DNA of 11,357 nt, from assembly GCA_021850345.1 (NCBI GenBank), contig JAJZMN010000116.1, forward strand, positions 1 to 11,357, written 5' to 3'. The notes beneath the pieces were generated by a model. It did not search any database, was not told the DNA's origin, and saw only the letters and a list, made by a program, of their open reading frames with translations. Positions within the stretch are counted from its first letter, which is position 1. The number at the start of each line of letters is the position of its first letter. Shown one piece after another: positions 1 through 11,357 of the stretch. Origin of the DNA: Actinomycetes bacterium (GTDB taxonomy: Bacteria; Actinomycetota; Acidimicrobiia; Acidimicrobiales; RAAP-2). The position numbers and the translations under genes were made by a program.

Positions 1-220
1 CCGGGAGGAGGTCGACGCGGCTCGAGAGCAGTTGGCCGAGCTTCACGTAGGTGGGGCCCATGCCCTGGAGCTCTTGGACCAGCTTCTCGGCGTCCTCCCG
101 CAGCGCCTCGTCCTCGGCAGCCCCGCATGGCGCATCCGGGCGTAGGGCGCCCCGGTGCGCCAGGAGCAGGCGGGCGAGCTCCCCGTAGCGGGGCAGATGA
201 CCAAGCTTGAGCGGCGGCAC
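1..220 (-). CDS. ABC1/UbiB-family kinase-like protein, N-terminal part (runs off left edge)
   Basis: Read on the minus strand, this frame gives an N-terminus with RYGELARLLLAHRGA near residues 12-26. It is followed by an acidic helix and then GPTYVKLGQLLSSRVDLLP, the hallmark N-terminal motif of ABC1/UbiB/AarF proteins (family form GPTFVKLGQLLSTRPDLLP). Members of this family are atypical protein-kinase-like ATPases that support ubiquinone or other isoprenoid-lipid metabolism, or are membrane-associated with unknown substrates. Only about 73 codons are present; the kinase core lies outside the window. I chose the GTG at 218-220 because the conserved part begins just after it. The frame stays open further upstream, and no clear Shine-Dalgarno site decides the start. 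Family identity is fairly secure; the exact start and the specific function are not. Confidence 0.75.
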   Translation of the reverse strand, partial: MPPLKLGHLPRYGELARLLLAHRGALRPDAPCGAAEDEALREDAEKLVQELQGMGPTYVKLGQLLSSRVDLLP

Positions 221-340
221 CTGGGATGCGTACCCGAAGCCGGGCAGCAACCAACGGCTGTGAGCGCCCCGATCGCCTAAAGCGCCGGTCGGCGGGGCAC
301 CGCGGCGAGGATCTCGTCTCGAAGATCTCGAAGAGGAGCC

Positions 341-598
341 ATGCGAGCAGTCGTGTTCCACGGTGTCGGCGACATCGACGTGGACGACGTCCCGGAGCCG
401 CGCATCGAGCAACCCACCGACGCCGTCATCCGCGTCACCACCCCCGCGATTTGCGGTACCAACCTGCACATGATCAACCTGCCCTGCACATGGTCAGGTG
501 GCACCATCCCGGGGATGAAGCCTGGCACGGTTCTCGGTCACGAAGCCGTCGGCGTGATCGAGGAGGACGGTCGCGACGTGCGCAACCTGCCACGATGA
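341..598 (+). pseudogene. Truncated zinc-dependent alcohol/formaldehyde dehydrogenase remnant
   Basis: The 85-residue product begins MRAVVFHGVGDIDVDDVPEP and continues with ICGTNLHM, then GMKPGTVLGHEAVGVIEEDG. This is the GroES-like N-terminal domain of medium-chain zinc alcohol dehydrogenases of the glutathione-independent formaldehyde dehydrogenase type. The Cys of ICGT and the GHE motif are zinc-site residues in the family. Full-length members have about 350-400 residues. Here the frame stops right after VRNL, where relatives continue into the GDRVV segment, so the rest of the GroES-like domain and the whole Rossmann NAD domain are missing. A 20-bp duplication (463-472 repeated at 483-492) plus about one extra base makes a short out-of-frame stretch inside the zinc-site loop. 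AGGAG lies only 2 nt before the ATG. It is most likely a decaying gene; a functional small protein is unlikely. Confidence 0.75.
463..492 (+). repeat. 20-bp-period partial duplication inside the dehydrogenase remnant
   Basis: CCTGCACATG occurs at 463-472 and again at 483-492. The first copy is in frame (LHM); the second is read out of frame (PCTW), and the family-like frame resumes at GGT-IPGMKPGT. Together with one extra base near 498 this gives a net 21-bp in-frame insertion compared with the usual LHMVRGT-type sequence. The comparison with relatives is from memory of the family. Confidence 0.6.
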
Positions 599-604
599 AG
601 AGCC

Positions 605-632
605 TCAGGCCGCGCTCGACATCGCGGCCTGA
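605..632. terminator. Perfect 10-bp GC hairpin, probable bidirectional terminator
   Basis: TCAGGCCGCG (605-614) and CGCGGCCTGA (623-632) are exact reverse complements separated by an 8-nt loop. The hairpin starts 6 nt after the stop of the dehydrogenase remnant and lies about 60 nt beyond the stop of the converging propeller gene, so it could end transcripts from both sides. There is no T-tract, which is common for GC-rich actinobacterial hairpins and keeps the call tentative. Confidence 0.6.
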
Positions 633-693
633 CCACGTGTCGGGCCGAACGCAAGGTTCCTCCCACTCGACCTCGGCTTCCGCCCACTCGAGC

Positions 694-2016
694 TCACGGG
701 AAGAGCGTGCAGGCACCTGCCGGAAGCCCGGCGGCGCAGTGTCCTGACGGCACGCCCATCGTCGAGGCGTGACGAGACAGCATCGAGTAGGGAGGAGCCA
801 GGTCCACCCCGTCCGGCTCGCTCAGGTAACCGGGGGCGGTCCCCTCGATCCCCGTGTGCCCGTACTGCCAGACGATCTTGTCGGTATGCGGATCGACCAC
901 GATCACCCGGTCGTTGCCGTCGTCGTTGCACAAGATGTCGCCGTTCGTGGGGATCGGCTCGCACAGTGACGGCGTGCGGAGCATTCCCGGCCCGGTGCTC
1001 GGCCCGTAGCGCCAGAGCAGCTTTCCGGCCTGATTGAACTCGACGATCTGCCCCGGCGTGGAATAGTCGACCGTCAGGTACACCCCGGGCGACACCTCGT
1101 TGGTGTCGGAGGGGTAGGCGACTCCGGGAGGGTGGGTCGACCACAGGATCCTCCCCGACAAGGTCATCTCGTCGACCCAGTCACCGTTGATCTCGGTCAC
1201 GAGATAGTTGCCGTCGGTTAGAGGGAAGGCGCCGTTGGGGCTGCCGAAGCGCAACGGCGGCTGGTGGAAGCAAGCCGTGTTCTGGGTGCCGATCCGCTCC
1301 AAGGGGCGGTGCGCGCCGGGACCGATGAGCAGCAGGCTGCAGTTCTTGATGTCGGCGACCAGGACGTCCCCGTTCGGCAGCAGCATTGCGTCGTCGGGGT
1401 TGTCGAGATGATTCGGCCCCGCGCCCGGGACTCCGGGCGTCCCGTATCGCCACAGAATCCGGTGGCGGGGAATGCTCAGGAGAGAGACCACCTGGTCTGT
1501 CTCCTCGGTCGCGAGGATGGCGTTGCCGCTCGCAGCGAAGAAGGCGTCGTCGGGCGACAGGAAGGTCTGACCGGGCGCGAGGTCACCGGGCTTGGGGAAC
1601 TGCCAGACGATCGCGCCGGCGGGGTTCACCAGGAGCAGGCGGTTGTTCCCTTCGTCGGCGATGAGCACGTCGCCCGGGAGGACCCCGGGATCGGAGCCGG
1701 GGGCGAGGTTCGGTCCCGGGCTCATGCCCACGCCCTGTCGGGAGGCCAACGGACGACTCCGTGTCACCCCGGACCGGCCGGTCGCCGACCGGGCAGGGGT
1801 GGAGTGCCGGCTCGGGCTCCCCGAGCTCAGGAGTGGAGGCAACACCACCACCAGCGCCAACACCGCCCCGAGGAGCAGGAGGCTCCGTCGGAGTCGTGCT
1901 GGGCGACTCAAGGGCGCCCGGCGTGGCCGGCGGGCGTGCGTCCCCGGGCGCGTTCCGGCCCGACCGCGCCGCAGTGCCTCGGGAGGGAAGTCGTCTTCGC
2001 GGAGTTGGCGGAGCAT
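694..2016 (-). CDS. Membrane-anchored NHL-like six-repeat beta-propeller protein
   Basis: The 440-residue product has a basic cytoplasmic N-terminus (about 1-42), one hydrophobic segment (about 43-64), a Ser/Pro/Arg-rich linker (65-110) and then six similar repeats starting near residues 115, 164, 215, 268, 310 and 358. The repeat pattern is NGD-(V/I)L-(V/I)AD..N.R...V.P.G.I-(V/L)W-(Q/R)-(F/Y)-G, typical of NHL- or PQQ-like beta-propellers such as arylsulfotransferase-type proteins. The layout suggests a type II membrane protein with an extracytoplasmic propeller. I see no catalytic residues that fix an enzyme activity; a ligand- or protein-binding role is equally possible. The ATG at 2014-2016 is supported by AAGGAG 9 nt upstream on the minus strand. 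It is divergent from ctaA and converges on the 605-632 hairpin. Confidence 0.75.
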   Translation of the reverse strand: MLRQLREDDFPPEALRRGRAGTRPGTHARRPRRAPLSRPARLRRSLLLLGAVLALVVVLPPLLSSGSPSRHSTPARSATGRSGVTRSRPLASRQGVGMSPGPNLAPGSDPGVLPGDVLIADEGNNRLLLVNPAGAIVWQFPKPGDLAPGQTFLSPDDAFFAASGNAILATEETDQVVSLLSIPRHRILWRYGTPGVPGAGPNHLDNPDDAMLLPNGDVLVADIKNCSLLLIGPGAHRPLERIGTQNTACFHQPPLRFGSPNGAFPLTDGNYLVTEINGDWVDEMTLSGRILWSTHPPGVAYPSDTNEVSPGVYLTVDYSTPGQIVEFNQAGKLLWRYGPSTGPGMLRTPSLCEPIPTNGDILCNDDGNDRVIVVDPHTDKIVWQYGHTGIEGTAPGYLSEPDGVDLAPPYSMLSRHASTMGVPSGHCAAGLPAGACTLFP

Positions 2017-2023
2017 TAGATGC

Positions 2024-2053
2024 AGCTCCTTGCTCTACGTATGGCGAGGAGCT
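2024..2053. promoter_or_regulatory. Inverted repeat AGCTCCT-N16-AGGAGCT between divergent genes
   Basis: AGCTCCT (2024-2030) and AGGAGCT (2047-2053) are perfect 7-bp inverted arms 23 bp apart centre to centre, in the spacer between the propeller gene and ctaA. The left arm overlaps the Shine-Dalgarno site of the propeller gene, so part of the symmetry may be coincidental. A weak plus-strand promoter candidate lies in the same stretch: TTGCTC (2030-2035), 18 nt, TAGGGT (2054-2059). It may be an operator, but the support is only the symmetry and position. Confidence 0.3.
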
Positions 2054-2098
2054 TAGGGTAAATGGCCTGCGGATGTCGGCGATGGGTGGTCTGCTGGG

Positions 2099-2114
2099 GT
2101 GCCGCGATCGGCAC
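2099..2114. promoter_or_regulatory. Palindrome GTGCCG-CGAT-CGGCAC upstream of ctaA
   Basis: Two perfect 6-bp arms flank a 4-nt centre, 26 nt before the preferred ctaA start codon. It could be an operator or a small hairpin in the ctaA leader. An alternative in-frame GTG start for ctaA lies at its left edge (2099-2101), in which case it would be coding. Confidence 0.3.
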
Positions 2115-2140
2115 CACGTCGAGAAGGGGGACAGGGACAG

Positions 2141-3253
2141 GTGCCACACGAGGGGGCGTCGCTCGGACTCGAACCGACGCATCGACCCGTCCGGGACGAC
2201 TCGACACTCGCGGACCGGGCGGACCGGGCGGACCGGGCGGACCGGGCAAACCGGGCGGACCGGGCGGACCGGGAGGAGCGGGCGGACCGGGAGGAGCGGG
2301 CAAACCGGGCCGACCGTGTCGTCGTCGGGGTTGCGGTCACGACGATGCTGTGCGCCTTCGCACTGGTCTGCCTTGGCAGCACCGTGCGCGTCACCAACTC
2401 GGGCATGGGCTGTCCGAGTTGGCCGCTCTGCTACGGCCACGTCGGGCCGATCGACCGCTTCCACGCGCTGCTCGAGCAGTCGCACCGCTACCTGGCGGGG
2501 CTCGTGACGGTGGGCGCCGTCGCCACCGCGCTCCTCGCCTACCGCGCACGAGCTCGTCGGATGGCGTTTCCTCCCGCCCTCGGGGGTGCGTGCCTGGTCG
2601 TTGTCCAGGCGGCCCTTGGCGCGCTCACCGTCTTGGCCAAGAACGCCCCCTGGACGGTCGCAGTGCACCTCGTCGTGGGCCTGACGTTCCTGGCGGTCAC
2701 GGTCGTCACCGTCATCACCGCGGTGCGAGCCCCCCGTGGCGCTTGGCATTGGACAGCCGTGGGGGGACGGGGATGGGGAGTGCTCGCCGCGATGCTCGCC
2801 GCCATCGTGGGCGGGAGCCTCGTGGTGGCCAACGGAGCCGGGGGCGCGTGCCCCGCCTGGCCTCTCTGCCCGTCATCGGCGCCGGGTCTCGCCGATTGGC
2901 AGCTGGTCCATCGCTCACTCGCCGGCATCGCCGGAATCGCGCTCGTCTGGTTCATCGGCAGTCGGTGGCGCGAGACCTCCGACCGGCGTGCTTGGCGTGC
3001 CGGTGCCGTCGCGTCGCTCGGCCTCTTCGTCGCGGTCGCCGCCTTCGGCGCCGCGAGCGCGATTACTAGGGCTGCACCGGTCTGGCAGGACCTCCATCTT
3101 CCGATGGTCGGGCTCCTCTGGGGGCTCGTCGTGGCGATGGTGGCCGCGCTGGCGACGTACCGGCCACTCGAAGGGTCCCCCGACCGCGCGGGGGGCGAGT
3201 CACCGACCCAACGGAGCGTGGAGCGCGCGGCCGTTGCGGGCCGAAGCAACTAG
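2141..3253 (+). CDS. ctaA: Heme A synthase (COX15/CtaA family) with repeat-bearing N-terminal extension
   Basis: The 370-residue membrane protein has about eight hydrophobic segments (roughly 60-80, 115-135, 145-166, 173-195, 212-231, 256-274, 286-308, 319-339). It carries the family hallmarks: ExxH in the first half (E112, H115), further histidines H176, H257 and H319, and two extracytoplasmic cysteine pairs, GCPSWPLC (C91, C97) and CPAWPLC (C237, C243). In the family the enzyme oxidises the heme O methyl group to a formyl group, giving heme A for aa3-type cytochrome oxidase. I prefer the GTG at 2141 because AAGGGGG (2124-2130) lies 10 nt upstream; GTG 2099 is in frame and would add 14 residues. 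Residues 22-59 are an unusual charged extension of ADR/EER repeats encoded by a 9-bp tandem repeat. No ctaB or oxidase gene is in view, so it stands apart from a cox cluster here. Confidence 0.88.
   Translation: MPHEGASLGLEPTHRPVRDDSTLADRADRADRADRANRADRADREERADREERANRADRVVVGVAVTTMLCAFALVCLGSTVRVTNSGMGCPSWPLCYGHVGPIDRFHALLEQSHRYLAGLVTVGAVATALLAYRARARRMAFPPALGGACLVVVQAALGALTVLAKNAPWTVAVHLVVGLTFLAVTVVTVITAVRAPRGAWHWTAVGGRGWGVLAAMLAAIVGGSLVVANGAGGACPAWPLCPSSAPGLADWQLVHRSLAGIAGIALVWFIGSRWRETSDRRAWRAGAVASLGLFVAVAAFGAASAITRAAPVWQDLHLPMVGLLWGLVVAMVAALATYRPLEGSPDRAGGESPTQRSVERAAVAGRSN
2211..2318 (+). repeat. 9-bp minisatellite, 12 units, within the ctaA 5' coding region
   Basis: The unit CGGACCGGG is repeated head to tail about twelve times. 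Seven copies are exact; the variants are CAAACCGGG (units 5 and 11), AGGAGCGGG (units 8 and 10) and a degenerate last unit. In the ctaA frame it encodes Ala-Asp-Arg repeats with Asn and Glu-Glu variants. In the other plus frame it reads Gly-Gly-Pro-like and on the minus strand Gly-Pro-Pro-like, both of which look collagen-like but are by-products. The 9-bp period keeps the frame whatever the copy number, so length variation between strains would be tolerated. Confidence 0.9.
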
Positions 3254-3371
3254 CAAGTACTTCACCAACGCGTCCTTCCCCAGGTGGCGGCCGCGCTCGC
3301 GTCGCTCGTCGGGACGTAACCTTCGGGCCCGCGCGCGCTCGGGTGGGTGCGTGGGGCCCTGGCGGCGGACC
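3254..3371. other. Convergent intergenic gap between ctaA and the Rrf2-fusion gene
   Basis: This 118-bp gap separates two convergent stop codons. It holds no recognisable gene. GGGCCC occurs near both ends of a GC-rich stretch (about 3324-3360) and could pair as a weak, long-looped terminator, but the support is poor. Confidence 0.4.
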
Positions 3372-4343
3372 TCAGCGCGCTGGTCGCAACGACCGCGGCT
3401 TGGCCTGAGGTTTGGTCCGAAGCGCCTGGGGCTGGGGCCCCCCGTCGAACTCGCGCGCCATTCGGCGCAGCACTGCGCGAAGGACACGCTGCGTCCTCTG
3501 CTCGAGCGTGTCGGTGTCGAGCGGCGCCCCGTCGTCCACCGCCTGGTGCCACGTCCCCGACACCCGCAGCTCGCAACGCGCCGCGTCGACGGGCTCGACA
3601 TGGAGCTCGCCTTCGAAGTGGCTCCGTCCGCCAGGCTCCGAGAGGCGCCAGCCGAGGAGGTAGGTCGAGGGGTCCCCGGCGCCACCCTGGACGGACGGGT
3701 CGATCGAGCACTCGGCGACGAGACGCGCCGGGCGCGATACGTCGCCGGGGAGCTCCCCCGCCTCGTGCACCGCCGCGCCGAGGACCGCGCTCCAGTTGTG
3801 ACGCGCGCCGAGCGCGGCGTGGACTGCGAGCGCCGGTAGCTCCACGTGGACGAGGTCCGAGAGGTCCACGGCGCGGGGGTGCGACCGGTGGGCGTCACTC
3901 GGTACCCGATAGCGGCCGGCTTCGATGTCCGCATCGCGTGCCGCCACCTCGGCGAGGGTGGTCCCTGCAAGCAGCTCGGCCAGCTGCGCCGTCGCCTGTC
4001 CCCAGGTCTCGTGCAGCGGGCAGACCGCTTCCCAGCGGCATGGTCCGTCCCCGAGAGCGCAGCGTTCGGCGCGCAGCCGTCCCTCGGCAGCCTCGACGAC
4101 CTCCAAGACGCTGATCTCCTCGGGGTGCCGGGAGAGCCGGTAGCCGCCGTCGCGTCCCGCGCGCGATACCGCCAGACCGGCCCGGACCAGGTCAGCGAGA
4201 ATTTGCGACGCGAAGGTCCGCGGCACCTCCGTCTCCGCGACGACCTCGCGGATCTTGCGGGGCCCTCCGGCCTCGTAGGCGCGGGCGAGCGCGATCGCAG
4301 AGCGCATCACGTAGTCACCGCGTTTGGACAGGATCATGTTCAT
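3372..4343 (-). CDS. Rrf2-family regulator fused to an SRPBCC-like C-terminal domain
   Basis: The 323-residue product has two parts. Residues 1-135 are a complete Rrf2 domain: LSKRGDYVMRSAIALA at the start, a winged helix-turn-helix around 30-72 ending DGGYRLSR, and three cysteines C95, C102 and C108 (C-x6-C-x5-C, followed by PLH). These sit where NsrR- and IscR-type proteins bind an iron-sulfur cluster. Residues 160-300 are a second domain with alternating hydrophobic strands (VHVELPALAVHAAL, HFEGELHVEP, CELRVSGTW) and a final long helix, resembling SRPBCC/polyketide-cyclase folds; this fold call is inference. Most Rrf2 proteins are about 130-160 residues, so the protein is twice the usual size. 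It follows the flavodoxin-fusion gene by 76 bp on the same strand. An ATG at 4337 (residue 3) is an equally possible start; no strong Shine-Dalgarno site is seen. Confidence 0.82.
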   Translation of the reverse strand: MNMILSKRGDYVMRSAIALARAYEAGGPRKIREVVAETEVPRTFASQILADLVRAGLAVSRAGRDGGYRLSRHPEEISVLEVVEAAEGRLRAERCALGDGPCRWEAVCPLHETWGQATAQLAELLAGTTLAEVAARDADIEAGRYRVPSDAHRSHPRAVDLSDLVHVELPALAVHAALGARHNWSAVLGAAVHEAGELPGDVSRPARLVAECSIDPSVQGGAGDPSTYLLGWRLSEPGGRSHFEGELHVEPVDAARCELRVSGTWHQAVDDGAPLDTDTLEQRTQRVLRAVLRRMAREFDGGPQPQALRTKPQAKPRSLRPAR

Positions 4344-4388
4344 GGCCGGACCTGCAGGTTACCGAAGGCCGCCGGCCGCCCAGTGCTT

Positions 4389-4411
4389 CCGCGGCCAAGA
4401 TGCCGCCGCGG
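4389..4411 (-). terminator. GC-rich hairpin in the gap before the Rrf2-fusion gene
   Basis: CCGCGG at 4389-4394 can pair with CCGCGG at 4406-4411, and an alternative inner pairing is GCGGC/GCCGC around CAAGAT. It lies 8 nt past the stop of the oxidoreductase-flavodoxin gene in the direction of transcription. It may attenuate read-through into the downstream Rrf2-fusion gene. There is no T-tract, and GC-rich symmetry arises easily in this genome. Confidence 0.25.
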
Positions 4412-4419
4412 CGAGCTCG

Positions 4420-6627
4420 TCATGGCGCCTGCGTGGACCCCGCGGGGACCGCCTCGTGTGCCCGGAACCCCGCAAGGAACCGGCGGGCGAAGGCGACCGC
4501 CGCGACCCGGTTCGCGCCGCGCCGCAAGGCCGAGGTGGTCACGACGCGTGCGCCCTTCTGCTCCACCAGCGAAGCCATCTGCACGAGCGTTCCGCGCGGG
4601 TCCACCGCGTAGGTGCAGAAGAGCGCCACCGGGATGCCGCCCAGGCGCGGCAGCTCGTCGAGCCACGCCGAGACGGCGGGCGGGACCCCCACCTTGGCCA
4701 CCACGAGGCCCTTCACCCAGGTACCGATCACGAGGGCGTCGGCGGCGGCGAGCTCCTCGGCACCGACGTGCTCGATCGGGAGGACACGGACGGCGCACTG
4801 CTTGTCGGCGAGCTCTTCACCGACCGTCCGTGCGACCGCAGCCGTGCGGCCGCCCTCGCTCGAGTAGCAGACGAGCACCCGCCTGCCGGCATTGGGCCCG
4901 CGGCGCCCCGGCCGGGACGGGTGAGCTGCGAGGACGGCCTGCGCGGCGCGCCGTCCCTGTGCCATCGCCTCGACCACGGTCGACGGGCCGACGAGCGCAT
5001 CGCCGACCACCCACAGCCTCTCGCGCACGGGGAAGGATGCGGCCTGGAGGCCCACCTCCCTGCCGAGGGCGAGCCTGCCGACGGGGTTGTGGAACGCGAA
5101 GGAGGACGCCCGGTTGGCGAGAACGCCCGACGCCGTCCAGCGCCGGTCCGGCACGCCGCGCTGCTCCCGGCGAACAGGCGTGCCCGGCAACGCGGCGGCG
5201 ACGTCCGGATCGGGGCGGTATCCCATGGCCATGACGACGAGGTCCACGTCGACGCCCTCGGCGGGCACGTCACGCAGGACCGCCGGGAGCCGGTCGGCGC
5301 GCTCTTGACGGGTCGGTGCCAGCCATGCCCGCCGCGCCCGCCCGTCCGGCCCCTCGATGCTGGTCACGGTCCTCGCGAACCTGACGATCACGCCCTCCTC
5401 CCGAGCCTCGGCCAACTCGTCGGGCCGGGCCAGCGAGAATCGCTCGTCGAGCCAGTCGACACACGTGGCGTCGAGGCCCAACCGACGCGCCGTGCGGGCG
5501 ACGTCCATCGCGGTGTTGCCTGCGCCGAGCACGAGGACGTGCGGCGTGCGGCCGCAACGGACGGCGTCGTCGAGTCCCATGTCCGAGTGCCACGCCGGGA
5601 GGCTGTCCTCGAGCGCCAACGCACGGCGAGCCGTCTTGAGGAACATGGTTGCGTCGGTCACCCCGTCGAGGTCCGCTCCCGGAATCGGGAGGCGCACCGG
5701 GATGCTCGCCCCGGTCGCGACCACGACCGCGTCGTGCTCGGCGAGAAGCTGATCGAGCCCGGCGGCGTCGACCTCGACGCCGCAGCGAAGGTCGACCCCC
5801 GCATCTTGGAGTTGGCGCCACGGACGGCTCGCCACCGCGTCGGGAAGCGTGAAGTCGGGGATGCCCCAGCCGAGCAGCCCGGCGGGAGTGGAGTCCCGCT
5901 CGTAGACGGTGACCGAGGCGCCTCCTTCGACGAGCGCCCAGGCGGTGCCGATGCCTCCGGGACCGGCACCGACGACGGCGACGGACAGCTCGACGTCCTC
6001 CCCGCGCTCGGGGGGAGCGACCGGGCGCATGTCCGCGACGAAGCGCTCGAGCTGCCCGATGGCCACCGGCGCTTCGCCCGCAAGCGACCAGGTGCACGCA
6101 CCCTCGCACTGGGCCGACTGGTTGCAGACGCGCGAGCAGACGTCGGGCAGCACGGTCGTCTTGCGCAGGATCTCGTGGGCTCGTGTCAGGTCGCGCTCGG
6201 CGACGGCCGTGATGAATGCCGGAATGTCGTTGTGCGCCGGGCAGCCGCGCACGCACGTCGGGTCCGGGCATCCGAGGCACCGCTGCGCCTCGGCGACAGC
6301 CTCCTGCCAGCTGCGGAGCCCGAGCCGCACCTCGCCCACATCGCCGAACAGGGGCTCTGGATGCACGACCTCCGAAGTGACCCGCGTCCCCGCGACAGCT
6401 GGCCCGTGCACCTCGATGGCGCTGAACGGGCACGTGCGCACGCACTGGCGGCACCCGACACATCGCTCGTCGTGGGCGACCGCCACCCAGCGGACCGGGT
6501 CCATGTCGAGCGCGTCGACGGGGCAGCGAACGACACACTCCTGGCAACCGGCACACCGGTCGACGAGGACCTGCACGTGGGGGCGCGCGGTCGATGTGAC
6601 GCCCGCCTCGGTCATCGTGATGGCCAT
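4420..6627 (-). CDS. Ferredoxin - GltD-like FAD/NAD(P) oxidoreductase - flavodoxin fusion protein
   Basis: The 735-residue product joins three electron-transfer modules. Residues 20-75 are a two-cluster ferredoxin (C25/28/31/35 and C56/59/62/66, both CxxCxxCxxxCP). Residues 100-205 match the N-terminal iron-sulfur region of GltD and dihydropyrimidine dehydrogenase (C117/120/125/129 and C164/168/174/178). Residues 215-570 are the FAD/NAD(P) oxidoreductase, with GAGPGGIG (220-227), GAGNTAMD (368-375) and the GD..GPSTVVEA motif near 542. Residues 582-735 resemble a flavodoxin, with an SSEGGRT loop for FMN. It probably passes electrons between NAD(P)H and ferredoxin-like clusters or FMN; the direction and partner are unknown. 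The ATG at 6627 has AGGAGAGG just upstream. It starts 28 bp after the NosR/NapH-like gene, so they are very likely one operon. It is not a normal glutamate synthase subunit: no gltB is near and the two end domains are extra. Confidence 0.85.
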   Translation of the reverse strand: MAITMTEAGVTSTARPHVQVLVDRCAGCQECVVRCPVDALDMDPVRWVAVAHDERCVGCRQCVRTCPFSAIEVHGPAVAGTRVTSEVVHPEPLFGDVGEVRLGLRSWQEAVAEAQRCLGCPDPTCVRGCPAHNDIPAFITAVAERDLTRAHEILRKTTVLPDVCSRVCNQSAQCEGACTWSLAGEAPVAIGQLERFVADMRPVAPPERGEDVELSVAVVGAGPGGIGTAWALVEGGASVTVYERDSTPAGLLGWGIPDFTLPDAVASRPWRQLQDAGVDLRCGVEVDAAGLDQLLAEHDAVVVATGASIPVRLPIPGADLDGVTDATMFLKTARRALALEDSLPAWHSDMGLDDAVRCGRTPHVLVLGAGNTAMDVARTARRLGLDATCVDWLDERFSLARPDELAEAREEGVIVRFARTVTSIEGPDGRARRAWLAPTRQERADRLPAVLRDVPAEGVDVDLVVMAMGYRPDPDVAAALPGTPVRREQRGVPDRRWTASGVLANRASSFAFHNPVGRLALGREVGLQAASFPVRERLWVVGDALVGPSTVVEAMAQGRRAAQAVLAAHPSRPGRRGPNAGRRVLVCYSSEGGRTAAVARTVGEELADKQCAVRVLPIEHVGAEELAAADALVIGTWVKGLVVAKVGVPPAVSAWLDELPRLGGIPVALFCTYAVDPRGTLVQMASLVEQKGARVVTTSALRRGANRVAAVAFARRFLAGFRAHEAVPAGSTQAP

Positions 6628-6655
6628 GGGTCTCCTCTCCTGGCTCCGGCGGCCG

Positions 6656-8212
6656 TCAGCTCGCCGCGTGCATGAGGACGTACAACACGCTCGCCGCTGC
6701 TCCGCAGGAGAGCACGACGCCGAGCGTCGCCATTCGGACTCCGAGGGCGCTGCGGCTGACCGGCACGAGCTCTCTTCCGGCGATCTTCCACGTGGCCCAC
6801 GCCGCTGCCGCAGTGCCCGCGAGGATCACGGCCACCTGCACCACGACGATCCAACCGTCGCTGAGGAGGTGGAAGCCGTAGATCGCCGATCGGGTCGAGG
6901 AAAAGCCGGCGATGTGCGCGACCGCGGGCACGACGCGCGCGGAGTGCTTGAAGAACTTCGGAAGCTGGCGGGCGAAGTAGTCGGCGCCCACCACCGGGAT
7001 GAGCCCGTACGCCATCGGGACGAAGAACGCCCTGAATCGCGAGGTTCGGTCCACGAAGTTCTTCGCGGTCGACGCGGCGGCGGCATCGACGCGGCCCAAC
7101 GCGCGCGACACCAGCCACGCGATGCCGGCGGTCGCGAGCGCGACCACCACGATGACGCCGGCGTAGTCGACGGGGTCCGGGTAGTGGGGGAAGAGGAGCG
7201 TCCGGTTCAGCCAGTTGTCCGCCGAGGCGAAGGCGTTCGTGGCGTTGAACTGCTGGTACACGACCAGCCCCCACAAGATGACGATGCCCCACGCGACGTC
7301 GGCCCGCCGCCTGCGCGGGGCGACCACCGAAGTGAGCGGGCGCTGGATGAAGAGGCCGACGTTGCCCTCGGGGCAGGACTTGTAGCACTCCGAGCACAGC
7401 CCGCACGACAGGTTCGAGTCGGCGCTGCCTGGCCACGTGTACCAGGGACAGCCGTATCCCTGGTCACCGCCGCGCATGCAGTCCTTGGTCCGGCACGACA
7501 GGCAGACCTCGCGGTCCTTGGTCCGGAAGCCCGCAACCGACCCCATCGAACCCACCGTGCCGATCAGGGTGGTGAGCGGGCAGACGTAGCGGCAGAACGT
7601 CCGCCGCTCGAAGACCAAGAAGAAGATGAGGGCGGAAGAGACGATGCCGACGACCATCCACGACGTGTCGGCGGGATTGCCCGGCCCGGCGATGTTGAAG
7701 AACTCCTCGATCCAGGTGAGCACGAGGAAGCTCCCGACCGGAATCAGGAACCCGAGTCGCGCGAGAGGCTCGGGAAACTTACGCCCGAGCCCGAGCGCCT
7801 TCTGCGTGCGGTTCCAGAACGTGCGCCGCTGGATCCACTCGGCGAAGCCGCCGAACGGGCACATCGCGCACCACGCCCGGCCCACCACCACCATCATCAC
7901 GAACACGAGGCAGAACCACACGTACCAGGTGATCGCGGCGCCGAAGTTGAGGCCGGGGACGGCGGTACCGGCGATGCCGACGAAGATCACGGTCCAGAAG
8001 ACGATCTGGTTCGGCACGATGAGAAGGAACTGGAACTTGCGATTGCGGACCAGGCGCGCCACCCGCGGGTTGGCCGTGAGCTCCAATCCCGGTTCGGGAT
8101 CGGTGTCGTCGAAGCGCTCGTGGAGCCCTGCCCGCCGGGTCGGCCGCAGCCGCACCGCCGACGTGACCGGATCGGGTGCGGCGCTGGTGCGCTCCTGCAG
8201 GTCGACGGCCAT
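6656..8212 (-). CDS. NosR/NapH-like polytopic iron-sulfur membrane protein
   Basis: The 518-residue protein has a hydrophilic N-terminus and several membrane segments (about 62-85, 92-111, 154-169, 185-202, 304-320, 348-368, 396-412, 454-474, 491-514). It has the two CP motifs typical of NosR/NapH/CcoG-type proteins, CAMCP (C115, C118) and CRYVCP (C207, C211). A soluble loop follows with C237, C240, C245 and C255, then a ferredoxin motif CGLCSECYKSCP (C270, C273, C276, C280). Such proteins carry electrons between quinols and periplasmic or cytoplasmic redox partners. The C-terminal half (about 300-518) extends beyond NapH and contains several membrane-flanking histidines. I chose the ATG at 8212 because GAGGAGG motifs lie directly upstream; an upstream GTG near 8299 lacks a ribosome site and would read through the CCGGA repeats. 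It is the first gene of the minus-strand operon. Confidence 0.82.
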   Translation of the reverse strand: MAVDLQERTSAAPDPVTSAVRLRPTRRAGLHERFDDTDPEPGLELTANPRVARLVRNRKFQFLLIVPNQIVFWTVIFVGIAGTAVPGLNFGAAITWYVWFCLVFVMMVVVGRAWCAMCPFGGFAEWIQRRTFWNRTQKALGLGRKFPEPLARLGFLIPVGSFLVLTWIEEFFNIAGPGNPADTSWMVVGIVSSALIFFLVFERRTFCRYVCPLTTLIGTVGSMGSVAGFRTKDREVCLSCRTKDCMRGGDQGYGCPWYTWPGSADSNLSCGLCSECYKSCPEGNVGLFIQRPLTSVVAPRRRRADVAWGIVILWGLVVYQQFNATNAFASADNWLNRTLLFPHYPDPVDYAGVIVVVALATAGIAWLVSRALGRVDAAAASTAKNFVDRTSRFRAFFVPMAYGLIPVVGADYFARQLPKFFKHSARVVPAVAHIAGFSSTRSAIYGFHLLSDGWIVVVQVAVILAGTAAAAWATWKIAGRELVPVSRSALGVRMATLGVVLSCGAAASVLYVLMHAAS

Positions 8213-8257
8213 CGGCCCCTCCTCGCCTCCTCGAACGTGGGCGCCGCTCCGACACCG

Positions 8258-8288
8258 CCGGAAGGTCCGGAACGGCCGGAAGGTCCGG
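8258..8288. repeat. Palindromic CCGGA/TCCGG array in the operon leader
   Basis: CCGGAAGGTCCGG occurs at 8258-8270 and again at 8276-8288, an 18-bp period. Each copy is an inverted repeat (CCGGA-AGG-TCCGG), and the junction between them is one too (TCCGG-AACGG-CCGGA). The result is four evenly placed alternating half-sites. It lies between the predicted promoter and the start codon of the NosR/NapH-like gene, so it could form alternative hairpins in the leader RNA or bind a protein as a tandem operator. Confidence 0.7.
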
Positions 8289-8310
8289 GACAGCCACACG
8301 TGTAGTGAAC

Positions 8311-8367
8311 AACTTTAGGTTGCAAGTTAGTGACTTCTGAAAACTACGTCAAGTCCTGAGGTACACT
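8311..8367. promoter_or_regulatory. Overlapping divergent promoters with candidate Rrf2 operator
   Basis: On the minus strand TTGACG (8352-8347), a 17-nt spacer and TAACTT (8329-8324) form a good sigma-70-like promoter, with a start near 8317 and a leader of about 105 nt to the ATG at 8212. AACTT-N8-AAGTT (8311-8328) overlaps its -10 box and start site, and GACTT-N13-AAGTC (8332-8354) overlaps its -35 box. On the plus strand TACACT (8362-8367) ends 6 nt before the GTG of the Rrf2 gene, so that gene may be leaderless. The stretch is clearly richer in A and T than its surroundings. Repression by one of the two Rrf2 proteins fits the layout but is inference. Confidence 0.6.
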
Positions 8368-8373
8368 TTCTGG

Positions 8374-8997
8374 GTGGACGTCGGCCTCTCGAGCCGGGGA
8401 AGGTACGTGATGAGGGCGGCGATCTTCCTCGCCGCCGAGTACGGGTCGGGGAAGCTGCGGACCCGGCGCGAGGTCTCCGAGGCCATGGCGCTCCCGCCGA
8501 CATTCGTGCCCCAGGTCATGAGCGACCTGGTTCGTGCGGGGCTCGTCGTGTCGGCTCCCGGCCTCGGCGGCGGCTACCGCCTCGCCCGCCCTCCGGAGCT
8601 GGTCACGCTCGTGGACGTGGTCGAGGCGGGTGAGGGACCGCTGGACGGCAGCGCGTCTTCCGGCGGGTGCGCCGCCCGTGCCGTGCTCTCCCTCGACGCG
8701 CTGTGGAACGAAGCCAGCGCTCGTGTCCGGCACGCGCTGGCGGGCATGACCCTGGCACAGTTGGTCGGGCACGGCGAGGAGGGCGCGCGGATCGTCGGAC
8801 GACCGCCCTGCGGTGTGATGGCTGACCGAGCTCCGTCCAGCTCAGTGCCGGTGCGTGCCGGCGACTTCGGCCCCAAGGAGGTCCGCAAGGAAGCCGTCGA
8901 GGGCCGCAGAGACCTCGTCGGGGCGACGGCGCGCCCGCGCCGTCGCGACGGTCGCTGCCGTGAAGAGCACGCCGTAGACGAGGACGACGAGCAATGA
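8374..8997 (+). CDS. Rrf2-family transcriptional regulator lacking the usual cysteine triplet
   Basis: The 207-residue product opens with LSSRGRYVMRAAIFLA and has the family's winged helix-turn-helix, with VPQVMSDLVRAGLVVS and GGGYRLARP near 45-73, so residues 1-140 are a clear Rrf2 domain. In the region that holds three cysteines in the other Rrf2 protein of this window, only C99 remains (SGGCAARAVLSL); C146 and C194 lie in the tail. A standard three-cysteine iron-sulfur site is therefore absent. It may bind a different cluster with other ligands, or none. The GTG at 8374 follows a TACACT box by 6 nt, which suggests leaderless translation; a weak TGAGG lies 12 nt upstream. Residues 150-207 are a charged tail unusual for the family and antisense to a possible small membrane-protein gene. 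It faces the redox operon across a shared promoter region. Confidence 0.82.
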   Translation: MDVGLSSRGRYVMRAAIFLAAEYGSGKLRTRREVSEAMALPPTFVPQVMSDLVRAGLVVSAPGLGGGYRLARPPELVTLVDVVEAGEGPLDGSASSGGCAARAVLSLDALWNEASARVRHALAGMTLAQLVGHGEEGARIVGRPPCGVMADRAPSSSVPVRAGDFGPKEVRKEAVEGRRDLVGATARPRRRDGRCREEHAVDEDDEQ

Positions 8998-9042
8998 GGC
9001 TGCAACCAACGCCGCCGCGCAGTAGCCGAGGATCGGACCCAT
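8842..9042 (-). CDS. Possible small single-span membrane protein
   Basis: A 66-residue frame begins MGPILGYCAAALVAA and has one hydrophobic span (about 4-33). A basic stretch ARARRRPDE follows, then an amphipathic helix EVSAALDGFLADLLG, an arrangement common in small actinobacterial membrane proteins. About 85% of its third codon positions are G or C. Against it, there is no visible ribosome site, and 156 nt overlap antisense with the Asp/Glu/Arg-rich tail of the Rrf2 gene in the same codon register. That register automatically turns acidic and basic codons into hydrophobic ones, so the membrane span could be an artefact. Function unknown. It would be transcribed divergently from the response regulator gene. 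Confidence 0.4.
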   Translation of the reverse strand: MGPILGYCAAALVAASLLVVLVYGVLFTAATVATARARRRPDEVSAALDGFLADLLGAEVAGTHRH

Positions 9043-9158
9043 GGGACCAGCGTGAACCAGCGCGTGCCGCTCGAGAACCCCGAGTACCGCTCCGTGTTGC
9101 CGCGGGCGAGCTGCCGAGTGTCCGTGGTACCACGGGGCTGGATGTCGGCCCGGAACCG

Positions 9159-9839
9159 GTGGCATCACCACCCGCGGCTCGGCGGCGGATCCGCGTCGTG
9201 ATCGTCGAGGACCACGCGCTCGTCCGAGAGGGGACGGCGCAGCTGCTCGAGGCACACGCCGATCTACAGGTCGTCGGCGCGTGCGCGTCCGCCGAGGAGG
9301 GTTCCGATCTCGTGGCGCGCGTTGCTCCCGACGTCGTCCTCGTCGACGTCAACCTCCCGGGGGCGAGCGGTCTCACGCTCGCGACGCACCTCGCCCGTCA
9401 CCAGCCGTCCGCCCGCGTGCTCGTCGTCAGCGCTTATGACGACCACGCGTACGTGACGGAGGCGCTAGAAATCGGTGTGGGCGGCTATCTGCTCAAGACC
9501 GCCTCGGGGCGCGAACTGGTCGAGGCCGTGCGGCTCGTCGCGGCCGGTGTGTTCGTTCTCGATGGCGCGGTCACGGCCAGGCTCAGCCGCAGACACGGTG
9601 GCACGCGGGGGCGGCGGGACCCCGAAGGGCTCACGCCGAGGGAGGCGGAGGTCTTCGCACTCGTCGCGCAGGGACGCTCCAACAAGCAGATCGCGGCGGA
9701 GCTGTCGCTCGGACTGCGCACGGTCGAGTCCCACGTCTCGAGCCTCCTTTCGAAGCTCGGCGCGGCCTCACGCACCGAAGCCGTCGCCACCGCACTGCGC
9801 GGGGCACACCACAGCGATGGCACGAGCTCCGGCTCCTGA
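9159..9839 (+). CDS. NarL/FixJ-type response regulator
   Basis: With the GTG start at 9159 the protein has 226 residues, normal for the family. The receiver domain (about 10-125) shows the acidic pair E17-D18, the phosphoacceptor D63 in VDVNLPG, S91 in VLVVSAYDD and K113 in GYLLK. The C-terminal LuxR-type helix-turn-helix (about 150-210) contains LTPREAEVFALVAQGRSNKQ and then RTVESHVSSLLSKLG. It is therefore a DNA-binding regulator activated by phosphorylation. The frame is open back to an ATG at 8994, which overlaps the Rrf2 stop as ATGA. That extension has only about 60% GC at third positions and is low in complexity, so I favour 9159, though no good ribosome site supports it. Its stop overlaps the start of the histidine kinase gene by 23 nt, so the two are probably cotranscribed partners. 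Confidence 0.88.
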   Translation: MASPPAARRRIRVVIVEDHALVREGTAQLLEAHADLQVVGACASAEEGSDLVARVAPDVVLVDVNLPGASGLTLATHLARHQPSARVLVVSAYDDHAYVTEALEIGVGGYLLKTASGRELVEAVRLVAAGVFVLDGAVTARLSRRHGGTRGRRDPEGLTPREAEVFALVAQGRSNKQIAAELSLGLRTVESHVSSLLSKLGAASRTEAVATALRGAHHSDGTSSGS

Positions 9840-11313
9840 GGCGACCGCAGCGGGCGTCGCGTCCGTCAGCGACGTCGTGCGCCGGGGGCTCCGCCCTCCA
9901 CTGCGCGACCGGCGCTTCTGGGTGATTCAAGCGGTGGTGGTCCTCCTCGCAGGGCTGCACCTCTTGATCGATCTCCAGACGTCGGCGGAGGGCGGTTCCT
10001 TCCCCGGCGGCATCCCGGTGGCACTGCTGATCGTTCCCGTCGGCTACGCCGCCCTGCGCTGGGGTCTGACCGGTTCGGCGTTCACCGCCGCGTGGGCCAC
10101 CGTGCTGTGGCTCCCCGACCTCCTGCTCCCCTTCGACCAGGGCCACGCCCCATCCGACTTGGTCAATCTCATGCTCGTGAACGCCGTCGCGCTCTTCTTC
10201 GGCCAGCGGATCGAGGCGGAGCGTCGGGCACATGCCCGCGTGGAGCAAGCGACCCTTGGGCGCCTGCACGCCGAGGCGGGCTTCCGCCAGCTCTTCGAGG
10301 CGAACCGGGCACCGATTCTGGTCGTCGATGCCGAGGGGACCGTGCGTGCCGCCAACCCCGCCGCGACCGCGGCGTTCGGGGAGGAAGCGCTAGGGCAGCG
10401 CGCGAGCGCGCTCTCGGGCGTGGACGCGACCGCCGACGCTCTTCACGGGCAGGTCGTCAGCGCGCCTGACGGTCACGACTACCGGGTGGCGTTCGTCACC
10501 CTGCCCGAGGGAGGCGACGACGCCGCGCAGCTCGTGTTCGAAGACGTGACCGAGGAGCGCAGCCAGTCCCGTCGGGCGGCCAACCAGCGTGCGCGAATGG
10601 TTGCGGCCGAAGAGGAGCAGCGCCGTCGCCTCGCGCGTGAGCTGCACGACGAGCCATTGCAGCTCCTGCTCCACCTCGCGAGAAAGTTCGAGAACCTGTG
10701 CGAGTCGCCCGGCGTGCCACCCGACGTCGTAGCAAGCCTCGGTGACGCTCGAGTCCGGTCGCTCGAAGCCGCGACGCGCCTTCGCGCTCTCGCCCGCGAC
10801 CTGCGGCCGCCGTCGCTCGACCACCTCGGGCTGGTGGCGGCGCTGTCGGGCTTTCTCGCCGAGGTCGAGGATGGCAGCGGGCTCCCGGTCGAGCTCACGG
10901 TCTCAGGCGCGACGCGCCGCGTCCCGTCCGACGTCGAGCTGGGGGCGTTCCGGATCCTCCAAGAGGCGGTGCGCAACGCCGTGGGCCACGCCCGGGCGCG
11001 ACACGTGCAGGTGGAGGTTGCGTTCGGGGCGGATCGGCTCCACCTGCTCGTGACGGACGACGGGGTGGGGTTCGACGTCGGCACGCTGCAAGGCGAGGGC
11101 CCTGCCGGGCATCTCGGGCTCGTCGGCATGGCGGAGCGGGCGAGTCTTCTCGGCGGCGGGTTCGAGGTGGCCAGCGAGCCCGGGCGCGGAACCGTCGTGC
11201 AGGCGTGGCTCCCCGTCGCAGAAGAGCCTGTGCACGACGGAAGAAGCTCACGGGAAACGGGGTCGAGCGGACCCGGACCCTTCCGGGAAGAACGAATTGG
11301 AAGTCGCCCCTGA
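9817..11313 (+). CDS. NarL-family sensor histidine kinase with four membrane spans and a PAS domain
   Basis: The 498-residue protein has four hydrophobic spans (about 34-52, 66-81, 85-104, 114-128), a short coiled region, and a PAS domain (about 155-245, with FRQLFEANRAPILVVDAEG). The HisKA_3 dimerisation domain has the phosphoacceptor H277 in ARELHDEP. The HATPase domain has an N-box EAVRNAVGHA (N387), DDGVGF (414-419) and a GHLGLVGMAERA lid motif. The loops between spans are short, so it may sense a membrane, quinone or small cytoplasmic signal; the PAS domain might hold a cofactor, but no binding residue is evident. The start ATG at 9817 lies inside the response regulator gene in another frame. 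The frame is open further back to 9475, but that part is a shadow. The last 30 residues are a disordered-looking tail. Confidence 0.88.
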   Translation: MARAPAPEATAAGVASVSDVVRRGLRPPLRDRRFWVIQAVVVLLAGLHLLIDLQTSAEGGSFPGGIPVALLIVPVGYAALRWGLTGSAFTAAWATVLWLPDLLLPFDQGHAPSDLVNLMLVNAVALFFGQRIEAERRAHARVEQATLGRLHAEAGFRQLFEANRAPILVVDAEGTVRAANPAATAAFGEEALGQRASALSGVDATADALHGQVVSAPDGHDYRVAFVTLPEGGDDAAQLVFEDVTEERSQSRRAANQRARMVAAEEEQRRRLARELHDEPLQLLLHLARKFENLCESPGVPPDVVASLGDARVRSLEAATRLRALARDLRPPSLDHLGLVAALSGFLAEVEDGSGLPVELTVSGATRRVPSDVELGAFRILQEAVRNAVGHARARHVQVEVAFGADRLHLLVTDDGVGFDVGTLQGEGPAGHLGLVGMAERASLLGGGFEVASEPGRGTVVQAWLPVAEEPVHDGRSSRETGSSGPGPFREERIGSRP

Positions 11314-11320
11314 GGGGGCG
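11305..11320 (+). terminator. Short GC hairpin containing the kinase stop codon
   Basis: CGCCCC (11305-11310) and GGGGCG (11315-11320) form a perfect 6-bp stem with the loop TGAG. The TGA stop of the histidine kinase lies in the loop. There is no T-tract. It may act as a terminator for the regulator-kinase pair. The remaining bases to the window end hold nothing I recognise. Confidence 0.4.
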
Positions 11321-11357
11321 GAGCGAGTGGGTTTGGGTGGATGGGTGAGGTCTTCAC

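Follow-up and report, generated by a model that had tools for sequence, protein, structure and literature searches.

The 11,357-base stretch analyzed here (the window) carries a conserved, apparently locally regulated redox module with an unusual regulator. It is built from a membrane iron–sulfur protein (NOS), a large flavoprotein (FDX), and regulators of the Rrf2 superfamily. At a probability of roughly 50%, NOS and FDX together form a two-component NADH–quinone oxidoreductase, with the Rrf2 protein RrfA as its dedicated regulator acting at a 21-bp element. Gene content, order, and strands are as the first-pass annotation had described them, and domain searches confirm each assignment: rrfA (3372..4343, 323 aa), FDX (4420..6627, 735 aa), and NOS (6656..8212, 518 aa) lie on the minus strand, and a paralogous Rrf2 gene, rrfB (8374..8997, 207 aa), lies on the plus strand. 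The parts are known, and the combination of NOS, FDX, and regulator was not found described in the open-license literature searched.

The pair was followed through 121 mapped loci, comprising 80 kept out of the 138 loci encoding a NOS relative that a genome scan returned, 40 fetched stretches, and the window itself. L156 and L173, which repeat L028 and L031, were removed, although both still contribute to the row sets used for NOS and FDX conservation; no further near-identical pairs were found. Loci were counted as close (n = 103) when their best segment was 45% or more identical to NOS, and neighbor counts rest on gene calls together with tblastn. FDX lies directly downstream of NOS on the same strand in 99 of these 103 loci, and the four without it sit on contigs that end 1.4–1.7 kb after the NOS start. 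Of the close loci, 55 have flanks of 4 kb and 5.5 kb or more, and in every one FDX adjoins NOS. A chance neighborhood is ruled out by this adjacency. An Rrf2-type gene is found near the pair in 73 of the 103 close loci and in 43 of the 55 with full flanks; tblastn detects none in the other 12, three of which (L037, L136, and L139) hold a gene encoding a START domain only. The proposal of a self-contained electron-transfer module is supported in part, in that the pair recurs with a regulator of its own. The bracketing of the pair by two Rrf2 genes is real in the window but not general: A divergent Rrf2 gene combined with a downstream Rrf2 gene on the other strand occurs in 9 of the 121 loci, many of whose contigs are short. 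Two Rrf2 genes occur in 15 loci, a count that excludes L073, where the second gene is START-only.

The close loci come mostly from actinobacterial metagenome-assembled genomes (MAGs). NOS is up to 87% identical to MAG proteins titled Actinomycetes or Acidimicrobiaceae and 91% identical to one titled Actinomycetota, while the NOS of genome G035 is 58% identical. Sampling of the class to which genome G001 belongs gave a close NOS in 16 of 296 genomes, and three more (19 in total) hold a distant paralogue only (33–34% identity). The corresponding phylum sample gave 5 of 396, with five more (10 in total) holding only the distant paralogue. A close NOS is also present in a second phylum, that of G021, a MAG titled Chloroflexi (12 of 301 genomes, and 10 more, 22 in total, with the distant paralogue only), and there too FDX adjoins NOS in all 12 close loci.

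FDX falls within the Nfn/GltD family, with both Fer4_20 (118.6 bits) and Pyr_redox_2 (81.2 bits) over cut-off. It bears two ferredoxin-type and two Fer4_20 [4Fe-4S] sites, FAD and pyridine-nucleotide domains, and a C-terminal flavodoxin-like domain, the flavodoxin matches at 585–717 lying below cut-off. The 16 cysteines of the four cluster sites are kept at 0.97–1.0 across 90 rows. Its best solved relatives include Nfn large subunits (4ylf, E 4e-61), and the Fer4_20, FAD, and pyridine-nucleotide domains are shared with NfnL, GltD, and AegA/YgfT, that is, with proteins resembling the small subunit of NADPH-dependent glutamate synthase. Unlike these proteins, FDX adds an N-terminal ferredoxin part, a flavodoxin-like C-terminus, and a membrane partner, and it carries an acidic residue and a tryptophan where they have Arg-Arg. 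Residue 391, in the second Rossmann fold, is acidic in all 90 rows (D in 75, E in 15) and residue 392 is Trp in 89 of 90, whereas the four solved relatives that were aligned all show the NADPH-type Arg-Arg at this position. As a general rule for Rossmann folds, an acidic residue there favors NAD(H) over NADP(H), and the pattern at 391–392 suggests the same preference for FDX. The flavodoxin-like domain, scored as present where at least 100 residues extend beyond residue 580, is found in 64 of the 90 rows and absent from 26, and so appears to be an option rather than part of the core.

NOS is a NapH/NosR-like membrane protein, recognized by domain search and by its cysteines. Fer4_5 scores over cut-off; at E 0.01, PF12801 was the sole domain found, with no FMN-binding domain. 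Twelve motif cysteines (CxxCP, CxxxCP, and two four-cysteine groups) and C101 are conserved at 95% or more in 100 rows, while no histidine reaches 95% in the same rows, which argues against heme. Fer4_5 and this set of cysteine motifs are shared with the NapH/NosR/MauN polyferredoxins. The likeness has bounds, since NOS scores 29.7 bits against a cut-off of 213.05 with the NapH/MauN subfamily model TIGR02163 and so falls outside that subfamily, and a pyridine-nucleotide flavoprotein takes the place of NapG or NosZ as its partner. A search for solved relatives at E 0.01 returned none, and the predicted structure is of middling quality (pLDDT 69.7) and gave no match in a structure search. With a model that matches nothing, we infer a contact between NOS and quinone from the resemblance to NapH alone, a resemblance whose score falls far short of the cut-off. 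According to PMC9012536, menaquinol is the electron source of NapH. The acidic residue in FDX where its relatives have Arg-Arg is what leads us to predict that NOS–FDX is an NADH–quinone oxidoreductase, one of new composition. Counting against this reading is complex I: NuoD scores over cut-off in 38 of 45 genomes that hold the module, with fragments or weak matches in the other seven, which leaves no explanation for a second NADH–quinone enzyme.

RrfA is a member of the Rrf2 superfamily (PF02082, 97.3 bits against a cut-off of 30, E 1e-27). The three-cysteine motif and large extra domain ascribed to it earlier are both present, the former as C95-x6-C102-x5-C108 and the latter as a START/SRPBCC-like domain at residues 154–305 (3429..3884, minus strand). 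Aligned to Streptomyces coelicolor NsrR (5n07), RrfA matches all four cluster ligands, its D10, C95, C102, and C108 corresponding to Asp8 and Cys93/99/105 of that protein, in which Asp8 also forms a salt bridge with Arg12, as described in PMC5411485. All 50 RrfA rows keep both D10 and R14; those rows were drawn from 57 chosen for cysteine motif and length, so their cysteine invariance is by construction, and among unselected Rrf2 rows the motif is kept in 72 of 83. The presence of all four NsrR-type ligands makes nitric oxide (NO) or redox sensing by RrfA plausible. The Rrf2 fold is shared both with S. coelicolor NsrR (5n07, 7b0c) and with RsrR of S. venezuelae (6hsd), whose class 1 targets, as reported in PMC5015018, point to NAD(P)H metabolism. 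RrfA differs from the two in its C-x6-C-x5-C spacing, in some 150 extra residues that form the START-like domain, in having apparently one local target, and in being accompanied by a ligand-free paralogue, RrfB. Neither RrfA nor RrfB is to be filed as NsrR, since the NsrR equivalog model gives 33.2 bits for each against a cut-off of 182.

The C-terminal domain of RrfA has a predicted START/SRPBCC-like fold, also seen in proteins such as APE2225 (Pfam COXG, 2ns9), from which it differs in being fused to an Rrf2 regulator. CoxG binds quinone. The assignment draws on this fold match and on homologues that stand as separate genes near the module (L134–L136, L138–L140, L037, and L073), which are 39–48% identical over 100–155 residues. 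Within a single protein, the RrfA relative P0143 shows PF10604 next to PF02082. No description of an Rrf2–START fusion was found in the open-license literature searched, and the pairing is an unusual regulator design.

RrfB belongs to the Rrf2 superfamily as well (PF02082, 92.4 bits against a cut-off of 30, E 3e-26). It is indeed poor in cysteines, as noted in the first pass, with cysteines at 99, 146, and 195 only; it lacks the cysteine motif and has an arginine, R10, in place of the ligand aspartate. On a midpoint-rooted tree of 83 Rrf2 domains, in which the RrfB branches are long, RrfB groups with seven other genes that lack the motif (100/96). Within this group of eight, the aspartate is replaced by arginine in seven and by glutamine in one. 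The next to join the group is the gene of L014 (100/99), which keeps the three cysteines but has a serine for the aspartate. This intermediate state and the placement of the RrfB group suggest that the cluster ligands were probably lost in steps within one subclade, with the DNA-binding part staying recognizable. The tree requires three label changes, so that the cysteine motif has been lost elsewhere too (L022, L042, and L056). Devoid of all four ligands, RrfB offers a natural experiment in how an iron–sulfur regulator turns cluster-free.

The short region between NOS and rrfB contains the candidate, unproven Rrf2 operator, AAGTGTAC-N7-CTTGAC (8348..8368, minus strand), which has one mismatch to the 21-bp form AAGTNTAG-N7-CTTGAC. 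It overlaps two predicted promoters read from the sequence. That of NOS has its −35 (TTGACG, 8347..8352) and −10 (TAACTT, 8324..8329) on the minus strand, 17 bp apart, and a TTGACG-N17-TA pattern is visible by eye in several upstream rows. The predicted −10 of rrfB (TACACT, 8362..8367, plus strand) lies just 6 nt before the GTG start, and the rrfB mRNA is thus possibly leaderless. Exact copies of AAGTNTAG-N7-CTTGAC number 28, all within 420 bp before NOS in the 92 loci with room for the search, and none occurs in the remaining 1.37 Mb of those loci. Allowing one mismatch gives 59 sites in the 92 loci, 57 of them within 420 bp before NOS (56 loci) and the other two directly before a relocated RrfA (L032 and L043). 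Allowing two gives 76 sites before NOS in 68 of the 92 loci and nine elsewhere, five of which lie directly before a relocated RrfA (L031, L032, L043, L046, and L050) and four of which do not (L034, L042, L046, and L153); 24 of the 92 loci, L151 included, lack the element even at this tolerance. Across the 45 whole genomes known to hold the module, two counts placed 17 of 18 and 19 of 21 element matches at the module, and the pattern read backwards produced three and one matches in all. The frequency of the element before NOS is partly by construction, because the motif was derived from those same loci; its rarity elsewhere, its presence before a moved RrfA, and its occurrence in two orientations are not.

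Assembled into one scheme, these parts would work as follows. FDX would exchange electrons with NAD(H) by way of four [4Fe-4S] sites and its FAD. Two further cluster sites in NOS would pass them to or from a membrane quinone, probably menaquinone; the flavodoxin-like domain, where present, may serve as a second electron exit. RrfA would couple an NsrR-type [4Fe-4S] DNA-binding domain to a START-like pocket that reads a hydrophobic ligand, for example the quinone. RrfA, and RrfB where there is one, would bind the 21-bp element before NOS and thereby set the expression of NOS–FDX and of the rrf gene adjacent to the element. Within the subclade of the window, RrfB, stripped of its ligands and presumably redox-blind, occupies the divergent slot, and RrfA lies downstream. 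Weighing against the scheme are the 12 full-flank loci in which tblastn detects no Rrf2 gene, the 24 loci that lack the element, and the four two-mismatch sites that do not precede RrfA.

Another account of the 21-bp element is that it marks the mere overlap of two divergent promoters and is no operator at all, as would fit a sequence that spans the divergent rrf −10 and the NOS −35. We regard this as unlikely: The gap is N7 in 28 of 28 exact sites, none of the other gap lengths between 3 and 12 yields an exact site, and the element precedes relocated RrfA genes where the divergent geometry is absent. It also occurs reversed before NOS in 14 of the 92 loci, among them all five with a site before a relocated RrfA. 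The enzyme itself invites a different proposal, namely that NOS–FDX supplies a soluble oxygenase or reductase encoded elsewhere, with electrons from the membrane or from NADH leaving via the flavodoxin and ferredoxin parts. The flavodoxin-like domain of 64 of the 90 FDX rows would suit such a role, as would a gene weakly matching R2-like diiron oxidases (35 bits versus 194) that lies near the module in seven loci, in varying order, accompanied by a small protein in all seven and by a ferredoxin in four; a further gene family occurs near the module in 10 loci, and its one scanned member matches an F420H2-dependent quinone reductase. Yet within the class sample the diiron gene is present in 5 of the 16 genomes that have a close NOS and in 26 of the 280 others, and no such partner recurs across most loci, which makes this proposal a rather doubtful one. 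The diiron oxidase-like gene is rejected as an obligate partner, since 26 of its 31 carriers in the class sample of 296 genomes have no close NOS. The neighborhood anticipated by the first-pass annotation is borne out in part: The pair does recur with Rrf2 genes across genomes, but no recurring terminal enzyme was found near the module in the 121 loci mapped, the diiron oxidase-like gene being the best candidate.

Flavin-based bifurcation, in which FDX would split electrons from NADH or quinol, sending some through NOS to quinone and the rest to a ferredoxin or flavodoxin of low potential, in the manner of Nfn or FixABCX, is suggested by the Nfn large subunits among the closest solved relatives and by the many one-electron centers with two possible exits. 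We consider it improbable, given that 26 of the 90 FDX rows lack the flavodoxin-like domain and that GltD, which is not known to bifurcate, has the same plan of one FAD with clusters. Bolder, and in our estimate very improbable, is a new class of bifurcating NADH:quinone/flavodoxin oxidoreductase, part NapH-like and part Nfn-like, under a one-component regulator that would read the membrane quinone via the fused START domain as well as a [4Fe-4S] cluster labile to NO or redox state. A role in handling nitric oxide or N-oxides would draw on the NosR-like membrane protein and on an NsrR-like regulator with all four cluster ligands, and nearby genes for a kinase and a response regulator match the NarX and NarL models, both below cut-off. 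This, too, seems quite unlikely. NosR is defined by an FMN-binding domain and a nos operon context, and NOS yields PF12801 alone at E 0.01; the NosZ propeller is found in 1 of the 45 genomes, where its neighbor some 3 kb away is a distant NOS paralogue (33% identity), not NOS itself. NapA matches occur in 23 of the 45, none over cut-off, and RrfA itself falls well short of the NsrR equivalog. On the same counts we reject the idea that the module is part of a nos or nap system, and with it the earlier caveat that the pair might belong to a known nitrous-oxide or nitrate respiration cluster.

If the preferred reading of NOS–FDX as a regulated NADH–quinone oxidoreductase is true, mostly uncultured actinobacteria and one branch of a second phylum possess an undescribed route connecting NADH with the quinone pool, one that would stand beside complex I in most tested genomes. 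An Rrf2 domain joined to a START domain could then sense redox state and membrane lipid or quinone together.

The recurring neighborhood extends past 3372..8997. A NarL-type response regulator (9198..9839, plus strand) accompanies the module in 53 of the 103 close loci, a NarX/UhpB-type histidine kinase with a PAS domain and a membrane N-terminus (9817..11313, plus strand) in 47, and an accessory beta-propeller protein whose N-terminus includes a hydrophobic stretch (694..2016, minus strand) in 12. CtaA (2099–3253) was rejected as a part of the module, being near it in just two of the 103, the window included. The possibility that the NOS leader contains an RNA element was likewise dismissed (0 Rfam matches in the window; folding z −0.17). 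The last 52 codons of the rrfB reading frame run antisense to that of a small protein of 66 aa with one transmembrane helix (8842..9042, minus strand), whose relatives occur in 24 of the 121 loci, the window included; in a small number of these (L036, L051, and L157) the gene does not lie upstream of NOS.

At locus L165, an FDX-type gene, that is, one of the kind encoding the 735-aa ferredoxin-oxidoreductase-flavodoxin protein, lies immediately 3′ of a distant (29%) paralogue of NOS, the 518-aa membrane NapH/NosR-like Fe–S protein. Because so divergent a paralogue is paired with an FDX-type gene at this locus, the NOS–FDX pairing may be older than the NOS family studied here. A distant paralogue family, 30–38% identical, occurs at L155, L162, L163, L166, L168, L171, and L172, where the neighboring genes resemble, by eye, those of cupredoxins or PCYCGC-motif proteins. 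In G021, a metagenome-assembled genome titled Chloroflexi, a member of this paralogue family is found ~3 kb from NosZ.

A gene set lies near the module in seven loci (L001, at 7271–9543, L013, L025, L037, L062, L078, and L150). It includes a weak match to an R2-like diiron oxidase and a ~155-aa protein that has no Pfam match, joined by a ferredoxin in four of the seven. Relatives of another gene, which resembles a radical-SAM protein by eye, lie near the module in four loci; in L046, this gene is preceded by a site resembling the 21-bp candidate Rrf2 operator (position 11496, two mismatches, 25 bp upstream). Large molybdopterin-oxidoreductase frames in G001:C18, G004:C12, G007:C381, G009:C88, and others each carry one in-frame TGA and are possibly selenocysteine enzymes.

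Outside the RrfB clade, the full Cys motif has also been lost from long Rrf2-START regulators in L022, L042, and L056. Overlapping the 3′ end of rrfB in antisense orientation, an ORF on the reverse strand (8842–9042) encodes a 66-aa protein with one TM helix and a conserved tail of the LD-FL-LG type, and relatives are present in 24 of the 121 loci. An 85-aa ORF on the forward strand (341–598) resembles by eye the N-terminal part of a zinc-type alcohol dehydrogenase; it ends early and is possibly a gene remnant. A short run of GGACCGGGC-like units, likewise identified by eye, spans approximately 2216–2310, in the first part of the CtaA ORF.
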